Made by a program: the position numbers and the translations under genes. Below, one piece after another: positions 1 through 39,624 of a stretch of DNA of 39,624 nt; position 1 is the stretch's first letter, and each line of letters opens with the position of its first letter. The stretch covers positions 1 through 39,624 of the forward strand of contig NZ_QWBW01000018.1 in NCBI RefSeq assembly GCF_004117855.1. Direction: 5' to 3'. The notes beneath the pieces were generated by a model. The model was not told the origin of the DNA and made no database searches. It saw only the letters and a list, made by a program, of their open reading frames with translations. This DNA comes from Modicisalibacter coralii (GTDB taxonomy: Bacteria; Pseudomonadota; Gammaproteobacteria; Pseudomonadales; Halomonadaceae).

Positions 1-11
1 GGCCGGATCAT
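1..11 (-). CDS. tnpB: IS66 TnpB, first codons only (partial)
   Basis: An ATG at 11-9 overlaps the tnpA stop (ATGA) and reads Met-Ile-Arg-Pro before the window ends. IS66 TnpB (Orf2) proteins commonly start MIRP, which fits the position directly after tnpA. TnpB is an accessory protein required for transposition together with TnpA and the DDE transposase TnpC. Only 11 bases are visible, so the call rests on the IS context. Confidence 0.6.
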
Positions 12-217
12 CGGGCCACCTCCACGGCGACGAAGCGCTTCGGGCGATGACGCGGCGGCACCGGCACACCCTGCACCACCAGACGTTGCTCCCAGGCCAG
101 CAACGCCGCCAACGCCAGTTCCTGCTCCTCGGCATACTCGCTCAGCGACAGTTGCCGGGATGAGGCATGAAATAGATGGCCCAGCCAGTAGGCCTGTGTC
201 GAGGTCAGCTCGTTCAT
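8..217 (-). CDS. tnpA: IS66-family accessory protein TnpA-like
   Basis: A 69-residue protein with the layout of short IS66 TnpA proteins: an N-terminal region around residues 8-25 (WLGHLFHASSRQLSLSEYA) followed by a helix-turn-helix-like segment ending in WEQRL, then a basic, proline-rich tail. TnpA is an accessory DNA-binding-type protein of IS66 transposition. The start at 217 is preceded by AAGGAGGG at good spacing, so longer upstream readings in this frame, which cross the IS end, are rejected. The stop overlaps the start of tnpB. It sits about 80 bp inside the element terminus at 297, as expected for the first gene of an IS66 element. Confidence 0.75.
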   Translation of the reverse strand: MNELTSTQAYWLGHLFHASSRQLSLSEYAEEQELALAALLAWEQRLVVQGVPVPPRHRPKRFVAVEVAR

Positions 218-297
218 GGTGCCCTCCTTCATGATGGGAGGCACCAGTCTGTCGTTGATGAATCGTGCCCGGAAGATGGGGTTTATGGAGCGCTTAC

Positions 298-608
298 CAG
301 AACAGCACGCCCACCGCCAGGGTGGTGCACAGGGTGATCGAGAACCAGCGCCAGCGCGACAGCAGTGGCGTGGCGTCGTCGCCACCGATGCGGATCGTGC
401 CCAGCGGCGAGAAATAGACCACCACCGCGAGCAGCAACAGATAGAGGCTCCCCAGGCTGAACAGCCACGAGAAGCGATCGAGAATCGCGTCGTTGAGCGC
501 GCTGGCGGTCGCCAGGAACGCATCGAGATCGACATAGCTGGCGACCACCGCCGCCATCAGGATCAGGAAGGTCGGCCAGAACACCAGCGGCCGCAAGGCA
601 GTCTGCAT
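298..608 (-). pseudogene. BCCT-family (betaine/choline/carnitine) transporter, N-terminal fragment cut by IS66
   Basis: From the ATG at 608 (GGAGAAA upstream) the frame encodes about 103 residues: two hydrophobic helices (FWPTFLILMAAVVASYV and SLYLLLLAVVVYFS), then PLGTIRIGGDDATP and a third helix ending GVLFW. The G-x-IR-GGDDATP segment followed by a helix ending FW is the conserved N-terminal signature of BCCT carriers, which take up glycine betaine, choline or carnitine as osmoprotectants. Full proteins are 500 or more residues; here the frame runs into the IS66 terminus and ends at a TAA supplied by the IS. The rest of the gene, if present, lies beyond the IS to the left. The fragment is unlikely to be functional. 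Confidence 0.8.
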
Positions 609-711
609 CAGGTTTCTCCGATTGTCATTGTCACTCGTCCCATGCGTCGAGATCATGCAACGACACTCTACCCAGGCTCAGCGCCGCGGGGACAAACGAA
701 CAATCGGTATG

Positions 712-736
712 GGGCCATGCGCTACACGCATGGCCC
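712..736. other. Strong stem-loop upstream of the BCCT fragment
   Basis: GGGCCATGCG (712-721) pairs perfectly with CGCATGGCCC (727-736) around a 5-base loop. No T-run follows on either strand, so it is not a canonical intrinsic terminator. It lies about 100 bp upstream of the BCCT start and beyond the end of the decayed dacB copy, and could be a factor-assisted terminator or a leader structure. The remaining bases between 609 and 831 show nothing else recognisable. Confidence 0.45.
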
Positions 737-831
737 GGGCAGGACTCGCGCCACTCTCGCCCAGGGCACGGCCGCCCGCGACGCGAGCGCGACAGACGAC
801 CGGCAAAGCGACAATCGCCGCTTGCGCTCCG

Positions 832-975
832 TCAGTGGGCGCGAATCATCGCCGCCAGATCCTCGGAAACCGGCTTCAGCACCTTCGACCAGGAGAGATA
901 GGGCATGCTGGCGGTGCCGTTGACCAGCACGCTGAACGAGCCCCGGTGCCTGAAGGTGGCGGCGCCGGAGCTGCG
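832..975 (-). pseudogene. Decayed second copy of the dacB 3' end
   Basis: The minus strand encodes a tail nearly identical to the last 36 residues of the intact DacB at 5479-6918 (shared GSFSVLVNGTAS and PYLSWSKVL), including its own stop. At base level 839-944 matches 5486-5591 with about nine mismatches in 106 positions. Upstream of that the match weakens, with four codons (SGRW of the intact copy) missing, and fades near 975. No start, signal peptide, SxxK or KTG motif is present, so it is a fragment, not a gene. It forms a direct repeat with dacB around the AT-rich island between them. Confidence 0.8.
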
Positions 976-995
976 GTCGGAAAGGCAGCCCTCGG

Positions 996-1310
996 TCAGC
1001 CTTCGGCCATGCAGTCGCGATGCACCTTTTCCTGGAAAGACTCTACCGGGTTGCTGCCGCTGATATCGTAGGCGTAGGCCTTCTCCGACAGCGAACGCCA
1101 CCAACGGCTCGCCTTGCCCATATCATTGGTCTCCAGGCCTCTCATGACCTGGCTCTTAGAGAGTCCATCCAAGCGTTTTTGCATGATGTCTTTCGCCACC
1201 GAGGCTTGTATCATGCAATCCGCCTCGTGCTGAGCCGGGTTATTGGCGGCCTGCGCCTGCCCCAGTGTCAGCAGGCTGCCCATCATTACTGCTACAATCT
1301 TGAGTTTCAT
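996..1310 (-). CDS. Small secreted protein of unknown function
   Basis: A 104-residue protein. Residues 1-21 form a clear signal peptide (MKLK, hydrophobic core, cleavage near AQA-ANNPAQ), so it is probably periplasmic. The mature part is mostly helical-looking and has two cysteines, one near its start (EADCMIQ) and one near the end (HRDCMAEG), which could form a disulfide. I do not recognise the family. The start at 1310 follows GGAGG with 8-base spacing; a further upstream Met would add 11 residues before the signal peptide and is rejected. It lies downstream of the ankyrin lipoprotein gene on the same strand and could share its transcript. Confidence 0.65.
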   Translation of the reverse strand: MKLKIVAVMMGSLLTLGQAQAANNPAQHEADCMIQASVAKDIMQKRLDGLSKSQVMRGLETNDMGKASRWWRSLSEKAYAYDISGSNPVESFQEKVHRDCMAEG

Positions 1311-1408
1311 GAACCCAGCCTCCTTGTAGAAATCAGGAAACAAAAAAAACGAAGCCCATGCTACGCGGAACAGAGAAATGAAAACCTATCGCGCAAACAC
1401 GCCCTCAT

Positions 1409-2140
1409 TCAAAACGAAGGATCAAGAAAGCCTTTTTCTTTAAGAAGACTTATGAAATTATTATATTTTTCACCAGACTGCCTATCATTAAATATTTTGA
1501 CAACATCAATTGCTGAACGCCCATGAATATCTTCTCTCTCAGGATCAGCACCAGCTTCCAGTAGTGCCAAGGCGGTCTCATACTCATCACCAACCACAGC
1601 ATTTATGAGTGGCGTCCTTCCGAACTGGCCGGAGAAATCAACATCAGCTCCAGAGTCTATCAAGGCTTCCACTTGCTTCAACCGCTTATCAGTCATAGAC
1701 AAGAAAAGCAGTGTGTCATGCTCATCGATAAGCGTATTGGGATCAGCCCCTGCGCTCAAGACAGCCTTAATAAAATTTGGATCTGGGTTTTTATAAGCCT
1801 GATATAAGAGAAAGGTTTTATCATCAGGATTTTCCTTATCCCTTATGGTCAGATTAGGATCTCCTCCATGTTCCAGTAGATAACTCAAGCCATTTATATT
1901 AAGCTGCATCGTTACAACCCAGAAAAGCGGCGTCATCTCATCTTTGCCAGCTGCGTTGGGATCAGCACCTCGATCCAGCGCCCGCTGCATCGCTTGGATG
2001 TCACCGTCGCCAGCCGCTCGGGCCAATGCCAGCTGGGCTTCATCCTTGAAATAATACGCGGGCTGTTTGGAGTATCCCGTACAGGCCGGTAAAGTCAGCA
2101 TCGACAGCAGTGCCGCACACAACCACATTGTCAATCGCAT
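1409..2140 (-). CDS. Ankyrin-repeat lipoprotein (copy 1)
   Basis: A 243-residue protein with a lipoprotein signal peptide (residues 1-20, lipobox LPAC) followed by ankyrin repeats: recurrent ALDRGADPN, LLEHGGDPN, VLSAGADPN, LIDSGADVD and LLEAGADPE hairpin motifs mark about five repeats. Ankyrin repeats bind proteins; the lipid anchor places it in the envelope. Its partner is unknown. It shares about 65 almost identical N-terminal residues with copy 2 (3366-4103) but diverges after that. The start at 2140 follows GGAG with 6-7 base spacing, matching copy 2. Its 3' half is clearly AT-rich compared with surrounding genes. It follows the Cys-containing secreted protein gene at 2661-3212, as copy 2 follows 4392-4949. 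Confidence 0.85.
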   Translation of the reverse strand: MRLTMWLCAALLSMLTLPACTGYSKQPAYYFKDEAQLALARAAGDGDIQAMQRALDRGADPNAAGKDEMTPLFWVVTMQLNINGLSYLLEHGGDPNLTIRDKENPDDKTFLLYQAYKNPDPNFIKAVLSAGADPNTLIDEHDTLLFLSMTDKRLKQVEALIDSGADVDFSGQFGRTPLINAVVGDEYETALALLEAGADPEREDIHGRSAIDVVKIFNDRQSGEKYNNFISLLKEKGFLDPSF

Positions 2141-2660
2141 CAAAGGCTCCTTGCCTTTTATTCAAGCGGGTCAGCCTATACTTCGCTTTCAGGGCTTTCC
2201 CTGCCGGAGTTCAGGGGCAGTTGGATTTCATCAGTCCATGGTATGCTAGAAAACCAGTGCTAACAAACAATGCCACTCCTGTTGCACAAGCAGTTCTCAG
2301 ACTCATCTGGTTAATCCCTATCTAGTTGCCCCCTGTACCGAGGCACTCTGCCGCCTAGCGTCACATCTCAGGAAAACTTCCAGAATGCTTATAGACCGAC
2401 TACTGGCCGTGTATGGAATCGCTCAACCGCTGTAACACACTGGCGTGTTGATTTTCCCACACCATCGAAAATGGTGGGTCAACAGTACCGCCACCAGAAC
2501 ACCGGTGATAACCATGTATTCAACCACACCGGCGGCTCGTTGCCGCCAACATACGGATTTAGCCATACTTATTGAATACCGCACATCCTGCCGTGCTTAA
2601 AAAGCACACTCCAAATTTATTGGAAAATTCTTCACGACTGCTCCTGAGTTCTCTCGCAAA
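2141..2660. other. 520-bp AT-rich gap between copy-1 module genes
   Basis: No convincing gene. An imperfect hairpin at 2447-2483 pairs GTTGA...CCAT with ATGG...TCAAC but has no T-run. The 80 bases nearest the ankyrin gene resemble the region upstream of copy 2 (both have a CCCTGCCG block and AAAGGCTCCTT next to the start on the plus strand). A 31-codon frame on the minus strand (2306-2211) is listed separately. Confidence 0.5.
2211..2306 (-). CDS. Possible 31-residue membrane peptide upstream of ankyrin copy 1
   Basis: A short frame starting MSLRTACATG, with a hydrophobic stretch at residues 7-22 and ending KSNCP. It ends 70 bp before the ankyrin lipoprotein start on the same strand. An AGGG lies nine bases upstream of the ATG, a weak ribosome-binding site. 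There is no counterpart upstream of ankyrin copy 2, so it may be a chance frame; a leader peptide is the alternative. Confidence 0.25.
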   Translation of the reverse strand: MSLRTACATGVALFVSTGFLAYHGLMKSNCP

Positions 2661-3212
2661 CTAAAAATCAAAATCACCTAACGGAACCGCCAAGCATTTA
2701 CAGAAATATTTTTTCATCAAAAACCTCCCTGCTTTCTCTGCATCCACTTCAGCCATATCAGCCATTTTTTTTGAATAGCCTTCCTTGTACTCCTTCTCTA
2801 AAATCGGATAAATCACCCCTCTAGGATCGTAGGTATCTTTGATCTGATCCATTAGCGATGACAATGACATTCTGTTTGCCGCTTCGGTAGCTCCGGCCTT
2901 CATATACATCTCATGGGACTTATAATACCCCATGGGAATTGTTGCACCACCTGCCACCGCCACGCGACATTCAGAGTATCTTTTTTGTTTTGCAACCATC
3001 TCCTCATACTTTTCTTCGTCGCCACTTTCTGCATAATACTTAACCCTGCGATCATAAGGCGGGGGGTCCGCAGGCATTGCACCGGGGCAGTTCTTCGCTT
3101 CCCAGTCATCGACAAACAGTTTCTTCTCACCTTCAGCTGAAACTGCTAACAATGGATAAAAAATGAGCGCAATCCAGAACACCCTGCAGAACAAAAAATT
3201 AACATTACTCAC
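2661..3212 (-). CDS. Secreted protein with four conserved cysteines (module copy 1)
   Basis: About 183 residues from a GTG at 3212: a signal peptide (hydrophobic FWIALIFYPLLAV, cleavage near VSA-EG) and a mature domain with DDWEAKNCPG, MYMKAGA, MSLSSL, IYPILEKEY and a C-terminal CKC. It aligns over the whole length with 4392-4949; cysteines at NCPG, the RYSEC position and the CxC near the end are shared, suggesting disulfides in the periplasm. Function is unknown. The GGGGGGAGG upstream of the GTG leaves only one base of spacing, so an ATG about 27 codons upstream (3293) is possible, though it would give an overlong signal n-region. It precedes ankyrin copy 1 in transcription order. Confidence 0.7.
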   Translation of the reverse strand: MSNVNFLFCRVFWIALIFYPLLAVSAEGEKKLFVDDWEAKNCPGAMPADPPPYDRRVKYYAESGDEEKYEEMVAKQKRYSECRVAVAGGATIPMGYYKSHEMYMKAGATEAANRMSLSSLMDQIKDTYDPRGVIYPILEKEYKEGYSKKMADMAEVDAEKAGRFLMKKYFCKCLAVPLGDFDF

Positions 3213-3365
3213 ACCTCCCCCCCTCAAGAAATTATTACCAATCAAACGAGACAAAAACCGAAACTGACTCACACCATAAACCATCACACCCATAGGCAGG
3301 CTCTTGCTATCTTTGCCATGACTATGCGCGCCAGATTAACCGTTGCCCCAACTTCCACGCAGAAG

Positions 3366-4103
3366 CTAAAACGAAGGGTCAAGATAGCCCTTTCCTTTTA
3401 ACGCCTTTACAAATTTCCTATAATCCTCACCAGACTCTCTATCATGAAACAACTTAACAGTATCTACAACAGATTTCCCGTTAGAATTTTCCAAACCAGG
3501 ATCACCACCAGCATTCAAAATCGCCAAGGCAGTCTTATATTCTTGACCGATGACAGCAGAATATAAAGGGGTGTAATCGAATTTACTCCTAATGTTGACG
3601 TCCGCACCATATTTAATGAGCATTTCTATCTGGCCCAGGCGTTTATCCGCCATGGACTGGGATAGGAGAGTATTTTGATCATCATCCACGATGATATCTG
3701 GGTTAGCACCCGCCTCAAGAACCGCTTCGATAAACGCCGGTTCCGGGTTCCTATAGGCTTGATACAGCAAAATAGCCTTACTACGGCCAGGCGCGTCTTT
3801 GTCCACCGTTACCAAGTCAGGATCACCACCATGGGCTAACAGGTAACGGACTGCCTCGATATTCGGTTGCATGGTTACCGCCCAGAAGAGCGGTGTCATG
3901 CCATCCTCCCCCATGGTATTAGGGTCAGCGCCGCGATCAAGCGCCCGCTGCATCGCCTGGATGTCACCGTCGCCAGCCGCTCGGGCCAATGCCAACTGGG
4001 CTTCATCCTTGAAATAATAAGAGGGTTGTTTGGAGTACCCCGCACAGGCCGGTAGAGTCAGCATCGACAGCAATGCCGCACACAACCACATTGTCAATCG
4101 CAT
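3366..4103 (-). CDS. Ankyrin-repeat lipoprotein (copy 2)
   Basis: A 245-residue paralog of 1409-2140. The signal peptide with lipobox LPAC and the first ankyrin repeat (through ALDRGADPN, about residue 63) differ from copy 1 at only two positions; later repeats (LLAHGGDPD, VLEAGANPD, LIKYGADVN, ILNAGGDPG) keep the hairpin pattern but differ at roughly half of the positions. The C-terminus KGYLDPSF again resembles copy 1 (KGFLDPSF). The ATG at 4103 has GGAG six bases upstream. Probably an envelope-anchored protein-binding lipoprotein whose partner, perhaps the neighbouring secreted protein, is not known. An immunity-type role against a secreted toxin is a speculative alternative; no toxin gene is visible. 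Confidence 0.85.
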   Translation of the reverse strand: MRLTMWLCAALLSMLTLPACAGYSKQPSYYFKDEAQLALARAAGDGDIQAMQRALDRGADPNTMGEDGMTPLFWAVTMQPNIEAVRYLLAHGGDPDLVTVDKDAPGRSKAILLYQAYRNPEPAFIEAVLEAGANPDIIVDDDQNTLLSQSMADKRLGQIEMLIKYGADVNIRSKFDYTPLYSAVIGQEYKTALAILNAGGDPGLENSNGKSVVDTVKLFHDRESGEDYRKFVKALKGKGYLDPSF

Positions 4104-4391
4104 GAAAGGCTCCTTAACTTTGGTCCGAATGGCAGCAGCTTTTGATGCGCTTCAAGGGTACTCCCTGCCGAATTTTCCGGGCGAGAGATATCGCCATTCC
4201 ATGACGACTGGAAGAGCATGAATCATTAGACAATCTGCCACCCAGCTACAAAACAATTGGCTTTACATTGAAAGCCCAGTCGTCAAGACTGCACAAACCC
4301 CAGAAGCATGGCTTACCGGATGATTCCCTCTTTCTCATTGCCCCCCCTGTCACCCACACGCACCATGCACGACCTTATATTCAAGGCCATA

Positions 4392-4949
4392 CTAGCGTTT
4401 CTCAAAATGCTGCCATGGCAGGGAAAGGCACTCGCAAAAACACTTTTCCATCATCAATTCTTTTGCCTTGTCGGGTGACGACTCTGCCATGCTGACCACT
4501 TCTTCAGAATAGGCTTCTCGATACTCTTTTTCCAAAATCGGATAGATTGGCCCATTAGGGTCATATTGATCTTTTGCTTTTTCCAGGATGGATTCCAGCG
4601 ACATCCTTTCCGCCGTCTCGACCGCTCCAGCTTTCATGTACATCTGATAAGAACGATAATGCGCTACAGGTATCACCACACCAGAGGTTATAGCAACATT
4701 ACAACTCACATATCGATCATGCTTCGCCACCACTTCGACATATTTATTCTGGTTATCCATTTCCGCATAGTGCTTAATTCTACGCACATAGGGCGATGAA
4801 TATATATCCTCTGCCGGCACTGCCCCAGGACAATTGGCAGCCTGCCAATCATCTGGCTCTGGTGTACCTTCTTCTGCCATGGCAAAGAGCGGAAAAAGGG
4901 CTAGTACCAGGAAGTATGGGAACCGCGGCAAAACTGTGAGACCGAACAT
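4392..4949 (-). CDS. Secreted protein with four conserved cysteines (module copy 2)
   Basis: A 185-residue paralog of 2661-3212 with a signal peptide (PYFLVLALFPLFAMA-EEG) and the same landmarks: DDWQAANCPG, MYMKAGA, MSLESIL, IYPILEKEY and CEC near the C-terminus. The start at 4949 has GAGGAG with five-base spacing, which decides against the longer GTG reading at 4991. It is first in transcription order of the module, followed 288 bp later by ankyrin copy 2; that gap holds no recognisable gene. The family is not one I recognise. Being present twice beside the same lipoprotein suggests the two work together. Confidence 0.7.
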   Translation of the reverse strand: MFGLTVLPRFPYFLVLALFPLFAMAEEGTPEPDDWQAANCPGAVPAEDIYSSPYVRRIKHYAEMDNQNKYVEVVAKHDRYVSCNVAITSGVVIPVAHYRSYQMYMKAGAVETAERMSLESILEKAKDQYDPNGPIYPILEKEYREAYSEEVVSMAESSPDKAKELMMEKCFCECLSLPWQHFEKR

Positions 4950-5478
4950 CTCGACTCCTCGAATCATGAACAGCCCGGTGCGCAGAGACACTCATTCGCC
5001 TTGGTGAAACGCCCTATCAGGGATAGGCAAAGGATGGCATGCAAGACCGATGGACAGGCTGCCAGGCTTTGTAAGAAAACTGTCTGGACTCGGCAATACA
5101 GCGTTAAAAATCGGCTGGAGCGCCAGCCCGAGCTCGGCGCCCCCGTCAAAATGCTCATTTACACCCCGTAAACTGGTACGCCAGCCCGGTCCGCTTTTCG
5201 CCGATTTTTGCCTTGTCTTGCCTTCCCTCGCCGACTTTTCGTACAAACCCTAAAGAGCCTTGAGCAATCACTTGTCCCGTCGCCAGGGCATGCGCACACC
5301 ACCATCAGTCGAGGGGGCAAAGTCTCAGGACAGAACGAAACGCACTCGGAAACGACCGGCAGTCTATCACTCGCTCGTCGGCCATCCTGTCAACGGGTGC
5401 GCAATCCGGCGTGCGACTTTCAAGGCAATTCTTGTAAGCAATGTCTTACCCATGCCCCTCGCAGATGCGGCGGATCTC
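4950..5478. other. Gap between module copy 2 and dacB
   Basis: About 530 bp without a supported gene. It contains the palindromic repeat copy A (5068-5247). The 230 bases next to dacB show no hairpin with a T-run and no coding pattern that I trust. This gap is the right-hand border of the AT-rich island. Confidence 0.5.
5068..5247 (+). repeat. Intergenic palindromic repeat, copy A
   Basis: Shares the core with copies B and C in the same order: CTCGGC.ATAC.GCGTTAAAA, then CAAAATGCTCATTTA, a TTTAC-loop-GTAAA hairpin centre, CCGCTTTT, ATTTTTGCCTTGTCT and CCTCGCCGA. The element is a nested palindrome: AAAAATCGGC near 5106 is complementary to GCCGATTTTT near 5200, and ends TTTGTA/TACAAA are inverted. 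This copy is about 45 bp longer than the others because of extra GC-rich stretches on both sides of the centre. Confidence 0.7.
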
Positions 5479-6918
5479 TCAATAAGCGCGAATCATCGCC
5501 GCCAGATCTTCAGAGACCGGATCGAGGACCTTCGACCAGGAGAGATAGGGCGTGCTGGCGGTGCCGTTGACCAGCACACTGAACGAGCCCCAGCGCCCGC
5601 TCCGGGTGCGGAAGTAGCCGCCCAGGGCGCGCACCGCGAAGGGCTGGTTGAGCGTGCCGGTCTTGAGCATCACGTGGTCCTGGAACAGCGGGTCGCCGCG
5701 GCGGATGAAGCGCATCGGGCCGTTGACCGGCAACTGCAGGCCGGCGACGAAGGTGGGAAACAGCGCCGGGCGCTGGTACATGGCCGCGAGCAGCGTGTTG
5801 ACGCCCTGGGCGGTGGTGCGGTTCTCGGTGGTCAGGCCGCTGCCGCTCTTCAACGTCAACGGGCCGTGACCGGGCAGCGACTCGGCGAACGCCGCGACCG
5901 CCGCGCCGCCCTCGGGCAGCGAGGCGCGGGGGGTGTCGACCAGATCCAGGCTCAGGGTGTCGGCCATGAAATTGTTGGAGTAGTTGAGCGTGCGCAACAA
6001 CAGCTCCTGCAGCGGCTTGCCGTCGACCGCGGCCAACCGGGTCGCCGCCACGGGGGGTTGGGTCCTGCTCACCGCCGCCCCACCGGAGACCTCGATCCCG
6101 GCGCGACCGAGCATCGCCAGCAGGGTCTGGGCGGTCTGTTCGGCGGGGTCGGAGCTGGCACGATAGATGGCCCGGGGGTAGGTCCCCTGGGCGATCTTGC
6201 CGCGCACCACCAGCACGTCGCCCTGGGCATCGGTGACCCGCTCGGCATCGAGCCGGGTATCCCCGCCCTCGGCGACGGTGGTCACGTGGTTGTCGATGCG
6301 CGTGGTGGGTTTGACGGTATCGCAGCTGAGGATGCGCGCCTCGCCGCCCACCGTGTGCCCGGGCAATACATTGAGACACCAGCTGCCGTAGTTGACCGCC
6401 GCCGCGGAAAGCAACGCGCTGTAGGCGTTGTCGGCGCGGGATTCGGCCCGGCAACGGTCGGTGGTCACGCACTCGACCGGGCCGAAGCGCCACTGGCTGA
6501 CCACCAGTTGGCCCTTGACCGACTCGACGCCCTGCTGACGCAGGCGCTGGATCAGCCGCCACAGGTCCTCGGAGACCAGCGCCGGATCGCCACCGCCCTC
6601 GAACACCAGATCGCCATGCAGGACGCCACGCGAATCGACCGCCCCGGTCGACACCAGCCGGCTGGTGAAGCGATGTTGCGGCCCCCAGCGATCCAGCGCC
6701 GCGGCGGCCATGTAGAGCTTGGACACCGAGGCCGGCGCCAGCGACCGCTGCGGGTCGATCTCGGCGAGCACCTCGCCGCTGTCGAGCAGCCGCGCCTGGG
6801 CGCCGATCCGGTAGCCCTGGTCGGCGAGTCTCGCCACGTGATCGAAGCCCGCGGCCAGGACGGACGACGCCCCGCCCATGAGGAGCAGGCACAGGACGGT
6901 GATGAAGGCACGCGGCAT
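5479..6918 (-). CDS. dacB: D-alanyl-D-alanine carboxypeptidase/endopeptidase (PBP4 type)
   Basis: A 479-residue periplasmic serine peptidase of family S13 that trims or cleaves peptide cross-links of peptidoglycan. A signal peptide spans about residues 1-22 (cleavage near VLA-AGF). The three penicillin-binding motifs are present: SVSK at 64-67 (nucleophile S64, K67), SNN at 314-316 and KTGT at 419-422; the long insertion between the first two is typical of PBP4. The ATG at 6918 follows GAGGAAA, so the upstream 15 codons in frame are excluded. The last 36 codons are duplicated at 832-975. The SMR pump gene lies 49 bp upstream on the same strand. Confidence 0.93.
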   Translation of the reverse strand: MPRAFITVLCLLLMGGASSVLAAGFDHVARLADQGYRIGAQARLLDSGEVLAEIDPQRSLAPASVSKLYMAAAALDRWGPQHRFTSRLVSTGAVDSRGVLHGDLVFEGGGDPALVSEDLWRLIQRLRQQGVESVKGQLVVSQWRFGPVECVTTDRCRAESRADNAYSALLSAAAVNYGSWCLNVLPGHTVGGEARILSCDTVKPTTRIDNHVTTVAEGGDTRLDAERVTDAQGDVLVVRGKIAQGTYPRAIYRASSDPAEQTAQTLLAMLGRAGIEVSGGAAVSRTQPPVAATRLAAVDGKPLQELLLRTLNYSNNFMADTLSLDLVDTPRASLPEGGAAVAAFAESLPGHGPLTLKSGSGLTTENRTTAQGVNTLLAAMYQRPALFPTFVAGLQLPVNGPMRFIRRGDPLFQDHVMLKTGTLNQPFAVRALGGYFRTRSGRWGSFSVLVNGTASTPYLSWSKVLDPVSEDLAAMIRAY

Positions 6919-6967
6919 GATGTTTCCTCGACGTAGGGGATGAGTGGCCCGAACCGAAGACACTAGC

Positions 6968-7297
6968 CTAGTGGGCCGAGACGTCCGAGAAAACCTGAAT
7001 CACCACCACCCCGCCGATGATCATCGCAATGCCCAGTACCGCCGGCAGATCGAGCGACTCGCCGAACCACACCACCCCGATCAGCGTGACCAGCACGATC
7101 CCCAGCCCCGCCCAGATGGCGTAGGCGATGCCCACCGGCAGGGTGCGCAGTACCAGGGTCAGCAGATAGAACGCCAGGGCATAGCCGACCACCACGCCCA
7201 CGCTCGGCCACAGCCGGGTGAACTGCTGCGAGGCCTTGAGTGCGCTGGTACCGATCACTTCGGCGACGATCGCCATGAACAGGTAGACGTAGGCCAT
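6968..7297 (-). CDS. emrE: Small multidrug resistance (SMR) efflux protein, EmrE/Qac type
   Basis: A 109-residue, four-helix inner-membrane protein. The membrane-embedded glutamate (AEVIGTSALK, residue 13) that binds protons and substrate is present, as is AIWAGLGIVL in helix 3, which marks the drug-exporting EmrE/Qac branch instead of the guanidinium-exporting Gdx/SugE branch. Members work as antiparallel dimers exchanging protons for quaternary or other cationic compounds. A GGGAGGGAG ribosome-binding site precedes the ATG at 7297. In a halophile, export of betaine-like cations is also possible for such proteins. The gene may be cotranscribed with dacB. Confidence 0.9.
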   Translation of the reverse strand: MAYVYLFMAIVAEVIGTSALKASQQFTRLWPSVGVVVGYALAFYLLTLVLRTLPVGIAYAIWAGLGIVLVTLIGVVWFGESLDLPAVLGIAMIIGGVVVIQVFSDVSAH

Positions 7298-7367
7298 TCG
7301 GCTCCCTCCCGAAAGAATCTCGCTGCACGCCAGCGTTGCAGCCTGGTCCGATGGCCAAGGATTCTAC

Positions 7368-7506
7368 GCTTTGTCTGAAAAATGTCTGCGCTCGGCCATA
7401 CGGCGTTAAAATTTGACTCAAAATGCTCATTTACGGCTTGTAAACTCCGCTTTTTCGTCAATTTTTGCCTTGTCTGGCCATCGCTCGTCGATTTTTCAGA
7501 CAGAGC
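7368..7506 (+). repeat. Intergenic palindromic repeat, copy B
   Basis: The best-preserved ends: GCTTTGTCTGAAAAAT (7368-7383) and its inverted partner at 7491-7506 match at 15 of 16 positions, with a perfect 12-base core. Inside lie CTCGGCCATACGGCGTTAAAA, CAAAATGCTCA, the centre TTTAC-GGCTT-GTAAA, then CTCCGCTTTTTCGTC and TTTTTGCCTTGTCT. It sits between the SMR gene and the TrmB-like gene, both on the minus strand, and can fold over its whole length. Confidence 0.8.
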
Positions 7507-7535
7507 TTGGCCGTGATCCCGGGGATGTCGAATCC

Positions 7536-8228
7536 TCAAGGCCCGGGCACGAGCCCCGGATCGTGGGGCAGATCGAGACACAGCCGCCACAGGGGCTGGC
7601 CGCTTTCGGCGTACTTGCGCTCGAAGGGCGTGAGGTAGCTCCCCGCCGGCGCGAAGGCACCCACCGCCGGCGCCGCGAGGCCGGCCTCGGCCGTTGCCAG
7701 CGCGAACTCCTCGACATAGACGCGCCAGTTGGAGCGCAATTCGAGACGCCCGCCCAGCGCCAGCAGCGTCGGAAAGACCGAATGACCGTGCCAGCGCAGC
7801 TTGAGCTGGGAGGCCTTGGGATAGGGGTTGGGATAGAGCAGATAGTGATGGCTGGGCCGCCAGCCCTCGGCCAGCGCCAGGCGCCAGAAGTCCACCAGAT
7901 CGGCCCGCACCAGCAACGCGTTGTCGGGCAGCTCGCCGTGGTCGCGCGCCAGGCGATCGGCGCTGCGATCGATGCCGATCACCGCATGGCCGGGATGACG
8001 CCGGGCCAGCTCGCGGCTCGACAGGCCCACCCCGCACCCGGCATCGAGAATCAGCGGCCGGTCCTGCGCGGCGAACCAGTCCCTGGCGCGGGCGAAGGCG
8101 TCGCGGGTGTGATCGGCGATCGGCTTGCGCCAGGGGTGGCTCAGGGCGCGGGCAACGCGACGCGGGAGAGCATCGTGGGGGCCGCGCTGATTACTGGTGA
8201 CGGAGCGGGAAATGGCGTGCATGAGCAT
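7536..8228 (-). CDS. TrmB-like SAM-dependent methyltransferase
   Basis: About 230 residues with a Rossmann methyltransferase fold: motif I LILDAGCGVGLSS, acidic end of strand 2 (VIGIDRS), then LLYPNPYPK, the counterpart of FPDPWPK in TrmB, the tRNA (guanine-N7) methyltransferase. Substitution of YPNPYPK for the canonical FPDPWPK and the missing HHKRR segment (here ASQLKLRWHGH) suggest a paralog and not the housekeeping TrmB, so the substrate is uncertain. Two in-frame ATGs (8228 and 8222) lack a strong ribosome-binding site; the longer frame to 8324 includes non-conserved sequence and overlaps a putative operator. It is divergent from fabY. Confidence 0.75.
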   Translation of the reverse strand: MLMHAISRSVTSNQRGPHDALPRRVARALSHPWRKPIADHTRDAFARARDWFAAQDRPLILDAGCGVGLSSRELARRHPGHAVIGIDRSADRLARDHGELPDNALLVRADLVDFWRLALAEGWRPSHHYLLYPNPYPKASQLKLRWHGHSVFPTLLALGGRLELRSNWRVYVEEFALATAEAGLAAPAVGAFAPAGSYLTPFERKYAESGQPLWRLCLDLPHDPGLVPGP

Positions 8229-8321
8229 TCGGTTGACGTGGACGGCGCCCAGTCTACCAGCCCCCGCCGGCAAAAAAACGGCGCATCCGGAGAGAACGCG
8301 CCGACACCAACTCGTATGACT

Positions 8322-8335
8322 CAAACAGCCGTTTC
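8322..8335. promoter_or_regulatory. PsrA-like box 1
   Basis: CAAACAGCCGTTTC fits the published consensus of PsrA, a fatty-acid-responsive TetR repressor of Pseudomonas (G/C-AAAC-N2-4-GTTT-G/C). It lies 94 bp upstream of the TrmB-like start and about 240 bp upstream of fabY. Its centre is exactly 40 bp from box 2, about four helical turns. Confidence 0.5.
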
Positions 8336-8361
8336 ATCATAGCCCGATTCATGAGCGCATT

Positions 8362-8375
8362 CAAACAATCGTTTG
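8362..8375. promoter_or_regulatory. PsrA-like box 2
   Basis: CAAACAATCGTTTG is a perfect fit to the PsrA consensus and part of a 6+4+6 palindrome (TCAAAC-AATC-GTTTGA). It lies 55 bp upstream of the predicted fabY -35 element. Which TetR-type protein binds it in this organism cannot be told from the window. Confidence 0.6.
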
Positions 8376-8429
8376 ACGACCGGATCGATCGATCTCCTCC
8401 TCTCGGGGTCGCTGCGTCGTGCCCGCGGC

Positions 8430-8459
8430 ATGACGCCACTACGGGCCAGGTGCTATCAT
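8430..8459 (+). promoter_or_regulatory. Probable sigma70 promoter of fabY
   Basis: ATGACG (8430-8435) and TATCAT (8454-8459) are separated by 18 bases. The -10 matches the consensus at five of six positions. Transcription would start near 8466, giving a leader of about 110 bases before the TTG start of fabY. Confidence 0.4.
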
Positions 8460-8577
8460 CGCGCTCCGGGCCCGGCATGGCGCACGCTGCGGCCCGGCTG
8501 TCTCGCACACCGATGCAACCCTGACGGTGCTGCGCTGTCAGGACTCGTAGACTCAACAGCACAACGAGGGATGTGGC

Positions 8578-11390
<2,813 letters not shown>

Positions 11391-11534
11391 GCCGCGCACT
11401 GCTCCCGCGCCGAAGTAACACCGTGGGGGCGCGAGTGCCCCTGCCCTCCCCTCTCGGGGGCGGTCTCGCGCTAGTGCGCAAACCGTCGATTCGCACCGTG
11501 CCGCCGGCGCGCGTATCCTGAGCGCCTTTCGACG

Positions 11535-12935
11535 ATGCCAGCCCCGCATCCGCACGCGCCACCCCACGAGGACGACCGTTTGCCCACCGCCAACGCCCCC
11601 AATCGCCGGGTCTGGACCCTGGCCTGGCCGATCATTCTCTCCAACGTCACGGTACCGCTGCTCGGCCTGGTGGACACCGCCGTGGTCGGCCATCTACCGG
11701 AATCGCGCTTCCTGGCCGGGGTGACGCTGGGGGCGACGCTGTTCAGCTTTCTCTACTGGGGCTTCGGCTTCCTGCGCATGGGCACCACGGGGCTCACCTC
11801 GCAGGCGGTGGGCCGCGAGGACGACACCGCGGTGCGCAACCTGCTCGGCCAGTCGCTGCTGCTGGCGGCGCTGATCGGCACGCTGCTGATCGCGCTGTCG
11901 CAGCCGCTCACCGCGCTCGGCCTGTGGCTGCTCGACGGCAGCCGCGAGGCCACCGCACTGGCCCGGGAGTACGCCGCCATCCGCTTTCTCTCGGCGCCGG
12001 CGGTGCTCGCCAACTATGCGATCCTCGGCTGGTTTCTCGGCCAGCAGAACAGCCGCGTGACGCTGGCGATCATGGTCACCACCAACAGCGTCAACATCGT
12101 CCTCGACCTGATCTTCGTGGCCGGCCTGGGGATGACCAGCGACGGCGTGGCCTGGGCGACGGTGATCGCCGATTACACGGCGCTGGCGCTGGGACTGTGG
12201 CTGGTGCGACGCCAGTTGCGTGCGCTCGGCGGACGCTTTCTCGGCGAACGACTGTGGCGGCTCGCGGCCTACACCGAGCTGTTCCAGGTCAACGGGCAGC
12301 TGTTCCTGCGTACCCTGGGGCTGCTCTTCGCCACGGCCTTCTTCACCCGCCAGGGCGCCAGCCAGGGCGACGTGATCCTCGCCGCCAATGCCGTGCTGCT
12401 GCAGTTCGTGATGCTCACCTCCTACGGGCTGGATGGCTTCGCCCATGCCGCGGAGGCCCTGACCGGGCGCGCCATCGGCCGACGCGACTGGCGGGAATTC
12501 GTCAGTGCGGTAGCGGCGGCGACGCGCTTCTCGCTGCTCACCACCGGCGCGGCCATGCTGGTCTTCGCCGTGGCCGGCCACCTCCTGATAGCGCTGCTCA
12601 CCGATCTGCCCAAGGTGCGCGACGTCGCCGCCGACTACCTGCCCTGGATGGTGCTGATGCCGGCACTGGCGGTCTGGAGCTATCTGCTCGACGGGGTATT
12701 CATCGGCGCCACGGCCACCCGCGAGATGCGCAACAGCATCCTTGCCGGGCTGGCGGTCTACCTGCCGGCCTGGTGGCTCGCCACCGGGCCGCTGGGGCTG
12801 GGCAACCATGGCCTGTGGCTGGCCTTCGTGCTGTTCACGGCGGTGCGCTCGGCGACGCTGGGCGGCTACTATCTGTATTACCGGCGCACGCGCTGGAGCG
12901 GCCAGGCATCCGCGGCACTGCCCGGCGAGCGTTGA
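11535..12935 (+). CDS. dinF: MATE-family efflux transporter, DinF type
   Basis: A 466-residue inner-membrane protein with about 12 helices in two MatE halves. The first half starts with RRVWTLAWPIILSNVTVPLLGLVDTAVVGHL, the conserved entry of DinF-type MATE carriers, with GTTGLTSQAVG at the end of helix 2. These carriers export drugs or metabolites using H+ or Na+. The ATG at 11535 has no clear ribosome-binding site; a TTG 15 codons downstream (11580) has GAGG at seven-base spacing and is a credible alternative start that would remove a Pro/His-rich leader. AtoE-like carrier gene follows 71 bp later. Confidence 0.88.
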   Translation: MPAPHPHAPPHEDDRLPTANAPNRRVWTLAWPIILSNVTVPLLGLVDTAVVGHLPESRFLAGVTLGATLFSFLYWGFGFLRMGTTGLTSQAVGREDDTAVRNLLGQSLLLAALIGTLLIALSQPLTALGLWLLDGSREATALAREYAAIRFLSAPAVLANYAILGWFLGQQNSRVTLAIMVTTNSVNIVLDLIFVAGLGMTSDGVAWATVIADYTALALGLWLVRRQLRALGGRFLGERLWRLAAYTELFQVNGQLFLRTLGLLFATAFFTRQGASQGDVILAANAVLLQFVMLTSYGLDGFAHAAEALTGRAIGRRDWREFVSAVAAATRFSLLTTGAAMLVFAVAGHLLIALLTDLPKVRDVAADYLPWMVLMPALAVWSYLLDGVFIGATATREMRNSILAGLAVYLPAWWLATGPLGLGNHGLWLAFVLFTAVRSATLGGYYLYYRRTRWSGQASAALPGER

Positions 12936-13006
12936 AGCCGGTTGCGGCGCCGCCCCGAGGGGTGCGCTACGGTTGGAAAAAACCTCGACAACAAACGAGA
13001 CTCGTC

Positions 13007-14326
13007 ATGCTCAAGACTCTGTCGCGACCGGCGGTAAAACTGGTCGAACGCTACCTGCCCGATCCCTATATCTTCGTACTGCTGCTGACGCTGGTCGCCG
13101 CCGCGGCGGCGATCGGCGTCGAGCGCCAGACGCCGCTGGCGGTGCTGCGCTTCTGGGGCGACGGCTTCTGGAACCTGCTGACCTTCTCGATGCAGATGCT
13201 GCTGGTGCTGGTCGCCGGCTTCATGCTCGCCAGTTCGCCGCCGGTCCAGCGCATCCTCGCCCGGCTGGCCGCCCAGGCGGGCACACCGGCGCGGGCGATC
13301 GTGCTGGTGACGCTGGTCTCGCTGGCGGCGAGCTGGCTCAACTGGGGGTTCGGCCTGGTGGTCGGGGCGCTGTTCGCCAAGGAACTGGCCCGCCAGATTC
13401 GGGTCGACTACCGTCTGCTGATCGCCAGCGCCTATTCGGGCTTCGTCGTCTGGCACGGTGGGCTGGCCGGCTCGATCCCGCTGGTGATCGCCACGCCGGG
13501 TCACTTCGCCGCGGACCGGATCGGCGTGATTCCCACCAGCGAGACGATCTTCTCGTTTTTCAATCTGGCCATCCTGGTGGTGCTGTTCGCGGTGGTACCG
13601 CTGATCAACCGGCTGATGCTGCCCGACGAGTCGGACAGCGTCTACGTCGATGCCGACAAGCTGGGCAAGCCGGCCTCGGCCGAGGCCCGCCCGCTCATCG
13701 AACGTCCGGCCGAACACCTCGAGAACAGCAAGACCCTGGCCTGGCTGGTGGGCATTCCGGGTCTGCTGTTCCTGCTCGATCACTTCCTGCTGCGCGGCGG
13801 CGGGCTCAACCTGAACATCATCAACTTCCTGTTCCTGTTCCTGGCCATCGTGCTGCACCGCACGCCACGCCGACTGCTCGACAGCCTGCACGAGGCGATC
13901 AAGGGCGGCGCCGGCATCGTCATCCAGTTCCCCTTCTACGCCGGGATCATGGCGATCATGGTCCAGTCCGGGCTCGCCGAGACCCTGTCGCAGGGCTTCG
14001 TGTCGATCGCCAACGCCCAGACCCTGCCGTTCTGGTCGTTCATCAGCGCCGGCGTGGTCAACCTCTTCGTGCCCTCCGGCGGCGGCCAGTGGGCGGTCCA
14101 GGCACCGGTGATGCTGCCGGCGGCGCAGGCGCTGGGCGCGGACATCCCGCGCATCGCCATGGCGGTGGCCTGGGGCGACGCCTGGACCAACCTGCTGCAG
14201 CCCTTCTGGGCCCTGCCGGTACTGGCGATCGCCGGGCTCAAGGCCAAGGACATCATGGGCTTCTGCCTGATCCAGCTGTTCGTCACCGGCGCGATCATCG
14301 CCCTGGGGCTGACTTTCGTGCCCTGA
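13007..14326 (+). CDS. atoE: Short-chain fatty acid transporter, AtoE type
   Basis: A 439-residue, very hydrophobic inner-membrane protein of the SCFA_trans family. Landmarks are the N-terminal ERYLPDPYIFVLLLTL, SLAASWLNWGFGLVVGALFAKEL, and the C-terminal VNLFVPSGGGQWAVQ and AVAWGDAWTNLLQPFWALP, all characteristic of AtoE-like carriers. E. coli AtoE takes up acetoacetate and short-chain fatty acids. No ato catabolic genes are adjacent; the next gene is an acyl-CoA thioesterase, which links the pair loosely to acyl metabolism. The ATG at 13007 gives the usual family N-terminus; a GAGA lies upstream. Confidence 0.9.
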   Translation: MLKTLSRPAVKLVERYLPDPYIFVLLLTLVAAAAAIGVERQTPLAVLRFWGDGFWNLLTFSMQMLLVLVAGFMLASSPPVQRILARLAAQAGTPARAIVLVTLVSLAASWLNWGFGLVVGALFAKELARQIRVDYRLLIASAYSGFVVWHGGLAGSIPLVIATPGHFAADRIGVIPTSETIFSFFNLAILVVLFAVVPLINRLMLPDESDSVYVDADKLGKPASAEARPLIERPAEHLENSKTLAWLVGIPGLLFLLDHFLLRGGGLNLNIINFLFLFLAIVLHRTPRRLLDSLHEAIKGGAGIVIQFPFYAGIMAIMVQSGLAETLSQGFVSIANAQTLPFWSFISAGVVNLFVPSGGGQWAVQAPVMLPAAQALGADIPRIAMAVAWGDAWTNLLQPFWALPVLAIAGLKAKDIMGFCLIQLFVTGAIIALGLTFVP

Positions 14327-14399
14327 CCCCCGGCCGGCACTCATCATGGCGGGGCAAAACGTGTTACACCTAACGGCAAAACCACCGGCAGGACACACG

Positions 14400-14909
14400 A
14401 TGAATCCCGACGACATGCCCCGCCAGCACGAACTGACCATGACCGTGCTGATGACGCCCGACATGGCCAACTTCAGCGGCAAGGTACACGGCGGCGCGAT
14501 CCTCAAGAAACTCGACGAGGTGGCCTACGCCTGTGCCAGCCGCTACTCCGGCAGCTATGTGGTGACGCTGTCGGTCGATCAGGTGCTGTTCAAGCAGCCG
14601 ATCCACGTCGGCGAACTGGTGACGTTCCTGGCCTCGGTCAATCACGTCGGCCGCTCGTCGATGGAGATCGGCGTCAAGGTGGTGGCCGAATCGATTCAGG
14701 AGAAAGTCATTCGCCATACCAACAGCTGCTACCTGACGATGGTCGCGGTCGACTCCCAGGGCCAGCCGGTCGAGGTGCCGCCGCTCAGGCTGGAAACGCC
14801 GCTGCAGCAGCTGCGCTTCGAGAAGGCCACGCTGCGCAAGGAACTGCGCAAGCAGGCCGAGCAGGCCTCTCGCGAGCACGACGCCCAGTACACGCATCAA
14901 CCGCGTTGA
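14400..14909 (+). CDS. Hotdog-fold acyl-CoA thioesterase (YciA/BACH type)
   Basis: A 169-residue single hotdog domain. MTPDMANFSGKVHGGAILKK contains the N-F-x-G-x-V-HGG-x-L/I pattern around the central helix, with D39 of KLDEVAYACA as the likely catalytic acid; VTLSVDQVLFKQPIHVGE follows as expected for acyl-CoA hydrolases. The enzymes hydrolyse acyl-CoA to free acid and CoA in the cytosol. The ATG at 14400 follows AGGA with good spacing; an upstream ATG at 14346 would add 18 non-conserved residues and is rejected. A charged C-terminal helix (about residues 140-160) is an extension over the minimal fold. Confidence 0.9.
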   Translation: MNPDDMPRQHELTMTVLMTPDMANFSGKVHGGAILKKLDEVAYACASRYSGSYVVTLSVDQVLFKQPIHVGELVTFLASVNHVGRSSMEIGVKVVAESIQEKVIRHTNSCYLTMVAVDSQGQPVEVPPLRLETPLQQLRFEKATLRKELRKQAEQASREHDAQYTHQPR

Positions 14910-14943
14910 GCGGCTTGACCGTCACCGCCCGCCAGGAGGCCGA

Positions 14944-15927
14944 ATGAAATCGTCGCCGCTCAGCGAACGCCTGGGTCTGGCCTGGGACCTGCTGATCATC
15001 ACGCTGGTGATCGTCAATCTCGGCCTGCTGCTGTTCGACAGCCTCTATCTGCTGCCCCCGTTGCGCGAGGGCTTCGCGGCCGTCGCGCCGGGGCTGGAAG
15101 CGGCCTACGCCGATCACATCCACGCCCACTTCTTCGCGATCGACCTGGCGTTCGTCAGCGTCTATGTGCTCGACGTGCTGTTCGGCTGGGCGGTGGCGAT
15201 CATCGAGCACCGCTATCATCGCTGGTTCTTCTACCCCTTCGTGCACTGGTACGACGTGCTCGGCTGCATTCCGCTGGTCGGCTTTCGCTGGCTGCGCGTG
15301 CTGCGCGTGTTCGCCCTGCTCCACCGCCTGCAGCGCCTGGGACTGATCGATGTACGCCGCTGGGCCCTGTTCCAGGGGGCCCACAAGTACTACGAGATCC
15401 TGCTCGAGGAGATCTCAGACCGTGTCGCGGTTCGCCTGATCGGCAGCATCCAGGAGGAGGTCCGCCACAGCAACACCCTGTCGCGGCGGCTCGCCGACGA
15501 GGTGGTGGCGCCGCGCAAGGAACAGCTGGTGGAGGAGATCGCCGAACGGCTGGAAACGGGACTCGAGGGTATCTATGCCAACAACCGGGCCCTGATCGCC
15601 CGCTACGTCAGCGCCCTGGTGGGCCGGACCCTGCAGGAGAGCCCGGAAATCCAGCGCCTGCACCGGCTGCCGATGGGTCGGCAGTTCACCGGCGCCATGG
15701 ACCAGGCACTCAGCGACCTGGCCAGCCGGCTGATCCACGAAGCGGTCGGCGGCCTGCGCTCGCCGGAGTTCTCGCAACTGCTGCGGCGCGCCGCCGACAG
15801 TGGCATGGATGTGCTGCTGGTCAGCGACCGGCGCAGCGAGCGGATCACCGAACAGGTGCTGATCGAGGTCCTCGAGCTGCTCAAGGAGCAGGTCGCCACC
15901 AAGCGCTGGCAGACCAAGTACGACTGA
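14944..15927 (+). CDS. Voltage-sensor-like membrane protein without a pore domain
   Basis: A 327-residue protein. The first 140 residues look like the S1-S4 part of a voltage-gated channel: S1 (LLIITLVIVNLGLLLF), S2 (FFAIDLAFVSVYVLDVLFGW) with acidic residues, S3 (HWYDVLGCIPLVGF) and S4-like RWLRVLRVFALLHRLQRL, with positive residues at three- to four-residue spacing. No S5-pore-S6 follows; instead there are about 190 hydrophilic, helix-rich residues (EEISDRVAVRLIGSIQEEV and on), probably cytoplasmic and coiled. The start follows AGGAGG. It could be a voltage-sensor-only protein or a membrane-anchored scaffold; activity is unknown. It follows the thioesterase by 34 bp. Confidence 0.7.
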   Translation: MKSSPLSERLGLAWDLLIITLVIVNLGLLLFDSLYLLPPLREGFAAVAPGLEAAYADHIHAHFFAIDLAFVSVYVLDVLFGWAVAIIEHRYHRWFFYPFVHWYDVLGCIPLVGFRWLRVLRVFALLHRLQRLGLIDVRRWALFQGAHKYYEILLEEISDRVAVRLIGSIQEEVRHSNTLSRRLADEVVAPRKEQLVEEIAERLETGLEGIYANNRALIARYVSALVGRTLQESPEIQRLHRLPMGRQFTGAMDQALSDLASRLIHEAVGGLRSPEFSQLLRRAADSGMDVLLVSDRRSERITEQVLIEVLELLKEQVATKRWQTKYD

Positions 15928-16006
15928 TCACTCGATGGCCAGCAGCGTGTAGGGCGCCTCGCTGGCATGGCGCTCGTCGCCGCCGAATGCAACCGGCCAC
16001 GGGGCG

Positions 16007-17401
16007 CTACAGGGTACGCCAGGGGTGGCCCGCGGGTGCCTCGAGGGTGGTGGCGATCGCCGTCAACGCCCGCTCCAGGGCCGGCCGGTCGGGTGCCGCG
16101 CTGGGGCACAGCCGGATCGCCTGGGGCACCGGCTCGCTGCCCACGCAGAACGGCTCGCCGCCGGTCACCCGCACGCCGTGCCGCTCGAGCTGACCGAGCA
16201 GCGCACCGGCCCGCCAGCCCTCGGGCAGGTTCAGCCAGAGATGCGAGCCATGGACCTGCCCCCGCGGCGAGTAGGCTGCCAGCCGCGCCAGGGCCAGCCG
16301 CTGCCGTTCCGCGGTCTCCTCGACCTGCCAGGCGAGCAGGCGGTCGGCCGCCCCGCTGTCGATCCAGCGACACACCGCCTCGACCATCAGCGGCGGTACC
16401 ATCCAGCTCTGCGCCAGCAGCAGATTGGCCAGCCGCTCGTGAAGCACCGCCGGCGCCCGCATCACGCCGACCCGCAGCCCGCCGGCGATCACCTTCGAGG
16501 TACTGAACAGGTACAGCGTGCGCTCCGGCGCCAGGCGATAGAGCGGGGTATCGCGCGCCTGGGGCGGCATGTACTGAACGCCATCCTCGACCAGCCAGAT
16601 GTCGTGCTGCCTAGCCAGCTCGACCAGTTGGTGGCGGCGGGCTTCAGCGAGTCGCGCGCCGGTGGGATTGTTCTGTTCGGGGGTCACATAGACCAGCCGC
16701 GGTGGCTGCTGGGCGCAAAGCCGCGCCAGGGCGTCGACATCGATCCCGTCATCGTCGAGCGGCATCCGCAACAGCTTGCGGTGGCACTGCTGGGCGGCAT
16801 TGATCAGCCCGGGATAGGTCAGCGCCGCACAGGCGATACGCTCGCCGGGTTGGGTCAGGGCGTGCAGGGCGAGAAAGATCCCGTGTTGGCCGCCCAGGGT
16901 AATGGTCAGCTCGTCGGCGTCCATGGGCAAGCCCAGCGCGGTCAGCCAGCGCGCCAGAACGGCGCGATGCCGGGTCGTGCCGCGTTCGCCCTGATACCCC
17001 ACCGCCTGTGCCAGCGCCTCGGGGTCGGCGGCGATCGACGTCAATGCCTCGGCGAGTCCGGCGGGCCGGTCGGGGTGCGGCGGGGGCAGACTGAGACTGA
17101 GATCGATCAGCCCGGGCGGCGCCTCGGCGGCGACGTGGCGAAAGCCGCTGTCGGGCGCGGCGCGCTCGCGCACATAGGTGCCACTGCCGACCCGCGCCTC
17201 GACCAGATCGCGACGCTCGGCCTCGGCATAGGCGCGGGTCACGGTGCCCACGGTGACACCGAGAGCATCGGCAAGCCGGCGTTGCGGCGGCAACCGCTGG
17301 CCGGGAGTCAGCTCCCCGTCGGCGATCGCCGCGGCGATGGCATCGGCCAGTGCGCGATAGCGGGTGCCGTCTGACGGCAGTTCGGGTACCCAGAATGTCA
17401 T
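16007..17401 (-). CDS. MocR-type regulator (GntR HTH fused to aminotransferase-like domain)
   Basis: A 464-residue protein. Residues 12-80 form a GntR winged helix (LPPQRRLADALGVTVGTVTRAYAEAE, then VGSGTYV); residues 95-464 are a fold-type I aminotransferase domain with NNPTG (244-248), VEDGVQY (D273) and the PLP lysine K303 in STSKVIAGG. MocR proteins bind PLP and an amino compound and control one or a few neighbouring genes. This one is divergent from a LysE-family exporter with 94 bp between the starts, the usual arrangement of a regulator with its target. The aminotransferase domain need not be catalytic. Confidence 0.9.
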   Translation of the reverse strand: MTFWVPELPSDGTRYRALADAIAAAIADGELTPGQRLPPQRRLADALGVTVGTVTRAYAEAERRDLVEARVGSGTYVRERAAPDSGFRHVAAEAPPGLIDLSLSLPPPHPDRPAGLAEALTSIAADPEALAQAVGYQGERGTTRHRAVLARWLTALGLPMDADELTITLGGQHGIFLALHALTQPGERIACAALTYPGLINAAQQCHRKLLRMPLDDDGIDVDALARLCAQQPPRLVYVTPEQNNPTGARLAEARRHQLVELARQHDIWLVEDGVQYMPPQARDTPLYRLAPERTLYLFSTSKVIAGGLRVGVMRAPAVLHERLANLLLAQSWMVPPLMVEAVCRWIDSGAADRLLAWQVEETAERQRLALARLAAYSPRGQVHGSHLWLNLPEGWRAGALLGQLERHGVRVTGGEPFCVGSEPVPQAIRLCPSAAPDRPALERALTAIATTLEAPAGHPWRTL

Positions 17402-17417
17402 GGTGACAATAAATCCG

Positions 17418-17445
17418 TTGACGCCCTATCTGCGCCAATTATCCT
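17418..17445 (+). promoter_or_regulatory. Probable sigma70 promoter of the LysE-family exporter
   Basis: TTGACG (17418-17423) and TATCCT (17440-17445) are 16 bases apart. The -35 matches five of six consensus bases. Transcription from about 17452 would give a leader of roughly 44 bases that includes the palindrome at 17480-17495. Confidence 0.45.
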
Positions 17446-17479
17446 TCCTTTACGCGCACAATTCAAAGAACCCTTAAAA

Positions 17480-17495
17480 ATTGTAGGCATACAAT
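17480..17495. promoter_or_regulatory. Palindrome directly before the exporter start
   Basis: ATTGTA-GGCA-TACAAT is a perfect 6+4+6 inverted repeat that ends on the base before the ATG and includes the GTAGG that would serve as ribosome-binding site. It could be a MocR operator, or an RNA hairpin hiding the ribosome-binding site. Confidence 0.45.
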
Positions 17496-18098
17496 ATGGA
17501 AGCGTTCGCCACCCTCGGCCCTGCGGCCCTCTACATGATCTCGATGACCCTGACCCCCGGTCCCAACAACCTGATGCTCACCGCCTCGGGGGCCAACTAC
17601 GGCTACTGGCGGACGTTGCCACACATCCTCGGCATCCTGGCCGGCTGCTGCGTGCTGTTTTCGGCCATCGCCCTGGGCCTGGGCCTGCTGTTCGAGCGCT
17701 ATCCGCTGTTCCAGTCGCTGCTCAAGATCGTCGGCAGCGGCTATCTGCTGTACCTGGCCTGGAAGATCGCCAGCGCACCACCCCCCGACCTGAGTCTGCG
17801 CGGCAGCGGCCGGCCGCTGACTTTCTGGCAGGCTGCGGCCTTTCAGTTCGCCAATCCCAAGGCCTGGGTGATGGGCCTGGCGCTGATGGCGGGTTTTCTG
17901 CCGGAGGGCGGTACCCCCTGGCTGGCTGCGCTGCTGCTGGCCGGGTTCGCCGAACTGGTCGCGCTGCCCTGCATCTCGCTGTGGGCGGGTTTCGGCATCG
18001 CCGTGGGGCGCACGCTGAAAACGCCGCGCGCCTGGCGGATCTTCAACGTGACGATGGGGGCGATGACGGCGGGCTGCGTGATCTTCATCCTGGGCTGA
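17496..18098 (+). CDS. LysE/RhtB-family amino acid exporter
   Basis: A 200-residue inner-membrane protein with about six helices. The N-terminal SMTLTPGPNNLMLTASGANYG is the LysE-family signature, and FQFANPKAWVMGLAL in the second half is the internal counterpart (NPKAW). Members export basic amino acids, homoserine/threonine, cysteine metabolites or related compounds by proton antiport; the substrate is not evident. It is divergent from the MocR-type gene, whose ligand is probably the exported compound or a precursor. The start at 17496 has only a weak GTAGG, eight bases upstream. Confidence 0.9.
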   Translation: MEAFATLGPAALYMISMTLTPGPNNLMLTASGANYGYWRTLPHILGILAGCCVLFSAIALGLGLLFERYPLFQSLLKIVGSGYLLYLAWKIASAPPPDLSLRGSGRPLTFWQAAAFQFANPKAWVMGLALMAGFLPEGGTPWLAALLLAGFAELVALPCISLWAGFGIAVGRTLKTPRAWRIFNVTMGAMTAGCVIFILG

Positions 18099-18156
18099 AG
18101 GCCGGCCGCCGTGGCAATTCTTGGCAATCGCTTAAGTTTAGCTCGCTCGTGACGAT

Positions 18157-19404
18157 ATGAACTATTACGCAACGTCACGGGATGTTACGGCAATGCATGA
18201 GCCCCCGGCGGTCCTCTTCGCCCGCCAACCGATCTACGATCGCCGCCGCGAACTGGCCGGCTGCGAGCTGCTGTTCCGTCCCGCTCCGGGGGCCACTTCA
18301 GCACCGTTCGACGGTGACTTCGCCACTCGCCAGGTGCTGCTCAGTGCCTTCACCGAGACCAGCCTGCGCGATGTCTGCGAGAATACCCCGGCGTTCATCA
18401 ACTTCGGCGCCGCCACCCTGACCGAGACATTGCCGTTCCCGCCCGGCGAGATGGTCATCGAGGTGCTCGAGACCGTTCCGGCCAGCGCCCCGGTGATCGC
18501 GGCGCTCAACCAGCACCGTCTCAATGGTTACCGGATCGCCCTCGACGACTACCGGCTCGAGGACAGCGGCCATCCACTGCTGTGTTTCGCCGATATCGTC
18601 AAACTCGATTACCCCGAATACAGCACCGACGGTCTCGCGCGGGTCATCGCCGCCCTGCGCCGCGATTACCCGCGCGTCCGGCTGCTCGCCGAGAAGGTCG
18701 AGACGCACGAGGACTTCGAGCGTTGTCTCGCGGCCGGCTGCGACCTGTTCCAGGGCTACTTCCTGGCGCGGCCCGCGCCGGTCCACGGCCAGCACCTGCC
18801 CAGCGACCGGCTCTCGGTGCTGCACCTGCTCGCCGAGCTCAACCGCCCGGATATCGGCTTCAACGAGCTGAGCGCGATCATTCGTCGCGACCCCTTCATC
18901 AGCGTACGTCTGCTGAAGATGGCCGGCAGCGCCTACTTCAGCCGCTCCCGCGAGATCACCTCGGTGCAGATGGCCGTCACCCTGCTCGGCAAGCGGCGCA
19001 TCCTCAGCCTGGCCAACCTGATCGCGCTGACCCGGCTGGACGACAAGCCCCACGCCCTGCGACAACTGGCGCTGGCGCGCGGCGAACTCTGCCAGGCGCT
19101 CGCCGATCAGTTGCTCGACAACGGCGGCCCGGGATTCACGGTGGGCCTGTTCTCCTGCCTGGATGCCTTCTTCGATCGTCCGCTCGATCAGGTCCTCGAC
19201 GAACTGCCGCTACACGACAGCCTGCGCCGTGCCATCCTGCATCATGAGGGCCCGCTGGGGCAGATCCTGGCGACGGCCAAGTCACTCGAGTGCGGCAAAC
19301 TCGACGCCTTGGACTGGACGGGCCTGACGCGGCTCGGCCTGACGCCCAACGCACTGTCCCGGGCCCAACGGCGGGCCTTCGAGGCGGTAGGCGCCCAACG
19401 CTGA
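18157..19404 (+). CDS. EAL-HDOD signalling protein with degenerate EAL domain
   Basis: A 415-residue cytosolic protein of the YuxH/CdgJ type. Residues 17-210 are an EAL domain (LFARQPIYDRRREL to QGYFLARP); residues 215-400 an HDOD domain (LHLLAELNRPDIGFNELSAIIRRDP, VRLLKMAGSAYF). The EAL signature is EVLE, KLD replaces KID, and AEKVE replaces AEGVE, so metal and c-di-GMP hydrolysis residues are incomplete; it probably binds partners or c-di-GMP without hydrolysing it. In Vibrio and Xanthomonas such proteins affect motility. Two starts are possible: 18157, without a ribosome-binding site, and the ATG at 18193 just before the conserved part. Confidence 0.85.
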   Translation: MNYYATSRDVTAMHEPPAVLFARQPIYDRRRELAGCELLFRPAPGATSAPFDGDFATRQVLLSAFTETSLRDVCENTPAFINFGAATLTETLPFPPGEMVIEVLETVPASAPVIAALNQHRLNGYRIALDDYRLEDSGHPLLCFADIVKLDYPEYSTDGLARVIAALRRDYPRVRLLAEKVETHEDFERCLAAGCDLFQGYFLARPAPVHGQHLPSDRLSVLHLLAELNRPDIGFNELSAIIRRDPFISVRLLKMAGSAYFSRSREITSVQMAVTLLGKRRILSLANLIALTRLDDKPHALRQLALARGELCQALADQLLDNGGPGFTVGLFSCLDAFFDRPLDQVLDELPLHDSLRRAILHHEGPLGQILATAKSLECGKLDALDWTGLTRLGLTPNALSRAQRRAFEAVGAQR

Positions 19405-19420
19405 GCGGGCAACGCTGCCC

Positions 19421-19744
19421 TCAACCACAGTCAACCCGGGTAATCCGCCCACTCGCATCGAGGTGCAGATCCAGCCGCTGCGGCCGGTAATCCATGGTGT
19501 AACCCTGGCCCGGGCGCATCACGCGCACCTCGGAAGCGCCGCTGAGCGCGGCGGCGCGCGCCTGCAGCGTCTCGCGATATTCCCGCCCCTGCCAGTCGGC
19601 CAGCGCCGACGCCCCGCAGGCATCCTCGCCGGTCTGGCTCATCGGCGGCGGCGGTGGCGCCGGGGCCGGCTCGCGCAGCGGCGAACCGCCGCACCCGCCC
19701 AGCACAACGGCAGCGACCATCCCGGCCATGACGCGTCGAATCAT
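19421..19744 (-). CDS. Peptidase inhibitor I78-family lipoprotein
   Basis: A 107-residue lipoprotein: signal peptide with lipobox LGGC (Cys18), a Pro/Ala-rich linker (residues 22-36), then an I78 domain from CGASALADWQGRE to the end. Characteristic are the C-x(n)-GR pattern, VRVMRPGQGYTMDYRPQRLDL and the terminal ITRVDCG. I78 proteins resemble potato inhibitor I folds and inhibit serine proteases in some bacteria; the two cysteines may pair. The ATG at 19744 follows AAGGAGAG, and an upstream Met in frame is rejected. It is convergent with the EAL-HDOD gene and divergent from the osmoprotectant operon. Confidence 0.85.
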   Translation of the reverse strand: MIRRVMAGMVAAVVLGGCGGSPLREPAPAPPPPPMSQTGEDACGASALADWQGREYRETLQARAAALSGASEVRVMRPGQGYTMDYRPQRLDLHLDASGRITRVDCG

Positions 19745-19938
19745 CTTTCTCTCCTTGCACAAGGGACTCACCGAGGCGACCACTCGTTGATCCTGCGTCG
19801 GACGGTGTTATGGACGCCGCGAGGCACCCTCGATAAGGTCCTGAAATGTGGAGCCATCCAATGTCGATGGCTAGGCTCAATGGAACGACGCACGATACCG
19901 CTCATCGTACCCCGTCACCGACAAGAGGATGGAAGCTC

Positions 19939-20859
19939 ATGGTCAGGATTGGCAATGTCTTGGGTCTCGTGGCCGGCACGCTGCTGGCGGCCGGTCAGGC
20001 CGTGGCGGCCGAGCCGCTGCGCGTGGCCTCGAAGATCGATACCGAGGGCGCCCTGCTCGGCAACATGATGGTCGCCCTGCTCGAGAACGCCGGCTACCCG
20101 GTCGAGAACAAGCTGCAGCTCGGCCCCACCAACATCGTGCGCAAGGCCCTGCTCGAGGGTGAGATCGACCTCTATCCCGAGTACACCGGCAACGGCGCCT
20201 TCTTCAGCAGCACCACCGACGACCCGGCCTGGAAGAACGCCGAGCAGGGCTATGAGAAGGTGCGCGACTGGGACCGCGAGAACCACGGCATCGTCTGGCT
20301 CGAGCCGGCGCCGGCCAACAACACCTGGGCCATCGCCGTGAAGCAGTCGCTGGCCGAGGAGAACGGCCTCGACACCATGGCCGATTTCGGCCGCTGGGTG
20401 CGCGACGGCGGCGACGTCAAGCTGGCCGCCTCGGCCGAATTCGTCGAGAGCGATGCCGCCCTGCCCAGCTTCCAGAAGGCCTACGACTTCACACTCTCCC
20501 AGGATCAGTTGCTGGTGCTCTCGGGCGGCAACACCGCCGCCACCATCCGCGCCGCCGCGGAGGGCACCAGCGGCACCAATGCGGCGATGGTCTACGGCAC
20601 CGACGGCGCCATCCAGCCGGCCGGGCTCAAGGTGATGGACGACACCCAGGGGGTGCAGATGGTCTACGAACCGGCCGCGGTACTGCGCGAGTCGGTGCTC
20701 GAGTCGCACCCCGAGCTGCCCGAGCTGTTCGGACCGGTGTTCGCCAGTCTGGACCGCGAGACCCTGCAGCACCTCAATAGCCAGATCCAGGTCCAGGGCC
20801 TGCCGGCCAAGCAGGTGGCCCGGCGCTATCTCGAAGATCACGACTTCCTCGAGCAGTAG
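19939..20859 (+). CDS. osmF: Osmoprotectant ABC transporter, substrate-binding protein
   Basis: A 306-residue periplasmic protein of the OpuAC/QAT family (OsmF/YehZ branch). The signal peptide covers about residues 1-24 (GQAVAA-EPLRVA). The mature part begins LRVASKIDTEGALLGNMM, with GPTNIVRKALLEGEIDLYPEYTGNG, the family signature for binding quaternary amines, and ends LPAKQVARRYLEDHDFLEQ. It would bind glycine betaine or a related compound and deliver it to the YehY/YehW permeases. It heads a four-gene operon in the order of E. coli osmF-yehY-yehX-yehW. The ATG at 19939 is chosen because it gives a proper signal peptide; an upstream Met at 19846 adds 31 polar residues. Confidence 0.92.
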   Translation: MVRIGNVLGLVAGTLLAAGQAVAAEPLRVASKIDTEGALLGNMMVALLENAGYPVENKLQLGPTNIVRKALLEGEIDLYPEYTGNGAFFSSTTDDPAWKNAEQGYEKVRDWDRENHGIVWLEPAPANNTWAIAVKQSLAEENGLDTMADFGRWVRDGGDVKLAASAEFVESDAALPSFQKAYDFTLSQDQLLVLSGGNTAATIRAAAEGTSGTNAAMVYGTDGAIQPAGLKVMDDTQGVQMVYEPAAVLRESVLESHPELPELFGPVFASLDRETLQHLNSQIQVQGLPAKQVARRYLEDHDFLEQ

Positions 20860-20865
20860 CGTCGC

Positions 20866-22062
20866 GTGCCGGCCGTTTTCCGACACGCCGACCGGCGCCT
20901 CGTCGCCAACCGGGTCCTGGCGACCCTGCTGGTGGCGGCGGTCGCCGGCAGTCTCCTGCTGCCCTTCGCCGCCATGGCACCCAACCGGCTGGTCTCGGGC
21001 GAATCGGTGGCGCTCGTCGCCGCTCTGAGCCCCTGGCAGACGCTGGTGCTGCTCGGCCTGGCCCTGGTACTGGGCGTGGCCTGCCTGGCCCGCCCGCTGG
21101 GCGAGCACCGCGGCGCACGAACGGCGCTGATCGCCGCGCCACTGGCGCTGCTGGTGGTGCTCTACGGCCTCGGCGATTACGCCACTCGCGCCCTGGCCGA
21201 CGCCTCGCCCGCGGCGCGGGTCTCGCAGGGCGCGGCCTTCTGGGTGGCGGTATTCTGCTGTGCCTTGATGATGGTCGATGCCTTCCAGCGCCTGCGCACG
21301 CCGTTGTGGCTTTGCAGTATCTACGCCCTGGTGGTGCTCGGCGGTATCGTGGCGCTGTTCGCCGCCGGCACCTTCGATGCCCTGGCGATCATGCAGGAAT
21401 ACTTCAACATCGAGGACGCCTTCGCCGCCCAGTTCGTCACCCATCTGGTGCTGGTGGGCCTGGCGCTGGGTCCGGCGCTGGTCGTCGGCCTGCCGCTGGG
21501 GCTGCTGGCCCACCGTCGGCCCGGCGCGCGCGGACCGCTGTTCGGGGTGCTCAACTTCTTTCAGACGATTCCCTCGATCGCGCTGTTCGCGCTACTGGTC
21601 ACCCCACTCTCGCGGCTCGGCGACGCGCTGCCGTGGCTGCGCGAGTGGGGCGTGTCGGGGATCGGCGCGGCACCGGCGATCATCGCGCTGATCATGTACT
21701 CGCTGCTGCCGATCGTGCGCAACACTCACGCCGGGTTCGCCGGGGTCGCGCCGGCGACCCTCGAGGCGGCAAGCGGCATGGGCATGACCGCCACTCAGGT
21801 GCTGTGGCGGGTCGAGATTCCCCTGGCCCTGCCGGTGATCCTCTCGGGGTTGCGCATCGTCACCGTCCAGGCGATCGGCCTGACCGTGGTCGCCGCACTG
21901 ATCGGCGCCGGGGGGCTCGGCGCCTTCATCTTCCAGGGCCTCGGTCAGTACGCCATCGACCTGGTGCTGCTCGGCGCGGTGCCGACCATCGCCCTGGCGG
22001 TGGTCGCCGACTTCCTGCTGCAGATCCTGGTCACCGTCAGCCGCCCCGCCGGGGCCCGCTGA
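20866..22062 (+). CDS. yehY: Osmoprotectant ABC transporter, large permease
   Basis: A 398-residue inner-membrane permease. The first half has several extra helices absent from simple OpuBB-type permeases; the second half, from about residue 185, is the transport domain with QFVTHLVLVGLALGPALVVGLPLG, NFFQTIPSIALFALL and the ATPase-contact loop EAASGMGMTATQVLWRVEIPLALP. This layout is that of E. coli YehY. It starts with GTG at 20866, only six bases after the osmF stop, so translational coupling is likely. It is followed by the ATPase gene after 23 bases. The transporter imports osmoprotectant with low affinity in E. coli; the role here is inferred. Confidence 0.88.
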   Translation: MPAVFRHADRRLVANRVLATLLVAAVAGSLLLPFAAMAPNRLVSGESVALVAALSPWQTLVLLGLALVLGVACLARPLGEHRGARTALIAAPLALLVVLYGLGDYATRALADASPAARVSQGAAFWVAVFCCALMMVDAFQRLRTPLWLCSIYALVVLGGIVALFAAGTFDALAIMQEYFNIEDAFAAQFVTHLVLVGLALGPALVVGLPLGLLAHRRPGARGPLFGVLNFFQTIPSIALFALLVTPLSRLGDALPWLREWGVSGIGAAPAIIALIMYSLLPIVRNTHAGFAGVAPATLEAASGMGMTATQVLWRVEIPLALPVILSGLRIVTVQAIGLTVVAALIGAGGLGAFIFQGLGQYAIDLVLLGAVPTIALAVVADFLLQILVTVSRPAGAR

Positions 22063-22085
22063 GCCGCCCCACCGAGAGACGAGGA

Positions 22086-23138
22086 ATGATCGAACTACAG
22101 GGCTTGACCAAGACCTACGACGACAAGGACGTCGTCCAGGACATCTCGCTGCGTATCGAGAGCGGCGAGTTCGGCGTGCTGATCGGCCCCTCCGGCTGCG
22201 GCAAGTCGACCACGCTGCGCATGATCAACCGGCTGATCCCGCTGACCCGCGGGCGCATCCTGCTGGGCGACGAGGACATCAGCCATCTCAAGCCGGAGAC
22301 GCTGCGCCGGCGTATCGGCTATGCCATCCAGTCGATCGGCCTGTTTCCGCACTGGACGGTGGCCGACAACATCGCCGTGGTCCCCCGGCTGCTCAAGTGG
22401 CCGAAATCTCGCATCGATGCCCGCATCGACGAGTTGCTGGATCTGTTTCACCTCGCGGCCGGCGAGTTCCGCGACAAGTACCCGCACCAGCTCTCCGGCG
22501 GCCAGGCACAGCGCGTCGGCGTGGCACGGGCGCTCGCCGCCGATCCCGAGGTCCTGCTGATGGACGAGCCGTTCGGCGCCGTCGACCCGCTGACCCGCGA
22601 GGTGCTGCAGAACGAGATGCGCCGCGTCCACGAGCGGACCCGCAAGACTATCGTCTTCGTCACCCACGACATGGACGAGGCGCTCAAGCTGGCCTCGCGC
22701 ATCGCGATTCTCAACGCCGGTCGCCTGGTCCAGTACGACCGCCCCATCGAGCTGCTGACCCAGCCGGCCGACGCCTTCGTCAGCGACTTCATCGGCAAGG
22801 CCGACCTGGGCCTCAAGCTGCTCTCGCGGCGCTGGGTGAACCAGTACCAGGATCGTGCCCGCACCACGCCCGACGCGGCCTCCGGGCGGCCTTCCCACTA
22901 CTGGGAGACCGACGCCACGGGCCGCCCCACCTGTCTGCATGGCGGCCGGCTCAGCGACGGCGATCCCGAGGCGCGCACCGCGGTCAACGACGAGTGGATC
23001 GCCACCCCGGGGATGCCCATGAAGGAAGCCCTCTCGCGAATGGTCTGGTATCGGGTGATGGTGCTGCCGGTCATCGACGAGAGCGGTCGGCTGATCGGCG
23101 AGGTGAGCATGGACGGCGTGATGGGCCGCCAGCCATGA
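22086..23138 (+). CDS. yehX: Osmoprotectant ABC transporter, ATP-binding subunit
   Basis: A 350-residue ABC ATPase. Walker A GPSGCGKST is at 34-42, the Q-loop in IQSIGLFPHW, signature LSGGQAQRV at 136-144, Walker B VLLMDE at 156-161 and the switch His in VTHDMDEA. The C-terminal 110 residues include a CBS-like half (MKEALSRMVWYRVMVLPVIDESGRLIGEV); in OpuA-type ATPases CBS modules sense ionic strength, but only one CBS unit is clear here. The ATG at 22086 follows GAGG closely. The last codon overlaps the start of the small permease gene (ATGA), so the two are translationally coupled. Confidence 0.92.
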   Translation: MIELQGLTKTYDDKDVVQDISLRIESGEFGVLIGPSGCGKSTTLRMINRLIPLTRGRILLGDEDISHLKPETLRRRIGYAIQSIGLFPHWTVADNIAVVPRLLKWPKSRIDARIDELLDLFHLAAGEFRDKYPHQLSGGQAQRVGVARALAADPEVLLMDEPFGAVDPLTREVLQNEMRRVHERTRKTIVFVTHDMDEALKLASRIAILNAGRLVQYDRPIELLTQPADAFVSDFIGKADLGLKLLSRRWVNQYQDRARTTPDAASGRPSHYWETDATGRPTCLHGGRLSDGDPEARTAVNDEWIATPGMPMKEALSRMVWYRVMVLPVIDESGRLIGEVSMDGVMGRQP

Positions 23139-23878
23139 AGCGGAACCTTCCCCACGGGCGCGATGCCCTGCTGCTCGTCCTCGGCGTGGCGCTGATTCTG
23201 CTGGTGCTGTTCATGGACGCGCTAGCGCCGCTGTTCCGCGCGGCCTTTCCGCAGCTCGACACCGCCGTCTACGCCCGCGAGAGCTTCCTCAAGCTCACCC
23301 TCGACCACCTGGCCCTGGTGCTGGTGTCGTCGCTGATCTCGGTGAGCGTGGGCGTCGCCGCCGGGCTGTTCGTCACCCGCCGCGCGGGGCGCGAATTCGA
23401 ACCACTGGTCTCGGCGCTGGCGGCGATCGGCCAGACCTTCCCGCCCGCGGCGGTACTGGCGATCGTCGTCCCGCTGGCCGGTTTCGGCTTCGTGCCGACC
23501 ATCGTCGCGCTGACGCTCTACGGCCTGCTGCCGGTGGTCCAGAACACCATCGCCGGACTGGGCACGGTGCCGACCGACACCCTGGAGGCGGCCCGCGGCA
23601 CCGGCATGAGCGCCACGCAGATCCTCTGGCGGGTGGAACTGCCGCTGGCGATGCGGGTGATCATCGCCGGCGTGCGCGTTTCGGTGATCATCAATATCGG
23701 TACCGCGACCATCGGCTCGACGGTCGGCGCCCAGAGCCTGGGCACGCCGATCATCGCCGGGCTGGTCGGCGACAACATCGCCTACGTGATTCAGGGGGCG
23801 GTTCTGGTGGGGCTGCTGGCGATCGTCAGCGATCTGCTCTTCGAACGGCTGGAGCGCCGTTATCGCTTCGGTAGCTAG
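23135..23878 (+). CDS. yehW: Osmoprotectant ABC transporter, small permease
   Basis: A 247-residue inner-membrane permease with about six helices. The transport domain has LTLDHLALVLVSSLISVSVGVAAGLFVTRRAG, AIGQTFPPAAVLAIVVPLAGFG and the ATPase-contact loop EAARGTGMSATQILWRVELPLAM, which closely parallels that of YehY, so the two permeases probably form a heterodimer on a YehX dimer. The start overlaps the yehX stop by ATGA. It is the last gene of the operon; a short GC-rich hairpin follows 41 bp after the stop. Confidence 0.9.
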   Translation: MKRNLPHGRDALLLVLGVALILLVLFMDALAPLFRAAFPQLDTAVYARESFLKLTLDHLALVLVSSLISVSVGVAAGLFVTRRAGREFEPLVSALAAIGQTFPPAAVLAIVVPLAGFGFVPTIVALTLYGLLPVVQNTIAGLGTVPTDTLEAARGTGMSATQILWRVELPLAMRVIIAGVRVSVIINIGTATIGSTVGAQSLGTPIIAGLVGDNIAYVIQGAVLVGLLAIVSDLLFERLERRYRFGS

Positions 23879-23919
23879 TGGAGCGGCGCAGTGCCGACAG
23901 GCGGGGCGTTGCTTGACAA

Positions 23920-23939
23920 CCCGGCGGTAGCCCGCCGGG
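23920..23939. terminator. Hairpin between convergent yehW and entericidin genes
   Basis: CCCGGCGG (23920-23927) pairs perfectly with CCGCCGGG (23932-23939) around a four-base loop. It lies between convergent genes, so it could end both transcripts, but neither strand has a good T-run, and the call as terminator is tentative. Confidence 0.45.
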
Positions 23940-23954
23940 CGTCGGTACCGAGAC

Positions 23955-24086
23955 TCAGCTGGCGGATTCCTGAATTTCTTCGCCGCCTTGTTCGATGTCT
24001 TCACCAGCGCCGTGCATGGTGTTGCAACCGCTCAGTACGCTGACACTCACCAGTGCCAGGAACATCAGTGCCGTCAGTTTCTTCAT
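23955..24086 (-). CDS. ecnB: Entericidin-like lipoprotein (copy 1)
   Basis: A 43-residue lipoprotein precursor: MKKL start, hydrophobic core, lipobox LSGC (Cys21), then CNTMHGAGEDIEQGGEEIQ, the diagnostic C-N-T-x-x-G-x-G-x-D-x pattern of EcnA/EcnB entericidins. In E. coli these are a small antidote/toxin lipoprotein pair induced in stationary phase, though many bacteria carry them without a known toxic effect. The start is the only Met giving a signal peptide; a weak AGGGAGGA lies upstream. A close paralog follows upstream at 24241-24369. It is too short to be caught by length-filtered gene finding. Confidence 0.88.
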   Translation of the reverse strand: MKKLTALMFLALVSVSVLSGCNTMHGAGEDIEQGGEEIQESAS

Positions 24087-24240
24087 ATTGAGTCCTCCCT
24101 AACTAGCCAATGAAGTCACCGCCAGTAGAGGCATCGGTCGTGCCACTCGGCAGAGCGCTCCGGCTCCCCCTGACGGTGCGGGTGACAAGACGTCACACCT
24201 GCAGCCTAACAGGCCGTGGGCGATTTCGCACACCGGGCGT

Positions 24241-24369
24241 TCACTGACCGGCGGCCTCCTCGATTTCCGAACCCACCTTCTGCACGTCCCGGCCGAAACC
24301 GTGCATGGTGTTGCAGCCCGCGAGAAAGACCAGCGCCGCCAGTGCGGCCAGCAGTAGGGTCTTGCGCAT
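24241..24369 (-). CDS. ecnA: Entericidin-like lipoprotein (copy 2)
   Basis: A 42-residue lipoprotein precursor starting MRKTLLLAAL, lipobox LAGC (Cys19), and mature part CNTMHGFGRDVQKVGSEIEEA. The mature start CNTMHG is identical to copy 1, and the remainder has the same heptad-like charged helix pattern. The ATG at 24369 follows AGGAG; an upstream Met (24426) is rejected because it puts 19 polar residues before the signal peptide. It lies 69 bp downstream of the TauE/SafE gene on the same strand. Which copy corresponds to EcnA or EcnB cannot be decided from sequence alone. Confidence 0.85.
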   Translation of the reverse strand: MRKTLLLAALAALVFLAGCNTMHGFGRDVQKVGSEIEEAAGQ

Positions 24370-24438
24370 GTTCGTCTCCTGAATGACACACTCCGCCTTG
24401 TTATCGCCGATCGCCGCGTCGCGCACAAGCGGTGTCGC

Positions 24439-25185
24439 TTAGAAGAAGACCAGCCGCAGGATAATGGCCACGATCACCACCAGCGTCAGCGCCTTGACCC
24501 ACTTGGCGCCGCGCGGCCCCATGTTGACGCGCACCGCCAGCCAGGCGCCGCTCATGCTGCCCACCGCCAGCAGCAGACCGTAGGCCCAGCGCACCTGGCC
24601 GTCGAGGAGGAACACCGCCAGCGCCGGCAGCGTATAGACCAGCACCACGAACACCTTGAAGACGTTGACCTGGGCCAGGTCGATCCTGAGCATCCGGTAG
24701 AGGACGGCGATGAACAGCACGCCCACCCCCACCTGGATGAAACCGCCATAGACCCCGATCGCGAACATCGCCAGATAGACCGCCGGGGTCAGTCGTTCCG
24801 GCGTCAGCGCCCGCGTATCGAGCCGCGGCTGCGGCAGCAGCATCATCACCGAGGCCGCGACCATGGCGACCACCAGCACCGTCTGGAACACCGCGTCCGG
24901 CACCTGCAGCGCCAGCCAGGCGCCGGCCAGGGACCCCAGCACCGCCGGCACCGACAGACGCAGGCTGATGCCCAGGTCGCGGGCCCCGGCACGGAAGAAG
25001 TTGCCCACCGCACTGACGCTCTGCAGGACGATGCTCACCCGATTGGTACCGTTGGCCGCCTGTGGCGGCAGGCCCAGGAACATCAGCAGCGGCAGGGTCA
25101 GCATCGAGCCCCCCGCCGCCAGCACGTTGATGAAACCGGCGACGCCGCCGATCGCCACCAGCGCCAGCCCTTCCAGCCAGGTCAT
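24439..25185 (-). CDS. TauE/SafE-family anion exporter
   Basis: A 248-residue inner-membrane protein with about eight helices. The repeated family motifs are GFINVLAAGGSMLTLPLLMFLGLPPQAANGTNRV in the first half and GVYGGFIQVGVGVLFIAVLYRMLRIDLAQVNVFKV in the second. TauE/SafE proteins export sulfite, sulfoacetate or related organosulfonates. It starts 27 bp after the TRAP permease stop with AGGAG upstream, so it probably belongs to the TAXI-TRAP operon. If so, the imported compound may be a sulfonate or another acid whose degradation releases an anion to export. This link is inference. Confidence 0.87.
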   Translation of the reverse strand: MTWLEGLALVAIGGVAGFINVLAAGGSMLTLPLLMFLGLPPQAANGTNRVSIVLQSVSAVGNFFRAGARDLGISLRLSVPAVLGSLAGAWLALQVPDAVFQTVLVVAMVAASVMMLLPQPRLDTRALTPERLTPAVYLAMFAIGVYGGFIQVGVGVLFIAVLYRMLRIDLAQVNVFKVFVVLVYTLPALAVFLLDGQVRWAYGLLLAVGSMSGAWLAVRVNMGPRGAKWVKALTLVVIVAIILRLVFF

Positions 25186-25212
25186 CGCGACTCCTTTCGA
25201 GGCCGTCCATGG

Positions 25213-27336
25213 TCACGCCGGAACGCCGCGCCCCCGCCGTGCGCTCCATACGAGCACCGCGACGAAGATCGCCACCCCGACCAGATCGACGGCGAGCATA
25301 CCATGCGGCCAGAGCATCAGGGCGCCGATCGGGAACATCAGCAGGCGCAGCCACCAGGACAGCTCATGCTCCAGATAGCCCTCGAGGCCGGCGATGATCG
25401 CGTAGATGCCGAACAGCGCCAGGGCGAACACCTGCAGCATCTCCTCGGGGGTGCCGGTGATCAGCGGCGACCAGACGAACAGCAGCGGCACGATGTAGAG
25501 CCCCTTGGCGATCTTCCAGGCGGTCAGCCCGGTGCGCATCTGCGGCGTCTCGGCGATCGCCGCCGCGGCGAAGGCGGTCAGGCACACCGGCGGGGTGACG
25601 TTGGAGTCCTGCGACAGCCAGAAGATCACCATGTGCGCGGCGACCAGCGACATGGTCAAGAAGTGCGGCGACAGCGCCTGCTCGTAGAGCTGGCTGGAGA
25701 AGGTATCGGGCACCTTGTCGAGCAGCGCCTTGGCATCGGCCGGACTCATCGGCGCCGACAGCGCCTGCAGTTGATCGGGGGCGGCGAGCATGAAGATCGA
25801 CTTGGCCTGCTGCGGCAGGTCGCCGGCGACGATCAGATCGACCAGTTGGGCATGCGCCATCAGGTTGTAGAGCGCCGGCGCCGAGAGCGTCGCCAGCACG
25901 ATGTACGAGGCGGTGACCGGCAGCCCCATGCCCAGGATCAGCGAGGCGATGGCGACCAGCACGATGGTCACCAGCAGGCTGCCGCCCGCCCAGTCGGTGA
26001 TCATCAGCGAGAAGGTGTTGCCGATGCCGGTGGTCGAGACCACGTTGACGATCAGCCCCACGGTGATCAGCAGGATCGCCGTGGTGATCATGTTGCGGGT
26101 GCCCTGGACCAGCGCCTCGACGATCAGCCTCGGGGTCATCGGCTGCTTGGACAGCCAGGAAGCGACGACCACCGAGACGATGGCGATGCCCGCCGCATAG
26201 GTCGGCGTGAAGCCGTAGATCAGCGCCCACACCAGCACGATCAGCGGCAGCAGATAGTGCCAGCCGTTCTTGAGCACCGTGCCGATCTTCGGCGCGTCGG
26301 GGTCGTCGAGCTGCTGGGCGTTGCTGCGCTTGGCCTCGATGCGCACGAACATCGCCACCGACAGGAAATAGAGCAGCGCCGGCAGCGCGGCGACGCCGAT
26401 GATGGTCAGATACGACACCTGAGTGTAGGAGGCCATGATGAAGGCCCCGGCGCCCATCACCGGCGGCATCAGTTGCCCGCCGGTGGACGCCGACGCCTCG
26501 ACGCCCGCGGCGAAGCGCGCCGGGAAGCCGGCCTTGCGCATCAGCGGGATGGTGATCACCCCGGTCGACACGGTGTTGGCCACCGCCGAGCCCGATACCG
26601 AGCCCATCAGCCCCGAGGAGAACACCGCCACGAACCCCGGGCCGCCGATGAAGCGCCCGGCCGCGCAGCGGGCCAGCTCGATGATGAACTCCCCGGCGCC
26701 GGACTTGACCAGGAAGGCGCCGAAGAGGATGAACATGAACACGTACGACCAGGAGATGCGGGCGATCGAGCCCAGCATGCCCTCGCCGCCGATGTAGCTG
26801 CGAAACAGCACCGTCTCCCAGCTCAGGCCGGGAAAGTTGAACACCCCGCCGACGTACTTGCCCCACCAGGCCACGTAGGTCAGCGCGATCAGGCACAGCA
26901 CCGGGATGAACCAGCCGGTGGTACGCCGGGCGAACTCGAGGATCAGCCCCACGGCGAGAATCGACACCACCCAGTCGCTGGTGACGAAGGTCACGCCCCG
27001 GTCGTAGAGGGCATCCTCGAAGGCCATCAGGTACAGCGCGCAGCCGATCGCGGCGACCGCCAGCAGCACGTCGACGGCGAAGATCGCGCGGCGGGCGCCG
27101 GCCTGACGCGGCCGGGCCAATGGCACCGACAGCGCGCACAGCGCGCCGAACAGGCCGAAGTGCATGGCGCTGGTCCACAGCGTGGAGAGCGTCGAGAAGG
27201 TATTGAAGTACAGATGCACCAGGGCGATGAGGATGGCGAAGGCGAACAGGAAGCGCCCCAGCCAGGGGTGCTGGAGGCGTTCGTCGGCCTCCTGGGCATC
27301 CTCGTCGCGGATCGAATCGAGTGTTGGGTCGCTCAC
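25213..27336 (-). CDS. TRAP transporter fused permease (TAXI type, DctQ-DctM fusion)
   Basis: A 707-residue inner-membrane protein. Residues 30-170 are a four-helix small-subunit-like part; the rest is the large DctM-like domain with GSVSGSAVANTVSTGVITIPLMRKAGF, GGQLMPPVMGAGAFIMASYTQVSYL and ILGMGLPVTASYIVLA, signatures of the 4TM/12TM fusions that serve TAXI binding proteins. It would import the ligand using a Na+ or H+ gradient. The start is GTG at 27336 with GGAG six bases upstream; the longer frame to 27402 would run through a hairpin and is rejected. The binding-protein gene lies 135 bp upstream, separated by two strong stem-loops. Confidence 0.93.
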   Translation of the reverse strand: MSDPTLDSIRDEDAQEADERLQHPWLGRFLFAFAILIALVHLYFNTFSTLSTLWTSAMHFGLFGALCALSVPLARPRQAGARRAIFAVDVLLAVAAIGCALYLMAFEDALYDRGVTFVTSDWVVSILAVGLILEFARRTTGWFIPVLCLIALTYVAWWGKYVGGVFNFPGLSWETVLFRSYIGGEGMLGSIARISWSYVFMFILFGAFLVKSGAGEFIIELARCAAGRFIGGPGFVAVFSSGLMGSVSGSAVANTVSTGVITIPLMRKAGFPARFAAGVEASASTGGQLMPPVMGAGAFIMASYTQVSYLTIIGVAALPALLYFLSVAMFVRIEAKRSNAQQLDDPDAPKIGTVLKNGWHYLLPLIVLVWALIYGFTPTYAAGIAIVSVVVASWLSKQPMTPRLIVEALVQGTRNMITTAILLITVGLIVNVVSTTGIGNTFSLMITDWAGGSLLVTIVLVAIASLILGMGLPVTASYIVLATLSAPALYNLMAHAQLVDLIVAGDLPQQAKSIFMLAAPDQLQALSAPMSPADAKALLDKVPDTFSSQLYEQALSPHFLTMSLVAAHMVIFWLSQDSNVTPPVCLTAFAAAAIAETPQMRTGLTAWKIAKGLYIVPLLFVWSPLITGTPEEMLQVFALALFGIYAIIAGLEGYLEHELSWWLRLLMFPIGALMLWPHGMLAVDLVGVAIFVAVLVWSARRGRGVPA

Positions 27337-27382
27337 GGCGATCTCCTGAAGAGCGGCGTGCGTCAGATCATGACAGGGGAAG

Positions 27383-27413
27383 CGAAAGGCGCCACGAGCC
27401 ATGGCGCCTTTCG
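27383..27413 (-). promoter_or_regulatory. Intercistronic stem-loop 1 in the TAXI-TRAP operon
   Basis: CGAAAGGCGCCA (27383-27394) pairs perfectly with TGGCGCCTTTCG (27402-27413) around a seven-base loop. On the minus-strand transcript it lies just before the permease gene. With only CTTCCCC after it, it is a poor terminator; partial termination or mRNA protection of the binding-protein message are both possible. Confidence 0.55.
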
Positions 27414-27416
27414 GCG

Positions 27417-27456
27417 GAGGTACCTTTCCGGCCAGGTTGACCGGGAAGGTAACCTC
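27417..27456 (-). promoter_or_regulatory. Intercistronic stem-loop 2 in the TAXI-TRAP operon
   Basis: GAGGTACCTTTCCGG (27417-27431) pairs with CCGGGAAGGTAACCTC (27441-27456) with one bulge and one mismatch. It starts 16 bp after the binding-protein stop and is directly followed by stem-loop 1. Such 3' structures after binding-protein genes commonly keep that message more abundant than the permease message. Confidence 0.5.
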
Positions 27457-27471
27457 GTGACGTACCGGTGC

Positions 27472-28506
27472 TTATTCGGCGCCGTCCGCTTTCGGCATCA
27501 GCCGATCGGGGATCTCGATGCCCTGCTCCTCGAAGTAGCGGGCCGCGCCGGGATGCAGCGGCATCGGCAGGCCGGCGATCGCCTTCTCGATGGCCATCGC
27601 CTTGGTCGCCGGGTGGATGTTCTGCAGAAACGGCAGGTTCTCGTACATGGTCTTGGTGATCGCGTAGACGTCGTCGGCCGGGACGTCGGCGCGCACCGCC
27701 AGGATGTTGGGCTGGGCGATGGTATGGATCACCTCGTCCTGATTGGGATAGGTGCCCGCCGGAATGTCATAGGGCGTCCACAGCTCGAACTCGCTGTTGA
27801 CCTTCGCGAGCTGCTCGGCATTGAAGTCGAGCGTGGTGATGTCGCCGCCGACGTTGGCGTAGGCGCGGGTCACCGCCGAGGCCGGCACCCCGGCGGGGAT
27901 GTTCATGCCCTGGATGGTGCCGTTCTGCAGGGCGTCGGCGCTCGGCCCGTAACCCAGATAGGCGATGTCCATCTTGTCCGGCTCGATGCCCAGTTGGCCG
28001 AGAATGTAGCGGCCCGAACCCTCGGTGCCCGAGTTGCGCGCGCCGATCGAGAACGCCTTGCCGTAAAGGTTGGTCATGTCGTCGATGGTGCCGGAGTCGA
28101 CGATCGCGTCCTTGACCACGAAGTGCTCGACGTTCTGCCACAGCATCGACACGCTGCGCAGGTTCTTGTAGGCCTTGGGTACCGGCCCGGTGCCCTTCCA
28201 GGCATAGGCGCCGTAGAGCCCCTGCAGGATGCCGAACTGCGCCTCGTCGGCATCCATCAGCTTGAGGTTCTCGCCGGAACCGGCGGAACTGATCGCCGAG
28301 ACCGAGATCCCGGTCTTGGGCTCGAGCTTGACCTTGACCAGCGTCGACAGCGCCACCCCCACCGGGTAGTAGGTGCCGCCGGTGGTGGCGGTGCCCATGA
28401 TGTAGTGGTGTGACCCGTCCTGGGCCAGGGCGGAAGAGGCCGAGACGCCCAGCGCCGCGGCGGTGGCCAGGCCGATGGCCGACTTGAGGAACTGACGCTT
28501 GTGCAT
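27472..28506 (-). CDS. TAXI-family TRAP transporter substrate-binding protein
   Basis: A 344-residue periplasmic protein. The signal peptide (residues 1-28, cleavage near ALA-QDG) begins MHKRQFLKSA, close to a Tat-type motif but with Lys-Arg, so Sec or Tat export is open. The TAXI signature follows: YIMGTATTGGTYYPVGVALSTLV, SSAGSGENLKLM, FSIGARNSGTEGSG and PAGVPASAVTRAYA. TAXI proteins bind acidic compounds such as glutamate or 2-oxoglutarate; the ligand here is unknown. The ATG at 28506 follows AAGGAGAAA. A sigma54 promoter and three dyads lie upstream, implying regulated, activator-dependent expression. Confidence 0.94.
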   Translation of the reverse strand: MHKRQFLKSAIGLATAAALGVSASSALAQDGSHHYIMGTATTGGTYYPVGVALSTLVKVKLEPKTGISVSAISSAGSGENLKLMDADEAQFGILQGLYGAYAWKGTGPVPKAYKNLRSVSMLWQNVEHFVVKDAIVDSGTIDDMTNLYGKAFSIGARNSGTEGSGRYILGQLGIEPDKMDIAYLGYGPSADALQNGTIQGMNIPAGVPASAVTRAYANVGGDITTLDFNAEQLAKVNSEFELWTPYDIPAGTYPNQDEVIHTIAQPNILAVRADVPADDVYAITKTMYENLPFLQNIHPATKAMAIEKAIAGLPMPLHPGAARYFEEQGIEIPDRLMPKADGAE

Positions 28507-28559
28507 GCCGTTTCTCCTTGTGGGAATTGGCGGTTATTGTGGTGAGGCCCACAAGACGT

Positions 28560-28576
28560 AGCAAAGCCCTTGCCAG
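28560..28576 (-). promoter_or_regulatory. Sigma54 (-24/-12) promoter of the TAXI-TRAP operon
   Basis: CTGGCAAGGGCTTTGCT on the minus strand fits the sigma54 consensus YTGGCAC-N5-TTGCW except for one base. The invariant GG (28574-28573) and GC (28562-28561) have exactly ten bases between them. Transcription would start near 28549, giving a leader of about 43 bases with AAGGAG before the ATG at 28506. Sigma54 promoters need an AAA+ activator, consistent with the upstream dyads. Confidence 0.75.
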
Positions 28577-28592
28577 TTGGCGAAAATGCTTT

Positions 28593-28612
28593 TCCGACAA
28601 TTACTTGCCGAT
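28593..28612. promoter_or_regulatory. Dyad 1 upstream of the sigma54 promoter (weaker copy)
   Basis: TCCGAC-N8-GCCGAT, matching the other two dyads in length and in one perfect half-site; the other half-site differs at two bases (TCCGAC for ATCGGC). The centre is about 54 bp upstream of the predicted start of transcription. Confidence 0.45.
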
Positions 28613-28637
28613 CTCGCCGCAGCAACTCGCCCCCGCT

Positions 28638-28657
28638 ATCGGCAGAAAATGGCCGAT
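28638..28657. promoter_or_regulatory. Dyad 2 upstream of the sigma54 promoter
   Basis: ATCGGC-AGAAAATG-GCCGAT, a perfect inverted repeat with 6-bp arms and an 8-bp A+T-rich spacer. The arms extend by three more bases with one mismatch. The centre is about 98 bp upstream of the predicted transcription start, the usual place for a sigma54 activator site. Confidence 0.65.
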
Positions 28658-28670
28658 GGCGAGCCCAGCG

Positions 28671-28690
28671 ATCGGCCAATTCTTGCCGAT
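28671..28690. promoter_or_regulatory. Dyad 3 upstream of the sigma54 promoter
   Basis: ATCGGC-CAATTCTT-GCCGAT, a second perfect copy of the same dyad, 33 bp from dyad 2. The centre is about 131 bp upstream of the predicted transcription start. Confidence 0.65.
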
Positions 28691-28708
28691 CCTCGTGCCG
28701 CCACGGCC

Positions 28709-28859
28709 CCTCAGAGGGGGTCTACAAATTCGTCGAGCGAAGGCAAGACAAGGCAAAATCGGATGAAAAAGCGGAGTTTACATGGGCTAAATGAGCATTT
28801 TGAGGCCGATTTTAACGCTGTATTGCCGAGCGCAGGCATTTTGTAAACTCCCTCTCAGG
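28709..28859 (-). repeat. Intergenic palindromic repeat, copy C (inverted orientation)
   Basis: On the minus strand it reads GCGCTCGGCAATACAGCG, TTAAAATCGG, CAAAATGCTCATTTA, a TTTA/TAAA centre, CTCCGCTTTTTC and TTTTGCCTTGTCTTGCC, in the same order as copies A and B. The outer 20 bases at 28709-28728 and 28840-28859 are inverted copies at 17 positions. It reaches to within 10 bp of the HIT gene start and so contributes its leader and ribosome-binding site surroundings. Confidence 0.75.
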
Positions 28860-28869
28860 AGACACCGCC

Positions 28870-29292
28870 ATGACCGACTTCTCCCTGCACCAGCGCCTCG
28901 CCGCCGACACCCACTTGATGGTCGACCTGCCGCTGTGTCAGGTCCGGCTGATGGACGACATGCGTTTCGCCTGGCTGATTCTGGTGCCGCGTCGCGACGC
29001 CGTCGTCGAAGTCGACGACCTGAGCGAGGCCGAGCAGGACCGGCTGTGGCACGAGGCCACCCGGCTGGGCGCGGCGCTCAAGGCCGAACTCGATGGTGAC
29101 AAGCTCAATCTGGCGACACTCGGCAACCAGGTGGCGCAGCTGCACTTCCACGTGATCGTGCGGCGCCGTGACGATGCCGCCTGGCCCGGCCCGGTATGGG
29201 GGGTAGGCACGCCCGAGCCCTACCCGGCCCGGGCGGTGGAGGCGTGGCGGGCACGCATCGAACGTCTCGCCGCGCCGCTGATGGCGGGTTGA
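28870..29292 (+). CDS. HIT-family hydrolase
   Basis: A 140-residue protein of the histidine triad superfamily. LATLGNQVAQLHFHVIVRRRDD carries the triad region as Q-x-H-x-H-V/I, in which the first His of HxHxH is Gln; WPGPVWGVG is the usual C-terminal mark of this proteobacterial HIT subgroup. HIT proteins cleave or transfer nucleotides linked to phosphate or other groups; the substrate here is not known. The ATG at 28870 follows AGGAGA. Immediately upstream lies palindromic repeat C, and the divergent TAXI-TRAP operon is beyond that. Confidence 0.9.
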   Translation: MTDFSLHQRLAADTHLMVDLPLCQVRLMDDMRFAWLILVPRRDAVVEVDDLSEAEQDRLWHEATRLGAALKAELDGDKLNLATLGNQVAQLHFHVIVRRRDDAAWPGPVWGVGTPEPYPARAVEAWRARIERLAAPLMAG

Positions 29293-29298
29293 GGGAAA

Positions 29299-29449
29299 TC
29301 AGGCGCCGGGCGGCAACCCCTGCTTGGCGAGCACCGCCTCGACGGCCTCCGCGATATCGCCACTCCCTCGTCGAGATCAGTGGCATGTGGCGCGCGAAAC
29401 CACCCGAGTCGACGAGCCACGGGGTGCCGAGCCCGGCGCGAGGTGGGGT
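29299..29449 (-). pseudogene. Possible C-terminal remnant of an unidentified gene
   Basis: The minus strand can be read as TPWLVDSGGFARHMPLIS in one frame and, after a shift near 29370, as GSGDIAEAVEAVLAKQGLPP up to a stop at 29299-29301. Both pieces look protein-like, have the codon usage of the region, and fill an otherwise empty 157-bp gap. I cannot name a family, and a chance reading is possible. Confidence 0.22.
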
Positions 29450-30910
29450 TCAGCGGCCGGGAACGCCGCCCACGCAGTAGTACTTGGTCTCGAGATATTC
29501 CTGCATGCCGGCATCGGCGCCCTCGCGCCCCAGCCCCGACTGCTTGACGCCGCCGAACGGCACCTGGGGGCCGGTGATGTCCATGGTATTGATACCGACC
29601 ATGCCGACCTCCAGCCGGCGCATGAACTTGCGGATGCGCGCGTCGCGATGGGTATAGACGTAGGCGGCGAGGCCGAAGAGGGTATCGTTGGCGGCCGCGA
29701 TCACCGCATCGTCGTCATCGAAGGCGCAGATCGGCGCCACCGGCGCGAACGACTCCTCGCCGGCCACGCGCATCTCGGCGGTGAAGTCGGCGACCACGGT
29801 GGGCATGAAGAAGCGCGGCCCCGGCGCCTCGCGCTGGTCGCGACCGAGGATTCGCGCGCCCTTGTCGCGGGCCTCGTCGACCAGCGAGCGGGCCTTGTCG
29901 ACGGCGTCGCGGTTGATCAGCGGGCCGATGGCGTTGTTCTCGTCGAAGCCGTTGCCTACCGCCATGGCGTTCATGCGCGCGGTGAAGCGCTCGACGAAGT
30001 CCTCATACAGCGAGCGGTGCACGTAGAGCCGATTGGCCGCCACACAGTCCTGGCCGCTGGTCTGGAACTTGGCGGCGATGGCGCCCTCGACTGCCTCGTC
30101 GAGGTCGGCATCGTCACAGACGATGAACGGCGCGTTGCCGCCGAGCTCCATGGCATTGCGCTTGACCGTGTCGGCGCTCTGGCGCAACAGCGAACGCCCC
30201 ACCTGGGTGGAGCCCGTGAACGACAGCGCCCGGACCCGGTCGTCGGCGCAGACCCGCTCGGCGAAACGCTTGCCGCTGCCGGTGACCACGTTGAACTCGC
30301 CGCGTGTGAAGCCGGCGCGCTCGGCGAGCACGGCCAGCGCCAGCGCCGAGAACGGCGTCTGGGTCGCGGGGTTGACCAGCGTCGTGCAGCCCGCCGCCAG
30401 GGCGGCACCGACCTTGCGGGTGATCATCGCCAGGGGGAAGTTCCAGGGGGTGATCACCGCGGCGACCCCGACCGGCTCCTGCACGGTACCCAGCGAGACA
30501 TCGGGCTTGTCGGCGGGAATCGTCTCGCCGTCGGCACGGCGTGCCTGCTCGGCGAACCAGCGCAGGAAGCTGGCCGCGTAGTCGACTTCACCGCGCGCCT
30601 CGGCCAGCGGCTTGCCCTGCTCCCAGGTCATCAGCCGCGCCAGCGCCTCGCGATGCTCGGTCATGCCTCGATACCAGGCGAGCAGCCTGTCGGCGCGTTC
30701 CAGCGCCGAGGTGTCGCGCCATTCGGCGAAGGCGCCCAGCGCGGCGTCGATCGCCGAGTCGATGTTCGCCGCCGACAGGTCGGGCACCTGGCCGATTGTC
30801 TGCTCGGTGGCCGGGTCGTCGACCGCCTGACGCGCGTCATCGTCGGCGGTGATCCAGTCACCGCCGACGAAGGCGCGTTCACGCAGCAAGGTCTTGGGAT
30901 CATTCGTCAT
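29450..30910 (-). CDS. gabD: NAD(P)-dependent aldehyde dehydrogenase, succinate-semialdehyde type
   Basis: A 486-residue cytosolic dehydrogenase closest in pattern to GabD (succinate semialdehyde to succinate). Present are TPWNFP (N157), MELGGNAP (E255), GQDCVAANR (nucleophile C289), and the closing PFGGVKQSGLGREG. Unusually, the cofactor-binding Lys of VLKPASQTP is replaced: LVNPATQTP has Asn180, and GQDC stands for GQTC. The start at 30910 follows GGAGG with seven-base spacing; the longer frame from 30961 is rejected. No GABA transaminase is adjacent, so the substrate is uncertain and the symbol reflects similarity only. Confidence 0.85.
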   Translation of the reverse strand: MTNDPKTLLRERAFVGGDWITADDDARQAVDDPATEQTIGQVPDLSAANIDSAIDAALGAFAEWRDTSALERADRLLAWYRGMTEHREALARLMTWEQGKPLAEARGEVDYAASFLRWFAEQARRADGETIPADKPDVSLGTVQEPVGVAAVITPWNFPLAMITRKVGAALAAGCTTLVNPATQTPFSALALAVLAERAGFTRGEFNVVTGSGKRFAERVCADDRVRALSFTGSTQVGRSLLRQSADTVKRNAMELGGNAPFIVCDDADLDEAVEGAIAAKFQTSGQDCVAANRLYVHRSLYEDFVERFTARMNAMAVGNGFDENNAIGPLINRDAVDKARSLVDEARDKGARILGRDQREAPGPRFFMPTVVADFTAEMRVAGEESFAPVAPICAFDDDDAVIAAANDTLFGLAAYVYTHRDARIRKFMRRLEVGMVGINTMDITGPQVPFGGVKQSGLGREGADAGMQEYLETKYYCVGGVPGR

Positions 30911-31060
30911 TGCCGTTCCTCCCTGAAGCCAATGAAAAGTGCCATCGGCGGGGGCCGGCATGCCGGAACCAGCAAGGTGTGAGCACAGGATCCATCGAGG
31001 ATCGGCGATGAGCTATCCCTGGTCGCCCGGCATCGCCCCTCGTCGTGGCGAGGTACCCGG

Positions 31061-31089
31061 AGTATAGGTGCCGCCGCCAGGACCCCCAA
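31061..31089 (-). promoter_or_regulatory. Possible sigma70 promoter of the aldehyde dehydrogenase gene
   Basis: On the minus strand TTGGGG (31089-31084) and TATACT (31066-31061) are 17 bases apart. The -10 matches five of six positions, the -35 only three. It would give a leader of about 140 bases, within which lies a 12-bp palindrome, CCGGCATGCCGG (30955-30966). Confidence 0.35.
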
Positions 31090-31100
31090 ACCGGCGTTTT

Positions 31101-32452
<1,352 letters not shown>

Positions 32453-32456
<4 letters not shown>

Positions 32457-34267
32457 GTCAGGGATTCCTCGCGGTCCCGCCGGGCCGGCACCTGGCGAGC
32501 CCGGGGCAGTTCGACGCTGAACGCCGCCCCGCCGCCGAGCGACGCGGGGCGATTCTCGGCACGGATGCGGCCCTCGAGATCCTGAACGATGCCGAAGGCG
32601 ATGAACAGCCCCAGCCCCAGGCCGTCGCCGACCGCCTTGGTGGTGAAGAAGGGATCGAACAGGTGCTCGAGCACGTCCTCGTCGATGCCCGGTCCGTTGT
32701 CGGCGATTTCCAGGGTCACCCGGCTCTCGCCTTGCGACACGCTCACCGTCAGGCGCGGCGCCTCGATCTCGCGCAACGCATCGAGGGCATTGCGCAACAG
32801 ATTGGTCAGCAGTTGCTCGACGCGCACCGTATCACCGGCGACGAGCAGGCTTCCGGCAGCGGCGTGCTCGGGCAGTTGCACGTCCAGCGCCACGCCCTGA
32901 CGCGCCAGGCGCTCCTCGAGCAGGTCGAGGACGAAATCGAGCCGCGCGGCCAGGTCGACCGGCTCGCGCGCGCCGCCCTTGCGAGCGAACAGCTTGAGCT
33001 GGCGAATCAGGGTGGCGAGTCGCTCGGAGAGCCCCTGGATGCGCCGGAAATTGTCGCTCGCCGCCTCATCCCGGCCCCGTTCGAGCAACCGCGCCCCGCT
33101 CGCCGCGTAGGTGCGGATGCCGGCCAGCGGCTGGTTGAGTTCGTGGGCGATGCCCGCCGCCATGGTGCCCAGCGCCGCCAGCTTGCCGGCCTGGACCAGC
33201 TCGGCCTGGGCCGATTCCAGCTCGCGGGTACGCGCCGCGACACGGCTCTCCAGGCGCTCGTTGGCCTCGCGCATGATCCGCGCCTCGCGCTCGCGCAGCC
33301 ACAACCGCTGCTGGCGCTCGCGCAACCACAGGCCCAGCAGCAGCAGGGCCAGGCACACCGCCCCGGCGAGCAGCACCGCGTTGCGGGCACTCACGTAGAG
33401 CGGACGCACCGGCACCAGGTAATGCATCCGCCAGCCCAGGGTGTCGAGCGCCCTGGCGGTGGTGAAGAAGCGCTCGCCGAGCGCCCCCGACTCGACCCAC
33501 AGCGAGCCGTCGTTCAAGCGCTCGCCCAGCGGGGCGAGCGCGGCCCCCTGAAACTGACGCTGGGCGCGCACCTCACCGAGCGCCGCCGCATCCAGCCGGC
33601 CCAGACGGCGAAAGCGCCACTCGGGACGACTGGACAGGATCACCACACCGTTGGCATCGGTGAGCAGCACCTTCTCCCCGGCCTCGCGCCAGTCGGCCTG
33701 CAGCGACTCCAGCGACACCTTGATCGCCAGCACGCCGCCGATCGTGGCATCCTCCGCCGAGGCCGTGCGCACCGGCGCCGAGACGAAATAGCCGGGCCGC
33801 CCGGTGGTGCTGCCGACGGCGAAGAACTCCCCCTGACCGCCCTCGATGGCGGCGCGAAAGTAGGGCCGGTACTCGTAGCGATGGCCGATGAAGCTGGCCG
33901 GCGTGGCATGGTTGCTGGCCGCCAGGGTCAGCCCCCGGCGGTCCATCAGGTAGATCGCCTCGGCCCCCGAACGCTCGGCGACCCGCTCGAGATGGCGGTT
34001 GACCCGGCGAATCACCGCGGGGCGATCCGCCAGGGCGCCGCGCACCAGCGGCTGGCGGGCGAGCAGGTCGGGCAGATAGGTGAACCGTTCCAGCGCCCCG
34101 TCGAGACTGCTGGTGTAGAGCGCCAGGCGCGCCTCGGCGTGGCGCCGCGACTCGCGCAGGGCATTGTCGAACTGCCAGTGCCACACCCACCACAACACGG
34201 CGGCGATCAGGACGGCGCCCGAGGCGATCAGCAGACGGCGCAGGCGCCGACGGCGTATCGGCCCCAC
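32453..34267 (-). CDS. dctB: Sensor histidine kinase, DctB type
   Basis: A 604-residue membrane kinase. A helix at residues 12-32 and another at 297-315 border a periplasmic double-Cache/PDC sensor (landmarks YLMDRRGLTLAASN, SFIGHRYEYRPYF, GYFVSAPV), as in DctB. Then come a coiled linker, the H-box AAGIAHELNQPL (H375), N-box LLRNALDAL, and G-boxes DNGPGID and GDGLGLGL. It would sense an extracellular ligand, classically C4-dicarboxylates, and phosphorylate DctD. The GTG start at 34267 abuts the stop of the upstream lipoprotein gene, and the stop overlaps dctD, so all four genes of this cluster are translationally linked. Confidence 0.92.
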
Positions 34268-34624
34268 TCAGGACGCCCCGAGGCGCGCGCGGATCTCGTC
34301 GAGCAGGGTAGCGAAGCGCTGCGGCTCGATCCCGCGACCGGACTGGCGCCCGGACAGCGCCAGCCACGTGCCCCTGGCCGCCGAACGGGCCTCCAGGGTC
34401 AGCACATAGCCGGACCGCGCGGCGAGTACCGCATCGACCCGGCCCAGCTCGGCATCGGCCAGACGGATCACGAAACCGTGATCGACCAGCACCGCGATCC
34501 CCGCCTCGAGCGCCGGACGCATCTCGGCCGGGACCACCAGGCTGCGGGTCTCCGGTGTCGGCGCGACGCTGGCGCAACCGCCGAGCAACAACGTCAGCGC
34601 CAACGCTCCCCACAGGCGTTTCAT
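34268..34624 (-). CDS. Small lipoprotein upstream of dctB
   Basis: A 118-residue lipoprotein: MKRLWGALALTLLLGGC with Cys17 as lipidation site. The mature domain includes GFVIRLADAELGRVDAVLA, which resembles GFTIRSTDLELGVVGAE in the gene just upstream, suggesting a shared small alpha/beta fold. I do not recognise the family. It starts with ATGA overlap on the upstream lipoprotein stop and ends directly before the GTG of dctB, so it is probably made together with the kinase, perhaps as an accessory envelope component. Confidence 0.75.
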   Translation of the reverse strand: MKRLWGALALTLLLGGCASVAPTPETRSLVVPAEMRPALEAGIAVLVDHGFVIRLADAELGRVDAVLAARSGYVLTLEARSAARGTWLALSGRQSGRGIEPQRFATLLDEIRARLGAS

Positions 34625-35169
34625 GGCCGAGCCCCCGTATTGAGCAGACGCGACTCGATGGCACCGCTGACCTCGCGGCAGAAGGCGTCGCGATTGTAGG
34701 GACGGGCATCGACCACGTAGCCGCCGTCGTCGACCACGCTGGAATCGCGGGTCAGCCTCACGTCGTTCTCGCCGACCACCAGCGACAAGCGTTCGACCTG
34801 GACCGGGTCCTCGCGGAAGCCGACACCATAGCCCACGCCCAGCGCCGAGCGGCGTCCGAAGCTGCTCCACAGCGACGCCCCACCGAACCAGTGGTCGTCG
34901 ACGGCGCCCAGCCCCGGCCGACTAGTGGTGCGCTCGGCGCCGACCACGCCCAGCTCGAGGTCGGTGCTACGGATCGTGAAGCCGCGCGCCTCGAGCTCGG
35001 GGATGGCGGCACGCACCCAGGCCTCGCGGCTGACCCCGGCGTCGCGCAGCCAGGTGCACGAGGCCGGCATGTCGGCGGCAGGCTGGGTCAAGGGGTCATG
35101 GCCGACGGCCTGACAACCGCCGAGCAGCAGCCCCAGAAGGGGTAGCAGAGTCCCGATTCGTCTCGTCAT
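34621..35169 (-). CDS. Lipoprotein, first gene of the dctB-dctD cluster
   Basis: A 182-residue lipoprotein with signal peptide and lipobox LGGC (Cys19). The mature part has a Cys near the start (ASCTWLRDAGV), the GFTIRSTDLELGVVGAE segment shared with the next gene, a glycine-rich middle (RSALGVGYGVGF) and a second region NDVRLTRDSSVVDDGGYVV before a Cys-containing C-terminal helix (NRDAFCREV). Function unknown. The ATG at 35169 has only a weak GGGG upstream. It is divergent from the glycerate kinase gene with about 200 bp between the starts; no clear promoter was recognised there. Confidence 0.75.
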   Translation of the reverse strand: MTRRIGTLLPLLGLLLGGCQAVGHDPLTQPAADMPASCTWLRDAGVSREAWVRAAIPELEARGFTIRSTDLELGVVGAERTTSRPGLGAVDDHWFGGASLWSSFGRRSALGVGYGVGFREDPVQVERLSLVVGENDVRLTRDSSVVDDGGYVVDARPYNRDAFCREVSGAIESRLLNTGARP

Positions 35170-35376
35170 GGCGTGTGCCCCATCGCGTTGTCGAGTCCGC
35201 GTTCGCGGCTCGTCATTCCCAGCTTAGCGTGCCTTGCGGCGCGACGGCACCCGTCTTGCCATCTCCCGCGCCGGGACGATTCGCGCTAGGCTGACGGACT
35301 GTGCCGAGCCTTCCCGAGACCCCGACGCCAGGGCGGCTGCGAGGTCCCTCACGTGGCCCACGACAAGAGGACGCCA

Positions 35377-36522
35377 ATGAAGATCCTGATCGCCCCCGAT
35401 AGCTACAAGGACGCCCTGCCGGCCCGCGAGGCGGCCGCGGCGATCGCCCGCGGCGCTCGCCGGGCACGCCCCGACACCGAACTCGTCGAGTGCCCGATGG
35501 GCGACGGCGGCGAAGGCACGCTGGATGCCCTGCTCGCCGCCACCGGTGCCGAACGCCGCCTCGCCAACGTGCACGACGCCCTGGAACGCCCCGCCCGGGC
35601 CGCCTGGGGCTGGCATGCGGCGAGTCGCACCGCCTATGTCGAGCTCGCCGAGGCCAGCGGCCTGCAGGCGCTCCTCCGCGACGAGCGCACCGCGCTGCAC
35701 AGTTCCACCCGCGGCGTCGGTGAACTGATCCTCGCCGCCCTCGAGACCGGCGCCGAACGGCTGATTCTGACGCTCGGCGGCAGCGCCACCAACGACGCCG
35801 GTGCCGGCATGCTCGTGGCGCTGGGCGCGCGGCTCGAGGACGCCGCCGGACGGCCGCTGGCCCCCGGCGGTGCGGCGCTGGCCGAGCTTGACCGGCTCGA
35901 CCTCTCGGGGCTCGACCCACGCCTGGCCTCGCTGACGGTGGAAACCGCCGTGGACGTCGACAACCCCTTGACCGGGCCGCGCGGGGCGAGCGCGGTGTTC
36001 GGCCCGCAGAAAGGTGCCAGCGAGGCGGACGTCGAACGCCTCGACACCGCGCTGGGGCACTTCGCCGATCACGTCGCCCACGCCCTGGGCCGCGACGAAC
36101 GCGATCATCCGGGCGCCGGCGCGGCGGGCGGCATGGGCTTCGCCGCCCGCGCGCTGCTGGGCGCCGAGCTGCGCCCGGGCATCGAGCTGGTAATGGCCCA
36201 GGCGGGCTTCGACACCCAGCTCGCCGGCGCCGATCTGGTGATCACCGGCGAGGGCCAGCTCGACGGCCAGAGCCTGGCCGGCAAGACACCCATCGGCATC
36301 GCCCGCCGGGCCCATGCCTGCGGGGTGCCCACGGTCATTCTCGCCGGGCGCCTGGGGGACGGCTGGCAGGCCGCCCACGCCGAGGGCGTGAGTGCCGCCT
36401 TCGCCCTGGCCGATGGCCCCATGGCGCTCGACGAGGCCCTGTCGCGCTGCGCCGAGCTGCTCGCCGACCGCGCCGAGTCGGTGGTTCGCCTGTTCATCGC
36501 CCAGGCCGATCCGATGTCATGA
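35377..36522 (+). CDS. garK: Glycerate 2-kinase
   Basis: A 381-residue kinase of the GarK/GlxK (GckA type I) family, which converts D-glycerate to 2-phosphoglycerate. Landmarks are the N-terminal KILIAPDSYKDALPAREAA, MGDGGEGTLDAL, LTLGGSATNDAGAGML, VDVDNPLTGPRGASAVFGPQKGA and DLVITGEGQLDGQSLAGKTP, all highly conserved in the family. The ATG at 35377 follows AGAGGA; an upstream GTG would add eight residues and is rejected. No glycolate or tartronate semialdehyde genes are adjacent, so the pathway context is not visible. Confidence 0.94.
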   Translation: MKILIAPDSYKDALPAREAAAAIARGARRARPDTELVECPMGDGGEGTLDALLAATGAERRLANVHDALERPARAAWGWHAASRTAYVELAEASGLQALLRDERTALHSSTRGVGELILAALETGAERLILTLGGSATNDAGAGMLVALGARLEDAAGRPLAPGGAALAELDRLDLSGLDPRLASLTVETAVDVDNPLTGPRGASAVFGPQKGASEADVERLDTALGHFADHVAHALGRDERDHPGAGAAGGMGFAARALLGAELRPGIELVMAQAGFDTQLAGADLVITGEGQLDGQSLAGKTPIGIARRAHACGVPTVILAGRLGDGWQAAHAEGVSAAFALADGPMALDEALSRCAELLADRAESVVRLFIAQADPMS

Positions 36523-36575
36523 TGTCGTGAGCCAAATCAATAGGATGGGACTATCCCCACGATGTAGAGTGTTGT

Positions 36576-36605
36576 CTGTCACCGCTCGATGAGTCCCGCT
36601 ATCAT
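36576..36605 (+). promoter_or_regulatory. Possible promoter of dps
   Basis: CTGTCA (36576-36581) and TATCAT (36600-36605) are 18 bases apart, giving a leader of about 25 bases with AGGAGG before the ATG. A short inverted repeat GGGA-CTA-TCCC lies about 30 bp upstream. No clear OxyR site was recognised. Confidence 0.35.
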
Positions 36606-36636
36606 CGAGGCAATTCGTCACACAGGAGGCTTTCCC

Positions 36637-37110
36637 ATGTCGGATACCAACGCCATCGGTCTGCATCAGAGCAGTGCCAACCAGCTGGCCGAACAGCTCA
36701 ACACGCTGCTGGCCAACTACCAGATCTTCTACATGAACGTGCGCGGCTATCACTGGAACGTGAAGGGCCAGCAGTTCTTCGAGCTGCATACCAAGTTCGA
36801 GGAGCTCTACACCGACCTGCTGACCAAGATCGACGAGGTCGCCGAGCGCGTGCTCACCCTGGGGCACCAGCCGCTGCACGCCTACAGCGACTACGTGAAG
36901 ACCGCCGCCATCGCCGAGGACAAGAACGTCCACGACGGCGAGGCCTGCGTGCGCGGCATCGTCCAGGGCTACCAGACCCTGATCGAGCTGCAGCGCGAAC
37001 TGCTCAGCCTGGCCTCGGATGCCGACGACGAGGGCACCGCCTCGCTGGCCAGCGACTACATCCGCGAGCAGGAAAAGACCGTCTGGATGCTCAACGCCTA
37101 TCTCGGCTGA
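36637..37110 (+). CDS. dps: Dps-family DNA-binding ferritin
   Basis: A 157-residue mini-ferritin. The ferroxidase residues are at the family spacing: H39 (GYHWNVKG), H51 (FELHTKF), D66 and E70 (KIDEVAERV). Dps forms 12-mers that oxidise ferrous iron with hydrogen peroxide and store it, protecting DNA. The N-terminus is short and lacks the Lys-rich tail of E. coli Dps, so direct DNA binding is doubtful. The start at 36637 follows a perfect AGGAGG. A clear intrinsic terminator follows at 37144-37168, so it is probably transcribed alone. Confidence 0.95.
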   Translation: MSDTNAIGLHQSSANQLAEQLNTLLANYQIFYMNVRGYHWNVKGQQFFELHTKFEELYTDLLTKIDEVAERVLTLGHQPLHAYSDYVKTAAIAEDKNVHDGEACVRGIVQGYQTLIELQRELLSLASDADDEGTASLASDYIREQEKTVWMLNAYLG

Positions 37111-37143
37111 CGCCGACTCGCTGACGTCCGCCCGAGATCGACG

Positions 37144-37168
37144 CGCCGCTCACCGGAGCGGCGTTTTT
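37144..37168 (+). terminator. Intrinsic terminator of dps
   Basis: CGCCGCTC (37144-37151) pairs perfectly with GAGCGGCG (37156-37163) around a four-base loop and is followed by TTTTT. It begins 33 bp after the dps stop. Confidence 0.9.
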
Positions 37169-37320
37169 CATGCCCGGCCGGTTGTGGAAGTCACTGCATT
37201 GCCTATCCTTGGGGTGTCCCCGCTGACGCGACCCCCTTGTCCGCACGGACGGTCGCCCCAAGGTCAGAGGGGCAAGGCGGCATTCGGCCGCATCGCTCAC
37301 TGTGCCGCAAGGAGGTAGCC

Positions 37321-37884
37321 ATGAGCCAGAAACTGAGTGGCAAGCGCGTCGCCATTCTCGCCACCGACGGGTTCGAGGAATCGGAACTCGCGGTGCCGCG
37401 CAAGGAACTCGATGCCCAGGGCATCACGGTGCATATCGTCGCCCCCGAGAAGAAAGGCATCCGCGCCTGGGCGGAGACCGACTGGGGCGAGACCTACGAT
37501 GTCGACGTCGCCCTCGACGACGCCGACGTCGCCAGCTATCACGCCCTGGTGCTGCCGGGCGGCTTGTTCAATCCGGATAGCCTGCGCATCAACGAAAAGG
37601 CCCAGACCTTCGCCCGGCACTTCTTCGAGGCCGGCAAGCCGGTCGCGGCGATCTGCCACGGCCCCTGGTTGCTGATCAACGCCGGCGTGGTCGAAGGGCG
37701 CAGGATGACCTCCTTCCCCTCGGTGGCCCAGGACCTGAAGAACGCCGGCGCCGAGTGGGTCGACGAAGAGGTCGTGGTCGACAGCGGCCTGGTCACCAGC
37801 CGCAAGCCGGCCGACCTCGACGCCTTCTGCCGCAAGCTGATCGAGGAGATCGGCGAGGGCCGTCACAGCCAGCAACACGCCTGA
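37321..37884 (+). CDS. yhbO: DJ-1/PfpI-family protein, YhbO type
   Basis: A 187-residue cytosolic protein of the DJ-1/PfpI superfamily. The nucleophile elbow is AAICHGPW (C112, H113), preceded by VLPGG and with the conserved glutamate in DGFEESE (about 19-20) next to the active site. E. coli YhbO and related proteins protect against oxidative, pH and carbonyl stress; glyoxalase and deglycase activities have been proposed. The ATG at 37321 has AAGGAGG at ideal spacing, which decides against a longer upstream reading. A terminator follows at 37909-37938. It lies between dps and the App1-like gene, a loose stress cluster. Confidence 0.93.
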   Translation: MSQKLSGKRVAILATDGFEESELAVPRKELDAQGITVHIVAPEKKGIRAWAETDWGETYDVDVALDDADVASYHALVLPGGLFNPDSLRINEKAQTFARHFFEAGKPVAAICHGPWLLINAGVVEGRRMTSFPSVAQDLKNAGAEWVDEEVVVDSGLVTSRKPADLDAFCRKLIEEIGEGRHSQQHA

Positions 37885-37908
37885 TCGACACCACGTCGGA
37901 TCGCTTGC

Positions 37909-37938
37909 GTCCGCCTCGCCCGACGAGGCGGACGTTTT
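37909..37938 (+). terminator. Intrinsic terminator of yhbO
   Basis: GTCCGCCTCG (37909-37918) pairs perfectly with CGAGGCGGAC (37924-37933) around a five-base loop, followed by GTTTT. It starts 24 bp after the gene stop and ends 40 bp before the next start. Confidence 0.85.
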
Positions 37939-37978
37939 GCGTCTGGCCACCGCTGATACCGTTTCCCGGGAGAGCCCC

Positions 37979-39100
37979 ATGACCCGCCGCCCGTCACAGT
38001 CCCTGCGCAAGCTGCTGCGTCTCGCCGCCCGGCCGATGAAATCGGATCGCGGTCGCGGCGGCATCGTGGTGCACGCCTACCGGGGCTACGGCTCGGCGAG
38101 TCAGGTCTACCTGATGGGCCGGGTCTTTCACCAGCCCAGCCTGGGACTGCCGCTCGCCGAGGGCACGCTGGCCCGCGATCTGGCCGACGTGGTACGCCGC
38201 GGCGTGCGCTGGGGCGTCGGCGGCGCCGAGGTCACCCTGCGCCTGAACGGCAGCACGCTGACCGTGACCACCGACCGTGACGGCTACTACGATGCCTGGA
38301 TGCCGCTCGACGAGCCGTTGCCGCAGGATCGCAGCTGGCACCGCGCCGAACTCGACGTGCGCGTCGACGACGCCCACACGGTCAGCGGCAGCGCCGAAGT
38401 CTACGTGCCGCCGCCGGCGGTGGACATGGTGGTGATCAGCGACATCGACGACACCGTGATGTACACCGGTGTCGCCAACAAGCTGAAGATGTTCTACCGA
38501 CTGTTTCTCGAGAAGGCCGACCGGCGCACCGCCTTTCCCGGTGTCGCGCCCTTCTACCAGGCATTGTTCGCCGGCGCCGACGGCCAGCGACGCCGACCGA
38601 TGCTCTACGTCTCGCGCGGGCCCTGGAGCATCTACGAGGTCCTCGAGGCGTTCTTCCAGCGCAATCGTATCCCGGTGGGGCCGATTCTCTTCCTGCGCGA
38701 ATGGGGGCTGAGCCTGCAACGCCCCTGGCCACGCAAGGCCACCGATCACAAGGCCCGGGTGATCGAGCAGATGCTCTCGCTCTACGACACCCTGCCGTTC
38801 GTGCTGATCGGCGACAGCGGCCAGCAGGACCCCGAGACCTACGCGCGCATCGTCCGCGAGCATCCGGGGCGGATCCACACCATCTACATTCGCAACATCA
38901 ACCAGGACGCCAGCCGCGCTGCGGCGATCGACCGCCTCGCCGAGGAGGTCGGCGAGGACGGCTGCAGCCTGCTGCTGGCGAGCAGCAGCGTGCAGATGGC
39001 CGAGCACGCCCACGACCAGGGGCTGATCTCGAGCGCCGGCCTGGAAGCGGTACGCCGCTCGCCGGATCTCGCCGACACGCGCGACGGCGACGCCGCCTGA
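37979..39100 (+). CDS. App1-type phosphatase (DUF2183)
   Basis: A 373-residue protein. Residues 28-145 form a beta-rich domain (HAYRGYGSASQVYLMGRV, with a TTDRDGYYDAW turn); from 148 on there is a HAD-like App1 domain with DIDDT (D155, D157, T159) as the catalytic DxDxT, YVSRGPWSIYEVLEAFF as motif II, and FVLIGDSGQQDPETY as the acidic motif. Yeast App1 is a phosphatidate phosphatase with this DUF2183 domain; the bacterial substrate is probably a phospholipid or related phosphate but is not established. The ATG at 37979 follows GGGAGAG. It is convergent with the pepD-like gene, 16 bp apart. Confidence 0.88.
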   Translation: MTRRPSQSLRKLLRLAARPMKSDRGRGGIVVHAYRGYGSASQVYLMGRVFHQPSLGLPLAEGTLARDLADVVRRGVRWGVGGAEVTLRLNGSTLTVTTDRDGYYDAWMPLDEPLPQDRSWHRAELDVRVDDAHTVSGSAEVYVPPPAVDMVVISDIDDTVMYTGVANKLKMFYRLFLEKADRRTAFPGVAPFYQALFAGADGQRRRPMLYVSRGPWSIYEVLEAFFQRNRIPVGPILFLREWGLSLQRPWPRKATDHKARVIEQMLSLYDTLPFVLIGDSGQQDPETYARIVREHPGRIHTIYIRNINQDASRAAAIDRLAEEVGEDGCSLLLASSSVQMAEHAHDQGLISSAGLEAVRRSPDLADTRDGDAA

Positions 39101-39116
39101 GCGCCGCGCCGGCTCC

Positions 39117-39623
39117 TCAGGGGGCGCGCCCCTCGGCGAGCGCCTCGATCATCGCCCGCAGCAGTTGCCAGAACTCCGCCACCGAGTCGAGTTCGGCACG
39201 TTCGTCGGGCGAGTGGGCGCCGCGGATCTGCGGACCGAACGAGATCATCTCCAGCTGCGGATACTTGCCGCCGAGAATCCCGCACTCCAGTCCGGCATGG
39301 ATCACCTTGACCGCCGGGTCGCGACCCGTCAGGCGCTGGTGAATCTCGCGGAAACGCGTCAGCAACGGGCTGTCGGGGGCCGGCGTCCAGCCCGGGTAGG
39401 CGTGTTCGACGCGGGTCTCGGCGCCGATCAGTCCGAACAGCGCGCGAAAGCGGTCGGCCATGTCGGCGCAGGCGCTGTCGCGCAGCGAACGCACCAGCGC
39501 GCAGAGATGAAAGCGCCCTGCCGCGAGACTGACCACGCCCAGGTTGTTGGAGGTCTCGACCACCCCCGGAACCTCGGCACTCATCCGCTCCACGCCACAC
39601 GGGGCAACGTGCAGCGCCGCCAG
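39117..39623 (-). CDS. pepD: Cytosol non-specific dipeptidase, C-terminal part (runs off the right edge)
   Basis: About 168 residues of an M20C-family aminoacyl-histidine/non-specific dipeptidase; the frame is open to the window edge. Recognisable are HVAPCGVERMSAEVPGVVETSNNLGVV, the lid-to-catalytic-domain return, and VIHAGLECGILGGKYP with the metal-binding glutamate region, then SFGPQIRGAHSPDER with the last metal-ligand histidine. PepD cleaves Xaa-His and many other dipeptides in the cytosol using zinc. The N-terminal catalytic part (with the first metal ligands) lies beyond 39624. It is convergent with the App1-like gene. Confidence 0.92.
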   Translation of the reverse strand: MAALHVAPCGVERMSAEVPGVVETSNNLGVVSLAAGRFHLCALVRSLRDSACADMADRFRALFGLIGAETRVEHAYPGWTPAPDSPLLTRFREIHQRLTGRDPAVKVIHAGLECGILGGKYPQLEMISFGPQIRGAHSPDERAELDSVAEFWQLLRAMIEALAEGRAP

Positions 39624-39624
39624 C

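Follow-up and report, generated by a model that had tools for sequence, protein, structure and literature searches.

How is the operon of a TAXI-type TRAP transporter controlled, and which regulator would control it? Transporters of this type are widespread and, to our knowledge, few of them have a known substrate. The window, by which we mean the whole stretch of 39,624 nucleotides of DNA of the salt-loving bacterium Modicisalibacter coralii that was analysed, contains such an operon on its minus strand. A preliminary description of this DNA had placed before the binding-protein gene a sigma54 promoter and, upstream of it, three matching dyads of the form ATCGGC-N8-GCCGAT. In the open-licence PubMed Central literature we found nothing on the regulation of TAXI-TRAP systems, sigma54 dependence included, and the terms 'two-component' and 'histidine kinase' are absent from the accessible part of the VcGluP paper (term search).

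The features of the locus are collected in Table 1. The transporter belongs to the TAXI type, since both the binding-protein model TIGR02122 and the permease model TIGR02123 are matched above their cut-offs. A TauE/SafE-family gene adjoins the permease gene in many TAXI loci, those of Marinobacter included. The signal peptide of the binding protein (28420-28506) begins with MHKRQFLK, which resembles a Tat motif with lysine-arginine, and KRQFLK is found in the consensus of 22 relatives. Further along, at 20866-23878, an osmoprotectant-type ABC transporter seems to be encoded (permease, ATPase and second permease, by eye).

Table 1. Features of the TAXI locus and of its putative control region (dyad centres are reckoned from the predicted +1 at 28549; ranks are those of a dyad matrix over the window)
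Feature	Position	Strand	Remarks
TauE/SafE-family membrane protein	24439..25185	-	PF01925; likely the last gene of the operon
Fused TRAP permease	25213..27402	-	TIGR02123, E 1.2e-201
TAXI-type TRAP solute-binding protein	27472..28506	-	TIGR02122, E 5.1e-91; first gene of the putatively controlled operon
Predicted sigma54 -24/-12 promoter TGGCAAGGGCTTTGCT	28560..28575	-	11/12 consensus, GG-N10-GC; predicted +1 at about 28549
Third, degenerate dyad ATCGGCAAGTAATTGTCGGA	28593..28612	-	Centre -53.5; 3/12 mismatches; rank 3/39,605; lineage-specific
Place of the relatives' IHF-like site	28595..28607	-	Degenerate in the window; best match has 3 mismatches
Second putative enhancer dyad ATCGGCCATTTTCTGCCGAT	28638..28657	-	Centre -98.5; perfect; rank 2/39,605; conserved
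Distal putative enhancer dyad ATCGGCAAGAATTGGCCGAT	28671..28690	-	Centre -131.5; perfect; rank 1/39,605; conserved
Possible weak fourth dyad ATCGGCCTCAAAATGCTCAT	28791..28810	-	Centre -251.5; rank 4/39,605
Divergent HIT-family gene	from 28870	+	Other flank of the promoter region; TAXI start at 28506
Aldehyde dehydrogenase (succinate-semialdehyde dehydrogenase-like)	29450..30961	-	Between the regulator and TAXI genes
NtrC-type response regulator, proposed activator	31101..32456	-	Receiver, AAA+ with GAFTGA, Fis-type HTH (LPRRTLNQKM); Pfam, motifs, tree
DctB-like sensor histidine kinase	32453..34267	-	dCache_1, HisKA, HATPase_c; overlaps the regulator gene by 4 bases

The minus strand before the binding-protein gene reads CTGGCAAGGGCTTTGCT, and the 16-mer TGGCAAGGGCTTTGCT within it occupies 28575 to 28560. 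Its GG (28574-28573) and its GC (28562-28561) have ten bases between them, as the preliminary description had stated, and 11 of the 12 fixed positions agree with the sigma54 consensus TGGCACG-N4-TTGCW as it is printed in PMC4482717. The genome contains one gene for sigma54 (rpoN; PF04552, E 1.6e-67, at G000:C38). Consensus and geometry, the sigma54 gene and putative activator sites upstream are all present.

The upstream sites are not of equal quality. The computed dyad centres of -53.5, -98.5 and -131.5 reproduce the positions of about -54, -98 and -131 given earlier. ATCGGCAAGAATTGGCCGAT and ATCGGCCATTTTCTGCCGAT have 0 mismatches to ATCGGC-N8-GCCGAT and are 33 bp apart, which is about three helical turns. 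The GC-rich window abounds in places that match this pattern with up to 3 mismatches (107 found against 40.5 expected), so that the third dyad is not significant by that pattern alone. We built a matrix from 43 dyad sites of 23 other loci, the window being left out, and its four best places among 39,605 positions of the window are those at 28671 (score 31.2), 28638 (27.2), 28593 (12.4) and 28791 (8.4). The fourth sits in the same intergenic region as the other dyads and has a half-site type, ATGAGC, that is used in Vibrio loci. In the columns of the third dyad, none of the 21 scorable relatives (of 23) was positive by the matrix. Their ranks suggest that the third and fourth dyads may be weak genuine sites gained in the lineage of the window. 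The claim of three matching dyads thus holds for the two distal ones, which are perfect and conserved; as an equal partner and a conserved element the third was rejected, and it is retained as a weak site particular to this lineage. Single dyads are no rarity in this GC-rich genome, in which 447 sites have at most 1 mismatch, against 172 in the control; the perfect dyad occurs at 8 places and the form RTCGGC-NNNWWNNK-GCCGAY at 4 distinct ones, two of which belong to this locus.

The regulator encoded at the locus has the parts expected of an NtrC-type enhancer-binding protein, namely a receiver with its phospho-aspartate, Walker A and Walker B motifs, GAFTGA and a Fis-type HTH. It is encoded with a DctB-like dCache kinase, as in the DctB/DctD two-component systems, and the sensor domain of this kinase matches the DctB structures 2zbb, 3e4o and 3by9 (E 8.4e-38). 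The genome's own DctD-like regulator, 54% identical to the protein of 31101-32456, is encoded separately beside its own kinase. A branch with 99/95 support separates 38 TAXI-linked rows from 25 others, including the own DctD-like protein, in a tree into which no named DctD was entered. The recognition helix reads RRTLNQKM in 40 rows of the TAXI type, which lie outside Cobetia and include a few duplicates between fetches, and RKTLY[DR]K or RKNLYLR in the DctD-like rows. Walker A, Walker B and the arginine fingers are intact in all of these 40 rows, and GAFTGA is exact in 34; it is replaced by GAFTHA in four Marinobacterium (L088, L091, L093 and L096, with the remaining AAA+ motifs intact and the -24/-12 element kept) and by GAFTSA in two Marinomonas. 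Because all six variants keep a -24/-12 element before the TAXI gene, a one-residue change in this loop does not go with the loss of the promoter. The activator is most likely the regulator of 31101-32456, a paralogue distinct from the own DctD-like protein.

We used TAXI loci of other organisms to examine whether promoter, dyads and regulator occur together. The set comprised the best 80 of 394 TAXI loci from named genomes plus the window, and was split by the helix RRTLN.KM encoded at the locus into 37 loci with the regulator, 2 of Cobetia and 42 without it, the last group being made up of 36 Marinobacter loci together with those of Parendozoicomonas, Photobacterium, two Vibrio and two Marinomonas. 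Among these best 80 of 394, the loci closest to the window are those of Modicisalibacter tunisiensis and Halomonadaceae bacterium T82-2 (92%). Relatives of both kinase and regulator lie at most 9 kb from the TAXI gene in Halomonadaceae, Nitrincola, Marinobacterium, Neptuniibacter and Motiliproteus, and relatives of the regulator are also near TAXI genes in several Vibrio or Photobacterium loci. At the 36 Marinobacter loci, of which L037, L046 and L069 cover less than 2.3 kb upstream, no relatives of kinase or regulator were seen save for weak matches at L056 (28-35%). A regulator orthologue was likewise not found in the 8 of the 36 Marinobacter genomes that were searched whole, in which the best matches reach at most 51% identity; the seven of these best matches that were fetched are of the RKTLYDKM type.

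The control elements follow the same division. A -24/-12 match (at least 9/12, GG-N10-GC) is present in 37/37 regulator-bearing loci, 64-143 bp before the aligned start codon, in 0/2 of Cobetia and in 3/42 of the loci without the regulator, where shuffled 450-bp regions give 0.117 per locus (with regulator) and 0.122 (without); all 24 Halomonadaceae loci, window included, have it. Dyads with at most 2 mismatches were found in 33/37, 2/2 and 2/42 loci of the three groups, respectively (shuffles, 7-9% per locus), and the other four regulator-bearing loci (L088, L091, L095 and L102) have dyads built of the variant half-sites ATAGGC, ATAAGC or ATGAGC. These counts cover related genomes, which are not independent, and are not to be read as probabilities. 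In the aligned regions of 24 Halomonadaceae, dyad arms are 91% conserved against 48% for the rest of the stretch, and in most loci neighbouring dyads are 32-34 bp apart. Taken together, -24/-12 element and dyads are kept before TAXI orthologues in Halomonadaceae, Nitrincola, Marinobacterium, Neptuniibacter, Motiliproteus, several Vibrionaceae and Marinomonas, and they track the NtrC-type regulator, which supports the earlier suggestion that the dyads are sites of a sigma54 activator. The preliminary description had named missing conservation in close relatives as a ground for rejection, and this was not observed.

The two loci without the regulator that have both elements are those of Marinomonas (L103, L104), and dyads and promoter with no adjacent regulator predict a regulator elsewhere in the genome. 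Such regulators were found at other loci (L183, L184) beside a kinase; they have the helix RRTLNQKM and fall with the TAXI-linked rows at the main split of the tree. This kinase-regulator pair adjoins membrane transporter-like and flavodoxin-like genes (by eye). At L074, a 9/12 match to the -24/-12 element occurs with neither regulator nor dyad.

A search of whole genomes of the family shows how specific the arrangement is. Of 275 family genomes, 25 contain paired dyads (33-bp spacing, no more than 1 mismatch over the whole pair), once in each, and all 25 sites precede a TAXI gene; the reversed control gave 0. Orthologues of the regulator (E at most 1e-150) were found in 35/275 genomes, including all 25 with the pair, and among the other 240 genomes there is no pair. 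The strict 33-bp pair is missing from the remaining 10 of the 35; in the 6 of these that were inspected, the dyads are spaced by 32 bp, the partner dyad is degenerate or a single dyad is intact. When 3 mismatches are tolerated, the pair appears in 85/201 genomes, mostly at other places, and also to some extent in the reversed control, so that the loosened pattern loses its meaning. One family genome (G085) has a relative of the regulator at 59% identity and no paired dyads.

Outside the TAXI locus, W-centred dyads occur at 18 places in 14 genomes of the genus. As candidates for a wider regulon they were set aside, since the 10 of the 18 that were checked lie inside ORFs of at least 187 aa, weak evidence in a GC-rich genome; a small regulon beyond the TAXI operon may exist. 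Other TAXI genes differ in their upstream regions. The second TAXI gene of one genome (L023 of G011) has a 10/12 match to the -24/-12 element at -109 without these dyads, and is perhaps under another enhancer-binding protein, while the TAXI genes at L014, L020, L021 and L024 have neither -24/-12 element nor dyad. Two loci from other families or genera (L018, L019; 60-64%) have both elements, the dyads with 1-3 mismatches, and a regulator with RRTLN.KM was not seen in the 8.6 kb examined of the genome of L019.

From these comparative results we consider it very probable that the promoter of the TAXI operon is sigma54-dependent and is served by a remote array of activator sites, and that the neighbouring regulator, bound to the dyads, activates sigma54-RNA polymerase. 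The wiring appears to be kept in many relatives and to be missing where the regulator is absent or is without its sigma54 motor. It could be argued that the -24/-12 promoter is real and that the dyads are bound by some other enhancer-binding protein, for example the own DctD-like paralogue, given that several NtrC-type regulators are present in the genome, the nearest of them 54% identical to the neighbouring one, and that, according to the accessible part of PMC7962211, a DctP-type TRAP operon is driven by DctD in Pseudomonas. We regard this as improbable. Marinobacter keeps RKTLYDKM-type regulators, as the best matches from seven genomes attest, and yet its TAXI genes are without dyads or a convincing -24/-12 element; two named Cobetia keep a GAFTGA-bearing DctD-like protein (L192, L193) and have nonetheless lost the -24/-12 element of the TAXI gene; and paired dyads are confined to genomes with the TAXI-linked regulator.

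The proposed activation by the neighbouring regulator can be followed further in Cobetia, for which six genomes of the family set were compared (L040, L048 and L208-L213, where G108 is L040 and G019 is L048). In all six, the receiver and the HTH (RRTLNLKM) of the regulator are intact and the AAA+ domain is degenerate: Walker A has lost its lysine and reads GExGSGR, neither GAFTGA nor the aspartate of Walker B is left, and LTRTLGHAL or a similar string stands in place of the arginine-finger segment FREDLYYRL. A GAFTGA hit in L211/L048 (one genome) was discarded as a stray FTGA from a loose pattern, the aligned loop being different. A -24/-12 element of at least 9/12 was not found within 500 bp in any of the six genomes. 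All six keep a conserved block [CT]CAGTGTGACC followed by a dyad, with 2-3 mismatches and the right arm TGCCACT, and two more conserved blocks downstream of it, in which no -35/-10 could be assigned. If the ancestral promoter depended on sigma54, a loss of both motor and -24/-12 element is to be expected. We lean towards the view that in Cobetia the operon is still controlled by the former sigma54 activator, which has become independent of sigma54, regulator and promoter having changed class jointly. The accessible part of PMC10274813 describes NtrC-family regulators that have no GAFTGA and act at sigma70 promoters without the sigma54 contact, namely the NtrC of Rhodobacter capsulatus and Caulobacter, and VspR, and these would be a model for the Cobetia protein. 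The Cobetia protein differs from them in that several of its AAA+ motifs are degenerate and its target is also without a -24/-12 element.

The same comparison bears on the idea that the dyads serve as operators for an unrelated repressor or activator of the sigma70 type and that the -24/-12 match arose by chance, as a match of at least 9/12 with GG-N10-GC does in 10-12% of shuffled 450-bp regions. This is very improbable in view of its presence in every regulator-bearing locus and its absence from the six Cobetia, whose regulator lost the sigma54 motor; moreover, no sigma70-like promoter was found in 24300-31200. A reading of the dyads as hairpins of a transcript or as structural repeats of the DNA, rather than as protein sites, is scarcely credible: they are inverted repeats, and one weak terminator-like match overlaps the second dyad (4 such matches in 6.9 kb against 2.4 expected), but they lie upstream of the predicted start with their regular spacing, Rfam gave no family match for them, and the 10 of 18 W-centred dyads checked elsewhere in the genus are inside ORFs.

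Activation of a sigma54 promoter by the neighbouring regulator would proceed as follows. The DctB-like kinase (32453-34267) would detect a small periplasmic acid and phosphorylate the NtrC-type regulator (31101-32456), which would then bind the dyads at -131 and -98 and build an AAA+ ring there. The ring would reach sigma54-RNA polymerase at the -24/-12 element through DNA looping, and ATP hydrolysis would open the promoter, so that the genes for the TAXI binding protein, the permease and TauE would be transcribed. The consensus of IHF is YAA-N4-TTGATW, and an IHF-like site with at most 1 mismatch lies between dyads and promoter in 16/24 Halomonadaceae loci (shuffle rate 0.066), a perfect one in 7/24 (shuffle rate 0.003); outside Halomonadaceae such a site with at most 1 mismatch is found in 12/15 loci, but shuffles there give 0.196. 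In many relatives this site would aid the loop. In the window the corresponding place overlaps the third dyad (28593..28612); the IHF-like site has decayed here, and the weak third dyad lies in its place.

We infer that the signal and the cargo are likely a small dicarboxylate or acidic amino acid. The model of the binding protein has a mean pLDDT of 85.6, and among solved structures 9ibp (VCA0144 of Vibrio cholerae; 63-64% identity) is the nearest to it. VcGluP (8s4j) is only distantly related, with 25-26% identity. Of its ligand residues given in the accessible part of PMC11574862, Tyr45, Gln93 and Glu125 are matched in the window protein, and Tyr200 and Met201 are without a counterpart (alignment by eye); by this partial match, an acidic amino acid or a C5 dicarboxylate is plausible as the ligand of the binding protein. 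The aldehyde dehydrogenase gene was also considered. Its product scores 588 bits with TIGR01780, under the cut-off of 646, and matches of 90-91% identity occur only at L025 and L026 among the best 80 of 394 TAXI loci. This dehydrogenase, specific to the sub-lineage, may point to a substrate pathway.

Several known systems resemble the one proposed here. DctB-DctD with sigma54 on dctA and dctPQM of Rhizobium and Pseudomonas, as far as the accessible parts of PMC7962211 and PMC4482717 describe it, has in common with our locus a dCache kinase, an NtrC-type regulator, sigma54 and a transporter for small acids. Our locus differs in its transporter, which is of the TAXI subfamily, in the helix RRTLNQKM in place of RKTLYDKM, and in a branch of the tree apart from the own DctD-like protein. 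AauS-AauR with sigma54 on aatJ-aatQMP, for acidic amino acids in Pseudomonas, likewise has two upstream sites, a -12/-24 promoter and a binding-protein transporter; the aat system is not a TRAP system, however, and the AauR site given in the same part of PMC7962211 is TTCGG-N4-CCGAA, compared with RTCGGC-N8-GCCGAY here. The dyads of the window do not fit the AauR site, having eight bases between ATCGGC and GCCGAT (by eye). MifS-MifR with sigma54 on PA5530, for alpha-ketoglutarate, is also a DctBD-like pair, specific for C5-dicarboxylates and with a sigma54-type promoter, whereas PA5530 is a single-protein symporter and the accessible part of PMC4482717 describes no such dyads.

Our analysis connects one TAXI clade, whose orthologues extend to Vibrio, with a defined two-component system, a putative sigma54 promoter and a putative operator of 20 bp, and the link of this clade to a two-component system would offer a direct route to its inducer. 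If the change of class proposed for Cobetia is true, its locus is a natural experiment in which a promoter changes its sigma factor and keeps its regulator, and the change would serve as a natural test of the consequences that loss of the sigma54 motor has for an enhancer-binding protein.
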